Shown here in pieces: positions 1 through 42,395 of a stretch of DNA of 42,395 bases. A program made the position numbers and the translations under genes. The notes below the pieces were generated by a model. That model worked only from the letters and a program-made list of their open reading frames with translations, did no database searches and was not told the origin of the DNA. Position 1 is the first letter of the stretch. Every line of letters begins with the position of its first letter. This DNA is from a virus: positions 1 through 42,395 of IMG/VR virus record IMGVR_UViG_3300044946_000094; one strand, written 5' to 3'.

Positions 1-127
1 TCTCGCGGAACTCCTAGCCAAATATCGACCCATGGCGCCCAAATACTCGTACCCGGTGACGAATACAGCGTTAGCGAACGATGGGCTCGCGCTCATCAAT
101 CTCGCCGATGAGATGATCGCCTACTTC
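1..127. repeat. Terminal direct repeat, left copy (circular closure overlap)
   Basis: Bases 1-127 are identical to 42269-42395. A reading frame runs through the overlap without a break and joins the end of the window to the beginning, so this is most simply the overlap left when a circular or circularly permuted genome is assembled. A length of exactly 127 equals a k-mer size commonly used by de Bruijn graph assemblers (inference). It is not evidence of a biological terminal repeat. Confidence 0.95.
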
Positions 128-1927
128 TCAGGCGCGGGCGGTGGAGGGAGTGGGAACCCGCTTCCAACTTCGGTCTCCGTGTTACCGACCTTGCCAGCGC
201 TTACGAGTCTCGGCGCGACACTCCAAATGACCGCAGTCGTCTTAGACCAAAACCAGAATGTCCTCACGCCTGGAGTTGGTGGGATTCCCGCCTTGGTATG
301 GGCCTCATCGAACACGACAGCGGCGACTGTAAATAGCACAGGCTTGGTCACTGAGACCGGCAACGGTCAGACAATTATCAGCGCGACCTGCGGCGCGCAT
401 GGTGGTGGTACCACAGTTACCTGTTCGGGTGCGGCAACCTTAGTCCCAACGACGGTCACCATCTCGCCAAGTAGCGCATCGCTTACCTCTCAGGGCGCGA
501 CCCAGCAGTTCGCGGCGGTCGTCAAAGATCAGAACGGGAACCCAATGACGCCTGGTTCCGGTGGGATTCCCGCCTTGGTCTGGTCGTCGCTCAATACGGT
601 AGTGGCTACGGTCAACTCTGCGACCGGACTCGCGACCGAAGTCGGGAATGGGACTGCGAGCATCAAGTGCGTCTGTGGTTCAGCGAGCAATACCGCCACT
701 CTGACCTGTAGTGGGGTCGTGACGACGGGGACGCCAACGACCGTCACGGTCTCACCGGTTAGTGCGTCGCTCACGAGTCCCGGATCGACCCAATCCTATA
801 CAGCGGTCGTGCTCGATCAGAACCGGAACGTGATGACCCCAGGCTCCAACGGCTGTCCTACCTTGGTGTGGAACTCCTCGAATGGGGGAAGTGCCACGAT
901 CAATAGCTCGACCGGAGTCGCGACTGAGACGGGCAACGGAACGACGACAATCAGCGCCAAGTGTGGTTCGGCAGTAGGCAACGCGACATTGACCACGAGT
1001 GGAGCGCCGAACGTTGGGAGCAGTGCTGGACCGAACTATCCCGGTGGGATGACGGTCGTGATGGATACCGGCCCACTCTTCCCGACGAGCGCGATCTCCA
1101 ATTCAGGAGCCCAGTACACGAGCGGTGGTAATGTCCCGACCACAATCACGAACGATGGCCCCGCGACCAAGTCGAGTACTGGTGACTGGGCAGGGAACCT
1201 CATTCCGTGTCCCAGCCCCTCAGGGATTCGGTTCGTGTACGATCAGACCCTGCAAGGCGGCAATAGTCCGGTCGTTGCCCTATTCTCGAACTTCGCGAGT
1301 CAGGGTACTGGGAAGTACTACATGTGCCGGAAGATTCGGTTGTCCTCCAACTGGACCTTCTCTGCCGCGACTGGTATCAAGACCGGCGAGCCCCACACGA
1401 GCAATGCCAGCAACAACCACGTCTTCTCGCTGAACGCCACGGGAACCGACGGCAATAAAAGCCCGACCGGCTTCGCCTATTCCGAATTCATCATCCAGAT
1501 CAACGGCCCGCCGAACTACGGAGCGAACGTCCCAGGCGGGCAGGGCGGCGCGAGCGGGAACGGGTTGCCCCCGACGTATGCCGCCATGCCCCAGATCTAC
1601 TCGAACCAGACGATCACGAACGTCGCGGATTCGGTGAACCTCGGGAATTGGTGCCTGGAGGAGTGGCTCATCGTTCCCGAGTCCCCAGTAGGGAACCAGA
1701 ACACGGGTGGCCAGAACGGACAACTGACGATTTGGGTGAATGGGAATCTCGCGTGGACCTCCGTTGGGAAGAACGACGGGACTCCAGGTCAAACCGGCAT
1801 CAACTACAACTCGACCTCTACGCAGGGACTCAAGATCGACCCCACGTACGGAGGGGATCAGCCCACGGATCACCCGCCGGCGATCCAGTACATGGATCAA
1901 GACCAGTTCTTCTTCGCGGTCGCGTAG
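1..1927 (+). CDS. Tail fibre with Big_2-type Ig repeats and lectin-like C-terminus (3' part of a gene crossing the linear ends)
   Basis: The frame is open from base 2 and is continuous with the ORF starting at 42120. The joined protein is 691 aa; an internal ATG at 32 would give 631 aa. Counting from that ATG, residues 1-35 are a second copy of the N-terminal anchor module. About residues 44-325 are three tandem Ig-like repeats of about 93 aa, each with a VS/TVSP start, a DQN turn, VWxSSN and a TGxxTExGNG ending, typical of Big_2/BID_2 domains. The last 290 residues are Gly/Asn-rich with EEWLIV and QLTIWVNGNLAW segments, resembling concanavalin-like lectin or polysaccharide-lyase beta-sandwiches (inference). 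Probable role: host surface binding. The tailspike gene follows 3 bases after the stop. Confidence 0.8.
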   Translation, partial: LAELLAKYRPMAPKYSYPVTNTALANDGLALINLADEMIAYFSGAGGGGSGNPLPTSVSVLPTLPALTSLGATLQMTAVVLDQNQNVLTPGVGGIPALVWASSNTTAATVNSTGLVTETGNGQTIISATCGAHGGGTTVTCSGAATLVPTTVTISPSSASLTSQGATQQFAAVVKDQNGNPMTPGSGGIPALVWSSLNTVVATVNSATGLATEVGNGTASIKCVCGSASNTATLTCSGVVTTGTPTTVTVSPVSASLTSPGSTQSYTAVVLDQNRNVMTPGSNGCPTLVWNSSNGGSATINSSTGVATETGNGTTTISAKCGSAVGNATLTTSGAPNVGSSAGPNYPGGMTVVMDTGPLFPTSAISNSGAQYTSGGNVPTTITNDGPATKSSTGDWAGNLIPCPSPSGIRFVYDQTLQGGNSPVVALFSNFASQGTGKYYMCRKIRLSSNWTFSAATGIKTGEPHTSNASNNHVFSLNATGTDGNKSPTGFAYSEFIIQINGPPNYGANVPGGQGGASGNGLPPTYAAMPQIYSNQTITNVADSVNLGNWCLEEWLIVPESPVGNQNTGGQNGQLTIWVNGNLAWTSVGKNDGTPGQTGINYNSTSTQGLKIDPTYGGDQPTDHPPAIQYMDQDQFFFAVA

Positions 1928-1930
1928 GTT

Positions 1931-3730
1931 GTGCCCACTTTCTCCTACCCCTCGAATCTCCCCGGTCTTCAGAACGAAGGCTCGGCGATCCGTAATGCCC
2001 AGACACTCCTCTCCAACCTCTTCACCATGTCTGGCAATCCATTAGGGCCGATGAGCCAGCAGGGGATAGTCGCCGCGGCCTGTGCCGAGGCCCTCTCAGG
2101 CATTGGGACCACCCAGCAGATCGATGTCAGACAGTTCGGTCAATGGCAAGACGGAGTGAATTGCACCTCGACGATCATTGCAGCACTCACCGCAGCCGGG
2201 ACGAACACCGTTGGAGGCACGCCCTACCCGTTGGGCATCGTCATGCCGACGCTACCCGATCCGTTGGGTGGTGTCTTGCTCTCAGCTGCGATCAATGCGG
2301 GGCCGATCCAGATCCCTACCGGGGTGTCGCTCGTGGGCAGCGGCTGGAAGACGCACCTGACGGTTGATCCCGCCACAGTCACGACCGCAAACACCAACTA
2401 CCACATCTTCGACACGATTGGCACGGTTGGGCAGAATGTCATCGGGAATTTCCAGTGTGATGGCAACAAGGCGAACATCGGGAATATCGGGAACTCGGGG
2501 TTTCAAGCGTTCTACATCCCGAATACCTGCTCCGACATTCTGTTCTACAATCTCTTCGTCCATGACATCCCGAACGGGACGGGGGAGAGCTTTGGGATCT
2601 TAGCTGGTGGGAACCGCATCCTGGTGATGAACTCGACGTTCTACAACATCGTCGGGACCGGCATCAATTTCTCAGGGCCAAACCCAACTCCGCCACAAGG
2701 GTCGGCCGACCGTGGTGCCATCGGATGCGTAGCGTATAACAACACCTGGCAAGGCTTCTCGACGTTTCAGACACAGTACACGTTCTTCGAAGGCTGTCAC
2801 GCGTACGGGAACACGCAGAGAGGATTTGATACCGAGTGGTCCGACAATATCCGCTTCGTGAACTGCCACGCGAGAGGGAACGGCTATCAAGGCTTTGGTG
2901 GGTTCGGTGGCAATTCCAATATCCTCATCTCGGGATGTAGTTCAGTCGGGAACTGCAACGGCACCGAAGCGCAGGACGGGGAGATCGCCTTCTACCCGGG
3001 CACGGACGGGACGAACGTGGCGATGGCCAAGTCCTGCTGGGTGATCGGTTGCAACGTCCAGCCACTTCCCGGTGGCTACGGTCATATCGCTGTGGGAGAT
3101 CGGGCCTCGGGGAACTCGGCAGGGAACCCCAGTGCGATGACGGCCGATGACGCGCAAGTGGGTGTCGGCTTCTACGTCATGGGGCCGGATGTCGAGAAGT
3201 GGAACTACAACGTTCCGAACACACCGTTCAACAACAAGTACGCCCCGTGCGGACTGATTATCCGGACTGGTGCTTCTGGAGGAGCCGCTCCCAGCCAAGG
3301 CGGCCATCCGAGTACGTGGACGCTCGTGAATACGACGGTGAGTGCTGCTCCGTCCGGTGCGCTCTCAACGAACACGGCCAAGACCTTCACGCAGACGGCA
3401 GCCAATAGCACGAGTTCCGCGATCTCAGTTGCAGCCTTCATGCTCAAGGGCTGTCGCTATCGGGTGCACTATCGCATCAAGACGATCGACGCGAACGCGA
3501 CCTGGGAAGTGTCGCTCAACGGGCAGATCAAGCAGGTTCAGATTCCGCACACGACGACGGATTTAGGGGTCTGGTTCGAGGGCGAGTTCATCGTGACGAT
3601 TCCCCCGAGCTTCGCGAACAACTTTCTCCAAGTGCTCACCGTAGCGAATACGGCGAGCGCCTCAGCGGTCGGCGTCGACTACATCACGACCGAGCTTCTC
3701 CCATATTTAGGCGGCCTGAGCGGATCATGA
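1931..3730 (+). CDS. Tailspike, right-handed beta-helix type
   Basis: 599 aa from a GTG start 3 bases after the fibre stop. Residues 1-50 are the shared anchor module (YPSNLPGLQNEGSAI, then PLGPMSQQGIVAAACAEAL). Residues about 55-130 are a linker ending in a loop that leads into the helix. Residues about 160-400 carry the N/G-rich rungs of a parallel beta-helix (DGN-x-x-NIGNIGNSGFQ, NIRFVNCHARGNGYQGFGG, NILISGCSSVGNC), as in pectate-lyase-like depolymerases. The C-terminus (about 440-595) is a beta-sandwich-like region. Expected role: binding and possibly cleaving a surface polysaccharide. Catalytic residues cannot be assigned by eye because tailspike active sites are not conserved in sequence. 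The stop overlaps the next ATG by 4 bases. Confidence 0.82.
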   Translation: MPTFSYPSNLPGLQNEGSAIRNAQTLLSNLFTMSGNPLGPMSQQGIVAAACAEALSGIGTTQQIDVRQFGQWQDGVNCTSTIIAALTAAGTNTVGGTPYPLGIVMPTLPDPLGGVLLSAAINAGPIQIPTGVSLVGSGWKTHLTVDPATVTTANTNYHIFDTIGTVGQNVIGNFQCDGNKANIGNIGNSGFQAFYIPNTCSDILFYNLFVHDIPNGTGESFGILAGGNRILVMNSTFYNIVGTGINFSGPNPTPPQGSADRGAIGCVAYNNTWQGFSTFQTQYTFFEGCHAYGNTQRGFDTEWSDNIRFVNCHARGNGYQGFGGFGGNSNILISGCSSVGNCNGTEAQDGEIAFYPGTDGTNVAMAKSCWVIGCNVQPLPGGYGHIAVGDRASGNSAGNPSAMTADDAQVGVGFYVMGPDVEKWNYNVPNTPFNNKYAPCGLIIRTGASGGAAPSQGGHPSTWTLVNTTVSAAPSGALSTNTAKTFTQTAANSTSSAISVAAFMLKGCRYRVHYRIKTIDANATWEVSLNGQIKQVQIPHTTTDLGVWFEGEFIVTIPPSFANNFLQVLTVANTASASAVGVDYITTELLPYLGGLSGS

Positions 3731-4005
3731 GTTACGCGAGCGCAGTGATCAAAGACGGGCAGGTTGTCGGCGGGATGCTCGCGAGTCCTGAGAACGAGAT
3801 GCATGCTCCCGCTTTGACGGACGCGGTGAAGTCCGAACTCGCGACCGCGATCGCAGCCTTGCCCCGAGATGGCAACCTGCACCTCGTGGAATTGTATCAG
3901 CCGGGGCATTCCGCGGTGAAAGCGGGGACGATCAAGGAAGGGCTTCACGTGAACGGTGTGCACATGCACACGGAAGTGACTTTGGAACCGGACGCGCCCA
4001 CGTGA
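3727..4005 (+). CDS. Small unknown protein, virion operon
   Basis: 92 aa, ATG overlapping the tailspike stop (ATGA). It starts MSYASAVIKDGQVVGGMLAS and contains GNLHLVELY. The pattern of a short beta strand with xDGQV, a helix, then DGxxHLxE is shared loosely with the 68-aa protein at 38944 (VNGQV, DGIAHLFEFE), so the two may be distant paralogues. It is soluble, with no Cys and no membrane segment. Its place between tailspike and portal genes suggests a virion or assembly role, but no function can be assigned. Confidence 0.7.
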   Translation: MSYASAVIKDGQVVGGMLASPENEMHAPALTDAVKSELATAIAALPRDGNLHLVELYQPGHSAVKAGTIKEGLHVNGVHMHTEVTLEPDAPT

Positions 4006-4472
4006 TTTGGCTCGCGGTCTCGGTCTTCTTGATCTGTGCTACGGTGCTTGTCATAGGCTGGCGGGCCGAGCCCCACATCCGCAAGCTGATTACGCTCGCT
4101 GAGCGACCGAAGCCCGACTGGCAGCACGGCGCCTGGCGTACCACAGTGGTGGACGCGGTATCACAAGTCGTCGAAGTCCTGCACGACCGGCCCGCATCAG
4201 TCTTGCCCACGCTCGCCGACAAAGCAGTCCCGTTAGTCGAACGTTGGCTATCCCTGAGAGAGACCGAGTTTGCCGAAGCGCACAAGCCCGCGCCGGCACC
4301 GAAAGAAGTTCCGATCCTACCGCCTGACCTCGTCGCGGCCGCGAACCGGGAATCTGAGCCCTGGGCACGCGAAGCAGCAGCTGCAGCCCTACAAGAGTTG
4401 GGCATCAAGCTGGATGGCGACTGGGGGAAAGTGCGCGCGTATGCTCTAACCGACCCAAGTGGCAATAGCTGA
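4002..4472 (+). CDS. N-terminally anchored membrane protein, unknown
   Basis: 156 aa from GTG 4002, overlapping the previous stop by GTGA. Residues 2-20 (IWLAVSVFLICATVLVIGW) form one transmembrane helix. The rest is soluble and Ala/Glu/Pro-rich, with an APAPKEVPILPP linker near residue 100 and a C-terminal ALQELGIKLDGDWGKVRAYAL helix that could be a binding domain. It overlaps the portal start by 14 bases. Its position just upstream of the portal is unusual for a lysis protein. Function unknown. Confidence 0.7.
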   Translation: MIWLAVSVFLICATVLVIGWRAEPHIRKLITLAERPKPDWQHGAWRTTVVDAVSQVVEVLHDRPASVLPTLADKAVPLVERWLSLRETEFAEAHKPAPAPKEVPILPPDLVAAANRESEPWAREAAAAALQELGIKLDGDWGKVRAYALTDPSGNS

Positions 4473-6933
4473 TAAACTCCCGAAAGACGCACGCAAAAAG
4501 GCCCCCTTAGGGTTACCGAGCGACTCAGGCGACGACTCCGAATACGACTCCTTCGACCCGTCCAAGTTCCTGCCTCAAGAGGAAGTCACAGCGCCAGACG
4601 GGGACGAAGAGACGAGCGATTCCAGTGGCTCCTCAGCCGTGCGCACAGGGCCGAAGGGCATGGACAGCGAGACCGAGGAGGAAGATGATGGGATCGACGA
4701 CCAACTCGACAAAGTCCATGGGCTCGTGCGGGGGAACGTTGACGATCCAGACACGAGACGGGCCATTGCAGCCCTCTACGGTGACGACTGCCCGTTGCTC
4801 TCAGGCGATCCGAATGACGCTGACTGGGTCGCGTGGGGATGGCACCTCTGGAATAACCTGGGACCGGGCCAGCAGGTAGCCGCTCACCTGATGGAACGCA
4901 ATCGGATGTACCGGAAGGGCATGCAGTGGATCAGTGCGATCGGGTTCGGTCCTTGGCGGGAACCGATGAAGGGAGCGGACGAGGCACGGATCGTCTGGAA
5001 CATGATCAAGCCGGCCTTGGATCAGCGCGTCGAGATCATCGCGGAACAGAGACCCGGCTTTCTCTGCGAGCCGGAGCAGTTGGACACGGACTCGAAGAAG
5101 CGCAGTGACGCCCAGCAGCTTGCTCTTGAGTACCAGTGGGAGCAACAGAACATGAGGGCGATTGCCCGGGAGAATGCACACTGGGCGGGGACCGATGGGG
5201 TGACCTTCGGGGAAACCTACTGGGACATCAATGCCGGGCCATGGCAGAAGGTCCCGGACTATCAGGACCCGGACTCTGAGGACGAGCCCAAATGGTCCTC
5301 CCCGATGCCGATGGGCGACCCGAGGACCCGGAATCTTCGCCTAGAGCAGGTACGGGTCAGTACGGAAGCCACGATGACTCGCAAGCCGTGGCTTTGGGTC
5401 GTTCGCGAGAAGATGCCCAAGGCGCAAGCGGTCCGGCTCTTCGGCAAGAAGGTGGCTGACGAGACGGGAAGCTACTCGTACAACGACAACCTCCAGCATA
5501 TCCCAGCCGCGCAGATGGGGTTCTTGCTGCCCGAGCTCGACGAGTTGATGCGGCAGCAGGACACAGTCGACCGGATCACGGTCTACGCAGAGCGCAGTGC
5601 GTATCTCCCCTTCGCCATGCAAATGACGATTGTGGGAGACACGCTCATTGTGCCTCCCATGCCGATCCCGATCGGGAGGGTCCCGCTTTTTGTCTGGCGG
5701 GACGGGTCAACTGATCCCGCGTTCTTCCCACAGGCCGAGATGAATGGGTGGATCAATACCCAGGTGCTCATCAACGCGCTGGTCTCCAAGCTCGTGCAGG
5801 GTATCCGGAAGCACGCCGGGATCAATCTCTTGGCCCGAGAGAACACGATCAGCGGGGAGACGCTGGTCTCGGGCGGCATGAATATCTGGGGTGTGAAAGG
5901 TGGAGGACCCTTACAGGACATTGTGCGGGAAGTGGGAGGCACCCCCGTCTCAACGGACGTGGGAAACGCCATACAGCAGTCAGTCAAGTTCTTTGAACAA
6001 CTCTCGGGCTGGAACGACACGACCCGAGGAAGCTTTTCTGGACAACCGTCGGGACGGGCCATACTCGCGATGCGCGAACAGGTGGAGCGCGTCTTTGCGC
6101 CGATGGTGACAGCCGCTTCCGAAGGTATGTGCGAGTGGGCGGAACTGACCCTAGCGTGGATGAAGTGGGGCTATGATCTGCCCAGGGCTATTCGAGTCTC
6201 TGGCAAGTCCCGTCCTGACTTGGGGCGCCTCATCGTCCAGTCTCAGGACTTCGACGATGTGGCTCAGGTGACGATCAACCCTGAGACCTTGATGCCGATG
6301 CCACGAGCGTTGAGACTCGCCATCCTCGAAGACCTTTACGACAAGCAACTGATCGCACCCAAGGACTACCTGAGACGATTGCCGGCAGCCTACACGGGCT
6401 CGATCGACACGCCGGACGAGGACCAGGAAGCGAGAGCGAACCGAGTGGCTGAGGCTATCAAGAAGACGGGCGACAAACTCGCATTGCCCATCCTCTGGCA
6501 GGACAACGAGGCGATTCACCAGGATGTTCTAGACCGAGAACTCATCCTGGACGACGACATCCCCGAGCCGATTCGGTTGGCTGCCCATCAGCGCTGGGTC
6601 ATGCTCGCGGAGCAAGCCGCTATGAAGCAGGGCGGAGCCACCGAGCCGCCCCCAGGAAGCCCGGACTTAGGCGCTCCACCTCCTCAGCCACCCCCGCCTC
6701 CTCAAGCCCCACAGGGGCCACCAGGGACGCCGCAGCAAGGCCCTCCATCGCAGCAGCCTCCACCCCCAGGACCCCCAAACGCTCCGCAGCAGACGGGCAT
6801 GATGGGTCCGCAGCGGTTCATGGGGCCGGGTAGTGCTCCGGTAGGACCGAATAGCCCCGTTGCATCTCAGGTCTCGCCGATCGACGAGACGAGAGCCGCC
6901 AGCGAATTCGAGAAGAGGGCGACGATACGATGA
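4459..6933 (+). CDS. Portal protein (P22-like)
   Basis: 824 aa from GTG 4459. Portal dodecamers form the DNA channel at the head vertex. The N-terminus (1-95) is acidic and Ser/Asp-rich. The core from about residue 120 has the features of podoviral portals: WNNLGPGQQVAAHLMERNRM, then WISAIGFGPWREP, WNMIKPALDQRVEII and AEQRPGF, and a later GQPSGRAILAMREQVE segment. The last about 80 residues are very Pro/Gln-rich (PPPQPPPPPQAPQGPPG), in place of the helical barrel seen in P22. It is followed by scaffold and coat genes, the normal order. Family assignment is by recognition of these blocks and gene order. Confidence 0.85.
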   Translation: MAIADKLPKDARKKAPLGLPSDSGDDSEYDSFDPSKFLPQEEVTAPDGDEETSDSSGSSAVRTGPKGMDSETEEEDDGIDDQLDKVHGLVRGNVDDPDTRRAIAALYGDDCPLLSGDPNDADWVAWGWHLWNNLGPGQQVAAHLMERNRMYRKGMQWISAIGFGPWREPMKGADEARIVWNMIKPALDQRVEIIAEQRPGFLCEPEQLDTDSKKRSDAQQLALEYQWEQQNMRAIARENAHWAGTDGVTFGETYWDINAGPWQKVPDYQDPDSEDEPKWSSPMPMGDPRTRNLRLEQVRVSTEATMTRKPWLWVVREKMPKAQAVRLFGKKVADETGSYSYNDNLQHIPAAQMGFLLPELDELMRQQDTVDRITVYAERSAYLPFAMQMTIVGDTLIVPPMPIPIGRVPLFVWRDGSTDPAFFPQAEMNGWINTQVLINALVSKLVQGIRKHAGINLLARENTISGETLVSGGMNIWGVKGGGPLQDIVREVGGTPVSTDVGNAIQQSVKFFEQLSGWNDTTRGSFSGQPSGRAILAMREQVERVFAPMVTAASEGMCEWAELTLAWMKWGYDLPRAIRVSGKSRPDLGRLIVQSQDFDDVAQVTINPETLMPMPRALRLAILEDLYDKQLIAPKDYLRRLPAAYTGSIDTPDEDQEARANRVAEAIKKTGDKLALPILWQDNEAIHQDVLDRELILDDDIPEPIRLAAHQRWVMLAEQAAMKQGGATEPPPGSPDLGAPPPQPPPPPQAPQGPPGTPQQGPPSQQPPPPGPPNAPQQTGMMGPQRFMGPGSAPVGPNSPVASQVSPIDETRAASEFEKRATIR

Positions 6934-7067
6934 ATCGCTGCGTTCGGTTCGTCCAGGTCGGTAGCGAGCCGATGGTCTGGAGTCGATCCACTAACCGTGG
7001 CCTTTGGCCAGTGGCACGCAGCCGCATGGCAGGTAGCGGAGTTGAACCGCTCGCGGTCGGGTTATGA
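6930..7067 (+). CDS. Possible small ORF between portal and scaffold
   Basis: 45 codons, ATG overlapping the portal stop (ATGA), starting MNRCVRFVQVGSEPMVW. The overlap is the coupling seen throughout the genome, but the composition (Arg/Gly/Ser, no hydrophobic core) is poor. Its 3' end also coincides with the tRNA-like sequence on the other strand. It may therefore be a chance frame. Confidence 0.25.
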   Translation: MNRCVRFVQVGSEPMVWSRSTNRGLWPVARSRMAGSGVEPLAVGL

Positions 7068-7095
7068 GCCCGTCCTGGACACCGATCCACCTGCG
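7027..7095 (-). tRNA. tRNA-Met (CAT), initiator-like, short D-arm
   Basis: Read on the minus strand. Acceptor CGCAGGT pairs with ACCTGCC, leaving a C1:C72 mismatch. The anticodon arm ACGGG-CTCATAA-CCCGA has three consecutive G:C pairs and anticodon CAT. The variable loop has 5 nt. The T-arm AGCGG-TTCAACT-CCGCT is perfect, the discriminator is A, and no CCA is encoded. The unpaired 1:72 position and the GGG:CCC anticodon stem are hallmarks of bacterial initiator tRNA. The D-arm (GGA-TCGGTG-TCC) is reduced: only 15 nt lie between acceptor and anticodon stems, and position 8 is not T. Total length is 69 nt. It may be functional, degenerate or a tRNA mimic. Confidence 0.5.
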
Positions 7096-7128
7096 ACGAA
7101 TGCACCGAATCTACTAGGAGCGGTCTGA

Positions 7129-8370
7129 ATGGCAACCTTCACGAACCCCGAATTCACCAAAATCAACGACCTCTCGGACGAGGACATCATGGAAAACATG
7201 GTGAACCCCGTCCTAGATGGCGACCATGACAACGCTACTGAGGGCGGCTCGCCCGTCCCAGGCAAGCAAGAGGCGCCGAAACCAGTAGCGAAGCCCGACT
7301 CGGGGAAGGAAGCCGCCAAGCCTGACGAAGCCCCCGCCTTCTACCAGGACGAAACGGGCAAATGGCACCGTCCTGACGGGGAATACGCCTCAGCAGAGGA
7401 AGCGAAGGACGCAGAAGCGGCTCTCGCACCGGAAGGAACACCAGCGGCCGAGGGAAAAGAGGGCGCAGCCGCTCCCGAGACGCCCGCGATCCATGATTAT
7501 CAGCCGGTCAAGACGGCGCTCACTGAATTCGCGATCAAAATCGCCGATGGGACGCCTGTCACCGAGATGCCGGAGCTCAAGCTCTCGTTCAAGGCGGCCG
7601 GGAAGGACTTGACCGATGTCCCGCTCGACAAAGTCGTGAAACTCGCCCAGATGGGCGTCTACAACGAGCAGCAACAGCAGGATTTCACGCAGTTCCGGCA
7701 AGAGAAAGAGCAGGCGATCCAGTACATCCGAGGCTTGGAGCAAACCAACGAGCAATGGAAAGCCTTTTACGAGTCCGTGCTCGTCGATGACAACTTCAGG
7801 GCGCAGGCGCAGCAGCAATATCTCAGAGACAACAGTCCTGAGATGCAAATGCAGCGTCAGCGGCAGCAAATCGAGCAAGAGCGGCAGAACATGGCCGCCC
7901 AGCAGCAGTACAGTCAGGCAGAACAGTACGTCGTAGGTCGTATCGCTCCGACCGTGGAAGGGGTGCAGAAGGCGAACCCGCTGGTCACCGCAGAGGAAGT
8001 CTTGGGGAAGTTCAGCATGTTGACGAGCGGGTTGCTCGTGAACGGCATCATCCCTCCGGACCGACTCTACGATGTCATGGCGCTTGCCGAGAACGCCTTG
8101 CGTCCATGGGCGGAGCAGTTGCAGTCCGAACGCGAAAGCCAGGCTCAGGCCACGACTGCCAAAGCGCGCCGACAGGTCACCGCTGCGCAGGTTCAGGCCA
8201 TGAAGCACAAGCGCGCGCTCGCCGCGATCACTTCCCCCACGACTTCACAAGGCGGAATACCCGCTGCTAGGGCCGCATCGCAAGACGGTGCTACGCCCGA
8301 AGGCGGCTTCAAGTCTGTGGACGAGTGGATGGAGCAAGACGTGGGCATCAAGCCGTGGTCTAAGCGGTAA
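7129..8370 (+). CDS. Scaffolding protein (probable)
   Basis: 413 aa, ATG preceded by CTAGGAGCGGTCTGA, where AGGAG lies at a good distance. The N-terminal 125 residues are acidic and Ala/Pro/Lys-rich (low complexity). Residues about 175-290 are Gln/Glu-rich coiled coil (MQRQRQQIEQERQNMAAQQQ). The C-terminus is basic helical (TAAQVQAMKHKRALAAI), as expected for coat binding. It sits between portal and coat, the standard scaffold position, and has the expected elongated, coiled, low-complexity character. No protease domain is seen. Confidence 0.72.
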   Translation: MATFTNPEFTKINDLSDEDIMENMVNPVLDGDHDNATEGGSPVPGKQEAPKPVAKPDSGKEAAKPDEAPAFYQDETGKWHRPDGEYASAEEAKDAEAALAPEGTPAAEGKEGAAAPETPAIHDYQPVKTALTEFAIKIADGTPVTEMPELKLSFKAAGKDLTDVPLDKVVKLAQMGVYNEQQQQDFTQFRQEKEQAIQYIRGLEQTNEQWKAFYESVLVDDNFRAQAQQQYLRDNSPEMQMQRQRQQIEQERQNMAAQQQYSQAEQYVVGRIAPTVEGVQKANPLVTAEEVLGKFSMLTSGLLVNGIIPPDRLYDVMALAENALRPWAEQLQSERESQAQATTAKARRQVTAAQVQAMKHKRALAAITSPTTSQGGIPAARAASQDGATPEGGFKSVDEWMEQDVGIKPWSKR

Positions 8371-8464
8371 GCCTTAGCGCAGCGCTGACTCTCGCGCTGC
8401 CTCACCCGAATCAATCAGAGGATTACGGGCCACCCTGTAACAGGGGTGCGCTTGTGCACGCCTT
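8371..8464 (+). promoter_or_regulatory. Structured leader of the coat gene
   Basis: This 94-base gap holds two hairpins. One is GCAGCGC (8379-8385) with GCGCTGC (8394-8400), a perfect 7-bp stem with an 8-nt loop. The other is CACCCTGT-AAC-AGGGGTG near 8433-8451. No Shine-Dalgarno lies within 15 bases of the coat ATG; the nearest purine run is CAGAGGA near 8416, upstream of the second hairpin. The leader could control translation or mRNA processing of the most abundant protein (inference). Confidence 0.4.
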
Positions 8465-9799
8465 ATGGCGATCCAACCGAATACCAATCCCACCTTCTTG
8501 ACTGATGCCAATATCGCGGGCGTCCTCAAGAACGTGTACGCACGGTTCCGGATCAATGCATTCCCGATCCTGACCCCGTTGCTCGCGAACGTGAAGAAAG
8601 GTCGACCCGGTGGCCCCGAGAACATGCGGTTCGGTGGCAACGGCGTGTTCTGGGATGTGGCATTGTCCCGTCCTGTTGGTGATAGCTCCTCCCAGGCTGG
8701 TAACCTCCCGGTCTCGTACAACGCGATCGAGCAGCAAGCCCAGTTGGGCATCAAGCGCACGTACGTCCGGCGTCAGATCGACGCGCTGGCGATCTTGGCC
8801 ACGCAGTCTCGCGAAGCCGCCTTTGTCCCGCTCGTCCGCAAGTTGATCCAAGAAGCGGTCGACGCCGGTCGTCTCGCCCAGCAGAGAATCCTGAACGGCG
8901 ACGGCAATGGCATCCGAGCCACCGTCAACACGATCACGAGCAACACCGTCTACACCGTCTCCCAGCCCTACGGCATCACGGGAGCAGGTGAAGGCGGCCT
9001 CTTGCTCGACGTGGGCATGTACGTCTCGGTGCTGAACAGTGCTTCGCCAACAACCGTCCGCTTCACGGACTTGATCACGGGTGTCACGAACAACGGCGAC
9101 ATCGCGACCATCACGTTCCAGACGGGTGGTACCGGAGTCGTGGCCGGCGACTTCATCGTGGGAGCAACAGCAGCTGACAACTCCTACGGCAACGAGCCGA
9201 ACGGCCTCACGAACATCACGAACCGCGGTAACGCCTACGCGACGTTCGAGAACATCTCAGGAGGACCCGCAGGCACATACCCGCGTTGGGATTCAGTCCG
9301 TCTCGCAGCGGGAACCGATTCGTTCGACCCGACCCAACCCACCGAACTCGATGTCTGGAAGCTTGCCACGAGAATCCAAGGCAAGAGCGGCAAGAACGCC
9401 AAGGTGGCACCGGCCGAGTTCCTGTACCTGACCACCCCGGGCATGGAACTGCAACTCGCGAGTTCCTTCCTCGGCCAGCGCCGCTTCGCCCCCGAGGACT
9501 ACGCCGAGATCAAAGGCGGATTCAAAGCCGTCAGCATCTCCGGTATCCCGCTGGTGAGCGACTACTGGTGCCCGGCAGGCACGATGTACCTGAACCACCT
9601 GCCGAGCCTCACCTGGGTGGATTTGCTCGATTGGGGCGAACTCCGCTACGAGAACAGCGGGCCGTGGCGCTTCGTCGTGAACCAAGATGCGTATGAGGTG
9701 AATTTCGGAACCTATTGGAACTTTGGGGGCTTGTCGAGGAACGCGCACGGCATTTTCACAGGCTACACCGATACCACTCGATTTAGCCATGTGATGTGA
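8465..9799 (+). CDS. Major capsid protein (HK97 fold)
   Basis: 444 aa. The order portal-scaffold-this gene and the sequence identify it as coat. The N-terminal arm contains NVYARFRINAFPILTPLLANV. Residues about 75-160 hold the long spine-helix region (QAQLGIKRTYVRRQIDALAI, LVRKLIQEAVDAGRLAQQRI). Residues about 155-245 are a Gly/Thr/Val-rich beta insertion (VGMYVSVLN, GDFIVGATAADNS), a position where P22-like coats carry an inserted domain. The C-terminal part (DYAEIKGGFKAVSISGIPLV, then MYLNHLPSLTW) is the A-domain/P-domain strand region. A terminator-like hairpin follows, typical for a highly expressed coat gene. Confidence 0.85.
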   Translation: MAIQPNTNPTFLTDANIAGVLKNVYARFRINAFPILTPLLANVKKGRPGGPENMRFGGNGVFWDVALSRPVGDSSSQAGNLPVSYNAIEQQAQLGIKRTYVRRQIDALAILATQSREAAFVPLVRKLIQEAVDAGRLAQQRILNGDGNGIRATVNTITSNTVYTVSQPYGITGAGEGGLLLDVGMYVSVLNSASPTTVRFTDLITGVTNNGDIATITFQTGGTGVVAGDFIVGATAADNSYGNEPNGLTNITNRGNAYATFENISGGPAGTYPRWDSVRLAAGTDSFDPTQPTELDVWKLATRIQGKSGKNAKVAPAEFLYLTTPGMELQLASSFLGQRRFAPEDYAEIKGGFKAVSISGIPLVSDYWCPAGTMYLNHLPSLTWVDLLDWGELRYENSGPWRFVVNQDAYEVNFGTYWNFGGLSRNAHGIFTGYTDTTRFSHVM

Positions 9800-9823
9800 T
9801 CCTCGGCACTAAGATATCTCTTC

Positions 9824-9861
9824 GGGTCAGCCATTCACTTCGGGTGGCTGGCCCTTTCTCT
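9824..9861 (+). terminator. Rho-independent-like terminator after the coat gene
   Basis: GGGTCAGCCA (9824-9833) pairs with TGGCTGGCCC (9845-9854): 10 bp with one G-T wobble and an 11-nt loop containing TTCGG. It is followed by the pyrimidine-rich TTTCTCTCTCC. It lies 25 bases past the coat stop. The T-run is interrupted, so partial termination is likely, leaving less mRNA for the connector genes. Confidence 0.65.
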
Positions 9862-9879
9862 CTCCTCTGACAACTTCCC

Positions 9880-10326
9880 ATGCCTGGACCTAGAGATCCA
9901 ACACCTCCGTCTCCGCGACTCAGTTCGTTGCCCATCTTGGCGGACGGTAATTTCCCGTCGTCCGGGCTAGCGGCGGGGACCACGACGATTGTGTGCGGGA
10001 TACCATCCCGCGAGTACTACGTTGAGCAGTGCTTCTTTGGCTCGGCCGTCGTGCTCATTGCCGCGACTTCCGCGACGATGCAGTTCTATCGGCAGACCGC
10101 GAACGGCGCGACGCGCGTCAACTTGACGAACGCGGCGAACGTCTTGGCCGCCGGCGGATTGGTGGCGCTGACCAACTTCGCGTTCCCGTTGGTCACGGGA
10201 CTGACTGATCTGCAGCGCACGGTCATCCCGGGTGACTTGCTCCTCATCGATCTCGTGATCGTGGGGTCAGTGACTGCCCAGTTCGGGGCGAATGCCGGTG
10301 GGTTTGAACTGGATTGGCGCCGGTGA
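9880..10326 (+). CDS. Unknown structural-type protein
   Basis: 148 aa, first gene after the coat terminator. The N-terminal 20 residues are Pro/Ser-rich. The rest alternates short hydrophobic strands (TTTIVCGIPSREYYVEQCFF, DLLLIDLVIVGSVTAQFGA) and ends ELDWRR, a beta-rich composition typical of small capsid decoration or tail-completion proteins. The stop overlaps the next GTG. Assignment to head decoration is inference from position and composition only. Confidence 0.7.
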   Translation: MPGPRDPTPPSPRLSSLPILADGNFPSSGLAAGTTTIVCGIPSREYYVEQCFFGSAVVLIAATSATMQFYRQTANGATRVNLTNAANVLAAGGLVALTNFAFPLVTGLTDLQRTVIPGDLLLIDLVIVGSVTAQFGANAGGFELDWRR

Positions 10327-10841
10327 GCAGTACGGGCTTGGTCGACTGCTATGGGGTCCCGGCCGCCCCAGAGCTCCAGCGGAGTGTGCAAGAGATCGAT
10401 GACGGCTTGTCGCTCCGCTGGATGACCCCTGTAGGACTCATCCCCTACTGGGCTGTGTTCTTCCGCTGGCCGCAGACGGATAAGCGGTGGTCAATGGTCC
10501 AATCGGGAGAAATCCCAGAAGCGGAAGCGCACGACATGATCTTGCAGTTACCGAGAGACTGCCCACCGGACCAGGCTCGGTCGCTGATTGAGAAGCGATG
10601 CAGAAACTGGGGCAACGCAGGACGGGACGACATCGCGAAGCTGGTCGAGCGGTGCCGGGAAGCGAACCGCAAAGCGTCAGTCGCTGCGATGCAACCGACC
10701 TTGGACTACGCGGACGAACTGATCGACGCCAACAAGCACACCATGTTGGCTGAGTTCGGGAAGACGACGGCTCGTGTGTTTCAGTCTGAACCCACGAATA
10801 CTAAAGGCAAGAAGCGCCGAAAGTGGAGCCGGGCAGAATAA
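10323..10841 (+). CDS. Unknown protein downstream of coat
   Basis: 172 aa from GTG 10323, chosen because it makes the usual GTGA overlap with the preceding stop; a TTG at 10314 is also in frame. The N-terminal half has a Trp/Pro-rich strand region (LRWMTPVGLIPYWAVFFRWP). The C-terminal half is helical and basic, ending TKGKKRRKWSRAE. It contains three Cys without an ordered zinc motif. It is probably a virion assembly or head-completion protein by position. Confidence 0.7.
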   Translation: MSSTGLVDCYGVPAAPELQRSVQEIDDGLSLRWMTPVGLIPYWAVFFRWPQTDKRWSMVQSGEIPEAEAHDMILQLPRDCPPDQARSLIEKRCRNWGNAGRDDIAKLVERCREANRKASVAAMQPTLDYADELIDANKHTMLAEFGKTTARVFQSEPTNTKGKKRRKWSRAE

Positions 10842-11567
10842 ATGCCGACCCCGCAGTCGACCAGGATTCAGCTTCGCACGGATGTCATCAACTGGATGGA
10901 TGCGGCAGCCGCTGGAGGCTCATCGCACTGGGACATAACGGCTGGGACAGGGGAAGTCGATCGACGGCTCGGCATGGTGCACATGCAGGAGTGGCGGCGG
11001 GTCTTGAACGCCATGCCCTGGTATCAGGTCACGCAGTACACACCCGTGACCGATGCGAACGGGAACGTGCCGTTCACCTCACTGTCATCCGGAACGGGCG
11101 ATAGCCAGCAGAACATGTACCGCATCCTCTCGGTCGGTTCAGGACTCCTAGGTTCGAACGGATTGTTCTACACCGAAGTCAAGATGCAGGAGATTGCCCA
11201 GTTTCTACAGATCGCCACGACTGGGGTGCAGTACAATATCTGGTTCCCGAATGGCCGACAGATCACGGTGCCGGGGAATCTCTCGACGCAACTGACGATC
11301 TGGGTGAATTGGACGCCCACACGATTCGATCAGTTGGCCTCTGATAGTTCGCTCGTCGGGCTGCCGGACGATTACGAGGACATCTTCGCGCTTGAGGCCG
11401 CGGCCCGGTTGCTCATGAAAGGCGGAGCCGAAACGCCCGCCTCGATGGATTTGAAGGCGCAAGCCGAAGAACAGCGGAGAGACCGACTCCAAGACTTGGC
11501 CCGCGTTGGTATCCAGCCATGGGGTGTGAGCGCGGACGACAACCGCTTCGACTGGGGCAGTCAGTGA
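10842..11567 (+). CDS. Head-tail adaptor (P22 gp4-like)
   Basis: 241 aa, ATG directly after the previous stop. The N-terminal helices (STRIQLRTDVINWMDAA, DRRLGMVHMQEWRRVLNAMP) are followed by a beta region (WYQVTQYTPVTDANGNVPF, MYRILSVGSGL) and a C-terminal segment with GLPDDYEDIFALEAAARLLM. Helix-rich N-terminus, beta insertion and a final DDY-x-x-x-x-x-x-A-A helix match podoviral adaptor proteins that bind the portal. Placement between the coat and the large tail-hub protein agrees. Moderate confidence because this family diverges strongly. Confidence 0.68.
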   Translation: MPTPQSTRIQLRTDVINWMDAAAAGGSSHWDITAGTGEVDRRLGMVHMQEWRRVLNAMPWYQVTQYTPVTDANGNVPFTSLSSGTGDSQQNMYRILSVGSGLLGSNGLFYTEVKMQEIAQFLQIATTGVQYNIWFPNGRQITVPGNLSTQLTIWVNWTPTRFDQLASDSSLVGLPDDYEDIFALEAAARLLMKGGAETPASMDLKAQAEEQRRDRLQDLARVGIQPWGVSADDNRFDWGSQ

Positions 11568-11639
11568 GGCACACGGCATTGCTGTCTCGGGTGGGCATAC
11601 ATCCGATGCCGGTGACCCAGCAGGACCCGGTAGGTCAAC

Positions 11640-13247
11640 ATGCCCTCACCGTGGTCTCGCGTGCCTAGGCCGAAAGTCATCGACATCCAAGAGTCTTTCT
11701 CGGGACTCAACACGACCGCCTCAGAGGACCAACTCCAGCCGACCGAGATCCGCCAAGCGGCCAACGTCAAGTTCACCGCGTACAGTGCGGCCACAAAACG
11801 AAACGGGACACAGCGAGTGCATACCACATCACTCGGCGTTGGTGCCCCAATCCAAGGTGGGTATTACTGGGACACGCAAGCGCTCTATCTCGTCGTCTGC
11901 GAGGGCACGCTCTTTACATCTCCGGGCGGTGCTTTCCCGTGGACGTGGACTCAACGCGGGGCGACCAACTTTTTCTCGCTCACGGCCAAGATCTCCTTCG
12001 CCGCCTTCACGAGTTCGAGTAATGGCGGGAATGAAGTCGTCTACATGGCGGATGGGGCCTTTCTCTCGCTCTACGCGTCCGGCCCCGGCCTCATACGGTT
12101 CACGGCTCTCTCGCCTCCGGGCTCACCGCCGACGATCTCGTACCTCGCGGTCTACAACAAGCGCCTCTTAGCGGTGAATGGCATTGACCCAACGCTCTAC
12201 TGGTCGAGCTTAGGGGATGGCAACGACTTGGGGATTCCGAGCTCACCAGATGCCGGCGGCAACGATGTCATCAAGACCTTCGGCGAGAATGCGTGCTTGT
12301 CATTGCTGCCCATGGCGGCCGGTCTTCTCATTCTCCACAAACGAGGAACGTCAACGTTCACCGGCTGGAGCCAGAACGACATCAGCGTTTCATCTGGAAC
12401 CGCTGGCATCAGCGCTGACATTGGGACCCTCGCTCCATTCGGGAACGTTGCGGTCGAGAACAATGCCTTCGTGGTGAGTGATCGAGGGGTCTATCAACTG
12501 ACCCCGTACGGGATCTACGAGCAGATCTCGAAGCCGATCGAGAGCATTTTGAACGGTCTCTCGCGGTCCCTCTTCCCGCTGATCGTGGCAGCCCATGACA
12601 AGGTGCAGCGTCAGGTCTTGTTCTTCTTCCCGACGCTTGGGGTCTATGCGTGGAACTACCGGACGAATGGATGGTCGGGTCCGTGGGACTCGATCTATCT
12701 CAGTACGGGTCTCGGTGGACCCTGCTCAGCGTTGTGGCCCGCGGTCGACCAGAACAACACGCCGATCGTGCTCGGCGGATTCAGCGATGGGTTCGTAAGA
12801 CAGACTGAAGTCCCGGGGCTCTATCTGGACGACGTGCACTCAGACGGCACGGGCGGGAACATCTACAACCTCGTGCTGCAGTCGCGCCGGCTCTTAGCGG
12901 AAGATGCTTATTCGCTCAAGATGATCCGGTGGATCTACGTGACGGTTGGAGCGACTTCCGGAAATTCGCTCATCGCTCCCTCAGCGATCCAGTGGGGGTT
13001 CGGACCGACACCATCGTATACCGCGTTGCCCAGTGGTTCGAGCTCAGCTGCGAGTGGGTCGACGGTCCCCTGGCGCTTCCAGGGCGCGGGACATGGAGCC
13101 TGGGTGAGCATCTTCATCAACGATCAGAGTGGAAGCCCACTTTACTACTCGAAGTTGGGTGCTGAAGGCTACGACTACGGACGGTCACGCTACTCGGTTG
13201 GTGGTGGCGGGAACCCGACCAGTCTCATCTCCAGCGGCGGGAATTAA
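11640..13247 (+). CDS. Tail hub/nozzle protein, beta-propeller-like (P22 gp10-like)
   Basis: 535 aa. The start (VIDIQESFSGLNTTASEDQL, then RQAANVKF) is typical of podoviral proteins that cap the portal-adaptor and hold packaged DNA. Repeated strand motifs follow: LYLVVCEGTLF, VVYMADGAFLSLY, YNKRLLAVNG-x-D, GLLILHKRGTSTFTGW, NAFVVSDRGVYQLTPYGI and YRTNGWSGPW. These resemble successive propeller blades. A C-terminal beta region (PWRFQGAGHGAWVSIFINDQ) ends in a Gly-rich tail. Expected role: tail hub to which fibre and spike attach. Confidence 0.72.
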   Translation: MPSPWSRVPRPKVIDIQESFSGLNTTASEDQLQPTEIRQAANVKFTAYSAATKRNGTQRVHTTSLGVGAPIQGGYYWDTQALYLVVCEGTLFTSPGGAFPWTWTQRGATNFFSLTAKISFAAFTSSSNGGNEVVYMADGAFLSLYASGPGLIRFTALSPPGSPPTISYLAVYNKRLLAVNGIDPTLYWSSLGDGNDLGIPSSPDAGGNDVIKTFGENACLSLLPMAAGLLILHKRGTSTFTGWSQNDISVSSGTAGISADIGTLAPFGNVAVENNAFVVSDRGVYQLTPYGIYEQISKPIESILNGLSRSLFPLIVAAHDKVQRQVLFFFPTLGVYAWNYRTNGWSGPWDSIYLSTGLGGPCSALWPAVDQNNTPIVLGGFSDGFVRQTEVPGLYLDDVHSDGTGGNIYNLVLQSRRLLAEDAYSLKMIRWIYVTVGATSGNSLIAPSAIQWGFGPTPSYTALPSGSSSAASGSTVPWRFQGAGHGAWVSIFINDQSGSPLYYSKLGAEGYDYGRSRYSVGGGGNPTSLISSGGN

Positions 13248-13555
13248 TGACAGTCCCCCCGTTTGGCGGTGGCTCGACCAAAGGTGATCGGTGGTTGAAC
13301 GCCCTCAAGCGGCGCTGGCTGACCACGGCCGGGAACCAAGCTGCGTATCCGGTGACGATGGGCAACACGACGGTGACGGTCACGTTCTTGGACGCGATGG
13401 CGACGCTCTTCTACGGCGTCATCGTCACACCGAACTGGAACACCACCGTGTGGGTGACGAACAAGACCGGAACAAACTGCGTGGTGAATTTTGGGACCGC
13501 TGCGCCCGCGAGTGCGATCATCGATGTCGCGGTCTGGGCTGATAGCCGGAATTAG
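13247..13555 (+). CDS. Small beta-rich virion protein
   Basis: 102 aa, ATG overlapping the end of the tail-hub gene by one base. After a short basic N-terminus (GDRWLNALKRRW) it is nearly all beta: FLDAMATLFYGVIVTPNWNT, VWVTNKTGTNCVVNFG, ASAIIDVAVWAD. Similar TPNW-x-T-x-VWVT patterns occur in small phage structural proteins, but no specific role is proven. It precedes the candidate ejection proteins. Confidence 0.65.
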   Translation: MTVPPFGGGSTKGDRWLNALKRRWLTTAGNQAAYPVTMGNTTVTVTFLDAMATLFYGVIVTPNWNTTVWVTNKTGTNCVVNFGTAAPASAIIDVAVWADSRN

Positions 13556-13570
13556 AGGAGTAAAGACGAC

Positions 13571-14395
13571 ATGGGTGCGGCAGCAGCAGCGGCAGGCGGT
13601 GGGTCAGCGCTCATTGGCGGCATCCTCCAAGGGATCGGCCAACAGCAAGCGCTCAACCTTTCCAAGAGCCAATGGAACCAGCAATTCGGGCTGAACGCAG
13701 GACAGTACGCGGACGCGCTTGCCTCGCAGATGCAGCTTGGTGGCTTGCGAGACCAAGTCGTATACCAGCTCATGAACAACCTGGGTCAGTCACCGAGTGC
13801 CTTTAATCCAGTGAACTACGGCGCCCCGACGAACACAGGCCAGCAAGGCGTCGGTGGCTACAACCTGAATCAGGAAGCCCAGAACGCGGCGAACTACACG
13901 CCAGGGGCAGGCGGAACGAACACGAACGTGGCTCAGGCCACCTTAGGCATGCTGGGCTACAACAATGCGAGTGACATCCAGCAAAGCCACAACGCGGGCT
14001 CCACGAACTACTCGTACGGTGGGAACGTGTACGCGAACGGCACCGGACCCTTGGCCTCACAGACGGCGAATCTCTCGAATGGCTACACCATGACATCGGG
14101 GAACTCGCAGTTCGGCAACGCGGGCCAGAAGGTCAACGCCGGCAACAACTACTACGGGACTCCCTACACACCGGCCGGGCAGACGCCGGTGGGCCCGCTC
14201 TACACCCCGCCCAATAGTCAGGGCCAAGTGTCATCGGTCGCGCCTCCCGCCCAGCACGCAGGCTACAGCATGGGTGGGGGCACAATGACCCCAGCAGGGC
14301 CAGGAACGAGCGGGTGGGGGTCAGCCCCGGGTGGAGGGCCAAGTGCCTTGAACGCGGCGCTACAGGCAGGCATGGGGAACCTGACCAATGGGTAG
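13571..14395 (+). CDS. Ejection/internal virion protein candidate, Gly/Asn/Gln-rich
   Basis: 274 aa with a strong site (AGAGGAGTAAAGACGAC before ATG). The N-terminus (MGAAAAAAGGGSALIGGILQ) is a glycine-zipper-like hydrophobic helix, then a Gln-rich helix (QQQALNLSKSQWNQQFGLNA). The last 190 residues are Gly/Asn/Tyr/Pro-rich low complexity. Small Ala/Gly-rich proteins placed after the tail hub are usually ejected with DNA in podoviruses. The stop overlaps the next start by 8 bases. Confidence 0.6.
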   Translation: MGAAAAAAGGGSALIGGILQGIGQQQALNLSKSQWNQQFGLNAGQYADALASQMQLGGLRDQVVYQLMNNLGQSPSAFNPVNYGAPTNTGQQGVGGYNLNQEAQNAANYTPGAGGTNTNVAQATLGMLGYNNASDIQQSHNAGSTNYSYGGNVYANGTGPLASQTANLSNGYTMTSGNSQFGNAGQKVNAGNNYYGTPYTPAGQTPVGPLYTPPNSQGQVSSVAPPAQHAGYSMGGGTMTPAGPGTSGWGSAPGGGPSALNAALQAGMGNLTNG

Positions 14396-15548
14396 CGCGA
14401 TGCAGAGCTTGTACAGCGCGAATCCGACCAAGCCACCGGGTCAGCAGCAAGGCCAGCAACCGTCGTGGGGTGGTGGCCAGCCCTCAGGCCGTCCGTCGTG
14501 GGCTCAGCAGCCGACCTTCTCGAGCATGCAGCAGGGCGGGCAACCGAGACCGGCTCCTCCGCAAAGCTGGTATAACTACCAGCCGGGCCAGAGTCAGAGC
14601 TCGACGCAGGGTCCCGGACAGAGCCAGGGCTACAGGCCTCCACAGCAGCCTAGCTACGCTCCTCAACCGAGTTACGGCACCCAACCGCCCCAGGGCGGTG
14701 CACCTCAGTCGTGGGGCGGTCCTAGCGGCTACTCCGCGCCTCCGAGCCCTCAGGCCCCGACAGTGCCACCAGCCAACGCCGGCGGGGGATTCAACTACAA
14801 CCCCAGCATGGGGCAGCAGACAGCCTACGGTGCTGGCCCTCCAGCGGGCTACAATCAGCCCCAAGCCCCGCAAAGCTGGCAGCCCCCTACCCAGCAGGGC
14901 CCGAGCGGCTACAGCCCTCCACAGGCCCCACCGCAGGGCATGAGCAGCGCGCCGGGACAGTACGGCTCAGGGCCAGCGGCAACGAGCCAAACGCAGAACA
15001 CGGCGAATCAGTTGGGGGGCGCGACTCAAAATCTGCTTCTCAATCAGTTGCAGAACCCCAATTCGACGATGGGTTCACCGGCCGCGCAGAACCTCTTGCA
15101 GCAGCAGTTAGCGAATCCCAATCCGCTCGGTAGCCAAGCCTTTCAGACGCAGATGCAGCAAGCGCAGACAGGCATCAACGAGCAGATGCAGCAAAGCCAA
15201 GACGCGATCAATTCCAACCTCGCATCGCGGGGCGTGTACGATTCGAGCCTCGCAGGTGGTTACCTCCAGGATTTGTCGACGAGCGCGGGGCGGCAGATGG
15301 CGAGCATCGGCGCCAACCTTCTCCCGCAAGAGGCGCAGTTGCAGTTGCAGGGCACAAACTCCGCCCTCGGGAACGCCCAAGCCTATAGCGGGCAGAACAC
15401 GAGCAACATCTCGAACGCGCTGGCGAATAGCCTCGGCTACGGTCAAAACCAGTTCAACCAAGCCGCGACGACTTCGCAACTGAACCTCGCCCAGCAGCAG
15501 CAACAGAACGCCCAGTTGCAGCAACTTCTCTCGTTGACGAGCACGTAG
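14388..15548 (+). CDS. Virion protein with prion-like low-complexity half, ejection candidate
   Basis: 386 aa. Residues 10-205 are almost only Gln, Pro, Ser, Gly, Tyr and Trp, with repeated QSW, GGPSGYS and PSYG units (YAPQPSYGTQPPQ), a composition like prion-like domains. Residues 205-386 are helical and Gln/Asn/Leu-rich (NLLLNQLQNPNS, QMQQAQTGINEQMQQSQDAI) with an SRGVYDSSLAGGYLQDL block seen in many podoviral internal proteins. It lies second in a run of four similar proteins. Role in ejection is inferred from position and composition. Confidence 0.6.
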   Translation: MGSAMQSLYSANPTKPPGQQQGQQPSWGGGQPSGRPSWAQQPTFSSMQQGGQPRPAPPQSWYNYQPGQSQSSTQGPGQSQGYRPPQQPSYAPQPSYGTQPPQGGAPQSWGGPSGYSAPPSPQAPTVPPANAGGGFNYNPSMGQQTAYGAGPPAGYNQPQAPQSWQPPTQQGPSGYSPPQAPPQGMSSAPGQYGSGPAATSQTQNTANQLGGATQNLLLNQLQNPNSTMGSPAAQNLLQQQLANPNPLGSQAFQTQMQQAQTGINEQMQQSQDAINSNLASRGVYDSSLAGGYLQDLSTSAGRQMASIGANLLPQEAQLQLQGTNSALGNAQAYSGQNTSNISNALANSLGYGQNQFNQAATTSQLNLAQQQQQNAQLQQLLSLTST

Positions 15549-15551
15549 CGT

Positions 15552-16856
15552 ATGGGAAGCGCGCAAGCAGGGATTTACTCAGGACTCGGCCAAGGCATCT
15601 CAGGTGCCGGCCAAGCTGTCATGCAAGCGCTGTACATGGCGCAGCAGCAGAAACTCGCGCAGCAACAGCTCGGGATGCAGCAGCAGGGCCTCGACATCAC
15701 GAAGGCGAATCAGCAGGTGCAGCAAGGCTTGCTCGGCGTCGTTGACCCGAATCAGGTACAGCCTTCAGCGCCCACGCAACCGCAGGCACCTCCGCCGAGC
15801 ACGAGCGGGCCGCTCTCCCCGGTTGGTAGCCTGACCGGAAATGCCCCGGGGGTATTCGCTGCGCTCCAGGCGGTGCAACGCGGTGGCGGGCCTGCTGGCG
15901 GCCTTCCTGGCGGAGGACAGGGCGGCGGCGGTGGTGGAGGTTCGGCCCCGTCAGTCACTCAAGGACCGAATCCATTCGCGCCCGGTCCCGGCGGGGCAGC
16001 GCTCGCAGCACCAAGTGGTGGACCGCCGATCCTACCCCCTGGTCCGAACGCCTCAGGGCAGTTGGGTGGTTACGACACGAGCCGGTACGCACCGATTCCG
16101 GGATCAAACAAGCTGCTGGACATCATGGGTTCGCCGGAGATGCAACGGCAACTCGCGCTGACGAAAGCGCAAGCTCAGATCCAATTCCAGAATCAGGCCG
16201 CGCTCAAAGGAATCCCGGAAGCCGTCAACCCGCAGGCGCAGAGTTTCGAGGCGCAAGAGCAAGCCCTGAGACTACAGAACGAAGCGAAAATCGCGGCGAA
16301 TCGCCTGAAAGAGATGGAAGACGCGCTCGGCATCACGCAACAGCGATTCGGGTCGACCATGGCTAGCCGATTCGAGAAGGACAACCAACAGCTTTACGAT
16401 ACTGGAGACGCCTACCGCGACTGGCAGACGAAACTCGCGCAGGCGCAATCTGGTAATCCGGCCGACTTCAAAGCCACGACGGCCTCGTTCCAGCGGCTTG
16501 TCGACCAGAGCAAAACCGGCAAGCTCGGCATGCTCAAGTACCTGTCCAACATCAACCCCTCGCTACCGGGTGGTGTTGAGCAGACGATCAACCGGTGGAC
16601 GAGCGGGCAATTCGGGTCGCAGGATCTCCAGAACATGGATGCGGTGGCCCAGGCCGTCGCGCGCGAGAGTTCGGCGGAATTGGATCGTCGGCGCACTGAG
16701 GAAGTAGCCCGGCACAGTAGCGGGCCGGGGGCGATCCCCGGGTACAACAACATCGTTCGGCCCTCCACATTCGAGGGGGCGCCGGTTCCCCAGGCAGGGG
16801 CTGGCGCGGCTGGCGGCAACGCCGCGAACGTCATGCGCTGGCTCCAGACTCCGTAG
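15552..16856 (+). CDS. Ejection/internal virion protein candidate, Gln-rich
   Basis: 434 aa, ATG 3 bases after the previous stop. Residues 1-25 are small and hydrophobic (GIYSGLGQGISGAGQAVMQA). Residues 35-70 are Gln-rich helix. Residues 75-190 are Pro/Gly-rich with a nine-residue Gly-rich run. From about 195 it is helical (ALTKAQAQIQFQNQAALKGI, EAKIAANRLKEMEDALGI). The pattern fits an internal core or ejected protein. The stop is separated by 3 bases from the next ATG. No enzymatic motif was recognised. Confidence 0.6.
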   Translation: MGSAQAGIYSGLGQGISGAGQAVMQALYMAQQQKLAQQQLGMQQQGLDITKANQQVQQGLLGVVDPNQVQPSAPTQPQAPPPSTSGPLSPVGSLTGNAPGVFAALQAVQRGGGPAGGLPGGGQGGGGGGGSAPSVTQGPNPFAPGPGGAALAAPSGGPPILPPGPNASGQLGGYDTSRYAPIPGSNKLLDIMGSPEMQRQLALTKAQAQIQFQNQAALKGIPEAVNPQAQSFEAQEQALRLQNEAKIAANRLKEMEDALGITQQRFGSTMASRFEKDNQQLYDTGDAYRDWQTKLAQAQSGNPADFKATTASFQRLVDQSKTGKLGMLKYLSNINPSLPGGVEQTINRWTSGQFGSQDLQNMDAVAQAVARESSAELDRRRTEEVARHSSGPGAIPGYNNIVRPSTFEGAPVPQAGAGAAGGNAANVMRWLQTP

Positions 16857-16859
16857 GCG

Positions 16860-18959
16860 ATGTCCGGACCTCTTCAGCCCGCGCCCTCCACGCCACCAGC
16901 GGCGGCGCCCGCACCGACCGCCGCTCCCTCAGGACCTGACCCGACATTGGCGAGCGCGGCGCAGCAACTGGCGAGCGCCAAAAGCAAAGCCTTAGCAGCG
17001 GGGCAGCCGATCTCACCCGATGATGCCGAAGCGTTCGTCCGGCAGTCGACGGGTGGGAAATTCGGGGCTGGCGATGCCGTGCAGTTTCTGACGCAGCAGG
17101 CGGCAGGGCCGCCACAAAGCAAAAGCTCTGACTGGTCAACGCAGATCGGGGACCAGGCAACGCTCGGCCTCGTGCCCAAAGCGAATGCCGCGATCACGGG
17201 CCTCATGGCCAAGCTCCAGGGCCAGGACTACACGCCGGCCTACGAAGCGGAACGGGATAAAGAACTCCAGCAGTTCGCGGCCGCACAGCAGCGGCATCCC
17301 CTGCCGTTGTGGGCGCGCATGGGGGCCTCGTTCCTCGCGCCTATCCCCGGGGCCGGTCCCTCCAGCAGCTTGCTGGGCGCCGCAGCAAAGGGCGCCGCGA
17401 CGGCCGGCTTGATGTCGACTGCGCAAGCTGCCGGCAAGACGGTGGGAGGCCCCGCCGACTACACGCGGAACATCCTCAAGGCTGGCATTCCGAGCGTCGT
17501 GTTTGGTTCCCTGCTCGGCGCGGCGGGGAAGGGCGCCGGGGATTTCCTGGCCTCTCGCGCTGCGACACCGGGCCAGCAGGCCTTAGGGCCGGCATTAGAG
17601 GCCACGTCCCCATCCGGCTCGACCTCGCCCTCGGCCATGCTTGCCGACGAGGTCCCGAGTGTTGCCCGTGCCGCTCGTGGGCTCTCGCCTGAAGCGCAGC
17701 AGACGATTGACCAGGGACTGACAGCCCGATCCGCACAGCAGGTGCCCCGCATTCAGGAGACGCTCGAAAATGTGGCCGGTCTCCAGCGCGGGGATATGAA
17801 TCAGTCGATTCAGGCCATTATCGAACGCCAGCGTCAGGCCGCTCAAGCATTGTATCCAAAAGCCTACGCCTCGCCTGATATCCCCGTTGAGGATTTGCCA
17901 GAGCTCAAGCTGCCGCAGTTCCAGGCCGCCTACGCGACCGGTCAGCGGATCGCGCAGACGGAAGGGGTGAAGCTCCCCGATCTCCCGCAGGAATCGAATG
18001 CAGGGGCATTCGCGAAGCAGTTCCCAGGCGTCGACATCACCGCGCCAGGCGGTCAGCGACTCTTCCAGGCGTGGCAATCAACGCAACCGAACGCCGCAAC
18101 TACTGCGATTCCGATTCAAGCCCTCGACTACATGAAGCGGGGGCTTGACGATATGATCCGTCCTCGGCTCGGTTCCGTGAATACGATCGGCCGGCAGGAA
18201 GGCGCTGCGCTCTCTAGTCGGCTCTCTGATATGCTCGACCGGGTCGACCAGCAAGCGCCAGCCTACGCAGCCGCGCGCGGGGCTTTCGCGGGAGACGCGC
18301 GGCTCTTGGATGCTGCCGATGCGGGCCAGAAGTTCCTCACCAATGCGATGAGCCCGGCCGATGTCAGAGACGCTATGGCGCAGTTGGGCCCTGGTGAGCA
18401 GCAGATTGCCCGAAAGGCCGCATTGGACCAACTCATGACCCGGCTCGAAGCGGCGCAGAATAGCGCGACCGGGAAAGCCGATCTCGTGAGCAAGTTCTAC
18501 TCGTCGATCGGGGGGCAGGCCAAGGTACAGGCCCTTTTCGGTTCCGGTGGGAACGGGCAGCAGTTAGACCAGGCGCTCAAGCAGATCATGACGGAGCAGG
18601 GGACTGCGCAATTCGTCATGGGTGGCTCGCAGACGGCCGACAAGGCGGCTGCACAAGCGGCCTTTGGTGGTACTGGTGGCCCATCCCCGCTCGATCTCAT
18701 TCACGCCGCCAAGCACCCTGCGATGGCCGCGCTTACGGCTGCCGGTCGGATGGCCGCGCAGCGCGCGCAGACGAATCAGTCGACGGCTGCGACCAGTATG
18801 GCGCCGTTACTCGTTCAGCAGAACCCGGACGCGGTACGGCAGTCTGTGATGCAGGCACTGGCTACCGCCGCGCAGCGCAGTGCCCTGGCCCAACGCGCGG
18901 GTAATCGATTGGCGGGTGCTGCTGGGAACGTGACTGGCGCGCTTACAAACGGGCCATGA
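16860..18959 (+). CDS. Large ejection (pilot) protein candidate
   Basis: 699 aa, last gene of the virion run. After an Ala/Pro-rich start, residues 105-160 contain a PAYEAERDKELQQFAAAQQR helix followed by HP, a pattern common in large phage ejection proteins. Residues 150-225 hold three Gly/Ala-rich hydrophobic segments (PLWARMGASFLAPIPGAG, GAAAKGAATAGLMSTAQAAG, SVVFGSLLGAAGKGAG) that could insert into membrane. The long C-terminal helical region (about 270-690) is Ala/Gln-rich. This architecture resembles P22 gp16-type proteins that carry DNA across the envelope. No lytic transglycosylase motif is visible. Its 3' end overlaps an antisense gene by 17 bases. Confidence 0.65.
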   Translation: MSGPLQPAPSTPPAAAPAPTAAPSGPDPTLASAAQQLASAKSKALAAGQPISPDDAEAFVRQSTGGKFGAGDAVQFLTQQAAGPPQSKSSDWSTQIGDQATLGLVPKANAAITGLMAKLQGQDYTPAYEAERDKELQQFAAAQQRHPLPLWARMGASFLAPIPGAGPSSSLLGAAAKGAATAGLMSTAQAAGKTVGGPADYTRNILKAGIPSVVFGSLLGAAGKGAGDFLASRAATPGQQALGPALEATSPSGSTSPSAMLADEVPSVARAARGLSPEAQQTIDQGLTARSAQQVPRIQETLENVAGLQRGDMNQSIQAIIERQRQAAQALYPKAYASPDIPVEDLPELKLPQFQAAYATGQRIAQTEGVKLPDLPQESNAGAFAKQFPGVDITAPGGQRLFQAWQSTQPNAATTAIPIQALDYMKRGLDDMIRPRLGSVNTIGRQEGAALSSRLSDMLDRVDQQAPAYAAARGAFAGDARLLDAADAGQKFLTNAMSPADVRDAMAQLGPGEQQIARKAALDQLMTRLEAAQNSATGKADLVSKFYSSIGGQAKVQALFGSGGNGQQLDQALKQIMTEQGTAQFVMGGSQTADKAAAQAAFGGTGGPSPLDLIHAAKHPAMAALTAAGRMAAQRAQTNQSTAATSMAPLLVQQNPDAVRQSVMQALATAAQRSALAQRAGNRLAGAAGNVTGALTNGP

Positions 18960-19116
18960 AGAAGAGGACGAGTTTCGCGAATCCGGCCAGCACGATCGCG
19001 GCCAGGATGAAACCGGCGATCCACTGAGCGACTTTGCCGATCGCTCGCGCGATAGCGACAATGAGACCTTTCCAGAACCCCGGCGAGAGCAATTCTCGCT
19101 GCAGACTCGTACTCAT
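18943..19116 (-). CDS. Small membrane protein, antisense cassette
   Basis: 57 aa. A good Shine-Dalgarno (GGAG, 9 bases before ATG) precedes the start. After MSTSLQRELLSPGFWKG come an amphipathic segment and a strong transmembrane helix (IAGFILAAIVLAGFAKLVLF), ending MARL. The start overlaps the stop of the next upstream antisense gene by ATGA, supporting co-expression. A holin- or antiholin-like role is possible because the lysis cassette lies next to it, but this is inference. Confidence 0.65.
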   Translation of the reverse strand: MSTSLQRELLSPGFWKGLIVAIARAIGKVAQWIAGFILAAIVLAGFAKLVLFFMARL

Positions 19117-19250
19117 CGCTCACTCCACCGATCCGACAACCTGATGAACCCCCAGCCCACCAACGCCACTAATAGTGCCATCCCAATCCGTACTAGCATG
19201 TCCGTACCCGTGGCTGTGTGGGCTCCAAACGCCTGGGGCAGATAGCTCAT
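19113..19250 (-). CDS. Small membrane protein, antisense cassette
   Basis: 45 aa, starting MSYLPQAFGAHTATGTDM, then one transmembrane helix (LVRIGMALLVALVGWGFIRL) and a short charged tail SDRWSER. The stop overlaps the following ATG (ATGA). No clear ribosome site is seen upstream. Function unknown. Confidence 0.55.
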   Translation of the reverse strand: MSYLPQAFGAHTATGTDMLVRIGMALLVALVGWGFIRLSDRWSER

Positions 19251-19286
19251 GCGCAATCATATGTCGTCCCGTATAGTCGCGCTAGC

Positions 19287-19469
19287 TTACGGTTGGGCTT
19301 CGGGTGGTTGAGTCTCTGGTTTCGGGCTCGCCTGTCTGTACGGCCCCGGATGGCCCCAGCCCGAGTCGGCATCGTCTTCGAGGACGTGTCTCACGCAGAG
19401 ATGGTCTGACCCAAAGAAGGGCCAGACGATGACATCCCGGTTACACCGATGACAATGAACCCGCTTCAC
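19287..19469 (-). CDS. Small zinc-ribbon-like protein, antisense cassette
   Basis: 60 aa from GTG 19469, which overlaps the previous stop (GTGA). VHCHRCNRD at residues 4-12 and LCVRH at 24-28 form a CHxC...CxxH arrangement that could bind zinc. The C-terminal third is Pro/Gln-rich. A longer frame to 19565 exists, but its extra N-terminus has no similarity to anything and would overlap the upstream gene. Confidence 0.5.
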   Translation of the reverse strand: MKRVHCHRCNRDVIVWPFFGSDHLCVRHVLEDDADSGWGHPGPYRQASPKPETQPPEAQP

Positions 19470-19600
19470 TTCTGGTGTGTCAGAAGGAAGCGTACTAGGG
19501 CGTACGCCATCAGTGAGAATCCCACGGCGACGAAAACACGCAGGAGCCACTTGGGCACTCTCCACGATGGGGACCTTCGCTCAACTCGTAAAGCTTTCAC
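19466..19600 (-). CDS. Small membrane protein, first gene of antisense cassette
   Basis: 44 aa from GTG 19600. The basic N-terminus (MKALRVERRSPSWRVPKW) is followed by a transmembrane helix (LLRVFVAVGFSLMAYALVRF) and LLTHQK, giving a predicted N-in topology. GGGAG lies 10 to 14 bases upstream. It is divergent from the first lysis-cassette gene at 19619, so a bidirectional control region should lie in the short gap. Confidence 0.5.
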   Translation of the reverse strand: MKALRVERRSPSWRVPKWLLRVFVAVGFSLMAYALVRFLLTHQK

Positions 19601-19618
19601 CGTTTCTTCGCTCCCATA

Positions 19619-19867
19619 GTGTCCGCCGCGCAAGCCCAACCCACTCCACCGGACCCCAAGATGATCGAAGGCCTAGCAGCACTGATTGGGGCGGTCCTCG
19701 GGGTATTGGGCACCATCAGCCTCTACGGCATCCGGGTGGCGGTCATGCGGAGAGATGTGAACGCGATGGCGGCTGACGGCAGGCGGAACGGTGCACGGAT
19801 CACCCGCATCGAGCACTCGCTGAGCCGCTTGGATCAAGACTTCGAGCCCTACGATACCCCCACTTGA
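19619..19867 (+). CDS. Single-span membrane protein, lysis cassette
   Basis: 82 aa from GTG 19619; an ATG 14 codons later, just before the helix, is an alternative. The membrane helix is GLAALIGAVLGVLGTISLYG. A basic cytoplasmic-type segment (MRRDVNAMAADGRRNGARIT) and an acidic end follow. Size and place fit a holin-like or accessory lysis protein. Confidence 0.6.
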   Translation: MSAAQAQPTPPDPKMIEGLAALIGAVLGVLGTISLYGIRVAVMRRDVNAMAADGRRNGARITRIEHSLSRLDQDFEPYDTPT

Positions 19868-19881
19868 ACCGGAGAATCGCA

Positions 19882-19986
19882 ATGACTACGCCAGTCCCTC
19901 CCGAGACACCGACCCCGACTGATCCCACGCCCACCACTCCTCAGCCCGCCGATAGCACGCCTGGTGGCGGGAAGATCCCGAACTAG
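19882..19986 (+). CDS. Pro/Thr-rich micro-protein
   Basis: 34 aa, starting MTTPVPPETPTPTDPTP and ending GGGKIPN. GGAG lies 8 bases before the ATG, which supports translation. It is intrinsically disordered and has no known family. Confidence 0.5.
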   Translation: MTTPVPPETPTPTDPTPTTPQPADSTPGGGKIPN

Positions 19987-19992
19987 CGGTCC

Positions 19993-20406
19993 ATGACCTC
20001 GTCCGAGGCGGTCTCGCTGCGCGACCATCTCACCTCGCTCATCGGGGAGATGGATAAGCGCTATACGATCGCCTTAGACGCGCAGCGGGAAGCCGTGCAG
20101 ATCGCGTTGACCGCGGCCGATCGGGCGGTGGTGAAAGCCGAGGTCGCGACCGAGAAGCGGTTCGAAAGCGTGAACGAATTTCGGAACACGCTGGCGGACC
20201 AGGCCCGGGACCTCATGCCCCGGGTCGAGTCCGAGCGGATGCACGCGGCAACGCACGAACGCATCGAGGCGATAGAAAAGTCCATGGCGGAACAAGCCCG
20301 ACTTCGCGAGGGGATTCACGCCGGCGGCAAGAACACATGGGCGTACATCGTCGCTGGCGTGAGTCTCCTTCTTTCCGGGTTAACCGTTTTCCTGAATCAC
20401 CGATGA
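19993..20406 (+). CDS. Coiled-coil protein with C-terminal membrane anchor, holin candidate
   Basis: 137 aa. Residues 5-100 form helical coiled coil with an AVVKAEVATEKRFESVNEFR and NTLADQARDLMPR block found in many phage proteins of unknown role. Residues 113-132 are one transmembrane helix (TWAYIVAGVSLLLSGLTVFL), ending NHR. Predicted topology is tail-anchored with the coiled coil in the cytoplasm. Place among lysis genes suggests a holin or lysis regulator; function not proven. Confidence 0.65.
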   Translation: MTSSEAVSLRDHLTSLIGEMDKRYTIALDAQREAVQIALTAADRAVVKAEVATEKRFESVNEFRNTLADQARDLMPRVESERMHAATHERIEAIEKSMAEQARLREGIHAGGKNTWAYIVAGVSLLLSGLTVFLNHR

Positions 20407-20419
20407 TGCAGAGGGAGTT

Positions 20420-20524
20420 ATGAGTCTCGTTGGCTTAGTGGTCGCGCTCGTGATCCTGATCGTGCTCTTGTGGGTGCTTCAGCAGTTCGGGTTTTTGGGT
20501 GACCATACCATCCGGCTCAGGTGA
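20420..20524 (+). CDS. Tiny membrane protein, lysis cassette
   Basis: 34 aa with a clear ribosome site (AGAGGGAGTT before ATG). Almost the whole N-terminal half is a membrane helix (SLVGLVVALVILIVLLWVL), followed by QQFGFLGDHTIRLR. The stop overlaps the next GTG (GTGA). It could be a short holin or pinholin-like protein. Confidence 0.6.
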   Translation: MSLVGLVVALVILIVLLWVLQQFGFLGDHTIRLR

Positions 20525-20868
20525 AGCTCCCTCGGTTCCTGAACCCAGCGGCGTACAACTGGGACGCGATTTTTGCCCGGCTCCAGAATCTTCCCACGCT
20601 CAACGTCAGAGCGCTCGCACTGATCGTACTGGACTACGCGACACTGGCCTGGGGATGGACGCTCTCGTATCAGACAGATAATCACGGGGACCAAGGCGTC
20701 TTCAACGCGTGGCTTCTCTTTCTCGCTGGGATGCACGGGTTCGGCGCGTGGAGCTACCAAGTCAAACGCCAAACCTCGAACGATAAAAATGCGGACGAGG
20801 ATAGTGAGCAGATTATCCCTCCGCGCGCTGATCGGATCAAAGAGGACCTCACGAATGACAGACACTAG
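20521..20868 (+). CDS. Two-helix membrane protein, holin candidate
   Basis: 115 aa from GTG 20521. Two hydrophobic segments, ALALIVLDYATLAWGWTLSY (about 32-51) and VFNAWLLFLAGMHGFGAWSY (about 60-80), are followed by a charged C-terminus (KRQTSNDKNADEDSEQIIPP). Two spans and a hydrophilic tail, immediately upstream of the endolysin, make this the best holin candidate of the cassette. Confidence 0.6.
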   Translation: MKLPRFLNPAAYNWDAIFARLQNLPTLNVRALALIVLDYATLAWGWTLSYQTDNHGDQGVFNAWLLFLAGMHGFGAWSYQVKRQTSNDKNADEDSEQIIPPRADRIKEDLTNDRH

Positions 20869-20871
20869 CCA

Positions 20872-21357
20872 ATGACACCAGCCGAATACGCCGCGCTCGC
20901 CGACAAAGCGCGCACGATGGTCGACAGCGACATCTCAAAGCTCGCCCCGAAGTTCCAAGCCCAGGTCGATGCCGCCATGGCCTCTTTGGCCAAGCAGAAC
21001 ATCGACGCCTACGTCTACGAGGCGATGCGGTCGAACGAACTGGAGGCGATCTACTTCCAGTTGGGGACGACGAAAGCACCAAACGCGCTCTATTCCTGGC
21101 ATAGCTACGGGCTCGCGGTCGACGTGATCTCGCGCTCGAAAGAATGGGACGCGTGGAACGACCCGGTGTGGTCCTTTGCGGTCCGCAAAGCCTTCGTCGA
21201 CGACCAAGGCTGCGAGTGGGGCGGGGCATGGACTTCATTCCCGGATATGCCTCACTTCCAGTTCGGGGGCATGAAAGCCTCGCCGAGCGATGAAGCCCGG
21301 CTTCTCCTTGCCCAGGGCGGTTTGGCTGCCGTCTGGCAGGCCGTGGGGGCAGCGTGA
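20872..21357 (+). CDS. Endolysin, M15-family peptidase (VanY/L-Ala-D-Glu peptidase type)
   Basis: 161 aa. SWHSYGLAVDV at residues 76-86 gives zinc ligands His77 and Asp84. CEWGG at 114-118 provides the likely catalytic Glu115, and MPHFQFGG at 126-133 gives the third ligand His128. This is the complete M15 metallopeptidase pattern. It cuts peptide cross-links in peptidoglycan. There is no signal peptide and no cell-wall-binding domain, so it should depend on a holin. Its stop overlaps the next GTG. Confidence 0.88.
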   Translation: MTPAEYAALADKARTMVDSDISKLAPKFQAQVDAAMASLAKQNIDAYVYEAMRSNELEAIYFQLGTTKAPNALYSWHSYGLAVDVISRSKEWDAWNDPVWSFAVRKAFVDDQGCEWGGAWTSFPDMPHFQFGGMKASPSDEARLLLAQGGLAAVWQAVGAA

Positions 21358-22316
21358 GCCGGGCTCTGGTCCTGAGTGGTGGTGGCGCGAAGGGCGCCTG
21401 GCAGTTGGGCGCTATTGAGTCCCTGGCGGCCAAAGGGCTCGATTTCGATGTCGTGGCAGGGGTGAGCACTGGCGCGCTCTCAGCGGCCTTCCTAGCGCAA
21501 GGGAAGGGGCTCGCCGGCTTCCAGTCCCAAGTCGCGGCACTCAAGGCGCTGTATTTGGGTCTCACCGGGAACGATAGCATCTACAAAGGCCGGTTCCTGG
21601 GGCTGCCCGGGCTTCTCTTCCACTCGTCACTCTACGACCCGACTCCGATCCGAAAGAAGCTGGATGCTGGGGTTACCGCGGCCGCGCTCAAAGCCTCAGG
21701 GAAGTTATTACGTATTGGGTCCTGCTCGCTGGATTCGGGGCAGTACCGAACGATCACCGAGGCTGACCCTCGCGTCATCGACTTCGTCATGGCCTCGGCG
21801 AGCATGCCCGTGTTTTTCCCACCAGTGGTGATCAACGGCGAGCACTGGTGCGATGGAGGCACGAGGCATGTGACGCCGCTGTCGGATGCCTTCGCCGCGC
21901 TCTTCTCGCTGCACCCTGGCCTCCGGAACTCGGCGCCGGACATTGCTACCGCAGACGAGATGTACATCGTCCTCTGCGACCCCATCCCCGCCTTCGGCTA
22001 CGCCAAGGGCAGTTACGGGACGGGAATGCCGATTCTGGAGCGCGCGATCGACTTGCTCACGTCTCAGATCTATGTGGACGATCTGATTAGCGCGTGCTTA
22101 GCGAACAACGCCGCACTCGCGGGGCAGCCGATGAAGCTCTCCTCAGGCCGCTTCGCGCAGTACGTCAAGCTCTACGTGCTCGCCCCGGATCCCGGCACGC
22201 CGTTACCTGACACGTTGGAGTTCAGCCCTGCGAAGATCCGCGCTGCGCTGACGAGCGGAGCTCAAGCGATCGTGCACGACCAGGCGTGGTTATCGACGCA
22301 ACTGGGACTCTCGTGA
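21354..22316 (+). CDS. Patatin-like phospholipase
   Basis: 320 aa from GTG 21354, overlapping the endolysin stop. The oxyanion loop SGGGAKGAW is at residues 8-16, the nucleophile motif GVSTG at 36-40 (Ser38) and the catalytic Asp in CDGGT (Asp167). These are the three conserved parts of the patatin Ser-Asp dyad. MASASMPVFFPPV at 147-158 is a conserved family block as well. No signal peptide or membrane helix is seen. The substrate is probably a membrane phospholipid, and position between endolysin and spanin-like gene suggests a role in membrane disruption at lysis (inference). Confidence 0.88.
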   Translation: MSRALVLSGGGAKGAWQLGAIESLAAKGLDFDVVAGVSTGALSAAFLAQGKGLAGFQSQVAALKALYLGLTGNDSIYKGRFLGLPGLLFHSSLYDPTPIRKKLDAGVTAAALKASGKLLRIGSCSLDSGQYRTITEADPRVIDFVMASASMPVFFPPVVINGEHWCDGGTRHVTPLSDAFAALFSLHPGLRNSAPDIATADEMYIVLCDPIPAFGYAKGSYGTGMPILERAIDLLTSQIYVDDLISACLANNAALAGQPMKLSSGRFAQYVKLYVLAPDPGTPLPDTLEFSPAKIRAALTSGAQAIVHDQAWLSTQLGLS

Positions 22317-22350
22317 TAGATATACAGAATCCAACCGCCTCGGCGACAGA

Positions 22351-22863
22351 ATGAAAATCACCCTTCCTTGGTGGGCCTACGTACTCGCCGCTCTCGCTGT
22401 CTTTGCTGGGGGAGTGCTGGCGCTGCATGACCACGACGCCCATGTGAGACTCGAAGCCCTGTACCAGCAAACACTGGATACGCTGGGGCACAGACTGGAC
22501 TCGCTAGAGGCTGAAGGCAAGCAGATCGCAATAGAGACGCACACGGACACCATCCGCATCGAGCACTGGACCCCGATCTACAAGACCATCCGGGACACGG
22601 TACTCAAGAACGTCCACGACACGGTAGCGGTCGTGCAGTTCGTCCACACGGCCGACTCAACAATCGCGGCTTGCACTCAGTTGGTCTCGGATTGCCAAGC
22701 GAGAACACGAATCCTGACAGCTCAAGTGGCAGCAGTAGAAGCAGAACGGGACCTGTGGAAGAAGCAAGCGCCAGGCTTCCTACAACGCCACGAGGGCTTA
22801 GCCTGTGGCGCTACGGGAGTCGCGGGCCTCGTCATCGGGTTCTGGGGCGGGAAGCATCTCTAA
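22351..22863 (+). CDS. Spanin-like membrane protein (Rz-like)
   Basis: 170 aa. The N-terminal transmembrane helix (WWAYVLAALAVFAGGVLAL, residues 7-25) is followed by a long periplasmic-type helical region: HVRLEALYQQTLDTLGHRLD, then a DTIRIEHWTPIYKTIRDTVL segment, and later a coiled coil (RTRILTAQVAAVEAERDLWK). A second hydrophobic stretch (GATGVAGLVIGFWGG) ends the protein. N-in/C-out with coiled coil fits an inner-membrane spanin, but the second hydrophobic end is atypical. It overlaps the convergent gene by 66 bases. No separate outer-membrane spanin lipoprotein was found. Confidence 0.55.
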   Translation: MKITLPWWAYVLAALAVFAGGVLALHDHDAHVRLEALYQQTLDTLGHRLDSLEAEGKQIAIETHTDTIRIEHWTPIYKTIRDTVLKNVHDTVAVVQFVHTADSTIAACTQLVSDCQARTRILTAQVAAVEAERDLWKKQAPGFLQRHEGLACGATGVAGLVIGFWGGKHL

Positions 22864-23091
22864 CGGCCCGTACATGAGCCGGTAGCGCACGAGTTCTTGG
22901 CCCTGCGCGGATTGCTCGAACGTCTGCTGGGCTTCGCCGATGCAGTCGGACAGACACTGCTCTAGGCGCTCTTTCTCGTCACAGACCGATTGCACTGCGC
23001 GCTGCAGGAGAATGCCGCCGTAGACCGAACCGCGCGCGTCGTTCCGCTCCAGCCAGTAGCGCAGGTAAAGCTCTGCCTCGTAGCTATCCAT
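22798..23091 (-). CDS. Unknown early protein, acidic
   Basis: 97 aa, last gene of the leftward operon. It starts MDSYEAELYLRYWLERNDAR and is helical and acidic, with three Cys in CDEKERLEQCLSDC. Its 3' end overlaps the spanin-like gene on the opposite strand by 66 bases. The start overlaps the end of the preceding gene by 8 bases. No family recognised. Confidence 0.65.
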   Translation of the reverse strand: MDSYEAELYLRYWLERNDARGSVYGGILLQRAVQSVCDEKERLEQCLSDCIGEAQQTFEQSAQGQELVRYRLMYGPLEMLPAPEPDDEARDSRSATG

Positions 23092-23389
23092 CTATCGTCT
23101 CATCGTCGGTCTCGTTGTGGGCTTCTGGGGAGGCGTTCCACTCGTGGTAGTCTTCTCCGCAGTTCTCCGGTATCCATGACAAGTCGGTCTTGTCTGACCA
23201 AGGCGAGCGGCGAGTCAGGGCCCGCATCGTGTCTCCGTATTGTGCCCGGCAATGCTCGTCGAAATCGCGCCAGCAGCAGAATGTGTCTTCGCCGTCGATA
23301 TGCCAGAAATTGTCGCCCACGGTGTTGTAGAGCGCGAATTTACGTCGGCCGTAAAGCTGCTCACCAAGATCAACGATGTAATCAGCCAT
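23084..23389 (-). CDS. Unknown early protein
   Basis: 101 aa from ATG 23389. Upstream codons in frame to 23503 overlap the neighbouring gene and look non-coding, so the internal Met (MADYIVDLGEQLYGRRKFAL) was chosen. It is acidic and rich in Trp and aromatic residues (DNFWHIDGEDTFCCWRDFDE). There is no good ribosome site. Function unknown. Confidence 0.6.
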   Translation of the reverse strand: MADYIVDLGEQLYGRRKFALYNTVGDNFWHIDGEDTFCCWRDFDEHCRAQYGDTMRALTRRSPWSDKTDLSWIPENCGEDYHEWNASPEAHNETDDETIDG

Positions 23390-23420
23390 TTCGTGAGTAG
23401 TGCTCAGGAGGGGAAAGGAA

Positions 23421-23660
23421 TTAGCCCCCGCCATACGTCGGCGGATAGACGATTTGAATCGGGGCGCCTGGCGGGGTCGATGGTTCAGGCCCGACGTACT
23501 CAAGCGGCAGCGAGAAACCGCACCGAGCGCACACGACGCGCGGCAGATCGCCTAGGTGCACGTTGTAGAGGTCATGCGCGCAGGTCCCAGGCTCGGGATT
23601 CTTCACGAACTCCACGCGCCAATGCCCCGTCGGGGTCGTCACGAACATCGGTATGGTCAT
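23421..23660 (-). CDS. Small putative zinc-binding protein
   Basis: 79 aa from ATG 23660, preceded by AGGAGAGAGA. TCAHDLYNVH and VVCARCGF give Cys/His pairs that could hold one zinc. The C-terminus is Pro-rich (PEPSTPPGAPIQIVYPP). It is similar in style to other small zinc-ribbon genes here. Confidence 0.6.
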   Translation of the reverse strand: MTIPMFVTTPTGHWRVEFVKNPEPGTCAHDLYNVHLGDLPRVVCARCGFSLPLEYVGPEPSTPPGAPIQIVYPPTYGGG

Positions 23661-23698
23661 TCTCTCTCCTGCTCTCTGCTCACGCGGGGGGCCCTGGT

Positions 23699-23908
23699 TT
23701 ATGCATCGATCAGTCCGTGTTCCCAGCGATAGCATGGCCCACAGAGCGCCGCTGTGCCGTAGGTCGCATTTCTGTGGACGCCGCAGACCACACAAGCGCC
23801 CCGGTCGTAATGAGGCTCTGGCATGAGACCGTGCTTAACCGCATAGCGATCTGCTGGCGACATTGGGACTCTCTGCACCCGGTCATCTCTCACGCGGGGG
23901 CGGGTCAT
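23699..23908 (-). CDS. Small zinc-ribbon protein
   Basis: 69 aa, ATG overlapping the preceding stop by 4 bases. CVVCGVH and LCGPCYRWEHG form a CxxC...CxxC site of about 18-residue spacing. Probably nucleic-acid or protein binding; exact role unknown. Confidence 0.65.
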   Translation of the reverse strand: MTRPRVRDDRVQRVPMSPADRYAVKHGLMPEPHYDRGACVVCGVHRNATYGTAALCGPCYRWEHGLIDA

Positions 23909-24102
23909 GGAGAGACCTTCATCTCTGCGGCAATAGTCAGCGCTTTGCGTGCAGCCGCAGTCTGATCGATGGCGCGATCGTACGCGTCACCGGCCGCCTC
24001 GTAAGCCGCCTTAGCCTCACCGAAAAGGCGCTCGGCTTCCGCCTCTACTGCTAGGCAGGCGCGAAGTTGCACGACCGCCGCATCGATATCCTGGTCAGCC
24101 AT
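23905..24102 (-). CDS. Small helical protein
   Basis: 65 aa, Ala/Glu-rich and predicted fully helical (RACLAVEAEAERLFGEAKAA, then YDRAIDQTAAARKALTIAAE). Overlaps the next start by 4 bases. Unknown function. Confidence 0.6.
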   Translation of the reverse strand: MADQDIDAAVVQLRACLAVEAEAERLFGEAKAAYEAAGDAYDRAIDQTAAARKALTIAAEMKVSP

Positions 24103-24132
24103 CTCTTTTACCCCAGTCCCGGGAGGTGGGAA

Positions 24133-24354
24133 TTACCCTGCTACGGACACGCATTCGTCGGGATAGAGCAGGATGTGCTTCGTGCGGCTATCGCCCTCTG
24201 GAAACCTACGCAGGTCGATAGGCAATGGTTCGTCCATCTCAACCCACGCGCCATTGTCCGCACGACGGAGACGCGCGACGCGTCCGCTCATGCCGTCTAA
24301 GGGATGTTCGCGCGACCAGACCTTCACGTGCAGCCCGTCCTTGAAGCGGTCCAT
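24133..24354 (-). CDS. Small beta-rich unknown protein
   Basis: 73 aa. MDRFKDGLHVKVWSREHPLD, GRVARLRRADNGAWVEMDEP and HILLYPDECVSV alternate strands and turns in the style of small SH3-like barrels. ATG overlaps the upstream stop (TAATG). Unknown function. Confidence 0.6.
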   Translation of the reverse strand: MDRFKDGLHVKVWSREHPLDGMSGRVARLRRADNGAWVEMDEPLPIDLRRFPEGDSRTKHILLYPDECVSVAG

Positions 24355-24491
24355 TATTTCACCACTCGCAAAGGTTGCTTCTTGTCTTCTTCCACTCCAG
24401 TAGACTGCAACCGCAATTCAGCACCGCAATTCAGAAGTAACATCTGAAAAGCTAGCCAAGCAGTCGCTCGGGGATCGGGAGAGGGGATCAC
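24354..24491 (-). CDS. Small unknown early protein
   Basis: 45 aa from GTG 24491, which overlaps the preceding stop by GTGA. It begins VIPSPDPRATAWLAFQMLLL. The longer frame to 24626 would overlap a better-supported gene. No family recognised. Confidence 0.5.
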   Translation of the reverse strand: MIPSPDPRATAWLAFQMLLLNCGAELRLQSTGVEEDKKQPLRVVK

Positions 24492-24691
24492 GGGCGTTTC
24501 CCCATCGCATCGCGCGACTTTCGGATAGACGCTAGGCGCAAGCCTTCCTTGATCCCGATCTCGCGCATCGCTTGAACGATTCCGCAGCGCCACGCAGCAT
24601 GGAATGCCTCGAATTCTTCGGGCCACCCATGGGAACTAAGTAAGGCCGCTGAAGGGGCACTTAGGTCACCCGATGTGATGTTAGTTCTCAT
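24488..24691 (-). CDS. Small unknown early protein
   Basis: 67 aa from ATG 24691 (ATGA overlap with the previous gene). It starts MRTNITSGDLSAPSAALLSS, then has a helical region (EEFEAFHAAWRCGIVQAMRE). Both ends overlap neighbours, which supports a real operon member. Function unknown. Confidence 0.55.
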   Translation of the reverse strand: MRTNITSGDLSAPSAALLSSHGWPEEFEAFHAAWRCGIVQAMREIGIKEGLRLASIRKSRDAMGKRP

Positions 24692-24891
24692 GGTCGCACG
24701 GGCTCCGAAACGGGTAGGCCAGCAGCCGCTAGTTTCGCTGTACACTCCGCGATTCTGGCTTCGTGCCAGGCGATCTTCGCCTCTGCTGCCTCGCTGGCTT
24801 CGATTGAGGCGTGATGACGAGAGCGATCTGGGAGCGGACGAGAGAGGCGAGGGAAGTCATTCGTCGGTCGCCGAGTCGAATCGCACGGCAA
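24688..24891 (-). CDS. Small unknown early protein
   Basis: 67 aa. The N-terminal half is Arg/Pro-rich and overlaps the upstream gene by 35 bases. The C-terminal half is a good helix (ASEAAEAKIAWHEARIAECT). The only ATG is at 24891, so the real start is uncertain. Confidence 0.45.
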   Translation of the reverse strand: MPCDSTRRPTNDFPRLSRPLPDRSRHHASIEASEAAEAKIAWHEARIAECTAKLAAAGLPVSEPVRP

Positions 24892-25090
24892 AGGAATGCA
24901 ACTCGCTGCCGATGTCGTCCGCGCCTAGCTCGATCTCGTTGGCTACGTGCTCTCGGGATTCCTGCTCGCGGAAGGCGGGCAACCGCTCGGCTATGTCAGC
25001 CAACTGCGTCAAGCGCTCGGCGAATCGGCGCAGCTCGTTGGCGATGAGATCAGAGCGGCGAAGCTGGAGAGCTCGGGTAACGTCAGACAT
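24857..25090 (-). CDS. First gene of the leftward early operon, helical
   Basis: 77 aa, starting MSDVTRALQLRRSDLIANEL. It is an all-helical, charged protein (RRFAERLTQLADIAERLPAF) with an acidic end. It is first behind the leftward promoter at 25119-25146. First genes after such promoters are often host-takeover or regulatory proteins (established for other phages), but nothing specific can be said. Confidence 0.6.
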   Translation of the reverse strand: MSDVTRALQLRRSDLIANELRRFAERLTQLADIAERLPAFREQESREHVANEIELGADDIGSELHSFAVRFDSATDE

Positions 25091-25118
25091 TGAAATGCTC
25101 GGGTTTTAGGACATCCTG

Positions 25119-25146
25119 AATATAGCAAACCCTCTTCGGAAAGCAA
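25119..25146 (-). promoter_or_regulatory. Leftward early promoter (sigma70-like)
   Basis: On the minus strand, -35 TTGCTT (25146-25141) and -10 TATATT (25124-25119) are separated by 16 bp. It faces away from the rightward promoter and leads into the gene starting at 25090. Confidence 0.6.
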
Positions 25147-25150
25147 TAGG

Positions 25151-25167
25151 AAGTTAAACTTTAACTT
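25151..25167. promoter_or_regulatory. Palindromic operator between divergent promoters
   Basis: AAGTTAAA-C-TTTAACTT is a perfect 8-bp inverted repeat with a 1-bp centre. It lies between the two -35 elements and touches the rightward -35. This is the expected binding site of a dimeric helix-turn-helix repressor; the regulator at 25205 or the XRE protein at 28289 are candidates. Confidence 0.72.
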
Positions 25168-25194
25168 GACGGACAGCTTCTCAGGCTGTATTAT
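25166..25194 (+). promoter_or_regulatory. Rightward early promoter (sigma70)
   Basis: TTGACG (25166-25171), 17-bp spacer, TATTAT (25189-25194). This is close to the sigma70 consensus with optimal spacing. Predicted transcription start is near 25201, only about 4 bases before the ATG at 25205. Confidence 0.78.
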
Positions 25195-25204
25195 CCTTCA
25201 CGGC

Positions 25205-25453
25205 ATGACACCACGACGACCAAACAGAGCGCCCTCAGCGGCAGCCGTTAAGCGGTTGAGAGCGCTAGAGAAGAGGGGGGTGACCATGTCCCAAATCGCG
25301 GCCCGTTATGCTGAAGCACAGGCGAGACCGGTATCAGTGAATGCAGTGTCTCGGGTGATTGCGGGGTCTTCGAGGTCCGCGCCGCTTGAGGCGTTCATTG
25401 AGGGCCAGATCCTCAACGTCCCGCGTTTTTCACTCTGGCCGAACGGAGACTGA
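25205..25453 (+). CDS. Cro-like helix-turn-helix regulator
   Basis: 82 aa from ATG 25205. A TTG at 25166 is in frame but lies inside the promoter -35, so it is rejected. The N-terminus is basic (MTPRRPNRAPSAAAVKRLRA). ITMSQIAARY-type and VSVNAVSRVIAGSSRS segments form a helix-turn-helix with a recognition helix ending VSRVI-x-G-x-SR. It is the first gene of the rightward operon beside a palindromic operator, as for Cro/Ner regulators. No Shine-Dalgarno is present, so the message is probably leaderless or nearly so, as known for lambda cI from PRM. Confidence 0.68.
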   Translation: MTPRRPNRAPSAAAVKRLRALEKRGVTMSQIAARYAEAQARPVSVNAVSRVIAGSSRSAPLEAFIEGQILNVPRFSLWPNGD

Positions 25454-25457
25454 GCCC

Positions 25458-25649
25458 ATGCCCGAGATGGATCCGTCAGCGGCGCAGCTTGGCCTGATTG
25501 CGATGGCAAAGGATTCTCAGCGCTTACACTGGCTCCTAGACCACGCCCTAGGAGACATCGAAATCGAGATAAACGGAGTAGTCCGGTCAGTACGCACCCG
25601 CGATGACATTGACCAAGCCATGTCTGAGGAGAAGCCCCGTGCTGAGTGA
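25458..25649 (+). CDS. Small acidic unknown protein
   Basis: 63 aa from ATG 25458, 4 bases after the regulator stop. It is helical at first (AAQLGLIAMAKDSQRLHWLL), then a strand pair (DIEIEINGVVRSVRTRDDI). Upstream in-frame codons lie in the regulator gene and are rejected. Function unknown. Confidence 0.6.
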   Translation: MPEMDPSAAQLGLIAMAKDSQRLHWLLDHALGDIEIEINGVVRSVRTRDDIDQAMSEEKPRAE

Positions 25650-25860
25650 GCAGCAGTTAAACGAATGGAAGGCGCTCGCAGAGAGAATGCCGGCCAGCAT
25701 GCTTGCAATTCGCGACAGGGAACTGGCTCTCCTAGCCGAGGTACGGCGGTTGCGGACCCTGCTGATACAGAACACCGTGACCGACAATCTCCCGTGTTTG
25801 ATCTGTGGCGAATTGCCGAACAATCACGATGCGCCGCATTCGTGGGAGTCGCCTATATGA
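25639..25860 (+). CDS. Small coiled protein with CxxC motif
   Basis: 73 aa from GTG 25639, with GAGGAG 7 to 12 bases upstream. A helix (EQQLNEWKALAERMPASMLA) is followed by a LCLICGELP-like single CxxC (LPCLICGELPNNH), which with His might bind zinc. The stop overlaps the next ATG. Unknown function. Confidence 0.6.
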   Translation: MLSEQQLNEWKALAERMPASMLAIRDRELALLAEVRRLRTLLIQNTVTDNLPCLICGELPNNHDAPHSWESPI

Positions 25861-26228
25861 CTATCAGTGCTGAGGAACTGGAGAGAGATAAGGCGCTGTG
25901 CCTGAGGACGCCGCGCGGTTTCTCGCTTGACACAGCGATACCGGCAGAGTTCAGCGTCGCGGCGCGCGATCAATGGCCCAAGTACATCGCCGAAGTCGAA
26001 CGGCTCCAGGCGCACGATCCTGACACTTGTCCGTGCTGCGAGAGGTGGGCGCGCGCAGACAAGGAGGCACTTCAGGTCACAACCGGTATCGTCGTCGAGT
26101 TGCGCCGGAAGGTAGACGCCAAGGACGCCGAGATAGCCCGGCTCAAGTACGAACTGGATGGCTTCGATCCCGTAAAGGTTGCCGCTCGAATGAGGGCCCA
26201 TCGCGTCGATAAGCACGGTGGTATCTAG
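25857..26228 (+). CDS. Unknown early protein with CPCC motif and coiled coil
   Basis: 123 aa from ATG 25857 (ATGA overlap). It starts MTISAEELERDKALCLRTPR. DPDTCPCCERWARADKEALQ is followed by a coiled coil (VVELRRKVDAKDAEIARLKY). The earlier in-frame start at 25665 overlaps the previous gene and is rejected. Function unknown. Confidence 0.6.
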   Translation: MTISAEELERDKALCLRTPRGFSLDTAIPAEFSVAARDQWPKYIAEVERLQAHDPDTCPCCERWARADKEALQVTTGIVVELRRKVDAKDAEIARLKYELDGFDPVKVAARMRAHRVDKHGGI

Positions 26229-26335
26229 TGCCTTCCCCACTAACGCCGGCGACAGATAGTAAGAGCAACTGAAAGACAACGACTAGGGATGGACCAAGAA
26301 CGATCAACAGCAAGTTCAACGACCGAGCGTTTGCG

Positions 26336-27103
26336 ATGAGTACCGCGATGATAGTTGGCAATCCCGATCCGACGCCGCGCCCCGACATGGCGGCCTACCT
26401 GCAAGCGCTTCAGTCGCCGAAGCATCTTGGCGAGCAGAAAGCCCTCATGGCTGCCTACGACAAGGCCGTCGACGCCTTGATCGGGTCAGGTGATGTAGTC
26501 GAGGTCAAAGAACGGGGTGAGCTGCGGCAGTTCAAGAAAAAGAGCGCCTGGGCGAAGCTAGCCCGGCACTTCTCGATCGACACGCACATCGCCAAGTACG
26601 ACTCGCACACGAGCCCCGAGGACGGGCACTACTACGCTGAGGTGATCGTGAGAGCCTCGGCACCCTGGGGCCAGTCCACGGACGCCCTGGGGGCCTGTAG
26701 CACACGGGAATCGAGGTTCAAGAGCGAGCAGTCCCGTCAGAAGGCGCACCATGACTGCTTGGCTACCGCGGCCACGAGAGCGCGAAACCGGGCCATCGCG
26801 GACCTTATCGCGCAAGGCGAAGTGTCAGCGGAAGAGATCGAGCGGGACGAGGTGCGGGAACCTGAGCGCCAAGAACCGGTGACGTGCATGCCATCGGGCA
26901 AGTATCAGGGCGTCGTGTTGAGTGAAGTGCCCTCGGACGTGCTCACCGCTGCTGCGGAGTGGGCGCGCGCCAAGCCGGGACGGGAGCGGTACCTCTCAGC
27001 ATTCACGGCTGAACTGAGTCGGCGCGTGAGCGCGGGCGAGCCAATGCCGATGAAGGACGCCGATGGCGATCCGGTCGAATCTGAGGACGATTTGCCGTTT
27101 TGA
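26336..27103 (+). CDS. Recombination/annealing-type protein with GKYxG module and SSB-like C-terminal tip
   Basis: 255 aa. Residues 67-165 contain KKKSAWAKLARHFSI, a beta region (YYAEVIVRASAPWGQ) and LATAATRARNRAIADLIAQG EVSAEE. This pattern is found in a widespread phage and archaeal-virus family that I associate, with limited certainty, with single-strand annealing (Rad52/RecT-like) proteins. Residues 185-215 (MPSGKYQGVVLSEVPSDVL) resemble the GKYKG module of DUF3820-type proteins. The protein ends VESEDDLPF, matching the acidic C-terminal tip of bacterial SSB (DDIPF), which recruits repair partners. Its place in the early operon near the resolvase and Gam-like gene agrees with recombination or replication. 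Confidence 0.5.
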   Translation: MSTAMIVGNPDPTPRPDMAAYLQALQSPKHLGEQKALMAAYDKAVDALIGSGDVVEVKERGELRQFKKKSAWAKLARHFSIDTHIAKYDSHTSPEDGHYYAEVIVRASAPWGQSTDALGACSTRESRFKSEQSRQKAHHDCLATAATRARNRAIADLIAQGEVSAEEIERDEVREPERQEPVTCMPSGKYQGVVLSEVPSDVLTAAAEWARAKPGRERYLSAFTAELSRRVSAGEPMPMKDADGDPVESEDDLPF

Positions 27104-27136
27104 TGTTCTCTCTGTATTCCAGCTAGAGAGGGACTG

Positions 27137-27295
27137 ATGTACGAAGTTCTCGAATACTGCATCTGGCGCGTCTTTAACACCGACTACCGCTGGGTGTGGC
27201 TCAAGCTCCGGGCCGTGTTCGGTGGCGCCGAGCAGAAGGCGATTTTCGCTCGCTACGATGAGCGCTATACAGGCTCCAGCCGGAGGACGGCGTGA
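27137..27295 (+). CDS. Small unknown protein
   Basis: 52 aa from ATG 27137 with AGAGAGGGAC just upstream. MYEVLEYCIWRVFNTDYRWV shows an aromatic amphipathic start, then WLKLRAVFGGAEQKAI. The stop overlaps the next GTG. No family recognised. Confidence 0.6.
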   Translation: MYEVLEYCIWRVFNTDYRWVWLKLRAVFGGAEQKAIFARYDERYTGSSRRTA

Positions 27296-27558
27296 GCGAC
27301 TCTACTGCAACTGAGCCCGTGACGGAGTACGAACGGGTACGCGTGACTTGCGAGTTCTACCTCACGGGGCGCGGCCTTTTCGCCGCGATCGACCGCGTGC
27401 ACGAGTTCCTCGCACCATCGCTACTTGCCCAGCAAGGCAACGTGCACGGCCACATTCAGTTCATGTCCACGGGCGCCTCGGTTGTCAGCGACAAGGCGCT
27501 CAAGAAGGCCGACCCGCCGACGCGCGAAGTCTTTCAGGCGCTCGGCTGGATTCCCTGA
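27292..27558 (+). CDS. Unknown early protein
   Basis: 88 aa from GTG 27292 (GTGA overlap). YERVRVTCEFYLTGRGLFAA suggests a strand followed by a helix in an alpha/beta fold. The sequence ends QALGWIP. No motif recognised. Confidence 0.6.
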   Translation: MSDSTATEPVTEYERVRVTCEFYLTGRGLFAAIDRVHEFLAPSLLAQQGNVHGHIQFMSTGASVVSDKALKKADPPTREVFQALGWIP

Positions 27559-27582
27559 ACCGCCCGTGACGGGGGAGAAGCT

Positions 27583-27936
27583 GTGAGCGAAGAGATCAAA
27601 CCGGCGATGGCGGCCGAAGATTGGCAGCAGTGGTTGCAGGACGATGGGCGCATCGTCATCTCGACGACTTCGCCGAAGCTTGGCTATTGCGTCGTGCTCG
27701 ATCGTATAGGGGCCGATGGCATTGCGATCGACATCCACGGGCCGCCCCCGACGATTCCGTCTAACGAACTACAAACCGTCGCCGCCCTCGCCCTCTACGG
27801 CCAGCCCTACGGGTTCACCCACGCCATGGTGGACGCGTTGCATCGCAAGATGAAGCGAATACACCCAGTGGACGCTGGCGAGCTTCAGGAGATTGCCGAC
27901 CGTATAGCCGCTCTCTTACCTCCCAGAACGCTATGA
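27583..27936 (+). CDS. Unknown early protein
   Basis: 117 aa from GTG 27583 with GGGGGAGAAGCT upstream. A strand-rich first half (GRIVISTTSPKLGYCVVLDR) is followed by helices (DAGELQEIADRIAALLP). The stop overlaps the next ATG by 4 bases. Function unknown. Confidence 0.62.
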   Translation: MSEEIKPAMAAEDWQQWLQDDGRIVISTTSPKLGYCVVLDRIGADGIAIDIHGPPPTIPSNELQTVAALALYGQPYGFTHAMVDALHRKMKRIHPVDAGELQEIADRIAALLPPRTL

Positions 27937-28241
27937 GCGACCACTACGTACTTGAGGGCCACGAGGCCGTGCCTTGCGATGCGATGACCTGGGCGCGCTG
28001 GTTCGAGGACGCCGGCAAAGAGCGCATCGTGGCGCTGACGGAAATCACGCCTGAAGTGCGTGTCTCGACGGTCTTCCTAGGGCTCGACCACAGCTTTGGT
28101 GGACCGGTGCCGCTCGTCTTCGAGACGATGATTTTCGGGGGCGAGCACGACGAAGACCAATGGCGCTATACCACCTGGGCCGAAGCCGTCGCGGGCCATG
28201 AGCGTGCTATGAAAGTCGCGCGCGGAGAAGCGGACGAATGA
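27933..28241 (+). CDS. Conserved phage hypothetical protein (WARWFE type)
   Basis: 102 aa. MSDHYVLEGHEAVPCDAMTW, then ARWFEDAGKERIVALTEI, VSTVFLGLDHSFGG and LVFETMIFGGEHDEDQWRY form a pattern I recognise from many phage genomes, where it is annotated as hypothetical. It occurs in early regions next to other small genes. Function not established. Confidence 0.75.
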   Translation: MSDHYVLEGHEAVPCDAMTWARWFEDAGKERIVALTEITPEVRVSTVFLGLDHSFGGPVPLVFETMIFGGEHDEDQWRYTTWAEAVAGHERAMKVARGEADE

Positions 28242-28288
28242 CTCTCCCCTCAGCAGACCTCGCCCCGAACGGGACTGGAGACTGAGAA

Positions 28289-28546
28289 ATGACCTTCGGT
28301 GAGGTCGTTTGCGAAGCGCGGTCGGGCGCTGGCTGGTCACTCCGCGATCTGTCGGCTGCGCTTGCGGAATCCGGCGTGTCGGTTTCGCACGTCCACCTGT
28401 GGGAGATTGAGCGGGGCACTCGTGGAGCATCCGCAGGGCTCGCCCGTGCGCTCAGCAAGCTGCTGATGCTGGACCGACGCTACCTCATCGAATGCATACC
28501 ACCGCGCCGGGCCGAGATTCGAGTCACGCGACGAGCCGCCAGATGA
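28289..28546 (+). CDS. XRE-like helix-turn-helix protein
   Basis: 85 aa, ATG after GGAGACTGAGAA. FGEVVCEARSGAGWSLRDLS and VSHVHLWEIERGTRGAS form a Cro/C1-type helix-turn-helix (residues about 3-50). The basic C-terminus follows (PPRRAEIRVTRRAAR). It could regulate the replication region directly downstream or act at the 25151 operator. Confidence 0.7.
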   Translation: MTFGEVVCEARSGAGWSLRDLSAALAESGVSVSHVHLWEIERGTRGASAGLARALSKLLMLDRRYLIECIPPRRAEIRVTRRAAR

Positions 28547-28553
28547 TCACACG

Positions 28554-28562
28554 TTATCCACA
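28554..28562 (+). promoter_or_regulatory. DnaA box upstream of the replication initiator gene
   Basis: TTATCCACA is an exact match to the bacterial DnaA box. A weaker inverted one (TGTGGAACA, 28581-28589) follows. The surrounding 28547-28767 stretch (221 bases) has no convincing gene and holds these boxes only. Confidence 0.6.
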
Positions 28563-28767
28563 ATACACATCCGCACTGTTTGTGGAACACTTGCGTTTAG
28601 GCCCGGCAATAGTTACCGTGCCGCTTGCTTCGGTGCCTGCCGTTGCTGATAGATTGCTGGCTAATCCGCGACGACGTACGAGGCTGGGGGTGGTTCCGGC
28701 GGCTATTACCCGCTCGGGACCCCAGGCACCCAGAGATCGGCGTCGTTGCTCGTCTCAGTCGGTCCCG

Positions 28768-30060
28768 GTGCCACGCATACGCACGATTAAGCCGGACCTA
28801 CCCCAGTCCGAAGCCCTCGGCCGTGTCTCCCGCGACGCTAGGCTCCTTTACCTTGAGCTTTGGACGCTCGTTGATGACGTGGGGCGCTGCCGAGCCGGGG
28901 CGCGACTCCTGGCCAGCTTGCTCTATCCCTACGACGATGGGGTCGAACAACGCATCGATTCATGGCTGGCCGAACTGGACCGCGAGCTTCTGTCCTGCTA
29001 CGAGATTGGCGGACAGCGCTATGTCGAGATAGCGAACTGGACAACCGAACTCCAGCGTATTGACAAGCCGACGGCGTCGAAGCTCCCAGCGTCTCGCGAG
29101 GATTCGCGACCATTCGCGAGGGCTCGCGAGGGCTCGCGAGGATTCGCGACGGAAGTGGAAGTGGAAGGGAATGGGAAGTGGATGGGAAATGGAAAGGAAA
29201 AAGACAACTACGTGCGCTCGCATTCGCTCGCTGTCGAGGTTGATTCAAACTCTGCACTGGCAGCTACTTCGAGCGAGCTAGTCCACATAATAGATATTCG
29301 AGGACCGCCAAGTGTAGATAACGCAACGAGTTCCACAGAAGCAACACCGAAAGTCCACAGCGATATCCACACTGCAAGGGCGCAGTTAGCACCACCAAAC
29401 GGCACACAAGACGGTTTACATAATCACGCCGCTCCGGCAATTGCCCCCGCTGCGCCCGTCCCAGCCGTCGATGGGGGAGCCAACTTAGCGGGTTCGACCA
29501 GTAACGCAAATCGTGTAGAGACTGCTGGTCCCAGGCATATGTTCACTCCCCCCGGAGCGAACTCGCCTCCGGCACAAACTCAACAGCCGAACGAGGAACG
29601 TTTACCTCCCAGCCGGGCAGGGCGCTCTCGCTCGCCCGTGCAAGGCGATTCGCTGGTGCAGGTCGCGAAAGTCGAGGGGTTGTTGCCTTCTGAGTGGCTG
29701 CCTGAGGAGAGGGCTTCCTTCCGGGATTGGGTCGCCATGCGCGTCCGGATCAAAAAGCCCCTGACGGTCGAGGGCTTGGCCCGACAGATCGCGACGCTGG
29801 AGCGGCTCTGTACTGCTGGCTTCCCCCGCAAAGCCGTCTGCGATCAGTCGACCGACAACTGCTGGCAGGGACTCTTCCCGCTCAAGGCCGACGCCTACAT
29901 AGCGCCCTCGCGCACTGAGAGGCCCAAGCCGGCCTGCGTCCACTGCGGGGGCAATGGGGACCTCACGCAGTACGACCGGAAGCCCATCCACGCGCGGTGT
30001 GTCGACCCGTGGGTATTGGCGGAGCAGGCGCGGTTTGACAGCGCGCGGAGGGCATCGTGA
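28768..30060 (+). CDS. Replication initiator (lambda O-like)
   Basis: 430 aa from GTG 28768. In-frame ATG at 28492 would add 92 poorly coding residues and is rejected. The N-terminus VPRIRTIKPDLPQSEALGRV followed by SRDARLLYLELWTLVDDVGR and LLASLLYPYDD is the winged-helix domain of phage replisome organisers. Residues about 95-290 are low complexity and contain the candidate origin. The C-terminus has WVAMRVRIKKPLTVEGLARQ, then DNCWQGLFPLK, as in the C-terminal domain of O-like proteins, and a zinc-ribbon-like CVHCGGNG...C. Expected to bind the origin and recruit host DnaB. No helicase gene is seen nearby. Confidence 0.72.
   Translation: MPRIRTIKPDLPQSEALGRVSRDARLLYLELWTLVDDVGRCRAGARLLASLLYPYDDGVEQRIDSWLAELDRELLSCYEIGGQRYVEIANWTTELQRIDKPTASKLPASREDSRPFARAREGSRGFATEVEVEGNGKWMGNGKEKDNYVRSHSLAVEVDSNSALAATSSELVHIIDIRGPPSVDNATSSTEATPKVHSDIHTARAQLAPPNGTQDGLHNHAAPAIAPAAPVPAVDGGANLAGSTSNANRVETAGPRHMFTPPGANSPPAQTQQPNEERLPPSRAGRSRSPVQGDSLVQVAKVEGLLPSEWLPEERASFRDWVAMRVRIKKPLTVEGLARQIATLERLCTAGFPRKAVCDQSTDNCWQGLFPLKADAYIAPSRTERPKPACVHCGGNGDLTQYDRKPIHARCVDPWVLAEQARFDSARRAS
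29094..29371. other. Candidate replication origin inside the initiator gene
   Basis: Six TCGCGA palindromes start at 29094, 29104, 29114, 29124, 29134 and 29144, exactly 10 bp apart. They are followed by a 54-nt tract without any C (29151-29204, 48 purines and 6 T). Five DnaA-box-like sites follow: 29279, 29313 (inverted TGTAGATAA), 29329, 29351 and 29363 (ATATCCACA). Iterons plus a purine-skewed tract within the initiator gene resembles lambda ori in gene O (established). Confidence 0.62.
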
Positions 30061-30377
30061 GCGAAGAGACCTTCGCGCAGGAATGTCGGCGTATGGGCCT
30101 CTGGCTACCGCGAGCCCACCGTCGACACCAAGCAGTGTTCATGGCCGCCCGCGAGCGCGGCTCCGAAGCCTTGCGCGCCGCCGCAAAGAGTATCGGTGCG
30201 AGTGTGGTTACATGCCTGGGCTGCGGCTGGATCTCGGGATTTTACGACCGCAACAAGGCCGAATTTCTGTCCAATCCCGTGCGGTGCGACGAGTGTGGCC
30301 GTCGTGGTGGCAGGATCGAGCCAGACGAATCGCCGGGCGAATACGTGCTCACCTTCGCGCACAGCGAGGTCCCGTGA
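30057..30377 (+). CDS. Zinc-ribbon protein next to the initiator
   Basis: 106 aa from GTG 30057, overlapping the initiator stop. N-terminal helices (FAQECRRMGLWLPRAHRRHQ) are followed by TCLGCGW and RCDECGRRGG, a CxxC...CxxC zinc ribbon of about 30-residue spacing. It might assist loading of DNA replication proteins, but no loader motif (Walker A) is present. Confidence 0.6.
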   Translation: MSEETFAQECRRMGLWLPRAHRRHQAVFMAARERGSEALRAAAKSIGASVVTCLGCGWISGFYDRNKAEFLSNPVRCDECGRRGGRIEPDESPGEYVLTFAHSEVP

Positions 30378-30739
30378 AAACCCGAGAGCTCACCCACGTC
30401 GAGCGCATGGTCTTGGGCGACATGCTCGCCTTGCGCTGGAAAGAACGGAAGATGCTGCGCGTCCAAGCCCGCGATCTCGATACGCCATGGGACCAAGCCC
30501 GGTGGGACCGCTCGAATCACGAGACCACGATGCTCTACGTGCTGCTTGGGGAAGTGAGCCGGGAGAATCCGCGCTTCACCGAGATCCCCAAAGCCACGCA
30601 GCGCGCGTTCTGGCAGGAGTGCCAAGCGCTATTCGCAGAGGCCACAGCATCACCGCGCGAGCCCGGGGAAGAACCCGACGAACCGAAAGGACCGAAGACC
30701 TACGAGCCGAGAACTGACCCTAACCTGGCCTATCGATGA
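30374..30739 (+). CDS. Unknown early protein
   Basis: 121 aa from GTG 30374 (GTGA overlap). A longer frame to 29954 overlaps the zinc gene and is rejected. It is helical and basic at first (VKTRELTHVERMVLGDMLAL), with a Pro/Glu/Lys-rich C-terminal tail (REPGEEPDEPKGPKTYEP). Function unknown. Confidence 0.6.
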   Translation: MKTRELTHVERMVLGDMLALRWKERKMLRVQARDLDTPWDQARWDRSNHETTMLYVLLGEVSRENPRFTEIPKATQRAFWQECQALFAEATASPREPGEEPDEPKGPKTYEPRTDPNLAYR

Positions 30740-31053
30740 CACGCAAGCAGATTCGTGCTGCGCTAGCGGTACTGGGAGTCGCCAAAGTTCGGAAAGCGTT
30801 GCCTGCGCTCAAGACGAAAGCGACAGGGAACTGGGCGACCTGTTTCGTCGGGCGCGCGCTAGGTAGCAAGGACCAAAACGAACTAGATGCGATCAATCGC
30901 TTGCACGCGTGGCGCGATGAGCGAGACGCTAACTGGGATGAACGTTATGACGCCTCGTACACGCTGAGTGGTGCGTTCGAAGGCTCGGCTGCAGATCGCG
31001 CGCGACTAGCTGAAGAGGCGAGAGCGTACGTCGCGCGGAGGAAATCCGCATGA
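30736..31053 (+). CDS. Unknown early protein, helical
   Basis: 105 aa, ATG overlapping the previous stop. The start MTRKQIRAALAVLGVAKVRK is a basic helix. Residues 30-80 are charged with ATCFVGRALGSKDQNELDAI. The C-terminus is a helix (ADRARLAEEARAYVARRKSA). No family. Confidence 0.6.
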   Translation: MTRKQIRAALAVLGVAKVRKALPALKTKATGNWATCFVGRALGSKDQNELDAINRLHAWRDERDANWDERYDASYTLSGAFEGSAADRARLAEEARAYVARRKSA

Positions 31054-31298
31054 CCGCCCAAGAAGCTCGTCACGGCCGTCTCGCCCTCCAACGCGCCCGC
31101 TCTCAAGCCTACTACGCCTCACGGAGAGGATGGCAGGAGAGCCTCGCAGGAGAAGCGCTGGCACCAGCACGCGGTGAGTCGTGCAGCGAGCCCTCACGGG
31201 ATCTCAATGCGCTCTACGCGCAAGAACGCGAGCGGGAGACGATGCGGGCGCTGGATGAACTGACGCCGGTTGGTCTCGGCATGGGTAGCGGCACGTGA
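31050..31298 (+). CDS. Unknown small early protein
   Basis: 82 aa, ATGA overlap with the previous gene. Arg/Ala/Glu-rich helical sequence (MTAQEARHGRLALQRARSQA). It ends in a Gly-rich MGSGT. Function unknown. Confidence 0.58.
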   Translation: MTAQEARHGRLALQRARSQAYYASRRGWQESLAGEALAPARGESCSEPSRDLNALYAQERERETMRALDELTPVGLGMGSGT

Positions 31299-31504
31299 TC
31301 GACGACTACATGTGGTACAACTGCGCTAGCATCGGCGGGTGGATTGTTGTGCGTAAAGCGGCGAGCCCGGAAATCCACAAGCGGGCCGCGGCGGTCGCAG
31401 ACGCTATTGAACGCTACGTGCCCAATGTCGGCGCGTATGTCGCTCAGGCTGACATGGAACTCGTACCCTTTGCTCAGGCGTTGGGGCGGTTCAATGACCG
31501 ATAG
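31295..31504 (+). CDS. Unknown small early protein
   Basis: 69 aa from GTG 31295 (GTGA overlap). It begins MIDDYMWYNCASIGGWIVVR and continues as helix (EIHKRAAAVADAIERYVPNV). A ribosome-binding-type AGAGGTG lies after its stop, ahead of the next gene. Unknown. Confidence 0.55.
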   Translation: MIDDYMWYNCASIGGWIVVRKAASPEIHKRAAAVADAIERYVPNVGAYVAQADMELVPFAQALGRFNDR

Positions 31505-31528
31505 AATCCAGTCTCTCAGAGGTGAATC

Positions 31529-32101
31529 ATGAGCGCCGCCTTGAAATACGAACCGCTCTTTTTGTCAGAGGACCAAGAGCGCGAAGAACTAGAGCAGGCC
31601 CTCGGCCAAGTCGCCCAGCGCACGCCCGCCGAGATCGACTCATTCGCGAGTGAGTTGCTAGGCTCGCTCGGGCGATGCGAGGCCGATCTCCAGCGCTACA
31701 CCGAAGCCGAGAACGCCGAGATCGCCCGCATCCGCTTCCGCTACGCGCGGTTCAAGAACACGGTGGAATCCCGGCGCACGATGCTGGAAGGCGCGATCAA
31801 AGCGTTAGCCGAGCAACAAGACTTCGGCAGCAAGAAATCGCGTGAGACCGCGAATGGCACGTACGGACGCAGGACGACGCCAGTGCGCATTGAGATCATG
31901 GACCAAAAACAACTCTGCGACTGGGCACAAGGGAACGCGAAAGACTTCGTGACTGAGACCTATTCCGTCACGCACAAAGACGCGAGCCGCTACTACGCTG
32001 AGACTGGGATTGTCGCACCCGGCACGAAGCTGCACGAGCCGCAAGAGATTTGCTTTGCCCGTCCCGACATCAAAGGCCCTCACTCAGGACTGAGCCAATG
32101 A
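31529..32101 (+). CDS. Gam/Gp157-like protein
   Basis: 190 aa. Residues 15-100 form a long coiled coil (REELEQALGQVAQRTPAEID, then ASELLGSLGRCEADLQRY and ENAEIARIRFRYARFKNTVE). It is followed by KSRETANGTYGRRTTPVRIE and QKQLCDWAQGNAKDFVTETY, a short beta region with a helix. A long coiled coil plus a C-terminal SK-x-R...P-x-x-I-E-I block is characteristic of Mu Gam and Gp157 families, which bind DNA ends or affect recombination. The exact family could not be settled by eye. It sits within the recombination part of the early operon. Confidence 0.55.
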   Translation: MSAALKYEPLFLSEDQEREELEQALGQVAQRTPAEIDSFASELLGSLGRCEADLQRYTEAENAEIARIRFRYARFKNTVESRRTMLEGAIKALAEQQDFGSKKSRETANGTYGRRTTPVRIEIMDQKQLCDWAQGNAKDFVTETYSVTHKDASRYYAETGIVAPGTKLHEPQEICFARPDIKGPHSGLSQ

Positions 32102-32475
32102 GCGAGTCGTCTTGGGAAGACGTGCCGTTCGTCGTCGCCAAGTATTACAACATGATGTCGATTTGGGGTGGCGAGCCACCGAGAGAGCCTGATGCCGACG
32201 ACATCGAGAAGCAGCGTGTTCAACACGCGGAGCGCGTCGCGCGCTGGAAGGAATGGACCGCCATCGGGGATCTCAATTATCCGAGTGTGCCCCGCTATGA
32301 TGTCGAGTCGTATCGTTGCAAGAAGTGCGGCGAGACGCGGCACAAGGTCGGGCATTGCTCGCAGACGGAGATCGAGACGTGTTGCAAGATCGTGGGCCGA
32401 CGTGAGCATCTGCACATCGCTTGCAAACGCTGCAAGCACGACCAAATCCGACGCGTTGTCGAGGATGAACTATGA
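32098..32475 (+). CDS. Zinc-ribbon protein
   Basis: 125 aa, ATGA overlap. YRCKKCGETRHKVGHC (about 72-87), then TCCKIVGRREH and IACKRCKHDQ give two CxxC pairs and extra Cys/His, enough for one or two zinc sites. The N-terminal half is Trp/Glu-rich (SWEDVPFVVAKYYNMMSIWG). Unknown role; probably nucleic-acid binding. Confidence 0.62.
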   Translation: MSESSWEDVPFVVAKYYNMMSIWGGEPPREPDADDIEKQRVQHAERVARWKEWTAIGDLNYPSVPRYDVESYRCKKCGETRHKVGHCSQTEIETCCKIVGRREHLHIACKRCKHDQIRRVVEDEL

Positions 32476-32759
32476 CGACAAGTACGAGCTACTACGCCAC
32501 GATGCGGTTCGCCAACCGCTTAGAGTTGTGGCTCACGATTGCGTGCGCGGTGTTCTTTGTGGTGCTCTGTGTAGCGCAATGGAGCATCTACGCGCACGGC
32601 GGAGGAGTCATGACTGGCTCCGGCCCCTATCACGGCGGTGGCGCTACGAATGGCGCTGGGACTTCGCATCATCTGCCGGGCACTCCCACGCAAGCCCAGT
32701 GTCGCGCAGAAAGCGAGTGGAGAGATGCGGACATATCTGCTTGCGCGAGGGCGCGGTGA
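32472..32759 (+). CDS. Small membrane protein
   Basis: 95 aa. One transmembrane helix (LWLTIACAVFFVVLCVAQWS, about 20-39) is followed by a Gly/His/Thr-rich extracytoplasmic-type tail (HGGGVMTGSGPYHGGGATNG). The stop overlaps the methyltransferase GTG. Role unknown. Confidence 0.6.
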   Translation: MTTSTSYYATMRFANRLELWLTIACAVFFVVLCVAQWSIYAHGGGVMTGSGPYHGGGATNGAGTSHHLPGTPTQAQCRAESEWRDADISACARAR

Positions 32760-33478
32760 GTCTCGTGCTATCGCTGTTTCCTGGGATAGGTCTTCTCGAT
32801 CGCGCATTCGAGGAAGAGGGCTTCTGTGTCGTGCGCGGCCCCGACAAAATCTGGGGCGGCGACGTACGATCTTTCCATCCGCCTAAAGGCGTCTTCGACG
32901 GCGTTATAGGCGGCCCACCATGTCAGCGCTGGTCTCAGTTGCGGCACATGGTTATCGCTAATGGCTACGAGCTCGCCCCGAATCTCATTCCGGAGTATGA
33001 GCGTGTCGTGGGCGAAACCGCGCCGAGGTGGTGTGTGATGGAGGAAGTCCCAGCGGCGCCCATTCCCGCGATCGAAGGCTATTTGATTTACTCCGAATTA
33101 GTGCGCGACGTGTGGGTGGGTGGCAACACATCACGCACGCGGCGTATAAGCTTCGGTACGCGACGGGGCGCCCGTCTGCCGATCGAAGTCCTCGCATTGC
33201 ACCGCATTGAAGAGCGGCAAGCCGTTCTCGCAGGATCGAGCCGAAGCGTACCGGTCGCGATTGGTGGTAGTGGCAAGCGCAAGGTCACAGCGGACGGCAA
33301 TAGCACGCCATTGGCCGAGTTAATAGCAGCACAGGGGCTACCTGCGGGATTTCTCGACGGGTGTCCCTTGACTGCTGAGGGTAAACGTCAGGCGATCGGC
33401 AATGGTGTGCCGCTCGCCATGGGCCGTGCGATCGCCCGAGCAGTGAAGGCCGCTCTCGCCAAGGAGTCGGCTGCATGA
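32756..33478 (+). CDS. C5-cytosine DNA methyltransferase
   Basis: 240 aa from GTG 32756, overlapping the previous stop. Motif I is LSLFPGIGLLDRAFEEEGF (residues 5-23), motif IV is GGPPCQRW with catalytic Cys56, motif VI is MEEVP (95-99) and motif VIII is TRRISFG. The end (KRQAIGNGVPLAMGRAIARA) is motif X. At 240 aa it is shorter than the usual 300-400, with a reduced target-recognition region. It would protect phage DNA from host restriction or pair with the HNH gene next to it. Longer in-frame extension to 32168 is in an overlapping non-coding frame and rejected. Confidence 0.88.
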   Translation: MSLVLSLFPGIGLLDRAFEEEGFCVVRGPDKIWGGDVRSFHPPKGVFDGVIGGPPCQRWSQLRHMVIANGYELAPNLIPEYERVVGETAPRWCVMEEVPAAPIPAIEGYLIYSELVRDVWVGGNTSRTRRISFGTRRGARLPIEVLALHRIEERQAVLAGSSRSVPVAIGGSGKRKVTADGNSTPLAELIAAQGLPAGFLDGCPLTAEGKRQAIGNGVPLAMGRAIARAVKAALAKESAA

Positions 33479-33825
33479 AGCGTTCATCCCCGCCCCGACG
33501 CAAGAAGCCTCTCGCCCGCAGCCAACCGCCCCGGCGTAGTAGAAAGCCCATCGCCAAGCAGGGCAACTACGGCCGCAAACGCCAGGCCCGCTACGCCGCC
33601 TATCTCAAGAGCCCGAGATGGAAAGAATTGAAGCTGATCGCGCTGACGAAAGCCAACTTCTGTTGCGAGCGGTGCAGAACTGGCATCGAAGACGTGCGGC
33701 TGGAAGTGCATCACAAACGCTATCCCAAAGTGCTCGGGCAAGAAACGAGTGCGGATTTGGAAGTCCTCTGCACCTACTGTCACCGGGCGCACCATAGCAA
33801 AGACATGAAACGGAGAATCGCGTGA
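33475..33825 (+). CDS. HNH endonuclease
   Basis: 116 aa, ATGA overlap with the methyltransferase. A very basic N-terminus (RRKKPLARSQPPRRSRKPIA) is followed by SPRWKELKLIAL, zinc pair CERC (64-67), the HNH core LEVHHKRYPKV (His79/His80), then LEVLCTYCHRAHH with CxxCH (99-103). This is the complete HNH fold. Alone it would nick or cut DNA; HNH proteins often act in packaging or as homing enzymes. Neighbourhood with the methyltransferase is noted in the findings. Confidence 0.88.
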   Translation: MKRSSPPRRKKPLARSQPPRRSRKPIAKQGNYGRKRQARYAAYLKSPRWKELKLIALTKANFCCERCRTGIEDVRLEVHHKRYPKVLGQETSADLEVLCTYCHRAHHSKDMKRRIA

Positions 33826-34160
33826 ATCCTCAGCAAGTGATTGACCAAATCGCAGCAAAGCTCAGCGTGCCGGCAACTCTTATCTGGTCGGTGCTGACGC
33901 GGCAGGCGTACGTCGAGGGCGTGCAAGGGATAATTTTGTTCGCTGTCTTCGCCGCAGGGATCTGGTGGGTACTTCGCCCCTGGTTCAACTACTGCCGCAA
34001 GAACGAAGTGGACGAGATGTGGATTGCGTGGGGCGTCGTCGCAGTGCTAGGTGGCATTGGAACGCTTATCAGCTTTTTCGCGATGGTCGACGGCGTCGGC
34101 TACTTCTGGAATCCCCAGTACTTCGCCTTGCACGAAATCCTGAAAGCGTTGAGCAAGTAG
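33822..34160 (+). CDS. Membrane protein, two to three spans
   Basis: 112 aa from GTG 33822 (GTGA overlap). Two hydrophobic segments, GIILFAVFAAGIWWVLRPWF (about 36-55) and WIAWGVVAVLGGIGTLISFF (about 67-86). It ends with a short amphipathic helix (ALHEILKALSK). Placement in an early operon, not in the lysis region, argues against a holin. Function unknown. Confidence 0.65.
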   Translation: MNPQQVIDQIAAKLSVPATLIWSVLTRQAYVEGVQGIILFAVFAAGIWWVLRPWFNYCRKNEVDEMWIAWGVVAVLGGIGTLISFFAMVDGVGYFWNPQYFALHEILKALSK

Positions 34161-34169
34161 CACATCTCA

Positions 34170-34568
34170 ATGACTCCTCCCACCGAACTCGTGATCACCT
34201 TACCGTTGCCGCCGAACAGAGCAAACGGGCGCGGTCATTGGCGGAAATGGCACGCGGCGCGAGTCAGCTACTGCGACTGGGCGAACATGCGCTACATGGC
34301 TACACAACGGCATCTGCGTACGCTCTACGAAGACGGCGTGCCTCGGGACGCGAAGTTGTCGCTTGGCTTCACGCTCTATCTCGGCAATCGCATGGACGAT
34401 GACAATGCGCTTGCCCGCGTGAAATGGGCCGTGGACTGGCTTGTTGCCTCACAGCATCTGATGGACGACTCGCCGAAATTCTGTCGGATGTCCATCCCCT
34501 CCCAGGTGATCACCCGAGACAAGACGAAACAGAGGCTGGAGATTCACATCCAATATCAGGAGCCCTAA
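34170..34568 (+). CDS. RusA-like Holliday junction resolvase
   Basis: 132 aa. ELVITLPLPPNRANGRGHWR (6-25) is the RusA start with LP-x-PP-x-N. GNRMDDDNALARVKWAVDWL (72-91) has the acidic catalytic DxDN cluster, and LMDDSPKF (97-104) the final Asp pair. These are the conserved acidic sites of RusA, which cuts four-way DNA junctions during recombination or packaging. Length agrees with the family (about 120-140). Not confirmed by search. Confidence 0.75.
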   Translation: MTPPTELVITLPLPPNRANGRGHWRKWHAARVSYCDWANMRYMATQRHLRTLYEDGVPRDAKLSLGFTLYLGNRMDDDNALARVKWAVDWLVASQHLMDDSPKFCRMSIPSQVITRDKTKQRLEIHIQYQEP

Positions 34569-34709
34569 ATGCTCACGATTATCATTGCGGTTCTTGTCAC
34601 TGCCATTGTCGCCGGCGGCATTGGCTACTTCGCAGGCGTGAACAATGCCCCAGCCACGAAGCGGGAAGAGGCGGCACTCAAGAAGGCGGCTACTGGAATC
34701 AAGCTATGA
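34569..34709 (+). CDS. Small membrane protein
   Basis: 46 aa, ATG at the resolvase stop (TAAATG). MLTIIIAVLVTAIVAGGIGY is a transmembrane helix; a short basic tail (NNAPATKREEAALKKAATGI) follows. Stop overlaps the next ATG by 4 bases. Unknown. Confidence 0.6.
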   Translation: MLTIIIAVLVTAIVAGGIGYFAGVNNAPATKREEAALKKAATGIKL

Positions 34710-34789
34710 CCGGCGCCGTGCTGAAGTGGGGCACGAGGATAGGGTGTGGTCCCGAGCCCTGCCGCTTCGGGACAGCCAGCTTATGCTAG
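34706..34789 (+). CDS. Possible micro-protein
   Basis: 27 codons, starting MTGAVLKWGTRIGCGPEPC; overlaps on both sides (ATGA before, ATG of the next gene inside its end). Too short to be sure. Confidence 0.3.
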   Translation: MTGAVLKWGTRIGCGPEPCRFGTASLC

Positions 34790-34914
34790 ACTGGCTGAGG
34801 CGCAAATGGGCGCTCTACTGGCTCCTCTATGACACGAAGCTTGAGGGGCCGATCATTCTCGCCGGCGACCGCATCGTCAAAGCCTGGCGGGCGCGCATGG
34901 AGGCTGGCGAATGA
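34783..34914 (+). CDS. Small unknown protein
   Basis: 43 aa from ATG 34783: MLDWLRRKWALYWLLYDTKL is an amphipathic/aromatic helix, then EGPIILAGDRIVKAWRARME. The longer frame to 34645 overlaps the membrane protein and is rejected. Unknown role. Confidence 0.5.
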   Translation: MLDWLRRKWALYWLLYDTKLEGPIILAGDRIVKAWRARMEAGE

Positions 34915-35031
34915 GCACCTGGCGCATGCACCGAGACCGAAGTTGGTCACTGGCCCTCCGTAGCATTCCTCATCGGCCTCGGCTTCGGGGCTGCTGGTCT
35001 CTACTGGATTCAGTCATGGGTGGGGCAATGA
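34911..35031 (+). pseudogene. Apparent frameshifted small membrane-protein gene
   Basis: ATG 34911 overlaps the previous stop (ATGA), but its own frame gives a poor Arg-rich sequence. The frame one base over encodes TETEVGHWPSVAFLIGLGFG, a convincing membrane helix ending LYWIQSWVGQ, and stops with an ATGA overlap on the next gene at 35028. That frame has no start codon. One indel near 34915-34930 would restore a normal gene. It could be a natural frameshift or a sequencing error. Confidence 0.5.
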
Positions 35032-35231
35032 GCGACGATCAGCACCCGGGCAAGCACCAATACGAATTGCAGGTCACGATTCAGGTCGAATCGGATACGC
35101 CGTGTGAAGCGCATATGATTGGCGAGATGCTGCTGGAGCATGGCCGCGAACGAGCGAACCAATACAGCCGCGTGCGGGGCTATGTCCGGCCTGTGTGGGC
35201 TCGTATCAGAGACCAGAAGGTCCTGCCATGA
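35028..35231 (+). CDS. Unknown small protein
   Basis: 67 aa from ATG 35028 (overlaps the TGA of the frameshifted gene). It starts MSDDQHPGKHQYELQVTIQV, then a helix (CEAHMIGEMLLEHGRERANQ) and a basic end. Alpha/beta composition, unknown role. The stop overlaps the next ATG. Confidence 0.6.
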   Translation: MSDDQHPGKHQYELQVTIQVESDTPCEAHMIGEMLLEHGRERANQYSRVRGYVRPVWARIRDQKVLP

Positions 35232-35635
35232 GGGCCTGGTGGGGACGCACAGCGAGCGCGAGAAACCCCAGAGCCTGCCCCTGTATGCTCCTGGAGCAAG
35301 GCCACTTAGTCGCCACCCAAAGAGGCTCTCGCCTCGTCCTGGGCTCTTTACACCAACCCCTCCACTTCACCCTCTGCAAGCACTCAGAGCTCCAAGTCAC
35401 CACCCAACATGTCCCTAAATTCGTCCTGGACGCAATGGAACGCCTCGGGAGGGGTAGAGGGGCCTATGTTCAAGACGGGGGCGCCAGAAGCCGCGCTAGA
35501 GCCCGGGACAAGGCTAAGCGCAATGCGAGGAGAGTTGCATTGTTGAAGGAGCGTGGATATCATGTTGATAACTCGGCTGTGGGGTCAAGCAGCGAGCCTC
35601 TCAACGCGCCCGCGTGTTTTGTGTCGTCGATATGA
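35228..35635 (+). CDS. Unknown basic protein
   Basis: 135 aa from ATG 35228 (ATGA overlap). It is Arg/Leu/Ser-rich: a central HFTLCKHSELQVTTQHVPKF strand region and a basic helix (ARARDKAKRNARRVALLKER) near the C-terminus. Composition differs from neighbours. The stop overlaps the following ATG. Function unknown. Confidence 0.5.
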   Translation: MRAWWGRTASARNPRACPCMLLEQGHLVATQRGSRLVLGSLHQPLHFTLCKHSELQVTTQHVPKFVLDAMERLGRGRGAYVQDGGARSRARARDKAKRNARRVALLKERGYHVDNSAVGSSSEPLNAPACFVSSI

Positions 35636-36036
35636 GCGCCCAGGGAACCCCGGCAGAACCCCGGTCAAATGGCATTCTCGTCCCGCAGCCTCACGGCGGC
35701 GCGATCAAGCAAGGCGGGGTCCACGAGAACTCGGGTCGGCTCACGAAGGAACTCACGGAACTCCTCGCAGCGAAACAGCGGAAGGCCACGGAGTTACTGA
35801 CGGGTGTGCTCGATGTCCTCAAGACGATCGCTGAGGATCAGAAGCTCTCACCCGAAGACCGGATCGCAGCAATCACCGAGCTTCGCGAGAACGCTGAGAA
35901 GCGCGATAGCAAAGCAAGCTTAGAGTTGAACGACAATCGGCAGTACTCAGCCAAGATTGTGTACTTGCCCCAGTTAGGCGTCGAAGTCCACCAAATCCCG
36001 GAATCAGCGAACGGCAATGAAGAGCACATAGAGTGA
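35632..36036 (+). CDS. Small terminase subunit candidate
   Basis: 134 aa from ATG 35632. The disordered start has PHGGAIKQGGVHENSGRLTK, a Gly-rich lead with a basic patch reminiscent of small terminase or packaging proteins. It is followed by helices (ELTELLAAKQRKATELLTGV, then EDRIAAITELRENAEKRDSK) and a beta-type C-terminus (QYSAKIVYLPQLGVEVHQIP). It is the most terminase-small-like protein between the early region and the large terminase. The 4-kb distance and lack of a clear helix-turn-helix keep this uncertain. Confidence 0.4.
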   Translation: MSAQGTPAEPRSNGILVPQPHGGAIKQGGVHENSGRLTKELTELLAAKQRKATELLTGVLDVLKTIAEDQKLSPEDRIAAITELRENAEKRDSKASLELNDNRQYSAKIVYLPQLGVEVHQIPESANGNEEHIE

Positions 36037-36443
36037 AGCCTCGTTTGGACTTCCTGAATCAGCGCGTAGAGTTCGTGATCCCGACGACTAAGGGTGAGCA
36101 GCGCGTCTGGGTGCCGGTCACCGATGTCGTTGTCGCAGCCGACGCTTGGCAAGCCATTCAGGTATTCGAGGTCGTTGGATTGCCAGGAGCTAGCGCTATG
36201 CTGGCGGCACCACGACCTGTAAAGGATTCACAAATCCCGAGAGAATACCAGGTTGAGGACCTGACTGGCGACAGTGACGCGCCACCGACTGCCGAAGAGC
36301 ACGCGCAGCAAATGCGGCAGATGGCTCACTCGGACGCTAGTGTCACCGGCCAGGTTCCTGAGGGGTTCGTCCCTACCTCAGCCATGAACGGACGGCCATC
36401 CTCTGGCATGAAGACTGACTCGGCTATGGTGAAGAGGATATGA
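36033..36443 (+). CDS. Unknown protein
   Basis: 136 aa from GTG 36033 (GTGA overlap). The first half is a beta/alpha domain (RLDFLNQRVEFVIPTTKGEQ, then WVPVTDVVVAADAWQAIQVF). The second half is disordered and acidic. Unknown. Confidence 0.6.
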   Translation: MKPRLDFLNQRVEFVIPTTKGEQRVWVPVTDVVVAADAWQAIQVFEVVGLPGASAMLAAPRPVKDSQIPREYQVEDLTGDSDAPPTAEEHAQQMRQMAHSDASVTGQVPEGFVPTSAMNGRPSSGMKTDSAMVKRI

Positions 36444-36450
36444 AACGGAT

Positions 36451-36630
36451 ATGAACGTAGCGGTTGGCCTGCTTTGTATCGCGGCTGTGTTCCTCGCGGC
36501 TGGCGCCTTCTTGCTATGGGCGCTCTTTGTTGAATCGCGACGCACTGGCAACGACGCCGACAAGCTGGCCGCCCAGTTCAATAGCGAGTGGCCGACGTTC
36601 GTAGGAAAGCCCACGGATAAGAGTCACTGA
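36451..36630 (+). CDS. Small membrane protein
   Basis: 59 aa, preceded by weak GATATGAAACGGAT. MNVAVGLLCIAAVFLAAGAF is one transmembrane helix, continuing LLWALFVESRRTG, then a charged tail. It ends 3 bases before the tRNA. Unknown. Confidence 0.6.
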   Translation: MNVAVGLLCIAAVFLAAGAFLLWALFVESRRTGNDADKLAAQFNSEWPTFVGKPTDKSH

Positions 36631-36633
36631 TGT

Positions 36634-36715
36634 GCCCACGCGGGGACGCTGGAGAGTCTCGCCTGACTGTAGATCAGGAGCTTCGGCTGAGTCGGTTCGA
36701 ATCCGACCGGGGGCA
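36634..36715 (+). tRNA. tRNA-Tyr (GTA)
   Basis: 82 nt. Acceptor GCCCACG pairs with CGGGGGC (one A-G mismatch). D-arm is GGGA-CGCTGGAGAG-TCTC. The anticodon arm CCTGA-CTGTAGA-TCAGG has U33 and anticodon GTA. The long variable arm AGC-TTCG-GCT identifies a class II tRNA, as expected for bacterial tRNA-Tyr. The T-arm GTCGG-TTCGAAT-CCGAC is perfect, the discriminator is A, and CCA is not encoded. Confidence 0.92.
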
Positions 36716-36719
36716 TTGA

Positions 36720-36986
36720 ATGCGTAAGCTCTGGCGCTCTCTCCGTCTCTGGTTCGCCACGCTCCCTCGAATACACTGGAGACGCTCGCGGCCAACGGCT
36801 CCCTTCCAGCGCGCGCCTTTTACGCCCAGCGCAGCCGTTCAGAACGAACTCAGCGAGCGGATGGAGCGCGTGATTGACGAGGCGTTTGCGGACGCATTGC
36901 AGGCCAATCGCGAGTCGTGGAGCTTTAAAGCGTCTGATGGCTTACCACCGAGACCGAAGAAGGGAGACATCACGTATGCCTGGTGA
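36720..36986 (+). CDS. Unknown basic protein
   Basis: 88 aa, ATG 5 bases after the tRNA. The N-terminus is Arg/Trp-rich (MRKLWRSLRLWFATLPRIHW); a helix follows (NELSERMERVIDEAFADALQ). Unknown. Confidence 0.58.
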   Translation: MRKLWRSLRLWFATLPRIHWRRSRPTAPFQRAPFTPSAAVQNELSERMERVIDEAFADALQANRESWSFKASDGLPPRPKKGDITYAW

Positions 36987-37149
36987 GCCGATGACGGCGG
37001 CGGAATATGAGCGCGCTAGGGAGATGCAGTCGAATAGCGCAGCTGGGCTTTGCGTCTTCTGTGGCTCACCTCACAAGCGCCTCGGCTCAAGCATGTGCCA
37101 AGTCTGCTACGAGCGTATCGACGCCAACATCAAAGCGCGGCACGGATAA
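36976..37149 (+). CDS. Small zinc-finger-like protein
   Basis: 57 aa from ATG 36976. MTAAEYERAREMQSNSAAGL precedes LCVFCGSPHKRLGSSMCQVC, a CxxC-x13-CxxC site. The longer frame to 36874 overlaps the previous gene and is rejected. Confidence 0.65.
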   Translation: MPGEPMTAAEYERAREMQSNSAAGLCVFCGSPHKRLGSSMCQVCYERIDANIKARHG

Positions 37150-37152
37150 CCT

Positions 37153-37422
37153 ATGCCCTTCGGTCCTCCCGCCTTCTCAACCTCAGCCCGTACTGGAATA
37201 GGCGCTCATGAGCCCATGGATCCAGTCAGTGGCTCAGGCGCCGGCTCTGGCTATGGGCCGTATCTCATGAATTTGCTTGGTCTGAACAAGAAGAAGCCCT
37301 GGACGCCGGGGAAGAAAGGGCAGGTATTTGCTCAGGGTGGGGCGCACCCAACCGGATCCTCTGGCATGCTAGGCGGTAGGTCGCCGGTGCCGTTGCCGGG
37401 GAAGACGAGTATGGGACGATGA
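37153..37422 (+). CDS. Gly/Pro-rich protein, unknown
   Basis: 89 aa, starting MPFGPPAFSTSARTGIGAHE. Gly/Ser/Pro-rich with YGPYLMNLLGLNKKKPWTPG in the centre and a GSSGMLGGRSPVPLPG tail. Mostly disordered. The ATG of the next gene overlaps its stop. Confidence 0.55.
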   Translation: MPFGPPAFSTSARTGIGAHEPMDPVSGSGAGSGYGPYLMNLLGLNKKKPWTPGKKGQVFAQGGAHPTGSSGMLGGRSPVPLPGKTSMGR

Positions 37423-37643
37423 AGCGCTACAGCTATACGGTCGAGATCCATTTCCACGCGCCAGGCGATGCAGCCGCCCGCGAAATGGTCAGCGGCGTAC
37501 CGAGACTCATCGGGACAGAGATCGTCCACGAGGGTGGTGCATTCGTCGCCATGGAGCGTGAGACTCTGGCACAAACCGAGGCGACTATTACGGCCGGCGG
37601 CGAGCCGCGAGATCCACCGTGGCTACGCGAGTTTCCAGATTAA
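37419..37643 (+). CDS. Small alpha/beta unknown protein
   Basis: 74 aa (ATGA overlap). MKRYSYTVEIHFHAPGDAAA, then VPRLIGTEIVHEGGAFVAME suggests strand-helix-strand-strand. The C-terminus is acidic and Pro-rich. Unknown. Confidence 0.6.
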   Translation: MKRYSYTVEIHFHAPGDAAAREMVSGVPRLIGTEIVHEGGAFVAMERETLAQTEATITAGGEPRDPPWLREFPD

Positions 37644-37849
37644 TGCCCGCCCCTCTCGGCGCCTCCATGCCCCAAGGCACTTCCGGCTTGCGCTCGCCGA
37701 ACCACAGCGACACGCCTGCTCGTAACGCTTCGATGCGGGAGCAGCTCGTCCGAATGCTTCTGCGTGGCCGAGGGAAAGACCCACGGAAGAATGTCGTACG
37801 AGGGGACTCAGCAAATGACGGCATGCTAGGCGCGGCGGGTGGACCGTGA
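37643..37849 (+). CDS. Small basic disordered protein
   Basis: 68 aa from ATG 37643 (TAATG junction). MPAPLGASMPQGTSGLRSPN, a basic helix (MREQLVRMLLRGRGKDPRKN) and DGMLGAAGGP end; the ending resembles that of the protein at 37153. Confidence 0.5.
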   Translation: MPAPLGASMPQGTSGLRSPNHSDTPARNASMREQLVRMLLRGRGKDPRKNVVRGDSANDGMLGAAGGP

Positions 37850-38034
37850 AGCTATCTGCCGATGAATCGCCGTGGTTCGCCGACCTAAAGATCGACTGGG
37901 CGTCTTGGTTGGTTGGCGTGATCTACGACTATCGGCCGCGCGTCGGCTCTTTGCATATCGGGCCACTCCGACTAGTGGTCGGCCTTCCATCCAAGACCCG
38001 TTTTCACGTGAAACCTACTGAGGGGTTACTCTAA
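37846..38034 (+). CDS. Small beta-rich unknown protein
   Basis: 62 aa from GTG 37846 (GTGA overlap). Aromatic N-terminus (WFADLKIDWASWLVGVIYDY) and beta-type RVGSLHIGPLRLVVGLPSKT. Unknown. Confidence 0.55.
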   Translation: MKLSADESPWFADLKIDWASWLVGVIYDYRPRVGSLHIGPLRLVVGLPSKTRFHVKPTEGLL

Positions 38035-38384
38035 TGGCTAAAGGACGCGGCATGGGACCGGGCGGCAATCCTGACCGGCCGATTGATCATACCTCACTCG
38101 GCACTCGCGGGGCAGGCGCTGGCGACGACAAGAGCTTCTCCAAGCCCGCTGGCTACCCAACTGCCAAGGGCGAGTCGAAGGAAGGAAGGAGCGAGTCAGG
38201 GCATGCAGGGAAAGGCGAGCGGGAAGCCCGCATCCCGGCTGGTGGCAAGCACGAGGGGAAATCCTCGGGTTCAAGCTCAGCGCATTGGGACGCCCCATTG
38301 CACGACATGAGCAGCCATCTGGGCCATCACTCAGCGGGTAGCTCGCACAAAGATGTGTGGTCAGGCGGCGGGAAGACGAAGTAG
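38034..38384 (+). CDS. Gly/Ser/His/Lys-rich disordered protein
   Basis: 116 aa, ATG overlapping the previous stop by one base. Low complexity throughout (GPGGNPDRPIDHTSLGTRGA; HGHAGKGE-like and SSHLGHHSAGSSHKDVW). The His-rich C-terminal part could bind metal or nucleic acid. Unknown; may be virion-associated. Confidence 0.5.
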   Translation: MAKGRGMGPGGNPDRPIDHTSLGTRGAGAGDDKSFSKPAGYPTAKGESKEGRSESGHAGKGEREARIPAGGKHEGKSSGSSSAHWDAPLHDMSSHLGHHSAGSSHKDVWSGGGKTK

Positions 38385-38594
38385 ATGAGCCAAAGGCTTG
38401 AGTGCTATCTAGGTCCGTGGGATGGCGAGGAAATCATTGTCGACGACTGGTGTCGCGAGATAAGGTTCCCATTGCCGACGCATTGCTGGGCGTCACCGTC
38501 GCCGGCCGGAGAGTCCGAGCCGCTGCACATTGAGTCGCGGATAGGAGTGGGAAGTCAGGCGCCGGTTGGATGCGCGGGAGATCAGCTTACCTAA
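38385..38594 (+). CDS. Small unknown protein
   Basis: 69 aa, ATG immediately after the previous stop. MSQRLECYLGPWDGEEIIVD is a known type of strand-turn opening in small phage proteins of unknown function (LGPxDGEE). The C-terminus is Gly/Ser-rich. Confidence 0.55.
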   Translation: MSQRLECYLGPWDGEEIIVDDWCREIRFPLPTHCWASPSPAGESEPLHIESRIGVGSQAPVGCAGDQLT

Positions 38595-38612
38595 GCCACA
38601 GTTGATTGTGCC

Positions 38613-38828
38613 GTGACGAATTACGACGAGTATCATGAATGGCGTCGCTCGCTATCGGAGATGCTTGAGGCGGCGATTAAGAGCGGTGCGATAAAGCCCA
38701 CGGCAAAAGCGATCGCCTATGACGATCTGACACCGCCGTTCGCCTGCACCGTGTGTCTTGCGTGGTGCAATGATTTGCTTCGCGCCTGCCCGAACTGTGG
38801 TCAGCCTCGTGGACAAGAAGCCATCTGA
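38613..38828 (+). CDS. Small zinc-ribbon protein
   Basis: 71 aa from GTG 38613. A helical start (YDEYHEWRRSLSEMLEAAIK) is followed by FACTVCLAWCNDLLRACPNC, a CxxC...CxxC ribbon with 13-residue spacing. Overlaps the next start by 20 bases. Confidence 0.62.
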   Translation: MTNYDEYHEWRRSLSEMLEAAIKSGAIKPTAKAIAYDDLTPPFACTVCLAWCNDLLRACPNCGQPRGQEAI

Positions 38829-38940
38829 GAAGACCCACCACTTGCTCATCATCATCGGCGTCGGGAAGCCGAAACCAGGCCAGAAAGTCGGGTTCCGGGG
38901 CGCCAAGAAGAAAGCGAAAGCTCAACCCAAAGAGAAATAG
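38809..38940 (+). CDS. Small basic unknown protein
   Basis: 43 aa from GTG 38809: VDKKPSEKTHHLLIIIGVGK, then a Lys-rich tail (GAKKKAKAQPKEK). The start is uncertain; the frame extends upstream inside the zinc-ribbon gene. Confidence 0.45.
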   Translation: MDKKPSEKTHHLLIIIGVGKPKPGQKVGFRGAKKKAKAQPKEK

Positions 38941-38943
38941 CCA

Positions 38944-39150
38944 ATGCCTTACGCCGCGATGATGGTCGTCAACGGCCAAGTCCAGTACCAAACCGTAGGC
39001 CAAGCGGACACAAACCCGCAGACGTTCCAGACGATGCTCAGTAACTCACCACAGGATGGCATCGCCCATCTCTTTGAATTCGAGATCAGCGATACGACGG
39101 GGCAACTCACGTCAGCGAGCATGGACAAAGTCGCGATCGCGCTGACGTAA
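38944..39150 (+). CDS. Small unknown protein, possibly related to the protein at 3727
   Basis: 68 aa. MPYAAMMVVNGQVQYQTVGQ, then DGIAHLFEFEISDTTG. Similar in order of strands to the protein at 3727 (DGQV, HLVELY). Its stop overlaps the next ATG. Confidence 0.55.
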   Translation: MPYAAMMVVNGQVQYQTVGQADTNPQTFQTMLSNSPQDGIAHLFEFEISDTTGQLTSASMDKVAIALT

Positions 39151-39494
39151 TGGAACTCTACGAAGCGATCGACGCGGCAGAGGCGGACTTGGACAGACTC
39201 AAGGCCGCGACAGGTGATCAATGCGTAGCGTTTAGCATCCTCCAAACACGCCGGCTAGCAAAGCGCTTCGAGCGCGATCCGCTATACGTCTCCTTCGCGA
39301 GATTCGGTCACGGCATGGCGCGATCGTTTTACGCTTCGTCTGAATTGCTCGACATATTCGAGCGTGACTGTGGGCCATTGCCGCAGCATCCGCATCCGAA
39401 TGTGGGCGTCTACTGGTCCATAGGTCGACCTCACCCTGCAACTTCGACACGGAAGCGCTTCGACGCTGTGCGTGGCGAGTGGTATTCCGTCTAA
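39150..39494 (+). CDS. Unknown protein
   Basis: 114 aa. Helical start (ELYEAIDAAEADLDRLKAAT), a basic helix (FSILQTRRLAKRFERDPLYV) and an aromatic C-terminal half (ARFGHGMARSFYASSELLDI). No motif. Stop overlaps the next ATG (TAATG). Confidence 0.6.
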   Translation: MELYEAIDAAEADLDRLKAATGDQCVAFSILQTRRLAKRFERDPLYVSFARFGHGMARSFYASSELLDIFERDCGPLPQHPHPNVGVYWSIGRPHPATSTRKRFDAVRGEWYSV

Positions 39495-39694
39495 TGCCGT
39501 TCCGCAGCGGCAAGTCTCAGAAAGTGATCGGCGAAAATATTGCCGAGTATCATCACGGCCCCTCGTTCAAGAAGATCGAGGAGAAGCACGGGAAAGAGAC
39601 AGCCGACAAGGTCGCAGTCGCGGCCGCGGAATCGAACGCACGGAAGACTGGTGGATTTCGGTCACGGAGGAAGCGTGGCAAGAAAGAAGACTGA
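39494..39694 (+). CDS. Small conserved-type phage protein
   Basis: 66 aa from ATG 39494. MPFRSGKSQKVIGENIAEYH, KKIEEKHGKETADKVAVAAA and a basic tail (FRSRRKRGKKED). The SG-x-S-x-x-VI-x-x-NI start with an HGKE-x-A-x-x-x-A helix is a recurrent phage pattern of unknown function, often near structural or packaging genes. Confidence 0.68.
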   Translation: MPFRSGKSQKVIGENIAEYHHGPSFKKIEEKHGKETADKVAVAAAESNARKTGGFRSRRKRGKKED

Positions 39695-39875
39695 CGCTGG
39701 TATCTCGCCCAAGCGCGAGCAGGACGACGAAGCCGAGAACGACAAGAACCGGATCGACAACATCATCGGCGAACTCGGGAAGACGGGCAAGCAAGGTGGC
39801 CAGTGGGCACCGCCGCAAGTGACTTCGCGCAAGAAGCCCAAGGGCAACGAGACGACTGGGTGGCGCTCATTCTGA
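39675..39875 (+). CDS. Small basic/acidic unknown protein
   Basis: 66 aa from GTG 39675, overlapping the previous gene by 20 bases. VARKKTDAGISPKREQDDEA, then a helix (NRIDNIIGELGKTGKQGGQW). The start is inferred; a longer frame to 39540 overlaps the previous gene fully. Confidence 0.5.
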   Translation: MARKKTDAGISPKREQDDEAENDKNRIDNIIGELGKTGKQGGQWAPPQVTSRKKPKGNETTGWRSF

Positions 39876-39976
39876 TGCACTGGAGCCAGACGCGCGTTTC
39901 GTCGCATAGCCCATCACGCGCCGGCATCCCCGTGTCGCTCGGGCTTCCCGCGACAGCAGCACGGTTCCGAGGCTGA
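39875..39976 (+). CDS. Possible micro-ORF before terminase
   Basis: 33 codons, TGATG junction with the previous stop, beginning MHWSQTRVSSHSPSRAGIPV. Composition is weak. It occupies the 119-base gap before the terminase. Confidence 0.3.
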   Translation: MHWSQTRVSSHSPSRAGIPVSLGLPATAARFRG

Positions 39977-39994
39977 ATATGAACGCTCGCGGAG

Positions 39995-41536
39995 ATGGCC
40001 GCTAGCACTCTCTGGAAACCGCTCTCAATCCCACAGGCCAAGTTCCTGGCCGCCAAAGAATTCGAGGTCCTGTACGGAGGCGCCAAAGGCGGAATGAAAA
40101 CGGAGTCGCTCGTGGTTGGCCCACTCCATCAGGTGGGCCATGAGCGTTTTAAGGGGCTCCTCCTCCGCGAACACTTCGACGAACTGCAAGAAATCCAGGA
40201 CCGGTGCAGGCGCTACTACACACCGCTCGGTGCGGTTTGGCTCGCCAAAGACACGGTCTGGAAGTTCCCCTCGGGCGCCCGCGTCTGGATTGGCTACTGC
40301 GAGCGCAAAGAGCACGCCGAGCAGTACCAGGGCTGGGAACTCACGTATGTAGGCTTTGACGAGATCGGGAACGTCAAAGACGAAGAGATTTGGGACACGC
40401 TCTTAGCTGAGATCCGGTGTCCTGATCCCGCGCTCGTGCCCATGGCGCGCTGCAGTGCGAACCCGGGCGGTCCCGGCCATGCGTGGGTCAAGCGGCGGTT
40501 CATTGTTCCGACGAACTACGGCGCTCAGGTGGCAACCCGCGAGTTCGACATACCAGAGCTCGGCAAAACGACCCTCTCGGTGCGGTTCATTCCGTCGCGA
40601 GTGACCGACAACCCGATCTACCGGAACGACGCGCAGTACATGGCGCAGTTGTACAACCTGCCTGAGACCCAACGCCAGCAGAAGCTGTTCGGCAACTGGG
40701 ATGTGGGTGAAGGTATGGCGTTGGACGAACTCAATCGCGGCATGCATTGGGTGCCCAAACCCGAAATGATTCCCGACCACTGGTATATCTGGGGGTCATT
40801 CGACTGGGGATTCCAACACCCGTGGAGCTTTGTCACGGGAGCGATGAATAGCCGAGGCGAAGCGATCATTCTTGACTCGATTGGTGGTTGGCGGCAGCGA
40901 CCGGACGAGATTGTCGAGCGTGTGCACGAGCACATGACGCTCCTCTTTCCGATGCACGGCCCGAGACGTTACGCCAAACTGATCGCTGGGCGCGACTGCT
41001 TCGACGAACAGAAAGCTCGGGAAGCGCGAGGCTACGCCACGCCCAAGATCGCCGAGCATTTCGAGAAAGCCGGCATGGTGCTCTGGCCGGCGAACAACGC
41101 GCGCGTATTCGGGCTCACAAATCTCCGTCAGTACCTCGCCTGGCGCGGTCTCTTGAACGCAGACGGTACGCAGCGGAAGCCTTTGCTCACGATTGCCTCA
41201 ACGTTAGGCAACGAGAACCTCTGGCAGGTCCTGCAAAGCCTCGTGATCGACGTGCGGAACCGAGAGGACTCGCTCAAGGTCAACGCCAACGGGGAGACCG
41301 GAAAGGGCGGCGACGATGCCTATGATGCGCTGCGTTATCTCATGGCCGATCGCCCCTACGTCCCGAAAGATCCGCCATCAGAAAAGCGTGACCCATCGCT
41401 AATCGATCCGATGGCTGAGATCTACGAGGAATTGGCGAGCCTGCCGGCGACCAATGGGCTTACGGGACTCACTTCGCAAGGCCTGGAATCGAGATTCGGG
41501 CACGGCAGCTTCGACCAATTCGGACCGAACTTTTGA
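39995..41536 (+). CDS. terL: Terminase large subunit
   Basis: 513 aa, ATG after GCGGAG. The packaging ATPase has Walker A GGAKGGMKTE (residues 28-37), Walker B LTYVGFDEIG with acidic pair Asp122/Glu123, and a CSANPGG coupling motif near 150. The nuclease domain has SFDWGFQHPW (about 268) and ends with DAYDALRYLM, typical of the RNase H-like nuclease. It cuts and drives DNA into the procapsid with the portal. Length is normal for a terminase_6-type protein. Confidence 0.92.
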   Translation: MAASTLWKPLSIPQAKFLAAKEFEVLYGGAKGGMKTESLVVGPLHQVGHERFKGLLLREHFDELQEIQDRCRRYYTPLGAVWLAKDTVWKFPSGARVWIGYCERKEHAEQYQGWELTYVGFDEIGNVKDEEIWDTLLAEIRCPDPALVPMARCSANPGGPGHAWVKRRFIVPTNYGAQVATREFDIPELGKTTLSVRFIPSRVTDNPIYRNDAQYMAQLYNLPETQRQQKLFGNWDVGEGMALDELNRGMHWVPKPEMIPDHWYIWGSFDWGFQHPWSFVTGAMNSRGEAIILDSIGGWRQRPDEIVERVHEHMTLLFPMHGPRRYAKLIAGRDCFDEQKAREARGYATPKIAEHFEKAGMVLWPANNARVFGLTNLRQYLAWRGLLNADGTQRKPLLTIASTLGNENLWQVLQSLVIDVRNREDSLKVNANGETGKGGDDAYDALRYLMADRPYVPKDPPSEKRDPSLIDPMAEIYEELASLPATNGLTGLTSQGLESRFGHGSFDQFGPNF

Positions 41537-41547
41537 GAGAGAAATAA

Positions 41548-42060
41548 ATGGCCGCTAACTTCATTCCTGGCGACAAAGAGTCCCGAGTCTACCAGTCCAT
41601 CTTCGGTGGCCAGGACTATCTCCGCTGGCATCACCCTGGGTATTTGGGCACACCAGGATCAGGAGCCGCCAACGACCCGCTAGGTGGCGCCGCTAGTCAG
41701 GCCACGGGATTGGTGCAGGGCGGCCGGCTCATAGACACCACCAGCTTACCACTGCTCCCCGTAGGAGTCTATTTCGCCGCGTTCCCGATGAACAGCATCC
41801 AGCCTATCTCGGTGCACTTGCTGCTTACGTGGACGGGCGGCGGCACGATCACGTCGTCGATCTATACGACGTACAAGGATCACCTCACGCAGTACAATCT
41901 CTTCACAGGGATTGGAGCCATCACGAGCGGCGCTGAGCAAATCTCGACGCTCGCGGCTGGTGTGGGCGAGCAATGGGCGATCGTCAAGCTCACCGTAGCG
42001 ACTGCGACAGCCACGATTACCGGTTGGACGCGCGCTGAGTACAACGGCCAGAAGATCTAA
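41548..42060 (+). CDS. Unknown virion-type protein
   Basis: 170 aa, ATG after GAGAGAGAAATAA. N-terminal segment (NFIPGDKESRVYQSIFGGQD) precedes a Gly-rich stretch and a beta-rich body (LLPVGVYFAAFPMNSIQPIS, VHLLLTWTGGGTITSSIYTT, QWAIVKLTVATATATITGWT). The beta-sandwich-like pattern and its place between terminase and tail fibre suggest a structural or tail-associated protein. Function not established. Confidence 0.6.
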   Translation: MAANFIPGDKESRVYQSIFGGQDYLRWHHPGYLGTPGSGAANDPLGGAASQATGLVQGGRLIDTTSLPLLPVGVYFAAFPMNSIQPISVHLLLTWTGGGTITSSIYTTYKDHLTQYNLFTGIGAITSGAEQISTLAAGVGEQWAIVKLTVATATATITGWTRAEYNGQKI

Positions 42061-42119
42061 CTAACGGACTCCTGACAATGAGCTTCATTCTCTTGGTCGC
42101 TGCGGCGGTCTGACTCCTC

Positions 42120-42395
42120 ATGCCCGCGAATCTCTACCCCGCCACGAATAGCGCCTTGGCGAACGAGGGCCAAGCATTAGCGAACCTCCAGAACGCCTTG
42201 CACGCCTACTACGCCCAGGCGGGCCAGCCGCTCAGCAACATGACGCAGCAGGGCGCGATGGCGGCCGCTCTCGCGGAACTCCTAGCCAAATATCGACCCA
42301 TGGCGCCCAAATACTCGTACCCGGTGACGAATACAGCGTTAGCGAACGATGGGCTCGCGCTCATCAATCTCGCCGATGAGATGATCGCCTACTTC
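42120..42395 (+). CDS. Tail fibre, 5' part (continues at base 1)
   Basis: ATG at 42120 opens a frame without stop to the window end and continues into the 1-1927 frame. It encodes 60 residues before the internal Met at 42300 (equal to base 32). These residues (MPANLYPATNSALANEGQAL and on) form one copy of an anchor module, YP-x-TN-x-ALANEG-x-AL-x-NL, ending in a PL-x-x-M-x-QQG-x-x-AA-x-AEL helix. A second copy starts at 42300. A related module starts the tailspike protein at 1931. Such shared N-termini normally attach alternative receptor-binding proteins to the same tail position. No strong Shine-Dalgarno is seen before 42120, so translation from 42300 is also possible. Confidence 0.75.
   Translation, partial: MPANLYPATNSALANEGQALANLQNALHAYYAQAGQPLSNMTQQGAMAAALAELLAKYRPMAPKYSYPVTNTALANDGLALINLADEMIAYF
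42269..42395. repeat. Terminal direct repeat, right copy (circular closure overlap)
   Basis: Identical to bases 1-127, base for base. After removing one copy the unique genome is 42,268 bp. Confidence 0.95.

Follow-up and report, generated by a model that had tools for sequence, protein, structure and literature searches.

The question raised by this locus is what is served by six identical palindromes that lie one per helical turn within the coding sequence of a replication initiator gene. The window, which is the whole stretch of viral DNA that was analysed (42,395 nucleotides, IMG/VR record IMGVR_UViG_3300044946_000094), had been described in a first-pass annotation as carrying six TCGCGA copies exactly 10 bp apart. 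The same starts were recovered here (29094, 29104, 29114, 29124, 29134 and 29144). When the window was scanned with all 64 three-base half-sites and a centre of 0 or 1, this array was found to be the sole chain of two or more exact dyads at 10 or 11 bp, and it lies beyond what was seen in 100 first-order Markov genomes, where the longest chain was 2. TCGCGA occurs 37 times in the window against 26.9 expected, and because the word itself is just mildly enriched, the signal of the array lies in its phasing. The features of the locus are collected in Table 1.

Table 1. Features of the initiator gene and its internal array (positions in the window)
Feature	Positions	Strand	Basis or proposed role
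Initiator gene, GTG start, 430 aa	28768-30060	+	PHROG profile matches, AlphaFold2
DNA-binding N-domain, winged helix	28771-29092	+	AlphaFold2, fold comparison
Asp codon, specificity residue Q+3 (LQRI-D-KP)	29062-29064	+	Covariation with half-site
TCGCGA dyad array, six copies	29094-29149	.	Proposed initiator binding sites (iterons)
GGA-rich tract without C, containing tandem repeats of 5-11 bp	29151-29204	+	Proposed unwinding or helicase-loading region

The first-pass annotation had also argued that the codon frame rotates through the array, such that the spacing is kept at the level of DNA. This agrees with two observations. The six copies occupy codon phases 2, 0, 1, 2, 0 and 1 in the 28768 frame, that is all three phases, and the autocorrelation of the linker exceeds that of synonymous-codon shuffles in which the protein is fixed, with Z = 3.9 at lag 10 and Z = 4.8 at lag 20. 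The 4-bp spacers between the dyads differ and the dyads are constant. Elsewhere in the window, a perfect 13-bp tandem repeat, ACCGCAATTCAGC, was noted at 24410-24434. The GC skew of the window gave no decisive support for an origin.

The initiator consists of the winged-helix N-domain, a linker encoded by the array and the tract, a long low-complexity middle, an O-like segment and a Cys/His-rich tail. In the PHROG profile search, which used open reading frame numbering from 28492, the N-domain matched the replication initiation profiles 1408, 2149 and 16167 with E-values of 1e-20, 5.8e-20 and 4.1e-18, and a C-terminal segment matched phrog_678, 'replication initiation O-like', with an E-value of 1e-9. 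No model in Pfam or NCBIfam was found to match the initiator. The N-domain was modelled with AlphaFold2, without DNA, from an alignment of 75 relatives from which the rows of annotated records were excluded (pLDDT 96, pTM 0.88). The model is made up of helices, a two-stranded wing (residues 74-79 and 82-87) and a short helix (residues 90-94), and carries a conserved HQ-x-x-X motif. The nearest solved folds are the RepA initiator N-domains 4pt7, 4pql and 5kbj, a weak likeness with E-values of 0.017-0.09 and a TM-score of about 0.54, and the nearest predicted viral folds in BFVD are phage replisome organizers. Other genes recognised in the window encode a Mu Gam-like end-protection protein (31529-32101, PHROG E 9.5e-7) and a C5 cytosine DNA methyltransferase (32168-33478, Pfam E 1e-9), and an HNH endonuclease (33475-33825) and a RusA-like resolvase (34170-34568) are encoded downstream of the initiator.

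A DNA-level search of phage records with the window segment gave no match, and no relatives were found in a single-protein scan of IMG/VR. Relatives were searched with sub-alignments, as an alignment of 12 sequences was too diverse to serve as a query. Profile-guided scans of IMG/VR and GTDB contigs yielded 629 sequences, which were reduced to 506 non-redundant linkers, and the initiator domain is present in 315-334 phage records, with at least 334 in GenBank, and in 20 plasmid records. A match in a 6.2-kb plasmid record from E. coli was considered as a mini-replicon and rejected, the record being a linear lambdoid phage fragment. Phages and plasmids from several bacterial phyla, differing in their other genes, keep the array in the initiator gene, always within the linker and some 320 bp from the start of the gene. 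In nearly all of the closest relatives (domain 50-60% identical) the array is built of TCGCGA at 10 bp and leads into tracts resembling GGATCAAGGATCAAGG or GGAAGGGAAGGG. Over the whole family the palindrome is clade-specific and takes the forms TCGCGA, TCGNCGA, TCANTGA, TCCGGA, ACGCGT and GCACNGTGC. As an example, arrays spaced at 10 or 11 bp are formed by CTCANTGAG in Streptomyces, Gordonia, Corynebacterium and Segetibacter, by CTCCGGAG in other actinobacterial elements and by GCACNGTGC in Burkholderiales. TCGNCGA arrays were observed in Methylobacterium, Rickettsiella and one planctomycete contig, and ACGCGT arrays in Eoetvoesiella, Massilia and a Vibrio phage. Of the 506 relatives, 115 fell short of the criterion set for an array, some of them through a motif that is degenerate or absent.

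Phasing in the relatives was measured against a null in which each linker was synonymously re-coded from its own codon usage with the protein fixed. Over 300 relatives the mean Z was 1.00 at lag 10 and 1.36 at lag 11 and close to 0 at most other lags. Values of Z above 2 were reached by 26% of the loci at lag 10 and by 35% at lag 11, with a weak signal at lags 20 and 21 and with 2-10% of the loci at the other lags. The phased-palindrome score was above all 100 shuffles in 55% of 298 loci and above at least 95 of them in 75%. Furthermore, phased hexamer chains of at least three members occur in 251 of 499 loci compared with 80 of 4990 shuffles, and the top phased word is palindromic in 208 of 434 cases (48%) against 79 of 1780 shuffles (4%). 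Exact dyads are separated, start to start, almost exclusively by 10/11, 21/22 or 32/33 bp, and almost never by 9 or 12. As a control, TCGNCGA elsewhere in the same loci was found to recur at multiples of three, as expected of coding sequence. These comparisons demonstrate, at the level of sequence, that the array is maintained as DNA with helical phasing. The phase is kept in the relatives beyond what the protein requires, which is the opposite of what the first-pass annotation had named as grounds for abandoning its reading. Its description of the design as TCGCGA at 10 bp holds for the family in part, as helical phasing is common to the relatives but clades differ in spacing (10 or 11 bp) and in the palindrome itself. 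TCGCGA arrays use both spacings and ACGCGT arrays mostly 11 bp, and a rule of a fixed 4-bp spacer (6+4=10, 7+4=11) was dropped for this reason.

The array classes were assigned by an unbiased search over 64 half-sites and were then compared with every column of the N-domain. The residue that follows the half-site is the third after the invariant glutamine of the HQ-x-x-X motif, beyond the wing. This position (Q+3) is occupied in the window by the aspartate listed in Table 1, which is residue 98 of the modelled domain and 99 of the protein. Among 391 loci that scored at least 5 and contained one or more complete dyads, D was observed with TCG in 211 of 214 cases and E with TCG in 14 of 15. Asparagine is read together with its neighbour, where N followed by R occurs with TCA (44/46) and N followed by N or P with ACG (64/64), and S was found with TCC (35/38) and H with CAC (4/6). 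The unfiltered counts are 249 of 273 for D with TCG, 125 of 142 for N with ACG or TCA and 39 of 50 for S with TCC. After clustering at 70% identity, 43 cluster-states pair D with TCG and 3 do not.

The motif columns were left out when the tree was made, and on this tree the half-site was seen to change at least 22 times. An earlier test on supported pairs left too few pairs for significance, and a larger sample was then used with non-overlapping closest pairs that differ in half-site, taken from all branches with branch support not enforced. Residue Q+3 differs in 16 of these 17 independent pairs compared with 3 of 32 control pairs sharing a half-site (Fisher p = 4.5e-9), and in the remaining pair it is the neighbour of Q+3 that differs. 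When all columns of the N-domain were ranked, Q+3 came first (p 2.5e-9), followed by the adjacent column (p 1.4e-3). The link between residue and half-site is not an artefact of overlap because the array does not include the Q+3 codon, which precedes the first dyad by 30 bp. A contact between the Q+3 residue and the base is what we infer from this covariation. The pairings are chemically ordinary, with D or E selecting a G:C pair through a contact to C and N selecting A. The association of initiator and array, which the first-pass annotation had assumed, is now backed by this code.

Exceptions to the code were also observed. D occurs with TCC (TCCCGGA) in L127, S with TCA in L086 and N with TCC in L267, and the set L086, L113, L131, L127 and L267 comprises S-R with TCA-like half-sites, D with TCCCGGA and N-K with TCC. 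These cases suggest that the Q+4 neighbour and further residues contribute to specificity. In addition, Mycobacterium phage Rebel (L642) and Gordonia phage Matteo (L015) have the motifs HQKTE and HQRNE and linkers periodic at 10-11 bp. Their half-sites (GCG/CGC, GGAACTTCC-like) fall outside the code and possibly represent further half-site classes.

The tract that follows the array was the other element singled out in the first-pass annotation, as 54 bases without cytosine. This run is present, and no other run in the window that lacks one of the bases is as long. In 200 Markov genomes, C-free runs did not exceed 37 bases. The absence of cytosine is not kept in the relatives, as a C-free 36-mer was found in just 10% of them. 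A purine content of at least 80% over some 36 bp was observed in 73% of relatives and in 0.2% of the control segments, and C-freeness was rejected as the key conserved feature in favour of purine asymmetry. The lack of cytosine in the window is thus a special case. The coding-strand purine content of the relatives rises past the last dyad from 50% to 72-81% for about 40 bp. The purine peak lies 0-50 bp after the last dyad and coincides with a minimum of duplex stability located 20-40 bp downstream of that dyad. The units of these tracts are variable tandem repeats of 5-8 bp around GGA, such as GGGAACA, GGGAGCA, GGAAGGG and GGATCAA. A two-tetrad G-quadruplex pattern was found in 77% of tracts against 4.5% upstream, and a G-quadruplex or a purine-strand triplex is a possible form of the tract. 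It is the non-coding strand that is GGA-rich in the H-class (a Bordetella phage, Burkholderiales and HK639), whose tandem tract is (CTGATTC)n, strand-flipped relative to the other classes (L011, L308, L313, L314, L317, L323 and L636). The base composition and stability profile suggest the tract as an unwinding or helicase-entry region.

Taken as a whole, the comparative evidence makes it very probable that the initiator binds the array within its own gene and that array and tract together form the replication origin of the phage. The two parts of this reading differ in strength. Binding of the array by the initiator is almost certain, since a single residue of the winged-helix domain and the half-site of the array change in step. 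Array and tract are most likely the origin, by analogy with the in-gene origins of pSK41, TP901-1/Tuc2009 and lambda.

A different role for the same binding has to be considered, in which the initiator occupies the array for autoregulation, as a roadblock or repressor array in its own gene, and replication starts elsewhere. Autoregulation is common among initiators, and the code supports recognition alone and not function. However, operators normally lie at promoters and the array is always found within the linker, some 320 bp past the start of the gene. A purine tract at a fixed distance after the array would also be needless for a roadblock, and for lambda, TP901-1/Tuc2009 and pSK41 experiments have placed the origin inside the initiator gene. 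We consider autoregulation without origin function to be improbable. The array could also serve another protein, such as a partition protein, a phage repressor or a nucleoid protein, and be found in the linker by chance. Phased short repeats do occur in centromere-like sites, and the parS of cluster A mycobacteriophages consists of tandem 8-bp repeats (PMC7157519). Such a protein would not explain why the half-site tracks the initiator's own residue in 16 of 17 independent changes, nor why the array stays in the initiator gene across several bacterial phyla with differing other genes, which makes this explanation very unlikely.

Two further explanations were considered. The linker tolerates many sequences and the tract is made of tandem 5-8 bp repeats, as would be seen if the array were the product of neutral slippage in a disordered, unconstrained region and the tract a microsatellite. 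Slippage would generate identical neighbours, however, and in the array it is the dyads that are constant and the 4-bp spacers that vary. Nor would it yield repeated words that are palindromic in 48% of cases against 4% in shuffles, spacings that mix 10 and 11 and almost never include 9 or 12, or a repeated word that tracks a distant protein residue. We find slippage extremely unlikely. Selection on a repeated linker peptide (SRE-DSR-like) would account for the repeated Ser/Arg/Glu peptides of many members. It is refuted by the excess of the signal over shuffles that preserve the peptide, and the six dyads occupy all three codon phases; it can practically be set aside.

For an origin bound by its own initiator, the following mechanism is proposed. 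Winged-helix protomers would bind both half-sites of each dyad (T-C-G and C-G-A), and one pair of protomers per helical turn would build a continuous nucleoprotein array on one face of the DNA. This array may stress the adjacent G/A tract, which is strand-asymmetric and less stable and would open. Delivery of the replicative helicase could then fall to the initiator's C-terminal part or to the helicase loader that relatives such as HK639 encode beside it. The interdomain linker encoded by the origin probably tolerates almost any sequence, and this tolerance allows the array DNA to dictate the linker.

We suggest tentatively, and with slightly less than even confidence, that these elements represent a large and essentially uncharacterised class of phage origins, in which array-loading winged-helix initiators act on in-linker dyads of 6-9 bp and melt a G/A tandem-repeat tract, with specificity set mainly by one residue. 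If this is true, D, N or S would select G, A or C at the third base of the half-site, and origin specificity would switch by one protein change and a matching conversion of the array. To our knowledge, no origin has been assigned in most actinobacterial phages and in many proteobacterial ones. Inspection of the array would predict the origin to within about 100 bp, and the residue code would predict which initiators are cross-compatible. The system would also provide a compact orthogonal set of initiators and arrays and a clean model for the co-evolution of an initiator with an origin embedded in its own gene, the latter since many independent changes of half-site are matched by one and the same residue. 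A literature search, with most subscription journals outside its coverage, returned no description of tandem 6-9 bp dyads at one-turn spacing within the initiator gene of a phage and no residue code that goes with such dyads, which does not by itself prove novelty.

Among known systems, the Rep proteins of geminiviruses are unrelated rolling-circle proteins whose iterons lie upstream of the gene and are not phased dyads within it. The name 'RepA-like' in cluster A mycobacteriophages is common by annotation alone, and RepA of phage Miko (PMC7157519) was dropped as experimental support since it gave no match to the N-domain profile. The replisome organizers of TP901-1 (ORF13) and Tuc2009 bind direct repeats in their own gene that act as the origin (PMC8965321). 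TP901-1 Rep matched the N-domain profile at E 0.044, below inclusion, and a phased dyad array was looked for in TP901-1 and found absent. The Pfam model Phage_rep_org_N (PF09681) gave no match above its cut-off, the sole hit being L016 at E 0.048.

The staphylococcal RepA_N initiators (pSK41 and pTZ2162) resemble the present family in having repeats inside their own gene and may resemble it in the N-domain, for which they give the closest solved fold, a weak match (E 0.017, TM 0.54, rmsd 7.7). In pSK41, the winged-helix N-domain of RepA binds repeats located centrally in its own gene, the part encoded by the origin is a dispensable linker and a separate C-terminal part acts as a recruiter (PMC5703833). 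The Pfam RepA_N model (PF06970) matched neither the window protein nor seven relatives. RepA_N iterons are long semi-palindromic repeats that converge on a poly-A tract (PMC7145576), and differ in this from the 6-9 bp dyads placed every helical turn in the window family.

The parallel with lambda ori drawn in the first-pass annotation is upheld by the position in the initiator's own gene, by the order of an array followed by a strand-asymmetric, less stable tract and by the location of the family member in HK639. Both lambda O and the present initiator combine an N-terminal DNA-binding part with a C-terminal effector, and the sites lie inside the initiator gene with a purine-rich asymmetric tract after them. 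In the lambdoid phage HK639 the gene order is CI, pR, Cro, CII, one gene, the family member gp54, a P-like helicase loader and Ren, where gp54 sits at the place that O has in lambda, before the P-like loader. The two systems differ in their iterons, which in lambda are four 18-bp units within O spaced by 20, 24 and 23 bp and in the window are dyads of 6 bp repeated every 10 bp. Lambda was found to lack chains of short dyads at 10/11 bp. The lambda tract is A-rich and that of the initiator family GGA-rich, and lambda O gave no match to the N-domain profile. An iteron origin inside an initiator gene is an already known kind of origin, and the new elements are the type of iteron, its phasing with the helix in several bacterial phyla and the code of one residue.
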